Shown here piece by piece: positions 1-32,826 of a stretch of 32,826 bases of DNA. Origin of the DNA: a virus; the IMG/VR virus record IMGVR_UViG_3300020196_000142, positions 1 through 32,826 of that record; one strand, 5' to 3'. The position numbers were made by a program, and so were the translations under genes. Position 1 is the stretch's first letter. Each line of letters begins with the position of its first letter. Below the pieces are notes generated by a model. That model made no database searches. It saw nothing but the letters and a program-made list of their open reading frames with translations, and was not told the DNA's origin.

Positions 1-2
1 AA

Positions 3-1967
3 CCTGAAATTACAGAAGAGCAAAGGGTGCGCATTGAAATGCGTAAACGTCTTTTGTTTACTGTTTGTGAAACAAAAGAAGAGCTTCAACAATTCATTAA
101 GACTTTCCTTAAGTTAGACTTGCCAGACTGTACAGTAGACGAAATGTCTACTTCTAATCCCATGGAAGCTGTCTGGCAAATTTACCTCACAATGAAGACC
201 AACAAGGGTGCCCACCGTGTAGTCGTGGCAGCCTCTCGTAACTCGATGAAGACAGTTATGTCGGCGGTGATTCATTGGTTGGCAATGATTCATTTTAGAA
301 GGTCATGTCTACAGATTGCCGCCATTAAAGACCAATCTTACAAAGCAATCAAGTACCTTAAAAAGTTCCTCCGTATTCCAGAACTTCAAGAACATTTTGA
401 AACAAACCGAGCGGGAGAGCTACGACTCTTTAATTTGCCTCCAAATTCGTATACAGCAAAAGACGATGCCGACGTTTTTGTAACAGCAGCTACACTAGAG
501 GGTGCTAACTCATCCCGCGCTTCTATTATTATTCGAGACGAATGTGACCTAACCCCCAGAGAGATTCTCTCAGAAGTCGCCATGGTTGCCGACCCCACGC
601 AAGATGAGCACGGCTTTGAGCCAATCACCATCTCGCTGTCTTCTCGCAAGACTTCTCAAGGACCTTTGCAGGAACTGATGGAAGAGGCCGAAAAGGGCGA
701 CGACCCAGATATTAGACTAGACAAGTGGTCGGCTGTGGATTTTATGAGGAAATGTTTGCCAGAGACTCACGGAGAAAAGAGACTCAAGGCATATCTTCAT
801 ACAGAAAACCTCAAAGTCAGATGGGATGAAGAGCTATTCCAAGAAGAACCAGAAGCAATCAAAGTTAAGTACAAAGAAATATTAGCTTATGAAGGATGTA
901 TGACATGCCCTGCGTTTATTGCCTGTCAGGCTCGCGCCCCCAAACAGACAGGCAAATCTAAGACATTAAGAACTATTGCCTTCATTGGTAACTTCATTAA
1001 AGAGACAAAAGAAGCCAACAAAATTATTGCTCAGATTCTCAACTGGCGTCCAGAAACAGGCGGCTTAGTTTTCCCTACGTTCAACAGAATGAATCACGTC
1101 CGTAGCCCCGCTGAGACTTGGTTTTGGATGACTGGTCAACAGTGGAAGAATAATAGAAAATGTACTAAACAGGATATTTATGCTTGGGCAGTGACTAATA
1201 AATGGGAAGTAAGTTTTGGTATTGACTGGGGCGTTCGCGACCCCGCAGTGGTCGTTGTATATCTGTACTCTCAATCTCAGACTAGAGCCATTTTGCTTCA
1301 TGCGCGGTCAGCTACTGGCTACCCCAACTCTCAGTGGGCACAAACAGTTAGAGAAAAAGAATGCCTAATGTTTCCTCCAGACATTATTTGCCCTGATACA
1401 GCCGATGCTGGTTCTGCTCATTACTTTCAGCCTTTTGGGTTTGCTGTTAAGCCCAAGAAACCGACTCATATTGAGACTGGAGTAGTTCAGATTCAGTCTT
1501 TGCTTTGGAATGTAGAAAGACAAGAGTCAGACATGATTCTTTGTAAAGAAGAAAACGACAGCGGGATAGAGTATGCTATTGAATCTTTTACCAACTGGAT
1601 GCACAAGAAAGACCCCCGTGGAGAGTTTGATACAAGTCGATTTGAAGACGATGATTGGACTCACACGAATGACGCAAGTCGGTATGCACTAGACAAATAC
1701 CGCACCGCAGTCGAAATTAAGATTAGTAGCGCCTCTAAACACATCGGCACTGCCGCCCCCATGAGCCGCGAACAGCAATACCAAAAAGAGCTAGAGTCTG
1801 CCATGTATGATACCTATAAAGATATGGGTGTACCCATCATGCCGTCGCAACTAGCTGATATGACTATGGATGCTTACAGAAAAGCAGGCATGGGTCACCT
1901 CATCGAAGGTGATTCCAAAGGCCCTGCCCCCGAACCAAAGAAAAAATTAATTAAATTTAGTATTTAA
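3..1967 (+). CDS. terL: Terminase large subunit (5' partial)
   Basis: ATPase-nuclease motor that packages DNA into the prohead through the portal. Counting from the GTG at position 27, the N-terminal ATPase shows a Walker A-like SRNSMKT at about residues 70-76, comparable to SRQLGKT of T4 gp17 but with Met for the Gly before Lys. A Walker B strand IIIRDE follows near 168-173. The C-terminal RNase H-like nuclease has candidate acidic metal ligands in GIDWGVRDP (about 398-406), PDTADAG (about 455-461) and HTNDASRYAL (about 545-554). The frame is open to the window edge (PEITEEQR precedes the GTG) and no ribosome site precedes that GTG, so the true start lies upstream. The end is intact and the portal follows 2 kb downstream, as expected in a head module. 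Confidence 0.95.
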   Translation, partial: PEITEEQRVRIEMRKRLLFTVCETKEELQQFIKTFLKLDLPDCTVDEMSTSNPMEAVWQIYLTMKTNKGAHRVVVAASRNSMKTVMSAVIHWLAMIHFRRSCLQIAAIKDQSYKAIKYLKKFLRIPELQEHFETNRAGELRLFNLPPNSYTAKDDADVFVTAATLEGANSSRASIIIRDECDLTPREILSEVAMVADPTQDEHGFEPITISLSSRKTSQGPLQELMEEAEKGDDPDIRLDKWSAVDFMRKCLPETHGEKRLKAYLHTENLKVRWDEELFQEEPEAIKVKYKEILAYEGCMTCPAFIACQARAPKQTGKSKTLRTIAFIGNFIKETKEANKIIAQILNWRPETGGLVFPTFNRMNHVRSPAETWFWMTGQQWKNNRKCTKQDIYAWAVTNKWEVSFGIDWGVRDPAVVVVYLYSQSQTRAILLHARSATGYPNSQWAQTVREKECLMFPPDIICPDTADAGSAHYFQPFGFAVKPKKPTHIETGVVQIQSLLWNVERQESDMILCKEENDSGIEYAIESFTNWMHKKDPRGEFDTSRFEDDDWTHTNDASRYALDKYRTAVEIKISSASKHIGTAAPMSREQQYQKELESAMYDTYKDMGVPIMPSQLADMTMDAYRKAGMGHLIEGDSKGPAPEPKKKLIKFSI

Positions 1968-1976
1968 TGTTAAAAT
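1966..1976 (+). promoter_or_regulatory. Putative promoter element AATGTTAAAAT
   Basis: An 11-base AATGTTAAAAT begins just before the terL stop and ends 26 bases before the first small ORF. The same 11 bases occur at 14222-14232 before the prohead protease. TAAAAT resembles a -10 box, but no good -35 lies 17 bases upstream here. It may be a phage-modified promoter. Inference from recurrence and spacing only. Confidence 0.35.
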
Positions 1977-2002
1977 GTACCCTAGTTCTAACCCAAGGAG
2001 AT

Positions 2003-2071
2003 ATGAACATGGCTCTATCAGATAAAGCAAAAGATGAGAGCGGAGAGTCTTTCGGGCCTAGCACTCTATGA
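2003..2071 (+). CDS. 22-aa leader-like small ORF coupled to the HNH gene
   Basis: A 22-codon ORF (begins MNMALSDKAK, ends FGPSTL) follows an AAGGAG ribosome site; the second ATG at 2009 has the better spacing. Its TGA overlaps the HNH start in an ATGA junction at 2068-2071, and the HNH ATG lacks a clear site of its own, so translation of this ORF probably delivers ribosomes to the HNH gene. It is polar and acidic and I recognise no homologue. It may act only as a coupling leader. Confidence 0.5.
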   Translation: MNMALSDKAKDESGESFGPSTL

Positions 2072-2406
2072 GTCTTTTTAAACACGCTAAAGATGTTGTT
2101 AAGGGAAAAGCTAAGCTTTTTTCAAGACGTTCGTCTAAATGGCCGTCATTGCGCAAGTCTTTTTTAGAAACTCATGGCTCTTGTGCAGCTTGCGGTTGCA
2201 CAGAGTTTTTAGAAGTACATCACATTGAGCCATTTCACGTAAATCCCTCCTTAGAGCTAGACCCTAACAATCTCATAACGCTGTGTGATAAGCCTGGGAA
2301 AGACAATTGTCACCTAGAGATAGGACATTTGGGCAGCTTTAAAAGCAAAAACCCCAACGTCCGAGAAGACGCAGAAAAAGCCCTTAAAGCAAAAACTAAA
2401 AAATAA
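2068..2406 (+). CDS. HNH endonuclease beside the terminase
   Basis: A 112-aa HNH nuclease. CAAC (Cys39, Cys42) and the later Cys73 and Cys81-His82 can form the structural zinc site. His51-His52 in VHHIEPF and Asn67-Asn68 in the PNNLITLC strand-helix are the HNH signature; the first His of the pair is normally the general base. The N-terminus is basic and the C-terminus is a Lys/Ala-rich helix. In many phages a small HNH gene next to terL supports terminase cleavage during packaging, and its position here fits that role. A homing nuclease is the alternative, but the small size and lack of a DNA-recognition extension favour a packaging factor. It is translationally coupled to the 22-aa ORF. Confidence 0.85.
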   Translation: MSLFKHAKDVVKGKAKLFSRRSSKWPSLRKSFLETHGSCAACGCTEFLEVHHIEPFHVNPSLELDPNNLITLCDKPGKDNCHLEIGHLGSFKSKNPNVREDAEKALKAKTKK

Positions 2407-2410
2407 CGAC

Positions 2411-2441
2411 AGCCACCCGATAAGAAATCATGGGGGTGGCT
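2411..2441. promoter_or_regulatory. Hairpin covering the ribosome site of the next small ORF
   Basis: AGCCACCC (2411-2418) pairs perfectly with GGGTGGCT (2434-2441), with a 15-base loop. It starts five bases after the HNH stop and its right arm abuts the ATG at 2442. No T-run follows, so it is not a standard terminator; it could mask the G-rich ribosome site or protect the 3' end of the HNH message. Confidence 0.4.
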
Positions 2442-2546
2442 ATGAACTTTGTCCTAACGGCAATCGCTTTAACGGTTGGTTATTACACTATTAAATTTTT
2501 TATGTTTTTGGTCAGCATATTAGTGTGGATTTCTAATTTACTATAA
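2442..2546 (+). CDS. Small single-span membrane protein (34 aa)
   Basis: Begins MNFVLTAIAL and is almost wholly hydrophobic with aromatics (VGYYTIKFFMFLV), ending WISNLL, as expected for one transmembrane helix. An in-frame ATG at 2430 would add four residues but lacks a ribosome site; the ATG at 2442 follows GGGGGTGG. There is no charged cytoplasmic tail. Function is not recognised. Phage membrane peptides of this size include lysis and exclusion proteins, but nothing here selects between them. Confidence 0.4.
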   Translation: MNFVLTAIALTVGYYTIKFFMFLVSILVWISNLL

Positions 2547-2581
2547 AATTAAATTGGCTGTTCAACCAACAAGGTTTGTTA

Positions 2582-2902
2582 ATGAAAAACATCTATGTGT
2601 GTGCTCCGTGGCGTGACCCAAACTCTATCCTGCAGTTCAAACAAATTTCTAATAAAATCATTAGTATGGGTCAAAATCCTGTTAGTTGGGCAGTTATGTA
2701 CTCATCAGTTCTTGACTTCTCTGATTATAAAGACAGAGATAAAGCGGTCACCATGGGGCTTATGCTTATGAGCGCGTGTCATGAAGTGTGGGTGTTTGGA
2801 ATGAAAACCCCCTCTATGGTAAAAGAGATTGAGCTGGCTCAAGAAAAGGGACTTACAGTTGTTGAGTATTCTTTGCTTGACTTTCTCCATGGTTCGAGGT
2901 AA
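2582..2902 (+). CDS. Nucleoside 2-deoxyribosyltransferase-like (DUF4406/DUF7768-type) protein
   Basis: A 106-aa Rossmann-like protein. The N-terminus MKNIYVCAPWRD is the first strand and loop of this fold. The C-terminal KTPSMVKEIELAQEKG matches the pattern S-x-G/M-x-x-E-I-x-x-A-x-x-x-G, whose Glu is the catalytic nucleophile in deoxyribosyltransferases. Relatives are common in phages and are proposed to act in nucleotide salvage or on nucleotide-like substrates; the substrate here is unknown. I start it at the ATG at 2582, seven bases after AAGG, and not at the upstream TTG at 2576. It sits between head genes but is probably metabolic. Confidence 0.6.
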   Translation: MKNIYVCAPWRDPNSILQFKQISNKIISMGQNPVSWAVMYSSVLDFSDYKDRDKAVTMGLMLMSACHEVWVFGMKTPSMVKEIELAQEKGLTVVEYSLLDFLHGSR

Positions 2903-2905
2903 AAT
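2877..2905 (+). promoter_or_regulatory. Sigma70-like promoter before the 327-aa gene and portal
   Basis: TTGACT (2877-2882), a 17-base spacer and TAAAAT (2900-2905): five of six matches in each box with optimal spacing, 26 bases before the ATG at 2932. It overlaps the end of the preceding gene. Probable start of the transcript for the 327-aa protein, portal and following small genes. Confidence 0.55.
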
Positions 2906-2931
2906 AGGCAGGACTATAGGAGTTTTTTAAC

Positions 2932-3915
2932 ATGTCCTATCTATCCTTGTCTCTAAATACAGCGGCTTCTTCTGTTGAAAATCCGCTTAAATCAACGTCT
3001 GCAGCCTCTATGGCTTTTGATGTCTCTGGCCTAGCCTTAGACATTGCAGAAGGATTTTCAGTCGTTCTTGACCCCAGAGAAGAAAGAGTCGTTGCGTCTA
3101 CGCGCAAGGCTATCTCTCTTGATTCGACAACTGAACTCCAAGTTACTCAGCCTTATAACAGCCTAACTCAAGAAACAACTTGGCGTGTCCGTTGGACTGG
3201 TAATGGGACTAACCCTAATTTTCGCGTTCGCAGGTCACTAACAGTTAATAGCACAACGACTGTAGGCATTACTCGCTTGAATGACACAGTTGCTCGCGTT
3301 CAGTTTTCAGGAGCCATTGGCTCTAACGCCAAAATTAATGACATTCTCCTTTTGGAAAAAGACAACGACATTGGCCTCCTCTCTCCTTTCAATGCCGGCA
3401 ACCAAGGCATTCCTGTCAGGATTGTAGGAGTAGGCTCTAACTTTTTGGACGTTGACGACTCCGGAGTTCTTGTTAACGAGATAGCAGTCCTCCTCGGAGT
3501 TGATTACTTAGACGTACTCAAAGTCTTTTCTTCGTCTGGAGTTCAAACTACAGACGTTCTTAAGATTAGTTCTCCTGCCTTTAACTATGGTAGTAGAGGG
3601 TCTTACAAGGTTATCTTTGTGTCAGCAGACTATATTGATATCGAAACGCCTTCTCTTGTGCCAGAGACTGTATCTGGGATTACTGAAGGGTTTCAAGTAT
3701 TTTCAAACACAATTCACTACTTTGCAGTTAAAGCAAAGGGTGCTATTCAACTTATAGTTGATGAAAAAGTTCTTGACCTTTCTTTGTTAGGTGATACAGC
3801 TATATTTGCGGCTGCAATCAGTTGTTCAGAAGTTATCGTTAGAAACTCGTCTGACGGCAACTTGAGTGTCGAAGGATTGTGGTGTGCAGCAGGGTTAAAT
3901 GGAACTGCTTGTTAA
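2932..3915 (+). CDS. Beta-rich putative virion protein (327 aa)
   Basis: No family recognised. The protein is rich in Ser, Thr, Val and Gly with alternating hydrophobic strands throughout and almost no predicted helix, as in phage surface, decoration or neck proteins. It is free of Cys until the last 50 residues (ISCSEV, LWCAAG and a terminal Cys). The start has a good ribosome site (GGAG, nine bases away) and its own promoter. It lies directly before the portal with a 15-base gap, so it is probably co-expressed with head genes and made in quantity. A head decoration or head-tail joining role is inferred from composition and position only. Confidence 0.6.
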   Translation: MSYLSLSLNTAASSVENPLKSTSAASMAFDVSGLALDIAEGFSVVLDPREERVVASTRKAISLDSTTELQVTQPYNSLTQETTWRVRWTGNGTNPNFRVRRSLTVNSTTTVGITRLNDTVARVQFSGAIGSNAKINDILLLEKDNDIGLLSPFNAGNQGIPVRIVGVGSNFLDVDDSGVLVNEIAVLLGVDYLDVLKVFSSSGVQTTDVLKISSPAFNYGSRGSYKVIFVSADYIDIETPSLVPETVSGITEGFQVFSNTIHYFAVKAKGAIQLIVDEKVLDLSLLGDTAIFAAAISCSEVIVRNSSDGNLSVEGLWCAAGLNGTAC

Positions 3916-3930
3916 TAATAGGAATTTTAC

Positions 3931-5928
3931 ATGTCAGACGATAAAAAAATTACTGTCAAAATAGCTCAAGGCGACGTATCAGAAGACATTAACGTCAACT
4001 CTATTGATGATGTTGCGGGAATCATTAAGCAACGCCTTGGTAGAACTATGCTCAGTAAGTCTGATGTTCAAAAGATTGCCGAAGAAGACTTTAAGAAGCG
4101 CAAGTACAAACAATCTAAAGTCAAGTTTGGTTCTAGGTTTAATACTCGCATGGGGGTTGGCGACTCTCTTTCAAAAGAACCTAAGCGTCTCTCTGATGCA
4201 GAACTTAAAGAACTTTCTCTTATTGACCCCTACATTGGGGCAATCATCAACACTCGCGTAGCGCAGATTTCTAGCTTTGGTGCTCAGTCTGAGTCTAAGT
4301 TTGACAAGGGTGTTCGCGTCCTCGACCTAGACGAAATTCGCCGCGAAGACTTTGAAAACGAAGAAGCTTTTGAACGCGAACTCAAACTCCGTGAAGCCGA
4401 AAAGAAAGCAATTCTTGAATGGGTTTTGCATTGTGGTACGTCGGACAAGAAAGTCTTAAACGAAATCTACGAAGCCGCCGACCCAACATTTAAGCACTGC
4501 TCACTCAAAGACTACTTCCAAGCACAGACTCGCGCATTGTTGACGTTTGGCCGTAGTGCTCGCCAGAATCTACTGAACTCTGATGGCACCATCGTAGCCT
4601 TCAGACCAACTCCTATTGAGACTATCAAGCAAGTCAAGTTTGGCTCTAGGGTTCATGTGACCGCAGTGTCAGATATTGCTCAGCAGTCAGAAGTAGACGC
4701 TCAAGAGTACAACAAGATTCCAGTCAACAACAAACCAATCGCTTACGTTCAAGAAGTAGACGGCGTCCAGACAGGATTCTTTACAGACGAAGACCTTAAA
4801 GTAGTCTACTATCAAGTCCAATCATTCCTAGACTTGAACGGCTACCCTATGGGACCAATCGAGTTTGCTCTATTCTTGGTTTACATTCATCAGCACACGT
4901 TGAGCTATCTACGCAATCAGTTTGTTAAAGGTCAGCTCAGCAAGAGTATGATTGTTGTCAGACCTACTGACCCATCAGTCAAAATCTCTGACGAAGATAT
5001 TGAATCTTTTAAGATGGAGATTCAAAACCTAGCTACAAGAACTGACAACTCTAGTGTCATTCCTGTTATCGGCGGCCCAGTAGAGCTAGAACTCATCAAG
5101 ACGACCGAGACTCCAAAAGACATGGAGTGGATGCAGGTCGAGCAAACAGTCATTCGCGCCCTCTGTTCAGCCTTTCAGATTTCCCCCACAGAAGCTGGCT
5201 TTGGCCAGTTGGGCGACACTGCCGGCATGGGTCAAGGTTCGCGTGACTATGAACTAGTCCAAGGCGAAGAGCGCGGTCTTAGACTACTTGTAGATATTCT
5301 AGTAGAAGATATCAATGATGCTGTTTATCAGAACTTCCCAGAAGCCAAAAAACGCTATAAGGTAGCTGCTTTCGGAATTGGTAACGAGACACGCGAAGGT
5401 GTTATTCAGCGTCAGACACAAGAGCTACAAACGACGGCAACCCTAAATTCTCTGTTCAGCGATTCTGACAAAAATAGACAGTTTGAGTTTGGTGGAGATG
5501 TTCCTTTGTCTCCCTTGTTTCATCAGAACGTAGCCCGCTACATGACTTATGGAAAGTTTATGGAGAGCTACTTTGGGATGGAAGGTGCAAGCAAGCGCCC
5601 TGAACTAGACTTTATTATTGACCCTAGCCTCAATCAAGCGTATCAGCAGCTCAAGATGGGTATGCAGCAAATGCAGGCTCAGCAGCAGGCATTAGGACTG
5701 CAAGGCCAACAGATGCAGCTTGAAATGCAGCAAGCCCAAATGCAGCAGGCAGCCCAGCAGCCAAATGTGCCACAACAGGTGGCACAAAGTCAGGGGCAGC
5801 CAGAAGAGCAGCAGAAGTCTGAAGACGTAGAGCTAGAGAAGGCTTGGGAGGAATCTATGAAGGCTAACCATGAAACTTTACTGAAATCGTGGCTTAGGCT
5901 CCATGATTTAAAGATTGACGAAGAATAA
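3931..5928 (+). CDS. Portal protein
   Basis: A 665-aa portal, the dodecameric ring at one capsid vertex through which TerL pumps DNA and to which the neck attaches. Evidence is the length, the position 2 kb after terL, and portal-like segments: DPYIGAIINTRVAQISSFG near residue 100, a long central alpha/beta region ending in EQTVIRALCSAFQISPTEAG (about 405-425), and a C-terminal region that becomes strongly Gln-rich (about 575-635, with repeated MQQ/QAQ). Such Gln-rich tails are low-complexity and probably flexible. The first 45 residues are charged and may be a flexible internal arm. The ribosome site is GGAATTTTAC before the ATG. It is similar in size to T4 gp20-class portals. Confidence 0.85.
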   Translation: MSDDKKITVKIAQGDVSEDINVNSIDDVAGIIKQRLGRTMLSKSDVQKIAEEDFKKRKYKQSKVKFGSRFNTRMGVGDSLSKEPKRLSDAELKELSLIDPYIGAIINTRVAQISSFGAQSESKFDKGVRVLDLDEIRREDFENEEAFERELKLREAEKKAILEWVLHCGTSDKKVLNEIYEAADPTFKHCSLKDYFQAQTRALLTFGRSARQNLLNSDGTIVAFRPTPIETIKQVKFGSRVHVTAVSDIAQQSEVDAQEYNKIPVNNKPIAYVQEVDGVQTGFFTDEDLKVVYYQVQSFLDLNGYPMGPIEFALFLVYIHQHTLSYLRNQFVKGQLSKSMIVVRPTDPSVKISDEDIESFKMEIQNLATRTDNSSVIPVIGGPVELELIKTTETPKDMEWMQVEQTVIRALCSAFQISPTEAGFGQLGDTAGMGQGSRDYELVQGEERGLRLLVDILVEDINDAVYQNFPEAKKRYKVAAFGIGNETREGVIQRQTQELQTTATLNSLFSDSDKNRQFEFGGDVPLSPLFHQNVARYMTYGKFMESYFGMEGASKRPELDFIIDPSLNQAYQQLKMGMQQMQAQQQALGLQGQQMQLEMQQAQMQQAAQQPNVPQQVAQSQGQPEEQQKSEDVELEKAWEESMKANHETLLKSWLRLHDLKIDEE

Positions 5929-5977
5929 TTAAAGTTTTGTTTGTGTATGTCTGATAATTAAAGTGGAGGTACCTGTT

Positions 5978-6277
5978 ATGAGTAAGGCTCAGGAGGCGCG
6001 TGAGATGGCAGATAGCTTCAACCAACCAGAACATAAAGCCAAGCGTATGGCTGAGTTGGTTAGTCACATTGTGGATATTCTGATTGAAGATGCCTTGGCA
6101 GCGGCCAAGCGTGGTCTTTACGACATGTCTTACAAGATGGAAGAAATGGAAAAAGAGCGTATCCGCCTTGCCAACCTTCAAGAAGCAGATATCACTAAAG
6201 AAGTTATTGAGAAGATGAATCAGCTTGGTTTTCAAGCAGGCTTTAGTCGTCCCTATATTAACGTCTCATGGAAATAA
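5978..6277 (+). CDS. Conserved-type helical small protein (99 aa)
   Basis: Begins MSKAQEAREMADSF. I chose the ATG at 5978, which has GGAGG at the right distance, over the in-frame GTG at 5963. The protein is mainly helical with heptad-like charged segments (YDMSYKMEEMEKERIRLANL), ending in a short strand-like GFQAGFSRPYINVSW. No family recognised. It directly follows the portal and overlaps the next start by 10 bases, so it belongs to the same operon; a small structural accessory or scaffolding role is possible but unproven. Confidence 0.6.
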   Translation: MSKAQEAREMADSFNQPEHKAKRMAELVSHIVDILIEDALAAAKRGLYDMSYKMEEMEKERIRLANLQEADITKEVIEKMNQLGFQAGFSRPYINVSWK

Positions 6278-6504
6278 ATGAGACTCTCGACCAGCTTGTT
6301 GAGTTGGTCAAAACTATTTTGTCCAAAAAGAAAACAAAAGTAATTGGAATTGATGATTTAAGTCGAACTGCCGGGAAAGCCGGCCTAAAGATTTCTCTTG
6401 ACGAAGACAATGTTGCAGAGTTATGTTTTAGGTTGCGAGAAGAAAATATTATTTGTAGGCCGCAAGGTATCGGAATATTTAAGCATATTAGGATTATTGA
6501 ATGA
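6268..6504 (+). CDS. Small hypothetical protein, winged-helix-like pattern (78 aa)
   Basis: Starts inside the end of the preceding gene (10-base overlap) without its own ribosome site, and ends in an ATGA overlap with the next gene, so it is translationally coupled on both sides. The sequence runs helix (NETLDQLVELVKTILSKKK), a central helical segment, then AELCFRLREENIICRPQG followed by a strand, resembling a small winged-helix fold in outline. That resemblance is weak, so DNA binding is only a possibility. Confidence 0.5.
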   Translation: MEINETLDQLVELVKTILSKKKTKVIGIDDLSRTAGKAGLKISLDEDNVAELCFRLREENIICRPQGIGIFKHIRIIE

Positions 6505-7112
6505 AACCTAACCTCCCTACAGTTACATTGATTATTGCAGATAGTGTCGATTATGACAGAGCTAAGCTGTCTTTTGACCATTCTAGAGCATCGTGCAACT
6601 TTGGGGAGGCCAAGCTTCTAACTCACTTTGATACTCAAGATTCACATGTGGTCAAAATCCCTCAAATCAAGTCTATTGAAGAATACTCTCATTTCATGAT
6701 TAAAGACTTAGCTAACTATTTTGACACTCAACACGTCTTGGTGGCTCAATGGGATGGGTTTGTTTGGAAGCCAGAACTATGGGACAACAAGTTCCTGCAG
6801 TATGACTACATTGGTGCCCCGTGGCCAGAAAGTGTTCTATTCAAGGGAGTTCCTAAGCATTTCAACGTCGGTAATGGTGGATTCTCTTTAAGAAGTAAAA
6901 GACTTCAAGATTTTTTACGAGATGACCATAAGATTACTATGCACAGGGCAGAAGATGTAGCCATATGTCAGCTCAATAGGGCATACTTGGAGGCCAAAGG
7001 ATTTACGTTTGCTCCATTTGAGCTGGCTAAGAAGTTTAGTTGGGAATGTTTAGAAATGAGTCCAGCTTTTGGCGTTCATGCTAGGCTAAGGCTGGTTAAG
7101 AAGGGGGAATAA
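6501..7112 (+). CDS. DUF5672-type glycosyltransferase-like protein
   Basis: A 203-aa protein with the hallmark segments of the DUF5672 family: LIIADSVDYDRAKLSFDHS at the N-terminus, then SHFMIKDLANYF, then VLVAQWDGFVWKPELWDN (about 80-96), YDYIGAPWP (about 101-109) and VGNGGFSLRSKRL (about 123-135). The family has a glycosyltransferase-like fold, occurs in polysaccharide loci and in phages and giant viruses, and is presumed to transfer a sugar; the acceptor is unknown. It overlaps the preceding gene by four bases. With the GT2, the GT9-like gene and RmlA in this window it forms a set of sugar enzymes. Confidence 0.75.
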   Translation: MKPNLPTVTLIIADSVDYDRAKLSFDHSRASCNFGEAKLLTHFDTQDSHVVKIPQIKSIEEYSHFMIKDLANYFDTQHVLVAQWDGFVWKPELWDNKFLQYDYIGAPWPESVLFKGVPKHFNVGNGGFSLRSKRLQDFLRDDHKITMHRAEDVAICQLNRAYLEAKGFTFAPFELAKKFSWECLEMSPAFGVHARLRLVKKGE

Positions 7113-7114
7113 TT

Positions 7115-7336
7115 ATGAAGGTTTATGCGATTAGGTGGGGTGGCTTTATGAATGGTAGCCACATGCCGTTGTTCTTGACTAGAGAGAAAGCAGAAGCAAG
7201 AGCCGAAGCTATTGCCGAACATCATAGAAAAGCTATTAAAGTAGCTGACGAAGAAAAAGAAAAATTAGGTTTGCTCTACAAAACACGCGATATGAGCCAC
7301 ACGATAGAAATTATTGAGCTTGACGTAGAAGAGTAA
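7115..7336 (+). CDS. Small hypothetical protein (73 aa)
   Basis: Begins MKVYAIRWGGFMNGSH, followed by a long helix rich in Ala, Glu and Lys (TREKAEARAEAIAEHHRKA), then a C-terminal strand HTIEIIELDVEE. The strand-helix-strand outline with MPLFLTREKAEARA suggests a compact alpha/beta protein of a kind often seen as a phage accessory protein. No family recognised. A strong GGGGGA ribosome site precedes the ATG; it lies two bases after the DUF5672 gene. Confidence 0.55.
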   Translation: MKVYAIRWGGFMNGSHMPLFLTREKAEARAEAIAEHHRKAIKVADEEKEKLGLLYKTRDMSHTIEIIELDVEE

Positions 7337-7359
7337 TTTACTAAAAAGGGGCAATAGTT

Positions 7360-7623
7360 ATGATTTTTGAGAAGATGATACCAGAAGTAAAAGAGACTTT
7401 GACGGAACACGAACACCGCAAGATTCTTGCCAAACGAATTGATGAAGTCACCGAGCTTTTGTGGAGAGCACACATTGGCCTAAATGGAAGTGTGCGTAAA
7501 TCAGAAAATGTTTTAGATACTTATGAAAATGTTTTGTTCAATATTAATCAAGCTATAAACTTACTGCCATCTATTGTTAGGTCGTTGGAAGAAGGTAAAA
7601 AATCTTTTGATAACAAAAAGTAA
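7360..7623 (+). CDS. Small helical hypothetical protein (87 aa)
   Basis: Good start with AAGGGG upstream. The sequence is helical nearly throughout, with acidic and basic residues in heptad-like spacing (PEVKETLTEHEHRKILAKR) and a second helix with repeated Asn/Val (ENVLDTYENVLFNINQAIN), suggesting a helical hairpin or coiled coil. No homologue recognised and no catalytic pattern seen. Confidence 0.55.
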   Translation: MIFEKMIPEVKETLTEHEHRKILAKRIDEVTELLWRAHIGLNGSVRKSENVLDTYENVLFNINQAINLLPSIVRSLEEGKKSFDNKK

Positions 7624-7640
7624 TTATTTTAGGGGGTTAA

Positions 7641-7799
7641 ATGTTTTACACTATTACAGCCACTATTGATGATGAAGAGTTGGTTCTTGTTAGAGACGTT
7701 CCAGACGAGGAGCTAGAAGGTGAACTAAATCATTTAACCCGCAGACACGAATTAAAAAATGTAACTCGCTTTGAGATTTGTCTACAAGAAGACAATTGA
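7641..7799 (+). CDS. Small hypothetical protein (52 aa)
   Basis: A 52-codon ORF with a clean AGGGGG ribosome site, beginning MFYTITATIDDEELVLVRDV and ending RFEICLQEDN. It reads as two strands, an acidic helix (PDEELEGELNHLTRRH) and a final strand. The ribosome site, 17-base gap to the previous gene and matching orientation support a real gene. Function unknown. Confidence 0.5.
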   Translation: MFYTITATIDDEELVLVRDVPDEELEGELNHLTRRHELKNVTRFEICLQEDN

Positions 7800-7867
7800 T
7801 TTCAGCCCGCCTCAAATTGACAAAACATTAGACATTGTTTAGCCTTATCTTAAAGGAGAGGCGAACA

Positions 7868-8170
7868 ATGTCTGATTTACTTAATAATCTCGACTCAGTC
7901 GAACAAGACGCGGAAAAACAACAAGAGTTCTTCAAGATGCTTGACGAGATGGTGTCTTCTTATGGCCACCTTCTCATGGAAGTTCAATCTATGGGTCAGA
8001 AGCTCCAAGAGTTAGCTGGCTTGGCTCATTGGTCAAAAGAGCATATCGAATATCTCCTAGCTAAAGACGAAGAGTATATGGCTGCTGTCAAGGCGTACAT
8101 GGAATCGAAAGGAAGCGACAATGGCAGCGAAGCCAACGAGGTTTCAGCAGACTTGTCCGAGAAAGCTTGA
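7868..8170 (+). CDS. Helical hypothetical protein (100 aa)
   Basis: Starts at the ATG at 7868 behind AAAGGAGAGG; an upstream in-frame ATG at 7835 lacks such a site. Acidic and helical: SVEQDAEKQQEFFKMLDEMV, then a Gln/Met-rich helix (LMEVQSMGQKLQELAGLAH) and a flexible acidic tail (SKGSDNGSEANE). Its last 50 bases overlap the next gene in another frame, so the tail sequence is constrained by two proteins. No family recognised; the coiled-coil character would suit an assembly factor. Confidence 0.55.
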   Translation: MSDLLNNLDSVEQDAEKQQEFFKMLDEMVSSYGHLLMEVQSMGQKLQELAGLAHWSKEHIEYLLAKDEEYMAAVKAYMESKGSDNGSEANEVSADLSEKA

Positions 8171-8768
8171 TAAGCTTCCGGCAACTGCTTGTCCTCTCGC
8201 AGTAGAGTCTATAGAGGCCATTAAGGCTGGGCAGCCTGAGAAAGTCACCTGCCCATTCTTTGTTAACGACCTTCATTCAAACTACTGTTTTTGGAAATTC
8301 ATGGATGAAGACGGAGAGGCGATTGACTCTGCCCGCCGCCTCGCTCAACTTAACGTCATGCAAGAAGCAGAAGTTAAGGAGATTGTCGGTAGAGCCGGCG
8401 AGATACTCTCCAATGCTGTTGATGCAGAAAACCTACAACTCTTTAAAGAAGCTGTCTACGAAGCCATGCCCGAAGTCACTGCTGATATCTACACTCAAGA
8501 GTCTTGGGTGGAAGAAGTTATTGGGGCTGACGGCATTCCACAAGAACCTGGGAAACCGGGGCGTAAGAAAAAAGCCAAGATTCAGGCTCCAAAAGGGTTT
8601 TCAGGTGGACACGCTCTACACAAGTCTGGGAAAAGAACTCAGTTGACAGGACTCAGTGCCAAGTGGCATGAACATGTTAAGGAGTTCCAGAAGGGTGATA
8701 CCCCTATTCGCATGAGTTCTAATACTATGGCGAAGAAAAAGAAAGACGAAAAAGATGAAGAATCATGA
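8121..8768 (+). CDS. Cys-containing phage protein with basic C-terminus (215 aa)
   Basis: The start at 8121 has an AAAGGA site inside the preceding gene. Residues about 22-60 contain a Cys pattern (CPLAVESIEAI, VTCPFF, NYCFWKF), followed by a segment with a helix-turn-helix-like look (ARRLAQLNVMQEAEVKEIV). Such Cys-plus-helix proteins in phage structural operons sometimes resemble sigma-like or DNA-binding regulators, but I cannot assign this one. The middle is acidic; the last 60 residues are very basic (KPGRKKKAKIQAPKG, AKKKKDEKDEES), consistent with nucleic acid binding. It overlaps the next gene by 14 bases. Confidence 0.55.
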   Translation: MAAKPTRFQQTCPRKLDKLPATACPLAVESIEAIKAGQPEKVTCPFFVNDLHSNYCFWKFMDEDGEAIDSARRLAQLNVMQEAEVKEIVGRAGEILSNAVDAENLQLFKEAVYEAMPEVTADIYTQESWVEEVIGADGIPQEPGKPGRKKKAKIQAPKGFSGGHALHKSGKRTQLTGLSAKWHEHVKEFQKGDTPIRMSSNTMAKKKKDEKDEES

Positions 8769-8961
8769 AGCAATCCAAAAGCTAAAATCCGAGATACCAG
8801 ATGTCCGTGAAGACGGCATTTGGGTTTTGTACGTTAATGCCATTCATGCTTATAAGACTTTGGAACACCACGCCAAAAACGAGCCTGACTGGAAACTAAG
8901 AGACTTATTGAACAAAATGTTAAATGATTTTAGGATTTTACATGACAAAGAAAACAGTTAA
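8755..8961 (+). CDS. Small hypothetical protein (68 aa)
   Basis: Begins MKNHEAIQKLKSEIPDVRED within the end of the previous gene and ends inside the start of the Mu-F-like gene, so it is probably translated by coupling. Mostly helical with several aromatics (VLYVNAIHAYKTLEHHAKN). No family recognised. Overlaps at both ends in the same orientation favour a true gene over a chance ORF. Confidence 0.5.
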   Translation: MKNHEAIQKLKSEIPDVREDGIWVLYVNAIHAYKTLEHHAKNEPDWKLRDLLNKMLNDFRILHDKENS

Positions 8962-10087
8962 AAATACAAAACCAGTCTTAAAAGTCGTTCAACACCTCAA
9001 GTTTATTAAACAACTTGAGAAGAACGCCAACATGTCTTACGAAATTGTCGTAGACAGGATGATTGACGATATTATTAAACACTTAAAAGCAGAAAAACTA
9101 GCCAAGTCCGAAGACCCCCTAGACCCAGTCAACCTTCCGTCTAACTGGCAAAGACAAGTTCCAAGAATCACAGTCAATTTCAATAAGACTATCGGACCTA
9201 TTATTGAAAAGTACATGTTGGTTTTGAAGTATGCCCTGTTGGGCAAGGCTGCTGGTCAAGATGCTGAAGATGCTGTCGAAGAGCTGGGGCTTAAGACTTA
9301 TTTGCCTAAAGGCATTTTGTTTCAAGGCTTCTTCGATGCAGTAGACACTCACGATGACTACTTCTCCAAAGCCCTCAAGATTCCCAAGCCACGAATTAAA
9401 GCAAAGAAAGATCCTTTCTTAGAATACACGTTCAAATTTATTCAAGAGAAGACAGCTCGGTACGTAGACAAGAGTCTAGTCGAGATGAAAGTAAAGGCTC
9501 TGACGGCTCTTGAGAACTTAGTGACAGACCACAACCATGACAATATGTCTAACGTACATAGAGTCGCCCATAACTTGGCTGAAGGTCTTAAAGAGACGCA
9601 GAAGAAGAAAGAAGCCGTTAAAGATGCAGTTAGAGCAGTAGCTGAGCAGAGACTTAGTCTTACTAAAGCCAAACAGACTCTTAAAGACACATTCAAAGAC
9701 TACAGCACAAATTGGGACTTGGTTGTAAAGACTGAAGTTGGTATGGCATCTGCTGTAGCAACAAGTCAGACAATCCTCCATCACGCTGGCTCGTCCAACA
9801 GAGATGTCATTGTGACTATTGTCTCGATTGAAGACGATAGAGTCTCTAAAGAGTGCAAAGATTGGAGCCGCAATGAAGATGGCTCACTGAAATACTTTAG
9901 GCTGACTGCTCTAAAACCGCCGGGGTATAACTTAGGTAAGAAAAAAGCTCAGTGGGAAAATTGTCAACCATTAAGGCACTTTAGGTGTAGATGCACTCTT
10001 GTGTGTGTCCCCAAGGGCTACAAGGTAGATAACTTTGGCTCGTTGGTAAAATTGAGTGAAGGTGAAGAAATCAAGATAGAGAATTGA
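8942..10087 (+). CDS. Mu F-like / SPP1 gp7-like minor head protein
   Basis: A 381-aa protein with the C-terminal Mu-F head-morphogenesis domain: VVKTEVGMASAVATSQTIL, then DDRVSKECKDW with Cys, and HFRCRCTLVCVPKGY near the end, matching the family pattern of an early Asp/Cys pair plus a late Cys-Arg-Cys-Thr. The N-terminal half is helical and basic. Family members are minor head proteins, few per virion, that bind the portal and can be ejected with DNA. I start at the ATG at 8942 with AGGA eight bases upstream, which overlaps the previous gene by 20 bases; an in-frame ATG at 8924 is less likely. The GT2 gene begins one base after its stop. Confidence 0.8.
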   Translation: MTKKTVKNTKPVLKVVQHLKFIKQLEKNANMSYEIVVDRMIDDIIKHLKAEKLAKSEDPLDPVNLPSNWQRQVPRITVNFNKTIGPIIEKYMLVLKYALLGKAAGQDAEDAVEELGLKTYLPKGILFQGFFDAVDTHDDYFSKALKIPKPRIKAKKDPFLEYTFKFIQEKTARYVDKSLVEMKVKALTALENLVTDHNHDNMSNVHRVAHNLAEGLKETQKKKEAVKDAVRAVAEQRLSLTKAKQTLKDTFKDYSTNWDLVVKTEVGMASAVATSQTILHHAGSSNRDVIVTIVSIEDDRVSKECKDWSRNEDGSLKYFRLTALKPPGYNLGKKKAQWENCQPLRHFRCRCTLVCVPKGYKVDNFGSLVKLSEGEEIKIEN

Positions 10088-10088
10088 G

Positions 10089-10655
10089 ATGATTGTTACA
10101 GTAATAACTCCATCAATAGGCAGGCCGACTCTCAAAGAAGCCTTGGAGTCACTACAAAGCCAATCTAATCCTAAATGGTTATCGCTCGTTGGGTTTGACG
10201 GCGTTAATCCTCCTCAACCTGTCCAAGACAACAGAATCACCTATGTCTATCTGACTAAGGCGGGCGGCGGCAAAAACCATGGCGGCGGAGTTAGAAACAA
10301 ACTTATTCCGTTAGTCATGACCGATTGGCTGTGCTTCTTGGATGACGATGATAGCTTTCGGCCACACTATGTGGATGCTTTGGCAGCAGAATTGACTACC
10401 AACCCAGACGCTGACTGCGTTATCTTTAGGATGAGTTACGACGATAAAGACTCTAAAGTGCTGCCACCAGCTCACTTAAAGAATATTCAGGCTTGTCTTG
10501 TTGGGATTTCTTGTGCAGCCAGGAAAGAGTTTTTAGTGCAAAACGGAATTGAATTTAAGAACGGACCCCTAGAAGATTATCACTTCTTAAGGCAGATTGA
10601 AGACAAGCGGGGCAAAATCGTCTTCTCTAAAGAGATTACTTACAACGTCAGGTAG
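10089..10655 (+). CDS. Family 2 glycosyltransferase
   Basis: A 188-aa single-domain GT-A enzyme transferring a sugar from a nucleotide donor. VTVITPSIGRPTLKEALESL is the first strand and helix of GT2 enzymes, and CFLDDDDSF (DDDD at 85-88) supplies the DxD metal and nucleotide site. PLEDYHFLRQI (about 161-171) corresponds to the acceptor-side ED motif. No membrane segment is present. It is short for a GT2 but spans both key regions. It begins one base after the Mu-F-like gene, so it rides on the head operon. Its TAG lies within the convergent minus-strand gene (8-base overlap). Acceptor unknown: host surface glycan, virion protein or DNA are all possible. Confidence 0.85.
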   Translation: MIVTVITPSIGRPTLKEALESLQSQSNPKWLSLVGFDGVNPPQPVQDNRITYVYLTKAGGGKNHGGGVRNKLIPLVMTDWLCFLDDDDSFRPHYVDALAAELTTNPDADCVIFRMSYDDKDSKVLPPAHLKNIQACLVGISCAARKEFLVQNGIEFKNGPLEDYHFLRQIEDKRGKIVFSKEITYNVR

Positions 10656-10926
10656 CAATCACTTCTTTAAAAACCACTACTCGAATAGACATCCAAGTCT
10701 CTAGTCCATCATAATTAAAGCTACGGCGATGCTTAATTTGGTCTGGAGCGCGTCTATAGACTCTTCTTTGCGGCGTTTGTTCTGGCACAGAAACAGACTT
10801 GATTGGCGCGATTAGCTCTTCGGTTTTCCAGTCACAACTAAACGTGTTTTGAAACTCAATGGGGTTAAAGGAGCGGCTTAGCACTTCGTCCGCACTAACT
10901 AATGTAATTTCAATAAAATCTGTCAT
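10648..10926 (-). CDS. Small hypothetical protein (92 aa)
   Basis: Last gene of the minus-strand operon. Starts in an ATGA overlap with the upstream 87-aa gene, with a GGGAAGA site. Begins MTDFIEITLVSADEVLSRSF; the middle is basic (QRRVYRRAPDQIKHRRSF) and the end is a strand (SIRVVVFKEVIAT). Tail-to-tail overlap of eight bases with the GT2 gene and no terminator between them. No family recognised. Confidence 0.55.
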   Translation of the reverse strand: MTDFIEITLVSADEVLSRSFNPIEFQNTFSCDWKTEELIAPIKSVSVPEQTPQRRVYRRAPDQIKHRRSFNYDGLETWMSIRVVVFKEVIAT

Positions 10927-11186
10927 GCGTCATCTTCCCTGCTTTTAATGACTAGAATCTTTTCTTGTTTTAAATAAGTTGTAAAAACTTTGGCTAAATG
11001 TTTATTCACAGCGTCTTTCCAAACTTGACTAAGAGGCTCTAAAGTTTTTGGATTACCCTGCTGGGCATTAAAGGCAACGGCTTGGGCAAATTTAACAAGA
11101 TCCTGAGAATGGATAACAAGATGATAATTTCCTGTTTCTTCGTTTTCTGCAAGTGTATTAATTTCTTCTTTTGAGTAAATCTTCAT
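10923..11186 (-). CDS. Small hypothetical protein (87 aa)
   Basis: Begins MKIYSKEEINTLAENEETGN. A short strand (YHLVIHSQDLVKFAQAVAF) is followed by helices and a C-terminal basic strand (EKILVIKSREDD). ATGA overlaps on both sides tie it to its neighbours in translation. No family recognised. Confidence 0.55.
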   Translation of the reverse strand: MKIYSKEEINTLAENEETGNYHLVIHSQDLVKFAQAVAFNAQQGNPKTLEPLSQVWKDAVNKHLAKVFTTYLKQEKILVIKSREDDA

Positions 11187-11506
11187 TTAGTGCCCTTTTT
11201 TTGATCGACTTTTGTTTTAATCATGTTTTTCACTTCGATCCACTTTTCTTTTGAAATACGCATTTCTCTTTCAGATAGACCTACCATATCCCACTTGCCA
11301 TCTATACTAGACAGAGACACTCTTCCAAACTTAAGGACTTCGTCCCCTTCTGTCAATACAAAAATAGCCATCTTTGTCAAAGAGACAATTAAGCCAACTT
11401 GTGTCTCATCTTCTTCATTTGCCATCTCGATGGTATCGCCTAGCTCAGCCCCTATAAGCTGTAGCTCGTCGTGCGCCCATGGCGTTGCTGATGTGTCTAA
11501 GTTCAT
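11183..11506 (-). CDS. Small beta-barrel-like hypothetical protein (107 aa)
   Basis: Ribosome site GAGAGGAA before the ATG. The central segment has successive strands (GDTIEMANEEDETQVGLIV, TKMAIFVLTEGDEVLKFGRV) like a small SH3-like or Tudor-like barrel, and the C-terminus is a basic helix (KEKWIEVKNMIKTKVDQKK). The fold reading is inference. It lies between the 91-aa and 87-aa genes of the helicase operon. Confidence 0.55.
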   Translation of the reverse strand: MNLDTSATPWAHDELQLIGAELGDTIEMANEEDETQVGLIVSLTKMAIFVLTEGDEVLKFGRVSLSSIDGKWDMVGLSEREMRISKEKWIEVKNMIKTKVDQKKGTK

Positions 11507-11515
11507 AAATTCCTC

Positions 11516-11791
11516 TCACGGAGCTGGTTCAAATCTCCAAAGTGGTTTATTGCTTGAGCCGTTGTAAATTAAAATTTTTTTGTAGTACCAACCATCGGGG
11601 CGTTCCACCCTAAGATTGTCAATATATTCTGCTGAATAGCCATCTAGTTCGTCTGCTTTTCTCAAAGCCTCAATCACTTCATCTCTTGATGGCATAGAAG
11701 ACATCATTGCGTCTGCCCTGTAGTCATCCTGACCATCTACCCAATAAGCAGGAATCATTAGCTTATAGCGATGTGGCTGTGAAAAGCTCAT
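11516..11791 (-). CDS. Small hypothetical protein (91 aa)
   Basis: I start at the ATG at 11791 (MSFSQPHRYKLMIPAYWVDG), preceded by GGTGAGG inside the end of the GT9-like gene; the longer version from TTG at 11806 is less likely. Strand, acidic helix (SRDEVIEALRKADELDG), then strands with many aromatics (RPDGWYYKKILIYNG, LWRFEPAP). No homologue recognised. Part of the helicase and GT9-like operon. Confidence 0.55.
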   Translation of the reverse strand: MSFSQPHRYKLMIPAYWVDGQDDYRADAMMSSMPSRDEVIEALRKADELDGYSAEYIDNLRVERPDGWYYKKILIYNGSSNKPLWRFEPAP

Positions 11792-11799
11792 AACTGACC

Positions 11800-12723
11800 T
11801 CACCAAATCTTTAATTGGTTTAAAGCATCTATAAACTTTTTACTAGTCATTTTTGTAACACACTCTGCAAGCTCCATTTTGCGAGGACAGTTTGCAAAAT
11901 TCCAGTAATTTAGTGACCAGTCTGACTCACAAAAACCGCAGGCAATATTGGGAGTAATTGAAATGGTGGGAACTCGTCCTCTGTATGGAATCCGGAGCTC
12001 AGGTTTAATAGTCGTAAATCCGCAAACAACGGGAGTTTGGGTTGTCCAAGCAATGTGCATAGGGCCGCCGTCCATTCCCACGATGGCTTTAGACTGATTC
12101 ATAATAGTTGCAAGCTCCCTAAAAGACGTATCGTCTCTTAAGTCTACTCCAAAGCCCGGATACTCAAAATCACTTACAGCGAGACTGCTTTTCCAAATAG
12201 AAATAGCTCCTCTTTTGCCTACGTATACAGGAGTTAGCCCTTTTGAATAAACATATTCGGCAATTTTAGTAATTTCGTCTGATAGAATTGTACGCTGCTT
12301 GTCTCTGTAAGTAGTAATAATAATTACAGATTTACTAAAATCTACGCCGTAACGGCTTACGTCCGTTGGTAAAAGCGGAACGTACTGGGCGTCGATGTCA
12401 TCTAGTACGCGCCCCAGTAAACCAATAGAGGCGTATTGGGTCAGTTTCATGCGAGACGGAGTTAGCTTACAAACATGGTTACCAACTCCGAGCATATTTA
12501 AATGCCTAATTGAATATCCCTTAGGGTACTGAGCCGTAACTTCGGTAAATTTACTTTCAGGAATAAAATGAAAAAAATCTTTAAAATCCGGATAAACTCC
12601 TACAAGGTAATCGTCCGTTCTTTTGTGAAAATTTTCGGTAGCGTATTTTAAAGAAGGAGCGGCAGCTATTAGATCACCCACTGCAGCAGAGTTCAAACAA
12701 TATACGACTTTATCTGCAATCAT
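11800..12723 (-). CDS. GT9-like (heptosyltransferase-type) glycosyltransferase
   Basis: A 307-aa protein resembling GT9 enzymes, which include LPS heptosyltransferases. The N-terminal segment NSAAVGDLIAAAPSL is the donor-domain start (usual form GxGDxxxxxP). The C-terminal signature spans about residues 200-250: DDTSFRELATIMNQSKAIV, then GMDGGPMHIAWTTQTPVVCG and ELRIPYRG. The end has a Cys cluster (CGFCESDW, FANCPRKMELAEC). I start at the ATG at 12723 with AAGGA nine bases upstream, one base after the helicase stop; the longer start at 12744 lies inside the helicase gene. The acceptor is unknown. Host-surface glycan modification is a reasonable idea but not shown. Confidence 0.75.
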   Translation of the reverse strand: MIADKVVYCLNSAAVGDLIAAAPSLKYATENFHKRTDDYLVGVYPDFKDFFHFIPESKFTEVTAQYPKGYSIRHLNMLGVGNHVCKLTPSRMKLTQYASIGLLGRVLDDIDAQYVPLLPTDVSRYGVDFSKSVIIITTYRDKQRTILSDEITKIAEYVYSKGLTPVYVGKRGAISIWKSSLAVSDFEYPGFGVDLRDDTSFRELATIMNQSKAIVGMDGGPMHIAWTTQTPVVCGFTTIKPELRIPYRGRVPTISITPNIACGFCESDWSLNYWNFANCPRKMELAECVTKMTSKKFIDALNQLKIW

Positions 12724-12724
12724 C

Positions 12725-14176
12725 TTAAATGTCCTTATAAACAATGTCTTCGGTTATCGTCTCATAAACACTATATCTTGACTTAGCATACTGTTTAAAA
12801 ATATCAAAGAACTTTTCGCTATCGCTATTCCAAACCCCATAGCCAGCGGTTGTAATGTCGATAAAGATTAGTTTCTTGCCTTTTTTATACCGAAGGCCAC
12901 GGCCAATAACCTGCCGAGTTAAGGCTTCTGCCGAGTTTTGAACACAACTAATCATAAAGTCAACGTCGGGCAAGTCGATACCTTCTCCCAACAGACTGCT
13001 ATTAGACACTAGGAGATTCGTCTTACCATCTTTAAATTGATAAAAAGGATTGCGGTATCCGCTATGAGCAGGCTCGCAGGCGACCCCCATTTCAGACGCA
13101 TACTCACAAAACTCGGCTGACGGCTCGACTGTCTTAAACAACACTAAGACCTTAAGTCCCTTGTTTAGTCCGCTCTTAACTAGGTTAAGCACCGTATGGA
13201 GCGACTTTTCGTGAGTAGAAAGCATCTTGTAGGCTGTCTGCTGATGAGTCGTCTCTCTAATGCGGCCTAAACCAGTAATCGTTAGGCAGGTAATGGCTAC
13301 GGGGCAAAGGAACTCATTGTCAATTGCCCACTTACTGTCTTTTTGAAAGACAATAGGCCCGACAATCCCATGGAAGCCAAGTTCCAAGTTGTCTGCTCTG
13401 ACTGGAGTTGCCGTAAAGCCATAGATATACTTGGCTCGACTTCCAAAGATAGCCAATTCTTTATACATGTTAGAAGAGGAGTGGTGAGCTTCGTCAATAA
13501 TAATAGCATCAAAGATGTCTGAGTAGTTACGGCCACTGTTGACAGTGGCAATAGCAACATCAACACCCTCTTTGAATTTGTGCTTGCCACCGATGCCGCA
13601 GCTCTTGGGGGCAATCTGTTTAATGTCTTTAAGCATCTGAGAGATAAGTTCGATAGTAGGGACAACAATGAGGACTCTGAGGCCACGCTCGACGAGGGCA
13701 CGACTCAGTAGGCTGATACACATTGACTTGCCTGTTCCTGTCGGCAAAACAATACAGCCCCTCTTATAGCCAAGAGCAGTCTTGACGGCTTCAGCCTGAT
13801 AGTCTCTTGGAACTTTAGGACCTACGGGAGACAGATTGAGTTCTCTATCTTTTTCTTTATGGCCTTCCATGTTAGGAACGAGCCACCAGAACCCAGGGGG
13901 TACACTGAGAGTCCCATCATCATTTTCGCCGTAATATTCTACTTTAGTCTCTAGTTCTAGTTGGGCAAGCTCAAGCTTAATCTTGATGGCGTGCTTTTCG
14001 TTGTAGGGCTTTTGACGCTTAAGGAGCTTAATTTTTGAAATTACACCCTTATTTTCAACTGTTAGGAGATTTCTAACAGTTGCGAGTACGTCTGAAGTGC
14101 CTGACAGAGTGATTTCATTGTTCTTATACTCGCCCCTAAGGCCGCGTATGGGTTCAAAAGTATTATCTTTAGCCAT
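12725..14176 (-). CDS. SF2 DNA helicase, UvsW-like
   Basis: A 483-aa superfamily 2 helicase. Motif Q-like region PRDYQAEAV (about 123-131), Walker A PTGTGKS (145-151), Walker B DEAHH (228-232), motif III TATP (255-258), LGEGIDLPD (396-404) and motif VI QVIGRGLRY (422-430) are all present, so the ATPase looks intact. About 120 N-terminal residues precede the helicase core, as in T4 UvsW, an ATP-driven branch-migration and R-loop-unwinding enzyme used in recombination-dependent replication. The ribosome site is GGAGA. It heads a minus-strand operon from a promoter at 14195-14223. A restriction-type helicase subunit is the alternative, but no nuclease or specificity partner is nearby. Confidence 0.88.
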   Translation of the reverse strand: MAKDNTFEPIRGLRGEYKNNEITLSGTSDVLATVRNLLTVENKGVISKIKLLKRQKPYNEKHAIKIKLELAQLELETKVEYYGENDDGTLSVPPGFWWLVPNMEGHKEKDRELNLSPVGPKVPRDYQAEAVKTALGYKRGCIVLPTGTGKSMCISLLSRALVERGLRVLIVVPTIELISQMLKDIKQIAPKSCGIGGKHKFKEGVDVAIATVNSGRNYSDIFDAIIIDEAHHSSSNMYKELAIFGSRAKYIYGFTATPVRADNLELGFHGIVGPIVFQKDSKWAIDNEFLCPVAITCLTITGLGRIRETTHQQTAYKMLSTHEKSLHTVLNLVKSGLNKGLKVLVLFKTVEPSAEFCEYASEMGVACEPAHSGYRNPFYQFKDGKTNLLVSNSSLLGEGIDLPDVDFMISCVQNSAEALTRQVIGRGLRYKKGKKLIFIDITTAGYGVWNSDSEKFFDIFKQYAKSRYSVYETITEDIVYKDI

Positions 14177-14194
14177 AAGTTCTCCGTTTTGTTA

Positions 14195-14223
14195 TCTATA
14201 ACAAAGACAAATGTGTGAGTCAA
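14195..14223 (-). promoter_or_regulatory. Promoter for the helicase operon
   Basis: Read on the minus strand: TTGACT (14223-14218), a 17-base spacer, TATAGA (14200-14195), about 20 bases before the helicase ATG. It overlaps the plus-strand promoter at 14204-14232, so the two may compete for polymerase. Confidence 0.5.
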
Positions 14224-14232
14224 TGTTAAAAT
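14204..14232 (+). promoter_or_regulatory. Promoter for the prohead protease
   Basis: AAGACA (14204-14209), 17 bases, TAAAAT (14227-14232). The -10 box lies in the 11-base AATGTTAAAAT also found at 1966-1976. It ends 28 bases before the protease ATG. The -35 is weak (four of six), so a phage activator or altered sigma could be involved. Confidence 0.42.
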
Positions 14233-14260
14233 ACAACGAGTATGTCATAGGGGTTAAGAC

Positions 14261-15043
14261 ATGGGACTCAAAGTCTTTGGATTGGGCGCAGTACAATCAG
14301 TCGATAAACAAGGCGAACTGATTGAAATTGCTAATATTGATACATCCAATCTACGCATGATTACAGACGAACACAACTCCGACCAAAAGGGAGCTTGGTG
14401 TATTGTTGGCGGAATTACTGCCCACAAAAAGATTATGTCTGAAAAAGACTGCGAGACTCCCCGCCAGAAGAAATGTTGGGACTTAGTCAAAGTTCCTTAC
14501 CTTTATGTCGAAGGAGAACTTGCCGATGGACACCCAAATGCTGATGCTGCTGCTGCTCTTATTAGGTATACTGCCGCTAATCCTGATTTACCCCTAAGAA
14601 TTGGGATGTCAATTGAAGGTCTTATCCTAAAGCGTGGCGGACCGGAAGGTTCAGCAGAACACAAAGTCATCAAGCAGTCTTCGGCAGATGCTATTGCTAT
14701 TACGGCTAAACCCTGCAACCCACAGGCTCAGATGTTCCCCATGAATGACCTCATGAAGTCATCTGCAGAGCCGCCCCCCGCTGAGTATCTACAAAAGTTT
14801 ATGAAATCCGAGAGCGCAACTCAGTCTTTTAAGCACCGTCCAGAGATTCGCCTCAAACAAAAGCTCGAAGAGTTGAAAAAGTCTTTGGAAGATGTTTTAA
14901 AGGGTGGAGTGTGTTCTGTTAAGTGCTGGAACTGCGGCGACACTGAGAGAATGTTCAAAGCGTCGCGCGAGTGGAGTAATCGCTGCAAGAAGTGCGGAGA
15001 TGCTCGAAGTATGCAAGATATCTGGAAAGCTTTAAACCAATAA
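14261..15043 (+). CDS. Prohead protease (T4 gp21-like) with C-terminal zinc ribbon
   Basis: A 260-aa serine protease that would cleave scaffold and capsid proteins during prohead maturation. The catalytic core matches T4 gp21-type enzymes: His38 in ITDEHNSD, GELADGHPNA at about 85-94, Ser117 in LRIGMSIEG, and QSSADAIAIT at about 139-148 with the third acidic residue. After a charged helical linker, residues 232-255 hold a CWNC...CKKC zinc ribbon (Cys232, 235, 252, 255), which is not part of gp21 as I know it. The ribosome site is AGGGG. It is 4.2 kb from the Mu-F-like gene, separated from it by the minus-strand helicase island, which splits the head module. Confidence 0.8.
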   Translation: MGLKVFGLGAVQSVDKQGELIEIANIDTSNLRMITDEHNSDQKGAWCIVGGITAHKKIMSEKDCETPRQKKCWDLVKVPYLYVEGELADGHPNADAAAALIRYTAANPDLPLRIGMSIEGLILKRGGPEGSAEHKVIKQSSADAIAITAKPCNPQAQMFPMNDLMKSSAEPPPAEYLQKFMKSESATQSFKHRPEIRLKQKLEELKKSLEDVLKGGVCSVKCWNCGDTERMFKASREWSNRCKKCGDARSMQDIWKALNQ

Positions 15044-15052
15044 GAGGTTGAT

Positions 15053-15430
15053 ATGCCAAACATTTTTTCTGATAACGGCGTGGGTGGATTAAAATTAGAT
15101 TACGGCGAAGCGACAAAAGTTGCTTTGGCCGCCGCTACAGAGCTTGCGCCAGCAATGTTAATTACATTGGCAGATCAGTCTCATAAAATTATTTTTCACA
15201 ACGACTCGGATCAAGAAGTACAAGTTTTAATTGCAAATCCTTCTAGCTTAGAAGGAGCTTGGCAAAAAATACTTTGTCTTGCCCCCGGACAAAGCTTACC
15301 GATTGAAAACTATGCTGGGCCTATGTGTTTATTTCCGCCTCGCACCAAGTTTGCGGCGTATTCATTGGCCACTCACATAGGAATTGGCAACCCAGATGGA
15401 AAGTGTAGAGTTTACTGCTGGTTAGCGTAA
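15053..15430 (+). CDS. Putative virion protein (125 aa)
   Basis: No firm family. The first 35 residues are Ala-rich (GEATKVALAAATELAPAM), then strands HKIIFHNDSDQEVQVLI, GAWQKILCLAPGQSLPIENY and a C-terminal IGNPDGKCRVYCWLA. The pattern of a polar N-terminal tag plus a small beta domain with a HNDSDQEV-type edge is common in phage decoration and fibre-attachment proteins. It starts nine bases after the protease and is closed by a strong terminator, so the two form one transcript. A head decoration role is inferred only. Confidence 0.55.
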   Translation: MPNIFSDNGVGGLKLDYGEATKVALAAATELAPAMLITLADQSHKIIFHNDSDQEVQVLIANPSSLEGAWQKILCLAPGQSLPIENYAGPMCLFPPRTKFAAYSLATHIGIGNPDGKCRVYCWLA

Positions 15431-15437
15431 ATATCTA

Positions 15438-15462
15438 GGGGGCTTGAAGCCCCCTTTTTTTT
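15438..15462 (+). terminator. Strong rho-independent terminator
   Basis: GGGGGC (15438-15443), loop TTGAA, GCCCCC (15449-15454), followed by eight Ts (15455-15462). It starts seven bases after the 125-aa gene and ends the protease transcript. Read from the other strand, the tract after the hairpin is TAGATATTT, so reverse termination would be weaker. The best terminator in the window. Confidence 0.92.
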
Positions 15463-15979
15463 ATTTCTTAACAAGTCTCGCCACTTCATGAACAATAACA
15501 TTAAAGACAGTTGTCTGCCTTTCGTCAGCCAGCTCAACTAGATAATTAAGAATTAAGTCAAGAGTTTTTTGCGCTAATTGCTTGTTAAGGGCTGCCTCAT
15601 CAATTCCCTTGACTGTCAATTCTCCTGTGGGTGTTCCTACGGCGGATTTTGAAGAAGACTTAATCTTTGATGGTTTTTTGGTTGTTACGTGTGATTTATT
15701 ATTAAGTACGAACACATCGGGCTTAGGGGTAGATTTAGCCACAGATACTTTCTTTTTATTAGACTTTTTGGTAGGAGCAAACTGCGCTCTAATAGAGTTC
15801 AAGATAGGGGTATTACTGTCTTGTGTTTGCTCTGGTTCTTCATGTGCCCTAAGAGCAGCTTGAGCTTCTTCTAAAGAACTAAACCGTCCCAAGTAGACCG
15901 TCTTAGAATCTTTGTAAGTTCTAACCAAATACTTGCGCTCAGTCTTGCTATAAGAAATACCGTTAATGCCAATTTTCAT
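15461..15979 (-). CDS. AP2-domain DNA-binding protein without nuclease
   Basis: A 172-aa protein. Residues 4-48 fit an AP2 domain: GINGISYSKTERKYLVRTY, then VYLGRFSSLEEAQAALRAH (three strands then a helix). In phages AP2 is usually fused to HNH or other homing nucleases as the DNA-reading part. Here a Lys/Ser/Thr-rich linker (about 50-125) leads instead to a helical C-terminal domain (LNKQLAQKTLDLILNYLVEL and NVIVHEVARLVKK), and no HNH residues are seen. That architecture suggests a regulator or nucleoid-type protein. AAGGAG precedes the ATG and there is an ATGA overlap with the upstream 94-aa gene. Confidence 0.7.
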   Translation of the reverse strand: MKIGINGISYSKTERKYLVRTYKDSKTVYLGRFSSLEEAQAALRAHEEPEQTQDSNTPILNSIRAQFAPTKKSNKKKVSVAKSTPKPDVFVLNNKSHVTTKKPSKIKSSSKSAVGTPTGELTVKGIDEAALNKQLAQKTLDLILNYLVELADERQTTVFNVIVHEVARLVKK

Positions 15980-16260
15980 AACTTCTCCTTTTTAATAAAA
16001 TCTCTTAACTCTGGATTCCACTCACCAAGCATTCCATCTTCTGCAAAACGTCTATTATTAGTTACAGGGTCTCCTGCGTGTAAATGAGACAGTTCTAAGC
16101 TGTCTAGCTTATGGACGGCCAGATTGAACATACTGGGCGCATACGTAGACCGCCCGTCTACGTACCTAAAGGCCATCCACATAGTGTCCTGAATGATTTG
16201 TTTTAAAACTTCATTCTCCTCTTTGAGTTTTTTCATCGTCACGAGAAACCTCTCTGTCAT
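15976..16260 (-). CDS. Hypothetical protein with N-terminal coiled coil (94 aa)
   Basis: An N-terminal helix (MKKLKEENEVLKQIIQDTMW) looks like a leucine-zipper-type coiled coil; the rest contains SMFNLAVHKLDSLELSHLHA and a polar end. The start is uncertain: the ATG at 16260 lacks a ribosome site, while the GTG at 16239 follows GAGAGG and would give an 87-aa protein. The first 50 bases overlap the 39-aa membrane ORF in another frame. The end is coupled by ATGA to the AP2 gene. No family recognised. Confidence 0.55.
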   Translation of the reverse strand: MTERFLVTMKKLKEENEVLKQIIQDTMWMAFRYVDGRSTYAPSMFNLAVHKLDSLELSHLHAGDPVTNNRRFAEDGMLGEWNPELRDFIKKEKL

Positions 16261-16330
16261 TAATCGTCATAAGCAGCATTAATGAAGATACCAAAATAAC
16301 CCCCAACATTGCAAGAAGAATATTTTGCAT
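16211..16330 (-). CDS. Small membrane protein (39 aa)
   Basis: Starts MQNILLAMLGVILVSSLMLL behind a full AAGGAGG site, then a charged tail (INDREVSRDDEKTQRGE). One transmembrane helix with a cytoplasmic or periplasmic charged tail. It overlaps the 94-aa gene by 50 bases and would be the first gene of this three-gene minus operon. The strong ribosome site makes translation likely. Function unknown. Confidence 0.5.
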   Translation of the reverse strand: MQNILLAMLGVILVSSLMLLMTINDREVSRDDEKTQRGE

Positions 16331-16367
16331 GACTTGTCCTCCTTATACCCTTCTATTCGGAAATTGC

Positions 16368-16396
16368 TTGAGAAACTTTAGTCATTATTGTAAAAT
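16368..16396 (+). promoter_or_regulatory. Sigma70-like promoter of the long fibre gene
   Basis: TTGAGA (16368-16373), 17-base spacer, TAAAAT (16391-16396), 41 bases before the ATG at 16438. Five of six matches in both boxes. The region 16331-16437 also separates the divergent minus-strand operon; I found no comparably good minus promoter in it. Confidence 0.55.
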
Positions 16397-16437
16397 AATC
16401 CTATATCGTTCTACCTAAATTTCCCTAAGAGGGCGAA

Positions 16438-19400
16438 ATGGCTGAAATTTTACATAAAGACCTAATCGGCGAAGACATTCACGAATTGCGTATTACAATT
16501 GGGTCAACCGCCCCCTCTTCCGTTCCACTGTTTGTGGGACAAGGGTATTATGATATTGTCGCTAAAAAGCTTTATATATCCCAGGGAACGTCTACCGTTG
16601 CAGATTGGGTCACAACTGAAATCCCAGCATTTGTAAATCTCATAGACACTCGAACCGTTTCGTGGACTTCCACCGTTATTGGGAGTCAAATCGCATATAG
16701 AGCAAACGTTGAAGAGGCTGAGTTAATATTGACCTCTTCAAATGTTACGGATTTCGCCACCGCCGTTTTAACAATTCCTCAAATTGTTTCTCTTTTGGCC
16801 GACCAGCATACTCGTTTAGTTATGAGAACCGGGGCAGAACCTCAGCCAAGCGTTTGGAATCCATCTTTTTTTAATGGTCTGGAGTTAGATGCCGATTCTC
16901 AAAAAATTAAATTATCGCAAAATTTATCTGACACCGGAAATCCAACTTTTGACGAAATCACGTTAACCGTCAAAACAAAAACACCGATTTTAACGCTTAC
17001 CCCGGGCGGCACTCCTACTTCCGCTTCGCTCTATCTAGATCCCGTAAAAGGTATGGTTTCAAGTGGGTACGCCGGCTCTACGTCTAGTTTTGTTTTGGAA
17101 AATGAATTAGGCGCGACCGTTCTTTCTAATCCAATCGGCACCGATCAGCTGGTGGTGCCTTCTCTGGGAGCCGGAATTAACACTCCCGGAGTTGTACACA
17201 CAAATAGTAATGGATTACTTAGCTCTTCAAAAATAATTGATGTCGATGTGGGAGTTAATGCCGCCATTCAGGGAACAAAAATTATCCCTGACTTTGGTTC
17301 ACAGAACGTTCAGACAACCGGCGCCCTTTTTGTTGATACAATCGAGTCGGATACCGATGATATTAGTGTTTTGGCGGGCAACACAAATAAAAACATTTCA
17401 ATTGGTACGGGTATTGGATACAATACAATTACAATCGGTGGACTTAATTCTACCGTAAATATCTCGGGAGCCACATATACAACCCCGGTTGAATATGTCT
17501 CCGAAGATAAAAATATTGTTGTAAATTTCAACGCTTCTGGACAAGATTCTCAGGAATCTGGACTGTACGTTCAAGAAGAATATGCCGGTGCGCATATTGA
17601 TTTGTTAGATGCTATTTGGCAATCTGGAAATACAGTTAGATATATAGTCGATGGTGCCGGAAGTGGCGTTGATGGATTAGCTGCTGGCGAATATATTCGC
17701 GTGACAAATTTTTTAAATAACCAAAACAACGGTACTTTTAAGGTAACTACGGTCAACGTTGGTTATGTGGACGTAGTTAACCCTCAAAGAACAAACGCTT
17801 CTTTGGATGAAACGGGCGTTTCTGGAGCAAGTGGCGCTCGTTTGTTATTAAATGGATATGTTCACGTTGGCGCTACGCGCATGAGTTGGGAGGTTAGGGC
17901 ACCTGCTCATTCAGGCATAATTGATTTAAAGCCACAAGCTTTGGCAAAAACCCTGCTTTTAACCAGCGAATCGACAGATAATGTAACAGTTAAGTTTAAT
18001 ACGAACTTAACTATTGATCAGGATTTGCAAAAAACATCGTCGGCTGAGTTTTCAAATTTAAAGCTTTCTAGCTTTGGAACCGGCATAGTGCGATCAGATG
18101 TTGACGGACAGCTATCATCTTCTTTAATTCAAAATTCAGACATTGACGGCGCTGCCGGAATTTCAGGAACAAAAATTATCCCTAACTTTGGTTCACAGAA
18201 CATTCAGACAACCGGAGACTTATCGGCTGGTTCTGTAAAAATTACAGGATTTGAACCAATTTCTGGAGCAAATCTTTTTAAATCAACAACAAATGGTTTG
18301 GTTTTAAGGGGAATTGCGGGCACAGCTGCATCATTTAAACTAATTAGCGAACTCGGAGTAAATTTAGTAACAATTACCGATAACGGAACTGTTACTTTTC
18401 ATGAACTAACAAATGGAATCGTGAAGGCTTCTGCCGCTGGAGTTTTAAGTTCAAGTTTAATAACAGACGCTGACGTTGGCGCCGCCGCGAACATACAGGG
18501 TAGCAAAATTCAGGAAGCCAGTACCACTGAGCCTGGAATAGTTACAATATCTTCTCAGTCTTTTTCGGGGAACAAGACATTTACAGGAAATGTTGCTGTT
18601 TCCGGTTTATCTACGGTCGGTGTTGTTCATAATGATGTCGCCGGCTTGCTTTCAACGTCTCTAATTATGGATGCTGATGTTAACCCATCTGCGGCAATTT
18701 CTGCCTTCAAAATTTCAATTCAACCGGGCGGAAACATCACGTCAATAGACGCTCAGGCTGCAATCGATGAGCTAGATGAGAAAAAAGTCGCAAAAACGGG
18801 CGACAGTATGTCCGGATCTTTAACTTTTTCAAGCGGATTTGGCATAGAATCAACAGCGCCGTCCGCTGCACTAAATGTCGGAGCAACCTCAAATACGTCT
18901 GTTTTGAATCTTGGAACAGGCAGCTCTACCAAAACTATTAACTTGGGTACTGGCTCGGGCGCAACAACAATTAATATTGGTGGCTCTGGCGATACTATTA
19001 ATATTGTTGGAACCTTAAATAGCGTTAATGTTACCGATATGGAGGTTACCGACAAAAATATTACCCTCAATAAACAAGGTGCATCCTCTTCTGGAGACGG
19101 AGCTGGTCTTGGTATTGAGGAAAATGCAAGTATTGTCGGCTATGCAAAAATTGGTAATAGCAGAACTAGTTGGGAATTTAAGGCTCCCGCAGGTTCTGGC
19201 AACATTAGGTTAACTCCCTCCACCGAAGCTTATGCCGCAGAGTTTAAAATTCCTAGCCTGACCTCTTCGGTTGTTTATAGCTTTCCCGCAATTACAGAAA
19301 CTTTGGTGGGCAGAAGCACAACGGACAATCTTTCTAATAAAACGTTGTTTAATCCAATTATTGATCAGATCACGCCCTATAACGTCGACAAAACAATTGC

Positions 19401-21273
19401 GATTAGTAGTACCGCTGCTTTAAAAATTCCAGTTGGTACAAACACAGAACGGTCTGCCTTTACGGCGACAGACGGAATGGTAAGATACAACTCAACGGAT
19501 TCTTTTTATGAGGGGTATTCCGACGGAAATTGGTCTTCATTGAGTGCTATCAAGATTCTTACAATTTCTTCCGCTACCGTTTTGTCCAAACAAACTAAAT
19601 ATTTAGCTAATACTTTTGCAGGCTCTTTTTCTGTTACTCTTCCCCTCGGCAACGCAAACTCTAGAATTGAGATTAAAGACGCTAACTTTACCTGGCAAAC
19701 AAACAACCTAACGATCATTCCAGCCTCTGGACAAAGAATCCATAATCTAGCTATTAACGAACCCCTCGTGTGCGATGTTAATGGCGGTTGGGTTGGTTTG
19801 GACTGGGATTCTGTAAATTCTCGGTGGGTTTTAGCCACAAGCGCAATTGTAGACCTAAACGATACGTATGCGACTGAACTATACGCAGGGGTTGTTAGTA
19901 CAGGAACTCAAACGTTTTCGGGCACAAAAACATTTAGTGACGGAATTGTATTAAAAACTAACGCAACGCCTGCAATTGCTCCGGCAGACGGGATTCAGGT
20001 TTATGCTAAAGCAGACAGTAAACTTTACACCTTAAACTCATCGGGCACCGAACAAGCCGTTGGTTCGGGCGGTTCAGTTTTATCGATTACGCAAGCATCC
20101 CACGGATTTACTTCGGCTGATGTTGGTCGTCCGTTGTATCTTAACGGTTCCGCATATGCATTTGCAAAAGCCGATATTGAGGCTACTGCCGAAGTTTCTG
20201 CGCTTATTAGCAGGGTAATCGATTCAAATAAGTTCGAGGTTTGTCTCGGCGGCGAAGTATCGTCGGTTGGAGCTAACCTTATTGTTGGCGGCGGGTTTCT
20301 CACGCCCGGAGAAGTGTATTTCCTCTCCGCATCCGAAGCTGGTAAAATTTCAACCACTCCACCTTCCGTTGTGGGTCAAATTTCCAAGCCCGTTGGTATT
20401 GCCCGTACTACGACTGCGCTTGATTTCTTCAATATGACCGGTTCTACAATTGGTGGAACAAATGCATATACGCAGATTGGTCTTACCAATAACGCAGTTA
20501 CGACTATTCAGAATGCTTCGGCATATGATAATGTAGAGTTGACTGGTTGGGTTTATATTAACGCAACTACCCCATTACGTTTTAGTGTTAAAATCCAAGT
20601 CACCAAAAATGGCGCCGGAAATAATTATTTAGTTAGCCATCAAACATCGGGCGATACTCCGCCACTTGGGTTTGACGTTGACGCCACAGCGGCTGGTCTT
20701 GTTCAGATTACTTTGCCATCGATTGCAGGATTTACGTCTGCGGTTGTGCAGTTTAGCTTGAATGGACCTGCAGTTGGTGCGAGTTTGCCGCTAAATATTA
20801 GTCCGGCAAATATTAGTGGCGCTAGTGATCTTACCATGCAGAGCGGCTACGGGATTAGCTTTGGTAATGAGACGCTGAAACACTACGACGAAGGAACATG
20901 GACACCTAGACTTTCTGGTACCGCTGGCGGTGTTTATACAATGGGCGGCGTGAATGCAGGTCGATATACTCGCATTGGAAATACAGTTACCGTATGGGCA
21001 AGTATACAATGGACTGCAGTAACAACTCCGTACAGTGGACTTTTAATTATTGCAGACCTACCATTTAATAACGGGGAGATACGATGTGCCGGTTCACTAG
21101 TTGCGCCACTTGGAATAACGCAAGCTAATGCAATGTTTGGAACACTGATAGACCCTGGATATAATTATGCGTACATTATCGCAAATACAGTTGGTGGTGG
21201 TTATAACCACATACCAACCGTCGCAAGTAGTGGTGTTATTTATGGTTTTGCAATAACATATAAAATTGCTTAA
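16438..21273 (+). CDS. Long tail fibre protein (1611 aa)
   Basis: A very large modular fibre. An N-terminal attachment region (about 1-70, with ITIGSTAPSSVPLFVGQGYY) leads into a shaft of beta repeats. Units resembling SSLIxDxDVxxxAxIxGxKI recur at about residues 262, 560, 671 and 740; two carry a 50-base near-identical stretch. TFSGTKTF-like units occur near 700 and 1155, and short Gly/Thr/Ile repeats near 830-860. Residues about 1211-1456 are a module shared with the collar fibre at 28089. The C-terminus (about 1476-1611), starting KHYDEGTWTPRLSGTAGG, is a known fibre-tip type and probably contacts the receptor. Fibres of this class trimerise. AGAGGG precedes the ATG. It opens a transcript of host-recognition genes. 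Confidence 0.85.
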   Translation: MAEILHKDLIGEDIHELRITIGSTAPSSVPLFVGQGYYDIVAKKLYISQGTSTVADWVTTEIPAFVNLIDTRTVSWTSTVIGSQIAYRANVEEAELILTSSNVTDFATAVLTIPQIVSLLADQHTRLVMRTGAEPQPSVWNPSFFNGLELDADSQKIKLSQNLSDTGNPTFDEITLTVKTKTPILTLTPGGTPTSASLYLDPVKGMVSSGYAGSTSSFVLENELGATVLSNPIGTDQLVVPSLGAGINTPGVVHTNSNGLLSSSKIIDVDVGVNAAIQGTKIIPDFGSQNVQTTGALFVDTIESDTDDISVLAGNTNKNISIGTGIGYNTITIGGLNSTVNISGATYTTPVEYVSEDKNIVVNFNASGQDSQESGLYVQEEYAGAHIDLLDAIWQSGNTVRYIVDGAGSGVDGLAAGEYIRVTNFLNNQNNGTFKVTTVNVGYVDVVNPQRTNASLDETGVSGASGARLLLNGYVHVGATRMSWEVRAPAHSGIIDLKPQALAKTLLLTSESTDNVTVKFNTNLTIDQDLQKTSSAEFSNLKLSSFGTGIVRSDVDGQLSSSLIQNSDIDGAAGISGTKIIPNFGSQNIQTTGDLSAGSVKITGFEPISGANLFKSTTNGLVLRGIAGTAASFKLISELGVNLVTITDNGTVTFHELTNGIVKASAAGVLSSSLITDADVGAAANIQGSKIQEASTTEPGIVTISSQSFSGNKTFTGNVAVSGLSTVGVVHNDVAGLLSTSLIMDADVNPSAAISAFKISIQPGGNITSIDAQAAIDELDEKKVAKTGDSMSGSLTFSSGFGIESTAPSAALNVGATSNTSVLNLGTGSSTKTINLGTGSGATTINIGGSGDTINIVGTLNSVNVTDMEVTDKNITLNKQGASSSGDGAGLGIEENASIVGYAKIGNSRTSWEFKAPAGSGNIRLTPSTEAYAAEFKIPSLTSSVVYSFPAITETLVGRSTTDNLSNKTLFNPIIDQITPYNVDKTIAISSTAALKIPVGTNTERSAFTATDGMVRYNSTDSFYEGYSDGNWSSLSAIKILTISSATVLSKQTKYLANTFAGSFSVTLPLGNANSRIEIKDANFTWQTNNLTIIPASGQRIHNLAINEPLVCDVNGGWVGLDWDSVNSRWVLATSAIVDLNDTYATELYAGVVSTGTQTFSGTKTFSDGIVLKTNATPAIAPADGIQVYAKADSKLYTLNSSGTEQAVGSGGSVLSITQASHGFTSADVGRPLYLNGSAYAFAKADIEATAEVSALISRVIDSNKFEVCLGGEVSSVGANLIVGGGFLTPGEVYFLSASEAGKISTTPPSVVGQISKPVGIARTTTALDFFNMTGSTIGGTNAYTQIGLTNNAVTTIQNASAYDNVELTGWVYINATTPLRFSVKIQVTKNGAGNNYLVSHQTSGDTPPLGFDVDATAAGLVQITLPSIAGFTSAVVQFSLNGPAVGASLPLNISPANISGASDLTMQSGYGISFGNETLKHYDEGTWTPRLSGTAGGVYTMGGVNAGRYTRIGNTVTVWASIQWTAVTTPYSGLLIIADLPFNNGEIRCAGSLVAPLGITQANAMFGTLIDPGYNYAYIIANTVGGGYNHIPTVASSGVIYGFAITYKIA
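17272..17321 (+). repeat. 50-base repeat within the fibre gene, copy 1
   Basis: Matches 18166-18215 with two mismatches. Encodes GTKIIPDFGSQNVQTTG against GTKIIPNFGSQNIQTTG. Both changes are G-to-A. Such low divergence between otherwise diverged shaft units suggests recent duplication or gene conversion. Confidence 0.8.
18166..18215 (+). repeat. 50-base repeat within the fibre gene, copy 2
   Basis: Second copy of the unit at 17272-17321, 894 bases away and in frame. Recombination between the copies would remove 298 codons without a frameshift. Confidence 0.8.
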
Positions 21274-21284
21274 CGGAGTAAAAC

Positions 21285-21749
21285 ATGGCAAAAGTACCAT
21301 TAATACAAAGCAGTTACCCTGTTTTTCCTGAACGCCCTTCTTTTTTTATAGGGTGGCCTGGGGCAATGTCTTTAACAGGAACCGCTGCTCTTCCTCCTAC
21401 AGGAGGAACGGTAAAATTTAATAATGGCTCTCATTTTAATACGTCAACAATGCGATTTACTTGCCCTGTTGCTGGACTGTATTTAATAGGTGCAAGCTAT
21501 TTGCGACAAAATGCAAACAATGTTGTAGTTCGTATGAATGCTTATAAAAACGGAACTAATGAAAACCAACAGCTGCGCTCTACCGAAGCCTATACTGGTT
21601 TTAATTATACAGCCGGACAATGGTGGTTATTAAAAGCAAATGTTGGCGATATTTTAGATGTTAGGATTTCGGCAGATGCTGCAACCTCGTTGTACGCGGA
21701 CGGAGGAAACGGTGAATATAATTGGATTTGTGGATATTTAGTGGGGTAA
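21285..21749 (+). CDS. C1q/TNF-like jelly-roll protein, probable fibre tip or adhesin (154 aa)
   Basis: After about 45 residues, the pattern HFNTSTMRFTCPVAGLYLIG, a central polar beta region, then LLKANVGDILDVRI and a final YNWICGYLVG is the C1q-like layout (the FxxPxxGxYxF-type strand, then the x-v-x-x-GD-x-v strand, then the closing strand). C1q-like heads trimerise and bind glycans or proteins, and they occur on phage fibres. A GGAG site precedes the ATG, and it starts 11 bases after the long fibre, so it may be the detachable tip or an accessory adhesin of that fibre. Confidence 0.72.
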   Translation: MAKVPLIQSSYPVFPERPSFFIGWPGAMSLTGTAALPPTGGTVKFNNGSHFNTSTMRFTCPVAGLYLIGASYLRQNANNVVVRMNAYKNGTNENQQLRSTEAYTGFNYTAGQWWLLKANVGDILDVRISADAATSLYADGGNGEYNWICGYLVG

Positions 21750-21752
21750 CAT

Positions 21753-22301
21753 ATGTCATCATCAGTAATTAAACAGCAATCTTCGGGTATTGCGACAGAA
21801 ACGCAAAGTGGACTGGTTAGCACAGGGACACAATCGTTTGCGGGTAATAAGACTTTTAGTGGCACAACTATTGCATTTACTGGTACAGCAGTAAACGTTA
21901 GCGGAAACGTGTTTACTCCGAATAGACCAATGTTTAGTGGTTCATTCTCACCATACACATCGAACACTTCTAATTATAATCCCAACCTAGTGACTTCTTT
22001 TAATGTTGGATTTGCTGTAAATGCTGGGCAATCTAGGATTACGGTTCCGGTTGCAGGAAAATATTTTATTCAGGCTCAACAGCTTGTAAACACCGTTGGA
22101 ACAACTGTTTATTTACATATAAGGAAAAACTCAAACACAGTAAGATATGCGTATAGCAATAATGACGATACATACGACATGAACGTGTCTGCTATGGTAG
22201 ATTGCGCAGCAAACGATTATATTGATTTTTATTATTCCGGAACGACAACATATTCGTGGGCAGAACCTCACACTGGTGTTATTTGCTATTTAATAGGATA
22301 A
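21753..22301 (+). CDS. Second C1q-like protein with fibre-type N-terminus (182 aa)
   Basis: The N-terminal 45 residues contain SGLVSTGTQSFAGNKTFSG, matching the TFSGTKTF shaft unit of the 1611-aa fibre, so it carries a fragment of fibre shaft. Residues about 65-182 form a C1q-like domain: SRITVPVAGKYFIQAQQL, then CAANDYIDFYYSG and the closing GVICYLIG. It is a diverged paralogue of the preceding gene, three bases downstream. It looks like a short fibre or tip built from a shaft piece plus a C1q head. Confidence 0.7.
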   Translation: MSSSVIKQQSSGIATETQSGLVSTGTQSFAGNKTFSGTTIAFTGTAVNVSGNVFTPNRPMFSGSFSPYTSNTSNYNPNLVTSFNVGFAVNAGQSRITVPVAGKYFIQAQQLVNTVGTTVYLHIRKNSNTVRYAYSNNDDTYDMNVSAMVDCAANDYIDFYYSGTTTYSWAEPHTGVICYLIG

Positions 22302-22314
22302 AAAGGAGAATAAT

Positions 22315-22566
22315 ATGCAGGACATAACAATAAACCTCACGGAAACCGAGCTCAAAGCGTTGAGTGTGGCGGCTCTTTCGCCCCAAGAGTGGGCTAAAAA
22401 CGCCGTCAAGAGCCGTGCCCAAATCGCAATTGATGAAATTGTTCAATTGTGTGTCGCAAAATGCCTTGAAGAACAGGTTCAAATTCCTTCATCTAAGGAA
22501 GAAATTGTGGACTTGGCAATTGCTAAAGGTTGGGTTACAGTGGCATCGGAGGTATCAAATGGCTAA
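22315..22566 (+). CDS. Small helical protein of the fibre cluster (83 aa)
   Basis: Starts MQDITINLTETELKALSVAA behind AAAAGGAG, with SPQEWAKNAVKSRAQIAIDE and a short C-terminal helix. I recall similar small proteins with a PQEW...NRAR-type motif beside tail fibre genes in cyanophages, but cannot verify a match. The position between fibre-tip genes suits a fibre-assembly or chaperone role. The last eight bases overlap the next gene. Confidence 0.55.
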   Translation: MQDITINLTETELKALSVAALSPQEWAKNAVKSRAQIAIDEIVQLCVAKCLEEQVQIPSSKEEIVDLAIAKGWVTVASEVSNG

Positions 22567-22954
22567 TTTAAGTTTAATTTCTACTGCGGGTAGGGATTTT
22601 CAAGATGGCGGATATAAGATTAATTACGGCGTTTATAGCCCAACAGTAACCACAGTTTCTGGAGTTGCGGACGCAAATCTTGGAAACTCTTTTAGAGACA
22701 TGAGAACAGGTAACAGAACAATTGCTGTTCATAATTTAAAAGATGGCCAATCTTTAACGGTTTTAGTTCAGGGCGCACTGAGCAATGTTATTACAATAGC
22801 TGTGTTTAGCGATGCGGGAGTCACTTCCGTTCCCGTAAAATACGGAGCAGGACAAAGCGGAACTATGGCTTCTACGTATTCTCTTTTTACAGTTTATCGC
22901 GTTGGGGGGGATTTAAATTTTGCAGTGATTGGTCCAATTCACGGGATAGTATAA
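22559..22954 (+). CDS. Beta-rich fibre-cluster protein, copy A (131 aa)
   Basis: I start at the ATG at 22559, which has GGAGG; the longer in-frame version would overlap the previous gene. Strongly similar to the 139-aa protein at 32133: both share YGVxSPTVT, then GNRT(I/L)xVxNxKDGQSxT(V/I)LVQGA, xNxV(I)T, G(Q)xGxMASxxSLFTVxR and a final GxxHGI. Mostly strands, Ser/Thr/Gly-rich. In both places the next gene is a glycine-rich adhesin, so this protein is likely its partner, perhaps an adaptor joining it to a fibre. A G7 tract lies at 22904-22910. Function inferred from context. Confidence 0.75.
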   Translation: MANLSLISTAGRDFQDGGYKINYGVYSPTVTTVSGVADANLGNSFRDMRTGNRTIAVHNLKDGQSLTVLVQGALSNVITIAVFSDAGVTSVPVKYGAGQSGTMASTYSLFTVYRVGGDLNFAVIGPIHGIV

Positions 22955-22955
22955 T

Positions 22956-24350
22956 ATGTTTTTTAATAATGCCGTTGGCATGCTGGCAACACAAAAAGCG
23001 ATTGAAACGGAAGAAAAAATTACATCTTCTACAACAAAAACAATGTCGTCTGCTTACGTTCCCCAAAGCATTAAAGTCTGGGGAATTGGCGGGGGAGCCG
23101 GTGGATCCAATGGGGCAAATGGGGCAAATGGTAATGTCGGCGGCTCAGGAGTAAACGGAGGTACCGGTATAGCTGGATCCGGAGACAGCGGAGGTCGTGG
23201 CTGGTCGAGCGGCGGATACGGTTACGGTGGAGCCGGCGGAGCTGGCGGAGCCGCTGGCAACGGAGGAGCAGGCGGAGCCGGGGGGGCAGGCGGAGCAGGC
23301 GGTGGAAAAGGATCCGGAAATTTAAATAATTACATTTCTGAAAATTACAATACATATGATTTTTTTTCTGATTTTATTGGCGGGGTTGATATCGCAATCG
23401 TTGTTGGAAACGGAGGGAATGCTCAAACAAACGGAAGTTTATCTGGCGTAAGTATTAATGGGATTCAAAAAATTATGTATTCAGGTGGGCTCATAAACCA
23501 ATCACCTGGAACACCGGGAGCAAACGGAACAAACGGTACGGCTGGCAGCGGGGGAGCCGGTGGAGCCGGGGGTGCGCTCGTTGGAGGATCTGGAGTAAAT
23601 GGCGGAGGCGCAGGAGGAGGAGCAGGCGGAGCTGGTGGTAGCGGACGAGGAGTCGGTGGAAGTGGGGGCACCGAGGGGATCGGCGGAAGCATGAGCATTG
23701 GTTTCGTCTTAGGTGGTATAGAATACGGAACCGGAGGCGCCGGCGGAAACGGTGGAATTGGCGGAATTGGTGGAATTGGTGGAATTGGTGGAATTGGTGG
23801 AAACGGTGGAAATGGTTACGGAGGAGGAGGCGGAGGACAGTCTGTTTATCAAACAGATTTTTTCCACCCTTACGCTGGAAACTCCGGAGGCTGGGGTTGG
23901 GGCGGCGGTGGCGGTAGCGGAGCGGCCTCTACCTTCACAAATTTAGCCGGAGGAAACGGAGGCTCTTCGGTAAATGGATATAGTGGAGGAGCAGCAGGTA
24001 GTTTTCCACCCAATGGTTTTGGAGGAGGTTGTGGTGGCGGTGGCGGTGCCGGCTCCGGTGGAAATGGCGGCGGCGGTGGCGCTGGATATTATTTAAACGG
24101 TATATACTATCCGGGCGGCGGTGGCGGCGGAGGTTGGGGCGGCGGAGGAAATGGCGGACGAGGACAAGGATATTTGGGGCCATATTCCGGAGGTTCGGAA
24201 AGCGGCTATGGCGGTAGCGGTGGAGGATATGGAGGAGCAAGCGGAGCCGGGGGTGCTTCTGGTGGTGCAGGAACATCCGGAACTGCCGGTCAAGCTGGAC
24301 AATCTGGCAAAAATGGCATAATAATATTAAGGTATAAAACATTTCAGTGA
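22956..24350 (+). CDS. Glycine-rich adhesin-like protein, copy A (464 aa)
   Basis: After about 40 residues ending YVPQSIKVWG, the chain is dominated by G-G-x and G-A-G-G repeats to about residue 450, then ends GKNGIIILRYKTF, a closing strand seen in glycine-rich tail proteins. Long Gly repeats interleaved with short bulky loops recall T-even gp38-type tip adhesins, whose glycine motifs form packed polyglycine II helices and present variable loops to the receptor. Non-Gly loops here (for example YISENYNTYDFFSDFIGG and VYQTDFFHPYAG) would be the candidate contact regions. The start at 22956 has only a weak site (GGGA), one base after the previous stop, so coupling is likely. Paralogous to the partial gene at 32562. 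Confidence 0.8.
   Translation: MFFNNAVGMLATQKAIETEEKITSSTTKTMSSAYVPQSIKVWGIGGGAGGSNGANGANGNVGGSGVNGGTGIAGSGDSGGRGWSSGGYGYGGAGGAGGAAGNGGAGGAGGAGGAGGGKGSGNLNNYISENYNTYDFFSDFIGGVDIAIVVGNGGNAQTNGSLSGVSINGIQKIMYSGGLINQSPGTPGANGTNGTAGSGGAGGAGGALVGGSGVNGGGAGGGAGGAGGSGRGVGGSGGTEGIGGSMSIGFVLGGIEYGTGGAGGNGGIGGIGGIGGIGGIGGNGGNGYGGGGGGQSVYQTDFFHPYAGNSGGWGWGGGGGSGAASTFTNLAGGNGGSSVNGYSGGAAGSFPPNGFGGGCGGGGGAGSGGNGGGGGAGYYLNGIYYPGGGGGGGWGGGGNGGRGQGYLGPYSGGSESGYGGSGGGYGGASGAGGASGGAGTSGTAGQAGQSGKNGIIILRYKTFQ
23751..23804 (+). repeat. Tandem 9-base repeat in the glycine-rich gene
   Basis: Five consecutive GGTGGAATT units (one with GGC), encoding Gly-Gly-Ile, then a sixth GGTGGAAAC. Unit length is a multiple of three, so slippage would lengthen or shorten the protein in frame. 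Confidence 0.85.
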
Positions 24351-24375
24351 TATTATTTTTTATAAGGAGTTTTAA

Positions 24376-24441
24376 ATGTTTATTAGTTTAATTTTTATCT
24401 TATTAATGACCTATATAATTTCTAGAACTACCCAACACTAA
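24376..24441 (+). CDS. Tiny membrane peptide (21 aa)
   Basis: Begins MFISLIFILLMTYIIS and ends RTTQH. A perfect AAGGAG site precedes the ATG. Nearly all hydrophobic, enough for one short transmembrane helix. It follows the glycine-rich adhesin by 25 bases. The ribosome site supports translation, but at 21 codons chance cannot be excluded. Confidence 0.4.
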   Translation: MFISLIFILLMTYIISRTTQH

Positions 24442-24461
24442 AGTTTTTACATTAACTGACG

Positions 24462-24503
24462 ATATGTTTTGTGGCATCTATATGCGGATGCCACAAAACA
24501 TAT
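24462..24503. promoter_or_regulatory. 17-bp perfect hairpin just before a ribosome site
   Basis: ATATGTTTTGTGGCATC (24462-24478) pairs perfectly with GATGCCACAAAACATAT (24487-24503), with an eight-base loop TATATGCG. Two bases later comes the AGGAGG site of the next gene. There is no T-run, so it is not a typical terminator. Candidate RNase III processing site, 5' stabiliser, weak terminator or translational switch. Confidence 0.7.
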
Positions 24504-24516
24504 TTAGGAGGCAATT

Positions 24517-24705
24517 ATGAAAATGCTTGATATGATGATGGCTTACGAAAACAACGAACTTAATATGGAGCAAACCGTAGAGTTGTTTCAGAATCTTATT
24601 GACAGTGGATTGATTTTTAGTCTACAAGGTAACTATATGAGAGTGGCGAGGGATTTGGTAGAAGGTGGCCTGATTGACTTAACAACCGCTGATATTGAGG
24701 AGTAA
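24517..24705 (+). CDS. DUF7417-like small phage protein (62 aa)
   Basis: The pattern ELNMEQTVELFQNLIDSGL then FSLQGNYMRVARDLVEGGLI fits the small phage family with the E-x-ELFQ-x-LIDxG...LQGxYxRxAxxLIxxG signature. Mostly three helices. It is widespread in tailed phages; its function is not known to me. It has a strong AGGAGG ribosome site immediately after the 17-bp hairpin and begins a new run of small genes. Confidence 0.65.
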   Translation: MKMLDMMMAYENNELNMEQTVELFQNLIDSGLIFSLQGNYMRVARDLVEGGLIDLTTADIEE

Positions 24706-24709
24706 GAGC

Positions 24710-24841
24710 ATGATTATGGAAATGTTTGTTAACAGAATCTTAGCAGAAACACTCACGTTAAGGGATTTTGTGGTTGGCGAGAGCTATGAAAAAGATGCTG
24801 TTGCTACCTACGAAGCAGTTGTTATGGGTACAATTTTATGA
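24710..24841 (+). CDS. Small hypothetical protein (43 aa)
   Basis: Begins MIMEMFVNRILAETLTLRDF and ends ATYEAVVMGTIL. Starts four bases after the previous stop, near GAGTAAGAG, and ends in an ATGA overlap with the next gene. Both junctions support a coupled operon gene. No family recognised. Confidence 0.5.
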   Translation: MIMEMFVNRILAETLTLRDFVVGESYEKDAVATYEAVVMGTIL

Positions 24842-25002
24842 ATAATAAACACGGCGATGAGGAAGACCGTTTGCCCAAAACATTAAACGAAGCTTTAATG
24901 TTTTTGACCTACCACGCAGGAATGTTTGCCTTAAAAGTGGCAGCAATAGTTGCTGTGTGGGTTATTTTGGCAGATTTCTTAAGAAACCTTATGATGCCGT
25001 AA
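24838..25002 (+). CDS. Small membrane protein (54 aa)
   Basis: A polar N-terminus (MNNKHGDEEDRLPKTLNE) then one hydrophobic span (MFALKVAAIVAVWVILADFL) and a short basic end. Coupled by ATGA to the 43-aa gene. It is the first of three membrane-associated or exported proteins before RmlA. Function unknown. Confidence 0.5.
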   Translation: MNNKHGDEEDRLPKTLNEALMFLTYHAGMFALKVAAIVAVWVILADFLRNLMMP

Positions 25003-25011
25003 GGAGTTAAT

Positions 25012-25350
25012 ATGGTTAACATTATTGCCATAGCTGTTATTTTGACTGGGGGGGCTTCGCTCTCAGCAGCGGTAAAAAAACCACTGCCCGTTGGTAGCTG
25101 TATTGCTGACAAGCTTCTTTGTAACGCAAACGACCCTAACCTCGACCCATGGCAAGTTGAATGTTACAACGGAGCTTTGTTAAAAATTGAAGCAATCGGT
25201 AAACATTCTTACAAAACAAGTTGCGTTGAGGAAACCTTTCATTGTAAAGGGTTTGTTTCTTTTAGGGACGCAAGAGATTTTTATTTTCAAATTCAGTGTC
25301 CATCCAGAGTTATGAAACTACATAACTCAATTCCTTTGCCGAGAGACTAG
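25012..25350 (+). CDS. Exported Cys-rich protein (112 aa)
   Basis: The N-terminus MVNIIAIAVILTGGASLSAA is a signal-peptide-like segment with possible cleavage after SAA. The mature part has six Cys (VGSC, LLCN, VECYNG, KTSC, FHCKG, IQCPS), suitable for three disulfides in an oxidising compartment. No lipobox is evident. AAGGAG precedes the ATG. The G7 tract at 25048-25054 lies inside the signal-peptide codons. No family recognised; an exported phage protein beside a sugar-nucleotide enzyme could act at the host surface, but that is conjecture. Confidence 0.6.
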   Translation: MVNIIAIAVILTGGASLSAAVKKPLPVGSCIADKLLCNANDPNLDPWQVECYNGALLKIEAIGKHSYKTSCVEETFHCKGFVSFRDARDFYFQIQCPSRVMKLHNSIPLPRD

Positions 25351-25352
25351 TT

Positions 25353-25535
25353 ATGAAACAAAATCTCATTTTGCTTTTGTGCGTTGTAGCCTTGCTTGCG
25401 ACACTTTCTTACGTTACTAAGACTTTGCTTGACTTTCATAAAATTGCAATTCAAGTTTATTGTGAGCAGCGGCTTGATTTCGATAAGTGCTCTAAAGAGT
25501 TTAAAGACAAAACCTACAAGCTGAAGAGAAAGTAA
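25353..25535 (+). CDS. Small membrane-anchored protein (60 aa)
   Basis: An N-terminal hydrophobic span ([17 protein letters not shown]), then a charged, probably helical tail containing [16 protein letters not shown] with two Cys, ending KLKRK. It is probably an inner-membrane protein with its tail outside the cytoplasm. Its TAA shares a base with the rmlA ATG (TAATG), so rmlA is likely coupled to it. Function unknown; the size and layout would also suit a lysis accessory protein. Confidence 0.5.
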
Positions 25536-26410
25536 TGCGTAAGGGAATTATTTTGGCGGGCGGCTCCGGAACCAGACTTCACCCACTAACTAAAGTTATT
25601 TCAAAGCAACTTCTGCCTGTCTACGACAAGCCAATGGTCTACTATCCGTTGGCAACCCTTATGTTGGCAGGCATAAAGGACATTTTAGTTATTTCAACTC
25701 CGCATGACTTGCCCTTATTTCAAAAGCTGCTCGACGATGGTTCCCAGTGGGGAATCTCTATTAGTTATGCAGAACAGCCTTCGCCAGACGGTCTGGCACA
25801 GGCATTTATTTTGGGTGCTGATTTTGTTGGAAATAATGACAGCTGTTTGATTCTTGGCGACAACATTTTTTATGGACAGAGTTTTCAAGAAAATCTTAAA
25901 ACAGCTTCTAGCCGCCCTAACGGTGCGACTGTTTTTGGTTACCATGTAAAAGACCCGCAAAGATATGGAGTTGTATCTTTTGACCCAAACAATCAAGTTG
26001 TTGATATTATTGAAAAGCCAACAAAACCAAAAAGCAATTACGCTGTAACTGGTTTATATTTTTATGATAATGATGTTATAGAAATAGCAAAATCACTAAA
26101 GCCAAGCTCTCGTGGGGAGCTAGAAATTACCGATGTTAACGCTGTTTACCTGTCTAATAAAAAACTGCATGTAGAAAAGCTTGGACGAGGAATCGCTTGG
26201 TTGGATATGGGTACCCACGAAAGCTTGTTGGATGCTTCAAATTTTATTGAAAGTTTGGAGAATCGGCAGGGTTTAAAGATTTGCTGCCCAGAAGAAATTG
26301 CGCTGCTAAATGGATGGATAGGAAAAGAGCAAATAGAGAAAATAGCCAAATTGATGAAAAATTCTCAATATGGTCAATATCTTTTAGGTCTTATTGAAAA
26401 TAAATTATAA
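25535..26410 (+). CDS. rmlA: Glucose-1-phosphate thymidylyltransferase
   Basis: Makes dTDP-glucose from dTTP and glucose-1-phosphate, the first step of dTDP-rhamnose and related sugars. The 291-aa length matches bacterial RmlA (about 290). Key segments are all present: [13 protein letters not shown] (8-20) for nucleotide binding, [16 protein letters not shown] (24-39), [21 protein letters not shown] with the metal-binding Asp, [27 protein letters not shown] and [11 protein letters not shown]. It looks functional. No rmlB, rmlC or rmlD is in the window, so the product probably feeds host or distant phage enzymes. It is coupled to a small membrane protein and lies between two fibre clusters. 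Confidence 0.93.
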
Positions 26411-26434
26411 CTATTTATTTTTTGGGGGTGTATT

Positions 26435-26611
26435 TTGAACTACAAAACTTTAAGAGAACAACTAGTTATAACAAAAGAAGGCGACGACTATGTCGCCACC
26501 CACCCTTCTCACCCTACATTATCTGTCTGTGCACCTACATTGGAAGAAGCTGAATATGAAATCTTGCGCTATGTCATTTATCTTTGCCTATTAAATAATG
26601 TGAAGAGCTAA
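26435..26611 (+). CDS. Small hypothetical protein (58 aa, TTG start)
   Basis: Begins (L/M)NYKTLREQLVITKEGD at TTG 26435 after GGGGGTG, then DYVATHPSHPTLSVCAPTLE and a final helix (AEYEILRYVIYLCLLNN). The strand-strand-helix layout with THPSHPTL and a TLEEAE helix resembles a HicB-like small fold in outline; that resemblance is loose and no HicA toxin is visible. It ends inside a perfect hairpin. Confidence 0.45.
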   Translation: MNYKTLREQLVITKEGDDYVATHPSHPTLSVCAPTLEEAEYEILRYVIYLCLLNNVKS

Positions 26612-26623
26612 TCTCTTCACATT
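26597..26623. terminator. Hairpin between convergent genes
   Basis: AATGTGAAGAG (26597-26607) pairs perfectly with CTCTTCACATT (26613-26623), 11 bp with a five-base loop. It sits at the stops of the converging 58-aa and 138-aa genes. The minus-strand side is followed by TTATTTAATAG, mildly T-rich; the plus side is not. Probably a weak bidirectional terminator. Confidence 0.5.
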
Positions 26624-27033
26624 AAAGCACTTCCTGTGTAGATCTCGTATTCTTTTCCTAGCAGTTGGCAATTATTCTTGCCCTTCATAAGGTTCTCTCT
26701 CGTTTCTTTCGATGCGAGGCTGTCGTCTTTCACTTCAATAAAAGTTTTAACAAATATCATTGACTTTCCGTTTTCCGTAGGATTAATTCCGCCAGCAATA
26801 ATCAAACTCGCGCCATCAGACAAAGTTCTGTCTTGTAGGCTACTCTTAAGGGTAGCAAGAATATTTGGTGGTGCCAGCAACATAGTTTGAGCAAAATTAA
26901 TGTTATTGGTAACTTCTAAAATTTCAGTTGTACAGCTTTGAAGCTCTTGAGGGCTTAGGGTTTTACTAATAGACAGCACACTGACAACAATAACAGCCAA
27001 ACCACCAAGACCTAATACGATATTTTTATTCAC
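26617..27033 (-). CDS. Membrane-anchored hypothetical protein (138 aa)
   Basis: I start at the GTG at 27033, with CAGGAG at good distance, giving (V/M)NKNIVLGLGGLAVIVVSVL; the longer version from 27060 has no ribosome site. One N-terminal transmembrane span, then an extracytoplasmic domain with two Cys (LQSCTTEI and NNCQLLG). The middle includes SLIIAGGINPTENGKSMIFV. No family recognised. Overlaps the stop of the 85-aa gene and ends in the 26597-26623 hairpin. Confidence 0.6.
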   Translation of the reverse strand: MNKNIVLGLGGLAVIVVSVLSISKTLSPQELQSCTTEILEVTNNINFAQTMLLAPPNILATLKSSLQDRTLSDGASLIIAGGINPTENGKSMIFVKTFIEVKDDSLASKETRENLMKGKNNCQLLGKEYEIYTGSALM

Positions 27034-27283
27034 TTTCAGTCTCCTGTTTATCATCGCCACTCCATTCTTTTTTAACGTGTTCTTTAAGTTTAGGTTTATG
27101 CTTTAGTGGATAATAATGATTTGTTATTGCATTCAACACTAGTGCCACGTGCGCTGACTGAAAACCTTCTGGTAACTGACTGGCCAGCTCTTCAATCAAA
27201 TGTTCAAAACAAAGCTTCTTGGAAAACATTGGGGTTACCATCGCGTCGCACTTCTTGCATTTTCGCCACTGTTCGTCTTCCAT
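27026..27283 (-). CDS. Small zinc-binding protein (85 aa)
   Basis: The first 30 residues have a zinc-site pattern: RKCKKCDAMVTP, then KKLCFEHLIEEL (Cys-x2-Cys...Cys-x2-His). The rest is helical (QSAHVALVLNAIT) with a Lys/Glu-rich tail. The site is AGGAGAG before the ATG. Small zinc proteins of this type often bind nucleic acid or partner proteins. Middle gene of a three-gene minus operon. Confidence 0.6.
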   Translation of the reverse strand: MEDEQWRKCKKCDAMVTPMFSKKLCFEHLIEELASQLPEGFQSAHVALVLNAITNHYYPLKHKPKLKEHVKKEWSGDDKQETESE

Positions 27284-27294
27284 AACTCTCCTAA

Positions 27295-27825
27295 TTAAAA
27301 GAAGATTTCTTCAAACTCATTAAACTCATTATCAGAAATCAACATAGACCGTGTTTTGTCATCAAAGGCACGCAGCTCACAGCTCATTCCAGAACTACTT
27401 ATATCAGATAATAGCCACTTAGTCCTAGTGTCTTTATGAAACAAGACAGAACCAACCTGAAAGGGTGTCTTCTTAGATTCTGGCTTTTTAGACTCATCCT
27501 TACTTGTCCAGCCCCAGTTCTGTTGAGACTGAGGCTTAACAGACTGAGACACTCCAGAAACATTTGACTGCATTCCTGTGTTTAGGTCTATCTTAATTGT
27601 CATGCAGAGAGCAGAGTCATAATATTCAACCATGTTTGTCCAATGGTCATAGGTAGCAGCCATCAGTCTCTTAAAAACCGAGTCGTGCATATCTAATGCT
27701 GTATAGCTAGGCCACAACATAGTGAAATGATGATTGTTATTAGAATCCATTACGCCGTCGGCCTGCAGGACGGCATTTAGAACAGGATCATAAAAAATGT
27801 CATTTTTATTAAGCGCTTGCGCCAT
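27295..27825 (-). CDS. Hypothetical protein (176 aa)
   Basis: No family recognised. An N-terminal alpha/beta region (MAQALNKNDIFYDPVLNAVL, LWPSYTALDMHD, YDHWTNMVEYYDSALCMTI), a polar Ser/Gln/Lys linker (about 90-118), and a C-terminal small beta domain with VGSVLFHKDTRTKWLLSD and MLISDNEFNEFEEIFF, which could be a short SH3/Tudor-like barrel. First gene of the minus operon, with AAAGGAG before the ATG and a promoter at 27843-27870. Confidence 0.55.
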   Translation of the reverse strand: MAQALNKNDIFYDPVLNAVLQADGVMDSNNNHHFTMLWPSYTALDMHDSVFKRLMAATYDHWTNMVEYYDSALCMTIKIDLNTGMQSNVSGVSQSVKPQSQQNWGWTSKDESKKPESKKTPFQVGSVLFHKDTRTKWLLSDISSSGMSCELRAFDDKTRSMLISDNEFNEFEEIFF

Positions 27826-27842
27826 ACTTAACTCCTTTCAAA

Positions 27843-27870
27843 ATTACAGGGTTGGGTTAGATGCTCTCAA
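27843..27870 (-). promoter_or_regulatory. Promoter of the 176-aa gene operon
   Basis: On the minus strand: TTGAGA (27870-27865), 16-base spacer, TGTAAT (27848-27843), five of six matches in each box, 17 bases before the ATG at 27825. It lies within the end of the possible 27-aa ORF. Confidence 0.45.
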
Positions 27871-27940
27871 GATACACGATGATTTCTTTTGATAAAAAAG
27901 AAAATGTTAGTAAAAATCCAATAATTATAATATCTTGCAT
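27857..27940 (-). CDS. Possible 27-aa membrane peptide
   Basis: MQDIIIIGFLLTFSFLSKE and a short end; hydrophobic enough for one span. A GGGG lies upstream of the ATG, but the ORF overlaps the promoter of the next gene and is very short, so confidence is low. Confidence 0.25.
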   Translation of the reverse strand: MQDIIIIGFLLTFSFLSKEIIVYLESI

Positions 27941-28037
27941 TTTTGCCCCGTAGTATTTTTTAACTTGCACTTTCAACATATGCATGTTAAAAGAAAAAAG
28001 CAAGATGTTTTTTGATCACAAAATGTTTGTAAAAATC
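27901..28037. repeat. Direct-repeat pair in the 263-base AT-rich intergenic region
   Basis: AAAATGTTAGTAAAAATC (27901-27918) recurs with one mismatch at 28020-28037. The space 27941-28088 has no convincing ORF. The last part holds TAAAAT at 28052-28057, a possible -10 box 32 bases before the collar-fibre GTG, with no clear -35. The repeats could be regulator-binding sites. Confidence 0.5.
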
Positions 28038-28088
28038 ATAGACTTAAATATTAAAATAGGTATGCGTTTTTAGTATAAAGGAGAAAAC

Positions 28089-30506
28089 GTGAGCTATGTA
28101 GGCAAAAAACCTGGTTTTAAACAGGTTCGCACAAATGAAATCGTTGTCCCAAAAGGCACCGACATTACTACAGCTGGAGTAATTGTAGCTCTAGATGTCA
28201 GTAACATCAGTTTTGTGAAGCTTACGGCTGCTACTGAGTTGCAAGGCATTGTAGCGCCTGAGTCTCCGGCAATTGATGGTAAGTTGGTAACAATTACAAA
28301 TGCCTCTTCAGCAGATTTGTTGATTTCAAACGAATCTGGCGGAGCGTCTGCAAACAATCGTATAGTTACCGGCACAAGCCGAAATATGCGGATTACCGCC
28401 GAAGCGTCCTTTACGGCAACATATGATGTTGGCTCTTCTCGATGGAGAGTTACTGCCACATCTGCCGACGTTAATATTGGTCGTCTAGATGTAGGTGTCG
28501 GTACGCTTGTTTTAGATTCGGAAGATATTTCTCTCGCCTCAGGCAACCTTAATTCATCTTTAATTGAAGTTACTGCGGGAACTGCTGCCAAAATTCGTTC
28601 TGTCGACACGCAGAATACTGGAAATCTAATTGTTTTTACTAATAAAACTGGTCAAATTTTTCAAATTAAAAATGAAGACACAGACGTACTTATTGAAGAA
28701 AAGCGCATTCGTACTGGTACGGGCGGTCCAATTTTGATACAGAACAACGCTTCTGTAATGTTGGGTTACATATCCAACAGATGGCACGTCGTTGGTGGTA
28801 CAGGCTCTGGCGGCGGAGCAACGGAACAGGTTACGCAACCTGGACTCGGAGATTTGCTTACACATCCAGTTGGTACTCCGCTTTATGTCGACGTAGCAAC
28901 CGGCTTATGGACAAAGGCAAGCGCTGTTTCGGCAGATACTGCAGAAATTGCAGGACTTATTGTCCGCAGTTTAAATACTGATTTTGCTGAAGTCGCTCTG
29001 GCCGGCGAGGTCAGCGAAGTCACTGCAGATGCTTTTGTGGAGGCGGCGTTGCCGCCCAAGGGCTCTGTTGTATTCTTGTCCACTACAGCGGGACAGCTTA
29101 CAGTTTCTGATGTAACCACTATTGGATATGTTAGTAAACCAATTGGTATTGTTCATAATGTAAACGGAACGTCGTCCGTTGATGTTATGTTTTACAATCT
29201 GCGCGGAGTAGTCGTTGGTAGCGTAAATGCAAGATCTCAAATTTTGCTTGGCGGCTCTCCAAGTGCACCGGTAGTTACGCCGATTCAAAATGTATCACAA
29301 TACGAAGCGGGCGAGCTTGCTGGTTGGATTACAATTAACGCAGACACTGATTATCAGTTTTATTTTCAAACGCAATTTGCAAAAATACCAAACACATCGA
29401 ATTACAGTATCGCTGTTCCTCAAACAGTGGGGTCGACTCCTCCAGCAGGTTTTTCGATGGACGTTGTGTCGGGCGTTGTGCAAGTAACTTTGCCTGCGTT
29501 GGCTGGTTTTGTTAGTGCATATGTAAATTTTGCCCTTAATGCACCTGCCGTTGGCGCAACCCTTCCCTTAAGTATTAATTCAACAAATGTTTACACATCT
29601 TACAAAACGGTTTCAGGTGTTTATTCAATTGTGCCAACGGATGACCTTATCTACGCTACTGGCGCCAGCGCATATTCAATAACTTTGCCGACGGCTGTGG
29701 GGGCACTAGGGAAGTCATATACAATTAAATCTGATTTGAATGCTGATCTTTTTTTAACGGTAAGTACAACTGGCGGCGAGCTAATTGACTCTTCCTCCAG
29801 CAAAGTCATGCTTAAAGGGGAATCCCTATCGGTTGTAAGCAATGGAACAAAGTGGGTAAACCTTTCGGCTCCAGTAAACGAAGGTCGAGGCGTTGTTCCC
29901 TTGGGAGCTGTAATTGCTGTTGGTAATATAGCAAGCTGGGCTTTGCCCGCTGCAGGAGCGATTAAAGACGGTTATGCGCTCTGTAATGGACAGGCTTTCC
30001 CCTCAGGCAGTAATACACTATTTACTGGGAATATGCCTAATTTGAGCGATGAGCGGTTTTTGCAAGGTTCTAGCTCTGTAGGCGGAACCGGAGGCGCCAA
30101 TAGTAAAACACTGGCAACTGCTGAGCTGCCTGCGCATACGCACACAATGGCTCATACGCATAGTATTGAGCATGATCATGAATCGGCAACCACCAACCTT
30201 GCAGGGTTTCATTCGCACTCAATTGTGAACCCCTATAACTCAGGGGTTAATGGATATTTGACTTGGAACGGAGGCCCAGGAACATTAGGCGGACCTGAGT
30301 TGAGCACAGTACTAAGTCCTACTGATAATGCGTTTATGGTAGGAACAGACGCCGCACCCAGCCATGCTCACACTGTAGATTTATCAAATTTTACGGGAAC
30401 ATCTGGAGCAGCATCCAACGCAACAACCAGCTCCGTTGGCTCCGGAACAGCATTTGACATTCGTCCGCAATACTTTAATGTTGTTTATTTGATGAGGGTA
30501 ATTTAA
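28089..30506 (+). CDS. Tail fibre with collar domain and HxH metal motifs (805 aa)
   Basis: GTG start with AAAGGAG seven bases upstream. Residues 1-240 are a beta-rich N-terminal region; about 246-497 is the module shared with the 1611-aa fibre; about 505-590 is a beta module also found in the fibre at 30754. The C-terminal part is a phage tail-collar domain (AVGNIASWALPAAGAIKDGY, ALCNGQAFPSG, MPNLSDERFLQG), then His-rich HTHTMAHTHSIEHDHE and PSHAHTVDL, like the HxH iron sites of T4 gp37 fibres, ending FDIRPQYFNVVYLMRVI. Collar-domain short fibres bind host surface glycans. It is probably a trimer. Confidence 0.87.
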   Translation: MSYVGKKPGFKQVRTNEIVVPKGTDITTAGVIVALDVSNISFVKLTAATELQGIVAPESPAIDGKLVTITNASSADLLISNESGGASANNRIVTGTSRNMRITAEASFTATYDVGSSRWRVTATSADVNIGRLDVGVGTLVLDSEDISLASGNLNSSLIEVTAGTAAKIRSVDTQNTGNLIVFTNKTGQIFQIKNEDTDVLIEEKRIRTGTGGPILIQNNASVMLGYISNRWHVVGGTGSGGGATEQVTQPGLGDLLTHPVGTPLYVDVATGLWTKASAVSADTAEIAGLIVRSLNTDFAEVALAGEVSEVTADAFVEAALPPKGSVVFLSTTAGQLTVSDVTTIGYVSKPIGIVHNVNGTSSVDVMFYNLRGVVVGSVNARSQILLGGSPSAPVVTPIQNVSQYEAGELAGWITINADTDYQFYFQTQFAKIPNTSNYSIAVPQTVGSTPPAGFSMDVVSGVVQVTLPALAGFVSAYVNFALNAPAVGATLPLSINSTNVYTSYKTVSGVYSIVPTDDLIYATGASAYSITLPTAVGALGKSYTIKSDLNADLFLTVSTTGGELIDSSSSKVMLKGESLSVVSNGTKWVNLSAPVNEGRGVVPLGAVIAVGNIASWALPAAGAIKDGYALCNGQAFPSGSNTLFTGNMPNLSDERFLQGSSSVGGTGGANSKTLATAELPAHTHTMAHTHSIEHDHESATTNLAGFHSHSIVNPYNSGVNGYLTWNGGPGTLGGPELSTVLSPTDNAFMVGTDAAPSHAHTVDLSNFTGTSGAASNATTSSVGSGTAFDIRPQYFNVVYLMRVI

Positions 30507-30507
30507 T

Positions 30508-30744
30508 ATGGAATACGTAATTGTTTATAAGTATAAAGCATCTTGGTTTTGGAAAAAGCAAAAAGTGACGGGTCACTCTTACAACAAAGAAGTAGACAAG
30601 TTAGTTCTTTTTAAAAAAGATGGTTCGTTGGAAGAGGTTGCAGAGTGGTCTAAACACCATGTTAAGCTAGGCGTAGATTTTATTGCTGCACAAAAAAAGC
30701 AAATAGAAAAAGAAACAGGAACAGATGTAAAGCTGAATGTATAA
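30508..30744 (+). CDS. Small basic protein between fibre genes (78 aa)
   Basis: Begins MEYVIVYKYKASWFWKKQKV, with a central strand and helix and a C-terminal amphipathic helix (DFIAAQKKQIEKETGTDVKL). Rich in Lys and aromatics near the start. The GAGGG site before the ATG is good, and it starts one base after the collar fibre. It may be a fibre-assembly helper; no family recognised. Confidence 0.55.
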   Translation: MEYVIVYKYKASWFWKKQKVTGHSYNKEVDKLVLFKKDGSLEEVAEWSKHHVKLGVDFIAAQKKQIEKETGTDVKLNV

Positions 30745-30753
30745 GGATTTTTT

Positions 30754-32109
30754 ATGGCTCTCCAAATAGTATATCAAGGTCCAAACGGAGCCGTTGCGGT
30801 AGACGAACAGCAAAACACAACTGTATCTGCTGATTACGATGCTGTTTTTTCTGATTATATTATTACTGCTACAGGTGCCGGTAACTTTACAATTACTCTC
30901 CCTCCGGCCAACCCATCTAACGGCAAAACTGTAGTTATTAAATGCCTCACAACAAACCCAGTCACCGTAAACGCTCAAAGTGGAGAATTTATTGATACTG
31001 TGCCTTCTAAGACTCTTATAAACGGAGAGGTTTTAGAGGTATTAAGTGATGGTATTAAATGGGTTAATACCGGAAGTGATGTTATTTCTGGCTCAAAAAT
31101 AATTAATGGAACTGTTACTGCAGACAAGTTAGCTAGTAATAGTGTTACTGCAGACAAGTTAGCTAGTAATAGTGTTACTGCAGACAAAATTACAAATAGC
31201 TCAATAACAGGAGCGAAATTAGCTGCTGACAGTGTTACCGCCGACAAAATTGCAACGGGAGCCGTCGGAACAACTGAAATTAGTACAAGTGCCGAACCCA
31301 CCGTTAGTACAATTTATTCAAATAATTGGTTTAGAAGTAATGGAAATTCTGGATGGTACAATCAGACACATGGCGGCGGAATTTTTATGGACGACTCCAC
31401 ATGGGTTAAAACCTATGGTGGTAAAAACTTTTATTGTAGTGGAATAATTCGAGCGGACGGTGGGTTTTATTTACAACCAAACCCTGGTGGTGGCAGTGGC
31501 GATGAAGCGTCAATTAGGTATTTTGCTCAGTCTTTTAGTGAAGACACGATTTTGGAAATTAGGGTACAAAACGATCCTAACGACAGGATAGCATTAATAA
31601 GTCCAGCTGCAACTTTTTCTGTAGGTCGAACCTATAGCGGCAGTCCTGATATTACTGCGCGAGTTGGCGGAGGAATTGAATTTGAATATGCCAGCGGTAC
31701 ACGATATTTTAGAATGCAAACCGATGGTAATACAGTCATTTATAACAATCTTGGGACAGCACTATGGGCTAGTGGTACTGTTGGTTCTGATATAAAACTA
31801 AAAGAGAATATTAAAAATTATAATGATTCTGGTATAGAAGTCGTTAAAAAGCTCAATGTTGTCAGTTTTAATTATATAAAAGAATATGAACCCGCTCAAT
31901 TAAATCGAATTGGATTTATTGCGCAGGATGTAGAAAAACTTATACCCCAAGCTATTAAGTCGATTGGTTCAAATTTAGAGTCTCAAACATTATTGCTCTA
32001 TAAAGAAGAGATTGTCCCTCATCTTGTCAAGGCTATTCAAGAACAGCAAACTCAAATAGAATCTTTGGAAGAACGTATTAGAAAATTAGAAGAATTGATA
32101 AAATCTTAA
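30754..32109 (+). CDS. Tail fibre/spike with S74 intramolecular chaperone (451 aa)
   Basis: Residues about 25-110 form a beta module (DYIITATGAGNFTITLPPAN ... EVLSDGIKWVN) shared with the collar fibre. About 118-175 is a repeat shaft of (S/G)xVTADKLAxN units. The C-terminal 107 residues (345-451) are an S74 chaperone: GSDIKLKENI gives Ser345 and Lys350, the dyad at the i and i+5 spacing known from K1F endosialidase; cleavage is expected just before Ser345. NRIGFIAQDVEKLIPQAI and a coiled coil (QEQQTQIESLEERIRKLEEL) complete it. The domain helps the trimer fold, then is cut off. A short hairpin CTTAATTTTATTAAG follows the stop. The target sugar or receptor is unknown. Confidence 0.88.
   Translation: MALQIVYQGPNGAVAVDEQQNTTVSADYDAVFSDYIITATGAGNFTITLPPANPSNGKTVVIKCLTTNPVTVNAQSGEFIDTVPSKTLINGEVLEVLSDGIKWVNTGSDVISGSKIINGTVTADKLASNSVTADKLASNSVTADKITNSSITGAKLAADSVTADKIATGAVGTTEISTSAEPTVSTIYSNNWFRSNGNSGWYNQTHGGGIFMDDSTWVKTYGGKNFYCSGIIRADGGFYLQPNPGGGSGDEASIRYFAQSFSEDTILEIRVQNDPNDRIALISPAATFSVGRTYSGSPDITARVGGGIEFEYASGTRYFRMQTDGNTVIYNNLGTALWASGTVGSDIKLKENIKNYNDSGIEVVKKLNVVSFNYIKEYEPAQLNRIGFIAQDVEKLIPQAIKSIGSNLESQTLLLYKEEIVPHLVKAIQEQQTQIESLEERIRKLEELIKS
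31114..31187 (+). repeat. 30-base tandem repeat in the S74 fibre shaft
   Basis: Two perfect copies of a 30-base unit (31114-31143 and 31144-31173) plus 14 bases of a third, encoding VTADKLASNS. The unit length keeps the frame, so slippage would alter shaft length in ten-residue steps. Confidence 0.85.
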
Positions 32110-32132
32110 TTTTATTAAGAAAAGGAAAAACC

Positions 32133-32552
32133 ATGGCAAATTCAGCAATTACAGGAACCGCTTTAACAGACCTTCAGACTCGATATCAAGATGGAAGTCT
32201 AAGGATTGATTATGGAGTGTTCAGTCCCACTGTAACAGCGGGCGGAAATGCCGTTGATTCCTCTTTGGGAGCAAACTTTAAAGTATTGGGCTCAGGAAAC
32301 AGAACCTTATCTGTTTATAATATAAAAGATGGTCAATCTGTAACCATTCTGGTTCAAGGTGCGATAAACGACGTTATTACGCTAAATGCATACTCCGACG
32401 GAGGATCAACAGCATTATCGGTGAAATTTGCTGCAGGTCAAAATGGCATCATGGCATCTGCGTGGTCTTTGTTTACTGTTATGAGAATCGGCGGAACAAC
32501 CGGAGCAGGCGCTAATTTTGCCGTCGTTGGCGTAATGCACGGAATTTCATAG
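32133..32552 (+). CDS. Beta-rich fibre-cluster protein, copy B (139 aa)
   Basis: Paralogue of the 131-aa protein at 22559 along most of its length: LRIDYGVFSPTVTAGG, LGSGNRTLSVYNIKDGQSVT, GIMASAWSLFTVMRIGG and VGVMHGIS align with the same landmarks. It has about eight extra residues near the N-terminus. The ribosome site is AAAAGG. The next gene is again glycine-rich, so the pair is duplicated. It is probably a structural partner of that adhesin. Confidence 0.75.
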   Translation: MANSAITGTALTDLQTRYQDGSLRIDYGVFSPTVTAGGNAVDSSLGANFKVLGSGNRTLSVYNIKDGQSVTILVQGAINDVITLNAYSDGGSTALSVKFAAGQNGIMASAWSLFTVMRIGGTTGAGANFAVVGVMHGIS

Positions 32553-32561
32553 GAGAAAAAA

Positions 32562-32826
32562 ATGATATTTAATGCTCCTGTAAAACTTACGCCTCAAAGA
32601 GTCGAAGAGACAGAAGAAAAAATTACATCTTCTACAACAAAAACAATGACATCCACATATGTTCCTCAAAGTATTAAAGTTTGGGGTACTGGCGGAGGTG
32701 CTGGCGGCGGCAATGGAGCTGGCGGTAATAATGGAGGTTCTGGAAGTAACGGCTCGCCTGGATTAGCCGGCCACCCAGGAAGTGGAAGCAATGGAACGAC
32801 TGGAGAAGGAGGGACAGGATATGGCG
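32562..32826 (+). CDS. Glycine-rich adhesin-like protein, copy B (3' partial)
   Basis: Begins MIFNAPVKLTPQRVEETEEK, with AGGAG before the ATG, and continues TMTSTYVPQSIKVWGTGGGA into Gly-rich repeats until the window ends. The N-terminal 40 residues align with copy A (TEEKITSSTTKTMxSxYVPQ), and 36 bases at 32613-32648 are identical to 23010-23045. The frame is open to position 32826, so the size is unknown. Expected to be a tip adhesin with different loops from copy A. Confidence 0.75.
   Translation, partial: MIFNAPVKLTPQRVEETEEKITSSTTKTMTSTYVPQSIKVWGTGGGAGGGNGAGGNNGGSGSNGSPGLAGHPGSGSNGTTGEGGTGYG

Follow-up and report, generated by a model that had tools for sequence, protein, structure and literature searches.

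The window analysed here, 32,826 bases long, makes up an entire IMG/VR record. Downstream of a fibre gene it carries a run of + strand genes that opens with a 62-aa DUF7417 protein (24517..24705; PF24192, phrog_3908, 55 bits against a cut-off of 27), the first gene of the predicted transcript. The run continues with small genes (24710..25535; ORFs ending at 24841, 25002, 25350 and 25535) and is closed by an rmlA-like nucleotidyltransferase (25535..26410; PF00483). Between the fibre gene and the promoter described below lies a 21-aa hydrophobic ORF, MFISLIFILLMTYIISRTTQH (24376..24441, +). Similar DUF7417 clusters are found in four close relatives, G001 (162,747 bases), G002 (28,790), G003 (35,230) and G005 (110,367). 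A 319-aa gene takes the place of rmlA in three relatives (L002 7062-8018, L003 7044-8003, L004 7005-7964); it gave no PHROGs match at 0.01, and we presume a likeness to deoxyhypusine synthase. A 300-aa gene just before the terminase gene (L044 18299-19201, L056 5617-6519) presumably resembles class II fructose-1,6-bisphosphatase (GlpX).

Directly in front of the DUF7417 gene is a hairpin at 24462-24503, the reality of which is certain. Its arms, ATATGTTTTGTGGCATC on the left (24462..24478) and GATGCCACAAAACATAT on the right (24487..24503), are 17 nt each, 100% complementary and 8 nt apart, and enclose the loop TATATGCG (24479..24486), which shrinks to 6 nt if a U-G pair closes it. Counting a G-U pair at either end, the predicted RNA stem is 19 bp with the 6-nt loop. 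The sole spacer between the hairpin and the ribosome-binding site AGGAGG (24506-24511, +) is TT (24504-24505), and the ATG follows at 24517. An earlier note on this DNA had described a perfect 17-bp stem with a two-base gap to AGGAGG, and both the coordinates and the pairing (17/17) proved exact. That note also considered a chance origin very unlikely, in agreement with the statistics: in 120 simulated windows (60 order-1 and 60 order-3 Markov) perfect stems reached 12 bp at most, against 17 in the real one, and the 101-nt fold around the hairpin reached -32.2 kcal/mol against -16.0 (sd 2.8) for shuffles (z -5.7; 0/200 as good). In a survey of 367,213 bases (the window and 18 pieces of the four relatives; stems of at least 11 bp, loops of 3-15) it was the longest of 10 perfect hairpins.

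No T-tract lies 3' of the hairpin on either strand, as the earlier note had observed, and a terminator scan of the + strand listed no site between 24084 and 25307. An intrinsic terminator is ruled out by the missing T-tract. A known RNA family was likewise rejected, Rfam giving no gathering-score match within the window. Within the window the palindrome is present a single time, and when viral contigs were scanned for its exact pattern, a search from which records very near the window may be omitted, no second copy was returned. A further perfect hairpin, of 12 bp, is situated at 26596-26624, where two convergent genes meet; its G002 version (L052 7767-7799) has 14 bp and one double-sided change, and this is perhaps a two-way transcript end that does without a T-tract.

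A match to a sigma28 (FliA)-type promoter, TAAAGTTT-N11-GACGATAT, spans 24439-24465, and its -10 box extends into the left arm of the hairpin. The sigma28 consensus printed in PMC2859248 is TAAAGTTT-N11-GCCGATAA. The -35 octamer of the window, TAAAGTTT (24439..24446, +), agrees with it at 8/8 positions, and the -10 octamer, GACGATAT (24458..24465, +), located 11 nt after the -35, at 6/8 with the CGATA core kept. The final four bases of the -10 octamer are the first four of the left arm. From these features and the coding-strand enrichment described below, a sigma28-type promoter very probably overlaps the hairpin. In E. coli aer the mapped start lies 6 bp below the -10 octamer (PMC2859248), and the same rule places the predicted transcript start of the window at G 24471 (+), within the left arm. 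With +1 at this position, the left arm would begin with the second half of the -10 box, run through the discriminator and end in the first transcribed bases. According to the earlier note, the hairpin divides the fibre transcript from that of the small genes and rmlA. A boundary is indeed predicted at this point, but it would be set by the promoter overlapping the 5' arm, which had been overlooked.

The window is not alone in carrying such promoters. Genes of at least 40 aa were called by a simple ORF-plus-SD rule in the window and the 18 pieces of its four relatives, and 425 upstream regions of up to 80 nt were searched for dyads (spaced 5-mer pairs, gaps of 8-20) with no motif assumed. The top dyad was TAAAG-N16-CGATA, in 18/425 regions; a second one, CTTGACTTT...GGTAAA, turned out to represent the final codons of the gene upstream and was discarded as a promoter element. 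The pattern TAAAGTTT-N10..12-GCCGATAA at up to two mismatches was present in 22/425 regions (9 with one, 13 with two), a count in which promoters ahead of ORFs under 40 aa, among them those at the DUF7417 cluster in G001, G005 and G003, do not figure. The expected number was 0.1 (mean of 20 simulations); when the letters of the consensus were permuted, 100 such patterns averaged 0.08 sites, the highest count being 4. On the reverse strand, none of the 425 regions held a site with fewer than four mismatches. By record, the sites were distributed as 12/189 in G001, 6/119 in G005, 2/43 in the window, 2/33 in G002 and 0/41 in G003. A second sigma28-type promoter of the window, TAAAGTTT-N12-TCTGATAA (5930..5957, +), precedes the gene at 5978 and has no long hairpin. 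On the - strand, TAAAGTTT-N11-TCCGAATA (16380-16354; three mismatches), followed by AGGAGG and ATG, is likely to be a further one.

Many sigma28-type promoters of the group share an extended start sequence, GATAAGnYTTATG (in G001 and G005, e.g. L028 107 and L029 139). An exact scan for this extended motif found 10 stretches in 8 viral contigs, and a search of genome_contigs gave 5 MAG contigs, three of whose genomes hold 5, 6 and 9 sites. Two large viral records picked via the extended motif, G007 (IMGVR 3300023440_000002) and G008 (3300031952_000002), covered by L067, L072, L081 and L082, have 9 and 10 strict-pattern sites, and none of the reversed pattern; the pieces of them that were searched had no blastn match among annotated phages.

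Sequences upstream of DUF7417 in the relatives have an element TAAAGTT...GACGATA in common. At the DUF7417 cluster itself, a sigma28-type promoter is present in 4/4 close relatives, with two mismatches in G001, G003 and G005 and one in G002. It precedes a short hydrophobic ORF ahead of DUF7417 in G001, G005 and G003, and lies one gene further up in G002. By eye, a similar short ORF is placed after the promoter in the relatives and before it in the window, so that the promoter of the window now stands directly before DUF7417; also by eye, the -35 box opens with the three bases of the 21-aa ORF's stop codon. The window hairpin is absent from all four close relatives, and selection on it therefore cannot be shown. 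It is absent, too, from the 160 nt upstream of DUF7417 in 14 less closely related matches (L005, L010-L022); sigma28 sites in these stretches have 5-7 mismatches at best. One of these distant matches, L016 (67% GC), has a 13-bp perfect hairpin some 80-110 nt upstream. G001 contains a 14-bp perfect hairpin directly before an SD (L043 9502-9536), with no sigma28-type promoter in the sequence examined; followed through their genes, neither this hairpin nor one in G005 (L059) had a homologue among the pieces compared.

The alignment with the relatives bears on how the palindrome arose. The window aligns with G001 and G005 through GACGATA-G-TTT-TGG, the likeness ending at about +4; the right arm is unmatched, its counterpart being absent from both. 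Among 27 promoters with up to three mismatches, the distance from octamer to start codon, a measure that cannot exceed about 53 in 80-nt upstream regions, has a median of 21 nt; that of the window is the longest, at 51, and the others fall between 18 and 39. Subtracting the loop and right arm (25 nt) leaves 26 nt, inside the range of the others. On the simplest history, the right arm would have come from copying the promoter start, inverted, to a point immediately downstream. The longest hairpin would overlap one of the 27 promoters by chance in about 0.4% of cases, a post hoc estimate that allows 60 nt per promoter.

The consequences for the transcript were explored by folding. In the RNA predicted to start at 24471, GUGGCAUC pairs with GAUGCCAC and is followed by AAAACAUAUUU and AGGAGG, the SD being 0.66 and the AUG 0.41 unpaired. 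The stem stands at the extreme 5' end and has an energy of -15.5 kcal/mol, with 1/300 shuffles as low. Given +1 at 24471, the prediction thus shows a paired 5' end before a free SD, the arrangement expected of a 5'-terminal stem-loop. Because the arm is perfect, any other +1 within it would also leave the first base paired. In read-through RNA folded from three start points, the SD was 0.63, 0.26 and 0.60 unpaired and the AUG 0.04, 0.42 and 0.46.

Related leaders were folded from +1 for 11 hand-chosen promoters, five at the DUF7417 cluster and a further six that have long leaders or palindromes. In 5/11 the energy was reached by at most 3.4% of shuffles (the window, G001, G005 and G003 at the cluster, and G001 at 36.5 kb); in 6/11 it was not. 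In the first of two G001/G005 leader pairs, a stem of 13 pairs has two double and four one-sided changes with pairing always kept; in the second, a stem of 6 pairs has two double changes, again with pairing kept. This level of covariation was reached by 118/500 and 129/500 shuffles for pairs 1 and 2, with two sequences in each, and slid versions still had 31-50% and 17-33% of their cells paired, the structures being derived from the same sequences. The retained pairing is accordingly no more than suggestive of covariation. In G001 and G005 the 13-bp stems leave the start codon buried even in RNA starting at +1 (AUG 0.00; SD 0.50 and 0.37) and so would not be the same device as that of the window. 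The 6-bp stem appears in folds from -15 to +45, and is absent from the lowest-energy folds of 50-nt transcripts from +1.

Which sigma factor would read these promoters was approached through searches for a phage-encoded one. Sigma domains PF04542 and PF04545 (E 0.001) and TIGR02937 (E 10) were found in none of the window, G001, G002, G003 and G005, records that may be fragments and in which a divergent sigma factor could escape such profiles. The sigma-like protein of Myxococcus phage Mx1, used as a query without a positive control, had no match in the same five records. A three-row profile of this protein and its G007 and G008 relatives matched only G007 and G008, and among 1546 reading frames of the window and its relatives' pieces its best E was 0.68. 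In G007 and G008 alike, a helicase-like ORF is followed by one of about 340 aa whose match to sigma region 2 is weak and falls short of the Pfam cut-off. The order of these two ORFs is as in Mx1, which has 0 strict-pattern promoter sites. With no sigma factor recognised in the window group, host FliA is the first choice as reader, and it likely reads the promoters of this group; an unrecognised phage sigma factor is possible. A terminase tblastn against the annotated phage collection returned only Myxococcus phage Mx1, at 29% identity over 62% of TerL, and a terminase profile run against genome_contigs yielded 57 stretches fitting the peptide pattern and 0 confirmed relatives. Among the matches listed in the open-licence literature, no title or abstract start had phages using sigma28/FliA promoters as its subject.

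Taken together, these results lead us to favour, with moderate confidence, a promoter start made palindromic, its main effect being to furnish a 5'-terminal stem-loop stabiliser. A sigma28 (FliA)-type promoter would drive the gene run from DUF7417 to rmlA, and inverted copying of its start region just downstream would have joined start and leader in one palindrome. RNA polymerase would start inside the left arm, at about 24471, and the mRNA would begin with a blunt 5' stem-loop of 8-9 bp, after which come A/U-rich sequence and an AGGAGG that is mostly open. The first nucleotide, paired at any +1 in the left arm, would protect the 5' end from decay, whereas read-through RNA from the fibre gene would carry the whole 19-bp stem instead. 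Against this explanation, the -10 box of the window is off consensus at two positions. A 5' stabiliser for the DUF7417 gene, which the earlier note had already suggested, fits and is still the best functional reading.

The same note had suggested an RNase III cleavage site, which is possible, the full stem being present only in RNA that reads through from the fibre gene. RNase III processing sites are found between genes in T7, and cleavage of the 19-bp stem of read-through fibre RNA would similarly separate two messages. The stem in such RNA is long, perfect and far stabler than in shuffles, and no terminator-like site is listed between the fibre gene and the cluster. We nevertheless consider this account unlikely: the predicted promoter would already start a separate transcript, which would hold only the inner 8-9 bp, and the stem is kept in 0/4 relatives.

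The palindrome could be a neutral by-product: a recent strand switch during replication would have produced an inverted copy of the left arm, and no function would yet have been acquired. The arms are perfectly identical, including pairs useless to the promoter transcript, and no copy was found in other records. The outer 9-10 pairs of the stem have no role in a transcript from 24471, so one-step copying fits as well as any function. However, such a stem beside a promoter and an SD would be unlikely to remain without effect, and this reading, too, appears rather improbable. Under the preferred explanation, a single inverted copying step could have made the promoter and a protective leader together.

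A further alternative takes its model from phage T4. For the leaders of T4 gene e (lysozyme) and I-TevI, PMC3014915 describes a hairpin whose 5' arm harbours the promoter, so that the full stem forms only in the longer RNA. The window promoter occupies the 5' arm in the same layout as that source gives, and the hairpin could accordingly silence translation of read-through RNA while promoter-started RNA escapes. Consistent with such a switch, the AUG is 0.04 unpaired in the longest read-through RNA folded, from 24350, against 0.41 from +1, and the SD is 0.26 unpaired from 24400 against 0.66 from +1. Conversely, the SD of the window falls beyond the stem, and folds of the three read-through lengths give conflicting values for both SD and AUG; SD sequestration in the window is not consistently predicted. 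The switch is on balance an improbable account of this hairpin. Its layout is, as modelled, clearer in G002, where the spacer CACCTCC pairs with the SD in read-through RNA (SD 0.00 against 0.16 from +1). Four sigma28-type promoters have CCTCC at the spacer or -10 (L003 5701, L004 5853, L027 112, L028 107). In the predicted read-through RNA of L003, L027 and L028 this CCTCC pairs with the gene's own SD, which may possibly amount to a switch of the gene e type made from the promoter itself. In L004 it pairs with another GGAGG followed by a T-run, and is terminator-like.

Operators commonly sit over -10 and +1, and the palindrome covers both, as would suit a regulator that binds it as DNA and controls the promoter. 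At two other promoters a short palindrome likewise has its centre near +1 (GACTTATGTAAGTC, TGTCTTATGTAAGACA), but these are mostly the common start sequence TTATGTAA, and with the palindrome present once in the window and in no other copy by exact scan of viral contigs, an operator is very unlikely.

On a wider scale, we tentatively propose that in a group of large tailed phages the host flagellar sigma may read a whole class of promoters, which would tie the expression of small genes during infection to the motility programme of the host, and that in the window one such start has become palindromic, so that every transcript 5' end would be paired. If true, phage genes would be wired into the host flagellar regulon in a group where no phage sigma factor has been recognised.

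The flagellar-type promoter and the leader stem-loop are each known, and are here merged in one palindrome. With the T7 RNase III sites the window shares a long intergenic stem and possibly a polycistronic phage message; the window stem differs in being perfect, in overlapping a promoter and in being found in one record. In contrast to T4 gene e and I-TevI, neither SD nor AUG is part of the stem in the window, and read-through RNA is not consistently predicted to be silenced. The table in PMC4183435 gives the -10 of E. coli fliC as GACGATAA. The promoters of E. coli aer, tar and fliC, to the extent that they are set out in the sources cited, have the same TAAAGTTT-N11-GCCGATAA layout as the window, with the GACGATA core common to fliC. 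Unlike these, the window promoter is phage-borne, precedes small genes of mostly unassigned function and has a sigma factor that is predicted as its reader, and its +1 region is inside a long palindrome. PMC3997798 cites Emory, Bouvet and Belasco (1992) and Bricker and Belasco (1999) on 5'-terminal stem-loops of the ompA and papA type, which reportedly stabilise the mRNAs that carry them, and the preferred explanation has its closest counterpart in these. As in these, the mRNA of the window is predicted to start paired before a mostly open SD; in contrast to them, the left arm of its stem doubles as promoter DNA, and the stabilising effect is a predicted one.
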